6,783 nt of DNA from Betaproteobacteria bacterium. Its GTDB lineage: Bacteria > Pseudomonadota > Gammaproteobacteria > Burkholderiales > SG8-39. The DNA lies in assembly GCA_029865405.1 (NCBI GenBank), contig JAOUGZ010000145.1, forward strand, positions 1-6,783. The letters run 5' to 3'. Position numbers and translations under genes: made by a program. The stretch's first letter is position 1. Every line of letters begins with the position of its first letter. Positions 1 to 6,783 of the stretch are shown here, piece after piece. Under the pieces are notes generated by a model that was not told the origin of the DNA, ran no database searches, and saw only the letters and a program-made list of their open reading frames with translations.

Positions 1-374
1 AGCCCGAGGACTTCGTGAAGAAGACCGACGAGATGATCGCCAAGTACAAGGTGCGCGAGGACGGCGGCGATCTCAAGGTGCCGGTGGTGCGCCCGCCCGC
101 GGGCAGCGACGTTTACCTGGTCGCGCAACTGTGGCGCTGGTACCCGATCCTCGAGCTCGAGGCGGGCAAGTCCTACCGCATCCACCTCATGTCGCTGGAC
201 TGGCTGCACGGTTTCTCGCTGCAGCCGGAGAACATCAACATCCAGGTGCATCCCGGCTACGAGCACGTGCTGACGGTCACGCCGACCAACCCGGGAACCT
301 ATTCGATCATCTGCAACGAGTACTGCGGCATCAACCATCACCAGATGGTGAGCCGCCTGTACGTGGTGAAGTAA
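1..374 (+). CDS. Haem-copper oxidoreductase subunit II, CuA domain (5' end missing)
   Basis: This is the C-terminal part of a CuA-carrying subunit II, open at the left edge (reading frame from base 3); the membrane anchor and true start lie outside. The periplasmic cupredoxin fold receives electrons from cytochrome c or a cupredoxin and passes them to subunit I. The CuA ligands are all visible: the first histidine in LHGFSL (207-209), then the CNEYCGINHHQM segment (312-347), which fits C-x3-C-x3-H-x2-M. The wording around the first ligand and the PGTYSIICNEYCG segment resemble ba3-type (B-family) subunit II more than the aa3 type. Its stop is 10 bases before the subunit I start, so the two are co-transcribed. 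A GTG at 15 opens the frame in the window but is internal to the gene. Assignment to oxygen or NO reductase depends on subunit I; NorS of sNOR clusters is one possibility. Confidence 0.93.
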   Translation, partial: PEDFVKKTDEMIAKYKVREDGGDLKVPVVRPPAGSDVYLVAQLWRWYPILELEAGKSYRIHLMSLDWLHGFSLQPENINIQVHPGYEHVLTVTPTNPGTYSIICNEYCGINHHQMVSRLYVVK

Positions 375-384
375 GGGAGGCGTC

Positions 385-2109
385 ATGAGCGTGAACCGGA
401 TGTTCCGTACCTGCCCCTCCAGCGGGCTGGTGTTCCACGAGCCCGCCGAGAAGCTGATGCGCTGGAACGCGGTGGCCGCGGTCGTGTCGCTGCTCATCGG
501 GGGGCTGCTCGCCATCGGCGTGGTGCTGACGCGCTGGCAGGCGGTGCACCTGCTGCCGCCCGACAGGTTCTACCAGTTCCTCACCGCGCACGGCCTCAAC
601 ATGCTGGTGTTCTGGATCATCTTCTTCGAGATCGCGGTGCTGTACTTCGCCGCCTCGACGCTGCTCAAGTCGCGCCTGGCCACGCCGGGCATGGCGTGGC
701 TCGGGTTCTGGCTGATGGTGCTCGGCGCGCTGGTCAACAACTACTCGGTGTTCCGCGGCGATTCGAGCGTCATGTTCACCTCCTACGCGCCGATGGGCGC
801 GCACCCGACGTTCTACCTGGGGCTGATCCTGTTCGCGGTGGGGGCGCTGATCGCCTGTTTCGTCTTCTTCGGCACGCTGGTGGTGGCGAAGGCCGAGCGC
901 ACCTACCACGGCTCGGTGCCGCTGGTGACGTTCGGCGCCATTACCGCGGGCATCATCGCCGTATTCACCATCGCCGCGGGCGCCATCATCCTCATCCCGA
1001 CGTTCCTGTGGTCGGTGGGCCTGGTCGAGCACATCGACTCGCTCATGTACCGCACGGTGTGGTGGGCCTTCGGCCACTCGTCGCAGCAGATCAACGTCAG
1101 CGCGCACGTCGCCGTGTGGTACGCGGTGGCGGCGATCGTGTTCGGCGCAAAGCCGCTCTCGGAGAAAGTGAGCCGCACCGCGTTCCTGCTGTATATCCTG
1201 TTCCTGCAGCTGGCGAGCGCGCACCACCTGCTCGCCGACCCGGGCCTCACCTCGCACTGGAAGATCTTCAACACCAGCTACGCCATGTACCTGGCGGTGC
1301 TCGCCTCCATGGTGCACGGCCTCACGGTGCCGGGCTCGATCGAGGTGGCGCAGCGCGAGAAGGGCTTCAACCACGGCCTGTTCGAGTGGCTGAGGAAGGC
1401 GCCCTGGGGCAACCCGGCGTTCTCCTCGATGTTCATGTCGCTCATCGGCTTCGGCTTCCTCGGCGGCATCTCCGGCGTGATGATGGGCACCGAGCAGCTC
1501 AACCTCATCATCCACAACACCCTCTACGTGCCGGGGCACTTCCACGCCACGGTGGTGGTGGGCACGACGCTCGCCTTCATGGGCCTCACCTACTTCCTCA
1601 TCCCGGTGCTGTTCCGGCGCGAGCTGACCTTCCCGACGCTCGCCAAGTGGCAGCCGTACGTCTTCGGCCTGTCGATGATGGGGGTGTCGCTGTTCCTGAT
1701 GGGCGCGGGCACGCTCGGCGTGCCGCGGCGGCACTGGGACATCGGCTTCGCCGGCAACGCCTTCGCGCACGAGTTCCCGGGCGCGGCCTGGCTGATGATG
1801 GCGCTCGCCGGCATCACCGGCCTCGTCGCCATCGTCGGCGGCGGCATGTACCTGCTGATCACGGTCTGGTCGGTGTTCCTCGGCAAGAAGATCCAGACCC
1901 CGGGCTTCCAGCACGTGCGCGCCAAGGACGGCATCGCGCCGGCGCCCAAGCCGGTGGCGGCGGCGATCGCCGGGCACCATCCCAACGTCGGCGCGGGCGG
2001 CCTGGTGGCGCCGGGCACCTTCGCCCTGGCGATGGTGTTCCTCGCCGCGTTCGTCCTGTACTACTTCATAAACTGGAAGTACCTGTCCACGGTCTGGCCG
2101 CTGAAGTGA
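385..2109 (+). CDS. B-family (ba3-like) haem-copper oxidoreductase subunit I; probable NO reductase variant
   Basis: A 574-residue polytopic catalytic subunit. Start ATG 385 is preceded by GGGAGG at 375-380. Metal ligands seen: H69 (LTAHG, low-spin haem), H231 (FGHSS, CuB), H280-H281 (SAHHLLADPG, CuB), H385 and H387 (VPGHFH, high- and low-spin haem). The spacing H231 to H280 is 49 residues, as I recall for Thermus ba3 (H233 to H282), so the helix VI alignment is gapless there. It puts Q235 where ba3 has the cross-linked Tyr237. In helix VIII, E370-Q371 replace residues of the ba3 K-channel region. The final helix is about 543-562. Family knowledge: loss of this tyrosine marks NO reductases rather than O2 reductases in the superfamily. 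Inference: a B-related NOR (sNOR, eNOR or similar). An automated annotation would probably call it cytochrome c oxidase subunit I. The stop overlaps the next gene's GTG (GTGA). Confidence 0.93.
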   Translation: MSVNRMFRTCPSSGLVFHEPAEKLMRWNAVAAVVSLLIGGLLAIGVVLTRWQAVHLLPPDRFYQFLTAHGLNMLVFWIIFFEIAVLYFAASTLLKSRLATPGMAWLGFWLMVLGALVNNYSVFRGDSSVMFTSYAPMGAHPTFYLGLILFAVGALIACFVFFGTLVVAKAERTYHGSVPLVTFGAITAGIIAVFTIAAGAIILIPTFLWSVGLVEHIDSLMYRTVWWAFGHSSQQINVSAHVAVWYAVAAIVFGAKPLSEKVSRTAFLLYILFLQLASAHHLLADPGLTSHWKIFNTSYAMYLAVLASMVHGLTVPGSIEVAQREKGFNHGLFEWLRKAPWGNPAFSSMFMSLIGFGFLGGISGVMMGTEQLNLIIHNTLYVPGHFHATVVVGTTLAFMGLTYFLIPVLFRRELTFPTLAKWQPYVFGLSMMGVSLFLMGAGTLGVPRRHWDIGFAGNAFAHEFPGAAWLMMALAGITGLVAIVGGGMYLLITVWSVFLGKKIQTPGFQHVRAKDGIAPAPKPVAAAIAGHHPNVGAGGLVAPGTFALAMVFLAAFVLYYFINWKYLSTVWPLK

Positions 2110-2960
2110 AGCAGGTCCTCAACCTCTTCAAGCTCAGGATCGGCGTCGCCATCGCGTTCGCGGCGGCCGCCGGCCTGGCGGTGGAGTCGGGATCCGGGCC
2201 GGGGGCGGGCGGCGCCCTCATCCTGGTGCTCGCCGTGCTGGTCGCCTCGGCGGCCGCCGGCGCCTTCAACCAGTACGTCGAGCGCGACCTCGACGCGCGC
2301 ATGGGCCGCACGCGCAACCGCCCGTTCGTCACCGGCGCGCTCAGGCACGGCCCCGCGTGGCTATGGCTGATCGGCGCGATGCTCGCGCTGTCGGTCCTTG
2401 CCGCGGCGGTGGCGACGAATCCGCTCGCTGCCTTGTACGTGTTCCTAGGCGCCTTCACCTACGGCGTGGTGTACACGGTGTGGCTGAAACGGCGCACGTG
2501 GTGGAACATCGTCGTCGGCGGTCTCGCCGGCAGCTTCGCCGTGCTGGCGGGCGCCGCCGCCGTATCGCCGGCGCCGGGCCCCGAGGCGCTGGCGCTCGCC
2601 ATCGTCCTCTTCCTGTGGACGCCGCCGCATTTCTGGAGCCTCGCCATCGCCTACCGCGCGGATTACGCGGCAGCGCAAGTCCCGATGCTGCCGGTGGTGG
2701 TGGGCGACGCGCGCGCCGCGCGCGCCATCTTCGCCAGCGCGGCGCTGCTGGTCGCCGCCTCGCTCATGCCCGCGGCCTTCGGCCTGGGCTGGATCTATCT
2801 CGCCTGCGCCGCGGCCGGCGGGTTCGTGTTCCTCAGGCGCTGCCGGATTCTCGTGCAGCGGCCCGCGCGCGACACCGCGCGCGCTGCGTTCCTCGCCTCG
2901 CTCGTGCAGCTCGGCGCCGTGCTGGCGGGAGCGATGCTCGATGTCGCGCTGCTGGCTTAG
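2106..2960 (+). CDS. cyoE: Protohaem IX farnesyltransferase (haem O synthase)
   Basis: A 284-residue membrane prenyltransferase of the UbiA superfamily, also called CtaB. It adds a farnesyl group to haem B to give haem O, the cofactor (or haem A precursor) of many haem-copper enzymes. The first Asp-rich motif is N55-QYVERDLDARM with R-x-x-RP at 70-73, binding the Mg-diphosphate of farnesyl-PP. The second conserved block is YTVWLKRRTWWN (123-134) followed by an IVVGGLAGS stretch, and WTPPHFW (171-177) is diagnostic. About 7-9 hydrophobic helices are visible. The GTG at 2106 overlaps the subunit I stop, implying translational coupling; the mature length and the conserved N-terminal LFKLRIG segment support this start. 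No haem A synthase (ctaA) is present in the window. Its place in the operon suggests that the neighbouring reductase carries haem O or A, but this is inference. Confidence 0.95.
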   Translation: MKQVLNLFKLRIGVAIAFAAAAGLAVESGSGPGAGGALILVLAVLVASAAAGAFNQYVERDLDARMGRTRNRPFVTGALRHGPAWLWLIGAMLALSVLAAAVATNPLAALYVFLGAFTYGVVYTVWLKRRTWWNIVVGGLAGSFAVLAGAAAVSPAPGPEALALAIVLFLWTPPHFWSLAIAYRADYAAAQVPMLPVVVGDARAARAIFASAALLVAASLMPAAFGLGWIYLACAAAGGFVFLRRCRILVQRPARDTARAAFLASLVQLGAVLAGAMLDVALLA

Positions 2961-3723
2961 CTGCGCGCTGCTGCTCGCCGCCTTCGCCGCGCACGCGTTC
3001 GACGAAAAACTCGCGCTGCGCGAGAGCCAGGCCGCCCTCGGCCGCACGATCGGCGACTACGCGCTGCGCGACACCGCGGGCCGCTCGGTGCGCCTCGCGG
3101 AGCTGCGCGGCAAGCCGCTGGTGGTGCACTTCATCTACACCGGCTGCTTCCAGGTGTGCCCGGCGAGCACGCAGTTCCTGGCGAAGGCGGTGGCCCAGGC
3201 CGAGCGCACGCTCGGGCCGGGCACGTTCCGCGTCGCCACCATCGGCTTCAACCTGCCGTTCGACACGCCCGCCGCGATGAAGGAATTCGCGCAGAAGCAC
3301 GCGGTCGCCTCGCCGCATTGGCTGTTCCTGTCGCCGGACGCCGCAACGCTGCCGCAGCTCATCGCCGACTTCGGCTTTCGCTACGAATCGACCGCCGCGG
3401 GGTTCGACCACCTGCTGCAGGCGAGCATCGTCGACCGTGACGGCAGGATCTACCGTCAGGTGTACGGCGACCAATTCGACGTGCCGCTGTTCGTCGGGCC
3501 GCTGCTGGAGCTCGCGCAGAACAAGCCCGTGCCGCAGGGCAACCTGCAGGCCTTTTTCGAGCAGGTGAAGCTGCTGTGCACCGTGTACGACCCCGTGGCG
3601 GGGCGCTACCGGGTGAACTACGTGATCGTCGCCGAGCTGCTCGTCGGCGCGAGCATCATCCTCGGCATCCTCACGTTCCTCGTCGTCGAGTGGCGGCGCC
3701 GCCGGCGACCGTCCAATATTTAA
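2941..3723 (+). CDS. SCO1/SenC-family copper chaperone with C-terminal membrane anchor
   Basis: A 260-residue thioredoxin-fold protein that loads or reduces the CuA site of haem-copper enzymes on the periplasmic side. Residues 1-19 look like a cleavable signal peptide ending in AHA. The copper site is C69-FQV-C73-P, and the third ligand is probably H157 (GFDHLLQASIVD). A long hydrophobic segment at about 228-249 followed by WRRRRR gives a C-terminal anchor with a cytoplasmic basic tail, seen in the longer SCO subfamily. The start overlaps the end of cyoE by 20 bases, and a purine-rich GCGGGAG stretch lies upstream. A SenC gene beside subunits I and II is typical of CuA enzymes and, as I recall, of the norS-norY-senC clusters of ammonia oxidisers. 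The final codons (CCAATATTTAA) are unusually AT-rich for this window and merge into a candidate regulatory site. Confidence 0.93.
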   Translation: MSRCWLSCALLLAAFAAHAFDEKLALRESQAALGRTIGDYALRDTAGRSVRLAELRGKPLVVHFIYTGCFQVCPASTQFLAKAVAQAERTLGPGTFRVATIGFNLPFDTPAAMKEFAQKHAVASPHWLFLSPDAATLPQLIADFGFRYESTAAGFDHLLQASIVDRDGRIYRQVYGDQFDVPLFVGPLLELAQNKPVPQGNLQAFFEQVKLLCTVYDPVAGRYRVNYVIVAELLVGASIILGILTFLVVEWRRRRRPSNI

Positions 3724-3733
3724 CCCAAATCAA
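3720..3733. promoter_or_regulatory. Candidate FNR/DNR-type operator
   Basis: The bases TTAACCCAAATCAA match 8 of the 10 defined positions of the FNR/DNR consensus TTGAT-N4-ATCAA: the right half is perfect and the left half has two mismatches. It overlaps the SCO stop codon in an AT-rich patch, ahead of the cytochrome b fusion. A weak -10-like TAGGAT lies at 3756-3761. The site centre (3726.5) is about 41.5 bases before base 3768, the spacing of class II activation, but that would place the transcript start at the GTG start codon, and TAGGAT also overlaps the ribosome site. Chance similarity is quite possible. Confidence 0.25.
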
Positions 3734-3756
3734 TAGGTGCGCCGCACCGCCGCCCT

Positions 3757-3760
3757 AGGA
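3757..3760 (+). promoter_or_regulatory. Ribosome binding site AGGA for the GTG start at 3768
   Basis: AGGA lies 7 bases before GTG 3768. An in-frame TAG at 3756-3758 blocks any earlier start, so this GTG is the first usable start codon of the cytochrome b fusion. Confidence 0.55.
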
Positions 3761-3767
3761 TGATGCG

Positions 3768-5678
3768 GTGATCCACCGTATTCACCTGATCGGCCAGTGG
3801 TTTTTCCTCAGGGTGGAGGCGCTGTTCAACCTCGCGTTCGGCGACCGGCTGAACCCGCTCTACTACCTCGGCCCGATCGCCTACTACCTCATGTGGCTGG
3901 TGGTGGCGAGCGGGCTCTACCTGTACGCGCTGTTCGAAACCAGCGTCGGCGGCGCGTATGACTCGGTCGAGGCGCTGACGCACGGCCAGCGCTACATCGG
4001 CGGCGTGCTGCGCTCGGTCCACCGCTACGCTTCCGACGGCGTGGTGCTGGTGATGGTCCTGCATCTTGCGCGCCATTGGTGCTTCGACCGCTACCGCGGT
4101 TTTCGCTGGTTCTCGTGGGTGAGCGGCGTGGCGCTGCTGTGGCTGGTGTACGCCTCCGGCATCAACGGCTACATGCTGCCCTGGGACCGCCTGGCGCAGT
4201 TCGTGGTGATCGCCACCGCCGAGTGGCTCGACTGGCTGCCGGTGTTCCAGGGCGCGCTGGTGCGCAATTTCATCTTCCCCGAGAACGTGAACGATCGCCT
4301 GTTTTCGCTCCTGTCCTTCATCCACATCGGCGTGCCGCTGCTCGTGCTCGCCGTCCTGTGGGTGCACACGCAGCGCGTGCCGCAGGCGCGCACCGCGCCG
4401 CCGCTGCCGGTGGCCCTGACGCTCACCGCGGCGCTCACCGTGCTCTCGCTCGTCAAGCCCGCCGTGAGCCAGCCGCGCGCCGATCTCGCCGCCGCGGTCG
4501 GCAGCGTCGACTTCGACTGGTTCTACCTGCCCGTGTACGCCCTGCTCTACCGCACCTCGCCGGGCGAAGTCTGGTTGCTGCTGGGCGGGCTCACGGCGCT
4601 GTTTCTCGTGCTGCCCTGGCTGCCGCCGCGGAAGAAAGCCGCCGAGCACTACATGCTGCTGCGCCCGGACAACCGCATCGTCGCCGTGCGCGCGGGCGAC
4701 ACGATCCTGGATGCCGGGCTGCGCGCGGGCGTGGCGCTGCCGTTCGAGTGCCGCAACGGCGGCTGCGGCCAGTGCAAGGCGACGCTCGCCTACGGCGAGG
4801 TCGACTTCGGCGCCTACCAGCCGGAGGCGCTGACGCCGGCGGAGCGCGCGGCCGGCAAGCTCCTCACCTGCTGCGCCACGCCGCGCGGCGACATCGAGAT
4901 CGAGTACCAGCCGGCGCAGGCGCCCGGGGGCATCCGCCCGCGCGAATGGCGCGCCACGGTCGACAGCCTCGAGCGGCTCGCCCCCGACGTGATGCGCGTG
5001 ATCCTCGCCATCGACGGCAGCGAGCGCATCGCCTTCTACGCCGGGCAGTACATCAACGTGCTGCTCGAGGACGGCGCGCGGCGCAGCTTCTCGTTCGCCA
5101 CCGCGCCGCGGGACAGCGCGCGCATCGAGCTGCACATCCGGCGCATTCCGGGCGGGCGCTACACGGGCCACGTCTTCGAGCAGATGCGCGCCGGCGACAA
5201 GGTGCGCTTCGAGGGCCCGCTCGGCGCCTTCTTCCTGCGCGAGGACACCGACAAGCCGATCATCTTCGTCGCCGGCTCGACCGGCTTCGCGCCGGTGAAG
5301 AGCATGCTGGAGTACGCCTTCGCCAAGGGCCTGCGCCGGCGCATGCTGCTGTACTGGGGCACGCGCCACCTCGCCGACATGTATCTCGCCGCACTGCCGG
5401 AGCAGTGGGCGCGCGAGCATGAGAATTTCACCTTCGTGCCGGTGCTCTCCGAGCCGGCGCCGGAAGACCATTGGCAGGGGCGCACCGGCCTCGTGCACGA
5501 AGCCATCCTCGCAGACTTTCCCAGCCTCGCCGGCCACCAGGTGTACGCCTGCGGCTCGAGCGCGATGGTGGAGGCCGCGCACCCGGCATTCCGCGCGCGC
5601 GGCCTCGCCCAGGACGACTGCTTCGCCGACGCCTTCCGCCCGGCGCCGCAGCTGGCGCGCCTTGGAGGCCACGCATGA
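3768..5678 (+). CDS. Cytochrome b - [2Fe-2S] ferredoxin - FAD/NAD(P) reductase fusion
   Basis: A 636-residue membrane flavoprotein in three parts. Residues 1-290: diheme cytochrome b, helices at about 35-57, 83-101, 117-137 and 178-200, with haem ligands H85/H99 and H186/H200, each pair spaced H-x13-H as in bc1 cytochrome b. Two further helices (about 212-230, 268-286) flank DWFYLPVY (250-257), which looks like a shortened, altered PEWY (Qo) loop. Residues 294-382: plant-type ferredoxin, C328-x4-C333-x2-C336 and C368. Residues 390-623: ferredoxin-reductase module with FAD motif RSFS (439-442), NAD(P) motif GSTGFAPVKS (503-512), ACGSS (594-598) and terminal FADAF. Six helices would put the reductase in the cytoplasm. 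Likely role: electron exchange between quinones and NAD(P)H; the direction is unknown. A similar cytochrome b/flavin fusion was, as I recall, noted in Candidatus Accumulibacter. The stop overlaps the next start (ATGA). Confidence 0.92.
   Translation: MIHRIHLIGQWFFLRVEALFNLAFGDRLNPLYYLGPIAYYLMWLVVASGLYLYALFETSVGGAYDSVEALTHGQRYIGGVLRSVHRYASDGVVLVMVLHLARHWCFDRYRGFRWFSWVSGVALLWLVYASGINGYMLPWDRLAQFVVIATAEWLDWLPVFQGALVRNFIFPENVNDRLFSLLSFIHIGVPLLVLAVLWVHTQRVPQARTAPPLPVALTLTAALTVLSLVKPAVSQPRADLAAAVGSVDFDWFYLPVYALLYRTSPGEVWLLLGGLTALFLVLPWLPPRKKAAEHYMLLRPDNRIVAVRAGDTILDAGLRAGVALPFECRNGGCGQCKATLAYGEVDFGAYQPEALTPAERAAGKLLTCCATPRGDIEIEYQPAQAPGGIRPREWRATVDSLERLAPDVMRVILAIDGSERIAFYAGQYINVLLEDGARRSFSFATAPRDSARIELHIRRIPGGRYTGHVFEQMRAGDKVRFEGPLGAFFLREDTDKPIIFVAGSTGFAPVKSMLEYAFAKGLRRRMLLYWGTRHLADMYLAALPEQWAREHENFTFVPVLSEPAPEDHWQGRTGLVHEAILADFPSLAGHQVYACGSSAMVEAAHPAFRARGLAQDDCFADAFRPAPQLARLGGHA
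5664..5668 (+). promoter_or_regulatory. Ribosome binding site GGAGG for the ATG at 5675
   Basis: GGAGG lies 6 bases before ATG 5675, inside the last codons of the cytochrome b fusion. It selects this start over upstream frame extensions and fits coupled translation through the ATGA overlap. Confidence 0.7.
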
Positions 5679-6178
5679 AGCAGGCACTGCGCATCGCCGC
5701 GCAGCTCGCGCTCTATGTGCCTCTGATGGTGCTGATCGGCTACTTCTCCACCGAACCGCGCTTCTCCACGCTCGGGCCGGACGAGGCGCTGGTGCGCCTG
5801 TCGTTCATCCACGCCGCCGAGAGGAAGGAACCGTGCCGGCCACGCAGCGCCGCGGAGCTCGCCAAGCTCGCGCCCAACATGCGCGCGGCGCTCGACTGCC
5901 CGCGCGAGCGCGCGGTGCTGCTGATCGAGCTGGAGGTCGACGGCGCGATCGCGCTGCGCCGCGAGGTGCCGCCGTCGGGCGTGCAGCGCGACGGCAACGC
6001 CACGGTGTACCACCGCCTGCCGCTGCCCGCGGGCCGGCACCGCATCGTCGCGCGCCTGCGCGACCGCGCGGGCGAGGACTTCAACTACGTGGGCGAGACG
6101 ACGCTCGAGCTCGCGCCCGGCGCGGCGCTGCTCATCGATTTCTCCAAGGCCAAGGGTGGCTTCGTCTTCCGCACTTGA
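5675..6178 (+). CDS. Membrane-anchored protein of unknown function
   Basis: A 167-residue protein that I do not recognise. Residues about 5-23 form a single hydrophobic segment after MKQALR, either an uncleaved anchor or a signal sequence, so the rest probably faces the periplasm. The remainder has two cysteines (C54, C75) that could form a disulphide, and alternating beta-like stretches. LPAGRHRIVARLRD (116-129) and ELAPGAALLIDF (145-156) recall beta-sandwich or PEGA-like surface domains. It has no haem, Fe-S or copper motif. A good GGAGG site and the ATGA overlap with the fusion gene support this start. Lying between two cytochrome b genes, it may be an accessory or assembly subunit of their complex. 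The last two bases of its stop codon belong to the inverted repeat that follows, so the original C-terminus may have been changed. Confidence 0.85.
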   Translation: MKQALRIAAQLALYVPLMVLIGYFSTEPRFSTLGPDEALVRLSFIHAAERKEPCRPRSAAELAKLAPNMRAALDCPRERAVLLIELEVDGAIALRREVPPSGVQRDGNATVYHRLPLPAGRHRIVARLRDRAGEDFNYVGETTLELAPGAALLIDFSKAKGGFVFRT

Positions 6179-6234
6179 AAATAGGGACAGACCTCATTTT
6201 TGCTTCATGAAAAATGAGGTCTGTCCCTATTTTC
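6177..6234. repeat. Perfect 25-bp-arm inverted repeat (REP/MITE-like palindrome)
   Basis: The arms 6177-6201 and 6210-6234 are exact reverse complements, separated by an 8-base loop (GCTTCATG). The core of the arm reads ATAGGGACAGACCTCATTTT. The element is about 35-40% GC in a region near 70%, which marks it as foreign. No target-site duplication is visible; only a single T flanks each side. I recall related palindromes with a GGGACAGACC core scattered in proteobacterial genomes and linked to RAYT/IS200-like transposases, but cannot verify this here. In RNA it would form a very stable hairpin with a U-rich tail (TATTTTC), so a weak terminator or attenuator role is possible. Confidence 0.9.
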
Positions 6235-6783
6235 TGGCGCCGTGGCGCTACCTCGGCGCGCTCGGCTTCGCGCTGTTCTGGGTGCTCGCCGCGAGCGGCA
6301 TCTACCTCTATATCCGCTTCGACACCAGCGTTGCCGGCGCCTACGACTCGATCGGCGAGCTGGAGTGGTGGTTCGGCGGCATGCTGAGGAGCATGCACCG
6401 CTACGCCGCCGACGCCTTCGTCGTCGTTGTCGCGCTGCACATCGTGCGGGAATTGCTTGCGGGACGTTTCCGCGGCTTTCGCGCCTTCACCTGGATCTCG
6501 GGCGTGCCGCTGGTGTGGCTGCTCTACGCCTCGGGCATCGTCGGCTACTGGCTGGTGTGGGACGCGCGCGCGCAGTTCTCGGCGCAGGCGACCGCCGAAT
6601 GGCTGCTCGCGCTGGGCATCGGCGCGGAGCCGATGGCGCGCAACTTCCTCGGCGCGGAGAGCATCACCGACCGCCTGTTCTCGCTGTTCGTGTTCCTGCA
6701 CATCGGCCTGCCGCTCGCGTTGCTCGCCGGCATGTGGGTGCACGTGCAGCGCCTGGGGCGGCCCGCGACCGTCGCGCCGCGCG
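6207..6783 (+). CDS. Second four-histidine cytochrome b, N-terminal part (3' end missing)
   Basis: The open frame runs off the right edge after 192 codons. It is a paralogue of the cytochrome b part of the upstream fusion: both share the SGxYLY, TSVxGAYDS, LRSxHRYAxD, RGFR, LxYASGI and RLFSL patterns. Haem ligands, counted from ATG 6207, are H64/H78 and H165/H179, again H-x13-H twice. Helices lie at about 17-36, 62-80, 97-116 and 158-179. The ATG at 6207 lies in the loop of the inverted repeat, so residues 2-9 (KNEVCPYF) are encoded by the repeat arm. Homology with the fusion begins near residue 14 (RYLG), so about 18 residues found in the paralogue's N-terminus are missing. No ribosome site precedes this ATG; a GTG at 6156 in the same frame is an alternative. 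Whether a reductase domain follows cannot be seen. Confidence 0.85.
   Translation, partial: MKNEVCPYFLAPWRYLGALGFALFWVLAASGIYLYIRFDTSVAGAYDSIGELEWWFGGMLRSMHRYAADAFVVVVALHIVRELLAGRFRGFRAFTWISGVPLVWLLYASGIVGYWLVWDARAQFSAQATAEWLLALGIGAEPMARNFLGAESITDRLFSLFVFLHIGLPLALLAGMWVHVQRLGRPATVAPR

What the first reader, a model, noticed from the sequence alone, without database searches (positions are those of the whole stretch)
1060..1095. Active-site tyrosine replaced by glutamine in the haem-copper subunit I
Seen: the CuB helix reads FGHSSQQIN, and the distance from H231 to the HH pair (49 residues) equals that recalled for Thermus ba3, so Q235 aligns with Tyr237 without gaps. Known: the His-Tyr cross-link is needed for O2 reduction, and NO reductases lack it. 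Inference: this is an NO reductase of the B-related type (sNOR, eNOR or a neighbouring family) that would usually be annotated as cytochrome c oxidase.
Basis: partly seen in the sequence, partly recalled or inferred. Interest (0 to 1): 0.75.

Follow-up and report, generated by a model that had tools for sequence, protein, structure and literature searches.

The report
eNOR-type nitric oxide reductase operon
A gene that databases call a cytochrome oxidase lacks the tyrosine typical of oxygen-reducing enzymes and belongs to a large, already described family (eNOR) that most likely turns nitric oxide into the greenhouse gas nitrous oxide.

Summary
Residue 235 of the haem-copper subunit I (window 385-2109) is Gln where Thermus ba3 has its cross-linked Tyr, with the same spacing to the HH pair. 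The C-family tyrosine position is Leu274. Gln235 is invariant in 311 of 311 relatives aligned. With the active-site columns removed, the Gln proteins form one clade beside Tyr-bearing B-type oxidases (100/100 support; placing the window among those oxidases is rejected, AU p 0.00012). Genome context favours NO as substrate. In 200 genomes of one order, 18 of 19 with this gene carry cytochrome cd1 nitrite reductase, against 34 of 181 without it; 11 of those 18 lack cNOR and qNOR, against 3 of 34 other nirS genomes (kinship not corrected). The nirS link recurs in a second order (10 of 12 against 18 of 187). A new member of a known kind; activity untested. The operon's cytochrome b modules and a CuB-less paralogue are less expected.

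The parts
3..374 (+). Cupredoxin (CuA) subunit II, 5' end cut by the window; CuA motif C-NEY-C-GIN-H-HQ-M present
   Evidence: Pfam COX2 24.9 bits; alignment with Defluviimonas, Thermus, Thermomicrobium and Haloarcula subunit II; a subunit II homologue is found in 99 of 99 distinct loci, upstream of subunit I in the listing
385..2109 (+). Haem-copper subunit I of eNOR type (574 aa)
   Evidence: Pfam COX1 221.7 bits; best solved relatives Thermus ba3, up to 184.1 bits; AlphaFold2 model pLDDT 84.9, pTM 0.87, Foldseek ranks 1-19 all Thermus ba3; trees
1060..1095 (+). CuB helix segment, residues 226-237, with His231, Gln234, Gln235 and Asn237
   Evidence: His231, Gln234, Gln235 and Asn237 each 311 of 311
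1087..1089 (+). Codon CAG of Gln235, the position of the cross-linked Tyr in A- and B-type oxygen reductases
2106..2960 (+). Haem O synthase (CtaB/CyoE)
   Evidence: TIGR01473 253.5 bits over cut-off 210.3; Pfam UbiA
2941..3723 (+). SCO1/SenC copper-insertion protein
   Evidence: Pfam SCO1-SenC 45 bits
3768..5678 (+). Fusion: di-haem cytochrome b (H-x13-H twice), 2Fe-2S ferredoxin, FAD and NAD(P) domains
   Evidence: Pfam Cytochrome_B, Fer2, FAD_binding_6, NAD_binding_1; haem ligands
5675..6178 (+). Small protein of 167 aa without Pfam family, conserved in the operon
   Evidence: homologues in 74 of 99 loci; no Pfam hit
6177..6234 (.). Perfect palindrome, 25-bp arms, 8-bp loop
6207..6782 (+). 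Second cytochrome b, cut by the window end; ATG at 6207-6209 lies in the palindrome loop and the N-terminal segment of relatives is missing
   Evidence: Pfam Cytochrome_B 65 bits; N-termini of five relatives

Best explanation
This is the operon of an eNOR, a nitric oxide reductase related to B-type oxygen reductases. Electrons enter through the CuA of subunit II, pass the low-spin haem (H69, H387) and reach the site formed by the high-spin haem (H385) and CuB (H231, H280, H281), where 2 NO become N2O and water. Gln235 replaces the redox-active Tyr, which NO reduction (two electrons, no O-O bond to split) does not need. Conserved Ser308, His311 and Tyr246 on the K-channel path of ba3 suggest protons still come from the cytoplasm. 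CtaB and SCO serve cofactor assembly. Shown here: sequence, homology, phylogeny and co-occurrence with nirS. Inferred: substrate, electron and proton routes, and physiology (respiratory NO removal in nirS denitrifiers).
For: Gln at the Tyr position, invariant in 311 of 311. C-family Tyr position is Leu, or Ile in relatives. Gln clade monophyletic beside Tyr-bearing B oxidases, window inside them rejected, p 0.00012. Published table: Gln = eNOR; eNOR is listed as biochemically characterised (passage of PMC11388526). In the order of G001, 18 of 19 carrier genomes have NirS against 34 of 181 others (p 3.6e-11). Among nirS genomes, cNOR and qNOR are absent in 11 of 18 carriers against 3 of 34 non-carriers (p 1.1e-4). 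nirS is on the same contig in 11 of 18 (some of these contigs are whole chromosomes) and within 1.7-15.2 kb in six. Second order: 10 of 12 against 18 of 187, p 3.4e-8. T. thermophilus plasmid homologues lie next to an Rrf2 regulator and a DUF542 protein (L002, L003), with an annotated nitrite reductase nearby in L003.
Against: No assay. eNOR reference sequences named in print, such as Rhodothermus, were not obtained. Over all 200 genomes the gene is not associated with cNOR/qNOR presence (p 0.80). Seven of 18 nirS carriers also have cNOR or qNOR. One carrier of 19 lacks nirS; in the second order one carrier has only nirK and one neither, and only 8 of 12 pass the stricter NirS cut. The window's own genome is not held, so nirS could not be looked for there. 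Tyr270 is near-invariant (309 of 311), four residues from the C-family Tyr position, and its distance to CuB is unknown.
Confidence: 0.87

Rival explanations
1. A high-affinity oxygen reductase that works without the cross-linked Tyr, as was argued for the B-related sNOR of Nitrosomonas europaea.
For: Same fold as ba3 and all six His ligands kept. O2-limited induction of sNOR was read as possible oxidase function (PMC6967387 passages). cNOR without Tyr still reduces O2 (PMC8079940 passage). Co-occurrence with nirS does not by itself exclude microaerobic O2 use.
Against: Tyr replaced in each of 311 aligned relatives with none at the C-family position; frequent absence of cNOR and qNOR in nirS carriers; the family is listed as characterised NO reductase.
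Confidence: 0.09
2. An NO reductase used for detoxification under nitrosative stress rather than for respiration (a variant of the best explanation, not exclusive with it).
For: Thermus homologues sit beside Rrf2 and DUF542 genes; a hemerythrin-like gene is present in 21 of 99 loci.
Against: nirS co-occurrence in two orders and a CuA subunit that fits wiring to the respiratory chain.
Confidence: 0.2
3. An sNOR, bNOR or gNOR.
For: SCO (senC) in the operon, as beside norSY.
Against: These have Asn, Asn and Asp at the position; the window has Gln.
Confidence: 0.02

Closest known systems
eNOR (Hemp and Gennis 2008 and Murali et al. 2024, neither held; described in PMC8756737, passages seen)
   Same: Gln at the Tyr position, cupredoxin subunit II next to subunit I, B-type relation, K-channel residues; eNOR already reported in Betaproteobacteria and in Gallionellaceae genomes with nir genes (PMC10734462 passages)
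   Different: Nothing tested in subunit I sets it apart. The cytochrome b-2Fe-2S-flavin fusion and the CuB-less paralogue are not mentioned in the passages I saw
sNOR / NorSY of Nitrosomonas
   Same: B-related HCO with a second subunit and a senC (SCO) gene (PMC6967387 passages)
   Different: Asn instead of Gln at the active site (table seen)
bNOR (CuANOR, Bacillus azotoformans)
   Same: Tyr lost, CuA subunit, B-related; SCO and in B. bataviensis ctaB nearby (PMC3475470 passages)
   Different: Asn at the position
ba3 oxygen reductase of Thermus (1EHK, 3S8F)
   Same: Best solved relative by sequence and Foldseek
   Different: Tyr at the position; groups with the Tyr rows

Membership tests
eNOR | Gln at the position of the cross-linked Tyr | tested here: met
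   Q235; criterion from PMC8756737
eNOR | One clade with Gln proteins of groups where eNOR was published (Chloroflexi, Thermus, Proteobacteria) | tested here: met
   48 Gln rows one clade, SH-aLRT 100, including rows named Caldilinea, Anaerolineae and Thermus; 36 rows 100/100. The published accessions themselves were not in hand
eNOR | Clade shared with the purified eNOR (Rhodothermus marinus, recalled) | not tested
   The Rhodothermus sequence was not reached; the R. marinus plasmid record in hand has no COX1 match
eNOR | Cupredoxin subunit II adjacent | tested here: met
   window 3-374; 99 of 99 loci
eNOR | One proton channel | tested here: inconclusive
   Y246, S308 and H311 invariant at ba3 K-channel positions (channel residues recalled); function not testable
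eNOR | NO reductase activity | not testable with these tools
   -
sNOR or bNOR | Asn at the position | tested here: not met
   Gln235
gNOR | Asp at the position | tested here: not met
   Gln235
cNOR or qNOR | Glu at the position | tested here: not met
   Gln235; the cNOR and qNOR used as queries have Glu at His+4
B-type oxygen reductase | Tyr at the position and place inside the clade | tested here: not met
   Gln235; AU p 0.00012 against the window with 10 Tyr-bearing B rows
C-type oxygen reductase | Tyr on helix VII, six residues before HH | tested here: not met
   Leu274; Tyr of L092 and L093 aligns there

The most novel reading that the evidence does not exclude
The operon encodes a self-wired NO reductase system: a cytochrome b carrying 2Fe-2S and NAD(P)H-flavin domains (and a second one that in relatives carries 4Fe-4S and FlpD domains) passes cytoplasmic electrons through the membrane, and a CuB-less haem-copper paralogue that keeps one distal His and a Gln acts as partner or NO relay, so that eNOR can be fed from NAD(P)H or ferredoxin as well as from the cytochrome c pool.
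Probability: 0.2. Interest if true: 0.65.

Novelty: new member of a known kind. Interest (0 to 1): 0.4.

Why it matters
Proteins of this family carry cytochrome c oxidase names in databases, so nirS denitrifiers that lack cNOR and qNOR look as if they stop at NO. In the 200-genome sample, 11 of the 14 nirS genomes without cNOR or qNOR carry this gene, so counting it changes which organisms are predicted to make N2O. The conserved operon also makes the electron source of eNOR directly testable.

Tried and rejected
sNOR was rejected by the active-site residue. A substitute tyrosine at the C-family position was rejected (Leu274). Sequencing error was rejected (two base changes needed, invariant in relatives). 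The viral-contig scan gave 12 pattern matches, none encoding a relative. Rfam at gathering cut-offs gave nothing in the window. The plasmid search was run twice with different listings, which wasted one call. nirK is not associated with the gene (0 of 19 carriers; 2 of 12). Near the gene itself, a NirS query (E up to 1e-10, which also admits NirF or NirN) hit 8 of 100 fetched loci, one of them the query's own, so tight linkage is not general; the fetched flanks are short.

Choice of rows: the AlphaFold alignment used 58 rows (window, 9 of 120 proteins, 48 of 74 usable loci). The tree used 67 rows picked from those in hand; from the other haem-copper sequences I left out L094, L095, L097, L106, L107, L154 and L155, and 18 more rows, among them long branches L102 and L091-L093, from the careful tree. 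Six of 80 loci (L009, L011, L033, L038, L075, L077) were left out of alignments because subunit I ends at a stop and its last helix follows as a separate stretch. L153 was dropped as the same contig as L076; other overlaps between the two genome collections were not checked. Distances in the model could not be measured. Two paper searches on the operon and on CuB-less proteins listed, by title and start of abstract, 10 of 12 and 10 of 16 papers, none of which plainly concerns them; this covers only the held library, and the main eNOR paper was not readable.

Full report
What is there. The window carries one tightly packed operon on the + strand: CuA subunit II (3-374, 5' cut), haem-copper subunit I (385-2109), haem O synthase (2106-2960), SCO1 (2941-3723), a cytochrome b-2Fe-2S-FAD/NAD fusion (3768-5678), a 167-aa protein without Pfam family (5675-6178), a palindrome (6177-6234) and the start of a second cytochrome b.

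The observation. Residue 235 of subunit I is Gln where ba3 has the cross-linked Tyr. The alignment is gapless from there to the HH pair, and H231 to H280 is 49 residues. Gln234, Gln235 and Asn237 are invariant in 311 of 311 rows. Seventy-four of those rows came from a scan with patterns one of which contains QQ; the 120 proteins listed did not, and are also 120 of 120 for both Gln. The C-family Tyr (L092, L093) aligns with Leu274, so no replacement tyrosine is at that place. Tyr270 (309 of 311) lies four residues away; without coordinates its distance to CuB is open.

Function from genomes. In 200 genomes drawn from the order of G001 (the genome of locus L076, titled Sulfuritalea), 19 carry the gene at 65-85% identity, two of them as pieces at contig ends. 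Eighteen of the 19 have a cytochrome d1 match at E below 1e-140 (NirS), against 34 of 181 others. None of the 19 has a NirK over the cut-off (21 of 200 do). Of nirS genomes, cNOR or qNOR is present in 7 of 18 carriers and 31 of 34 non-carriers (p 1.1e-4). Over all 200 genomes the gene and cNOR/qNOR are not associated (p 0.80). In 199 genomes of the order of G004 (genome of L062, titled Bradyrhizobium), 12 carry the gene. Ten of these 12 have cytochrome d1 matches at E up to 1e-90, against 18 of 187 others (p 3.4e-8). With the stricter cut it is 8 of 12 against 13 of 187 (p 1.5e-6). Kinship is not corrected for, and the 1e-140 cut was set after seeing the matches. Together these make NO the likely substrate, since the gene goes with an NO source and often stands where the usual NO reductases are missing.

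Neighbourhood. In 99 distinct loci, homologues were found of subunit II in 99, cytochrome b in 81, the 4Fe-4S/FlpD part in 78, the small protein in 74, SCO in 64, CtaB in 58, the CuB-less paralogue in 24, the ferredoxin-FNR part in 21 and hemerythrin in 21. Some of the query proteins come from these very loci (L001, L002, L054), and several loci are short, so the absences mean little. The paralogue (25 different sequences) keeps the haem ligands H84, H362 and H364 plus H231 and Q234, and has lost the HH pair. What it and the cytochrome b proteins do is inferred only.

Verdict. Observation confirmed, interpretation supported and narrowed to eNOR; a new member of a known kind.

Noticed in passing
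L054:13563-14981; also L013:9771-11255, L017, L033, L034, L057, L061, L068, L075, L078, L138-L152: A haem-copper paralogue that keeps the haem ligands, one distal His and an invariant Gln but has lost the HH pair of CuB; homologue found in 24 of 99 eNOR loci. Three members tested had no NCBIfam match, only Pfam COX1.
   Followed up: partly
window 3768-5678; L054:11442-13064: Di-haem cytochrome b fused to 2Fe-2S and FAD/NAD domains, and a sister fused to 4Fe-4S domains and an FlpD (hydrogenase delta) domain; relatives of the cytochrome b part in eNOR loci of several phyla.
   Followed up: partly
window 6177-6234: A perfect 25-bp palindrome stands where relatives have the 5' end of the second cytochrome b gene; the in-frame ATG (6207-6209) lies in its loop. 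No copy of an 11-base core was found in the loci held then.
   Followed up: partly
L002, L003, P0121-P0136, P0138, P0150, P0152, P0153, P0160: Thermus eNORs and some relatives have Lys instead of His at the low-spin haem ligand position (window H387): 21 of 311 rows, and L002 and L003.
   Followed up: no
L009, L011, L033, L038, L075, L077: The last helix of subunit I follows after a stop as a separate stretch in at least four of these loci (clear in L009, L011, L038, L075), like the subunit IIa of ba3 (recalled); it is fused in the window.
   Followed up: no
L154 and L155: Another odd COX1-family protein with YH for HH and PGYFH for PGHFH, so metal ligands are degenerate.
   Followed up: no
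L001, L019, L024 and 18 more loci: A hemerythrin-like gene follows the small protein in loci whose titles are of Alpha-, Gammaproteobacteria or unplaced Proteobacteria; none of these 21 loci is among the 24 with the CuB-less paralogue.
   Followed up: no
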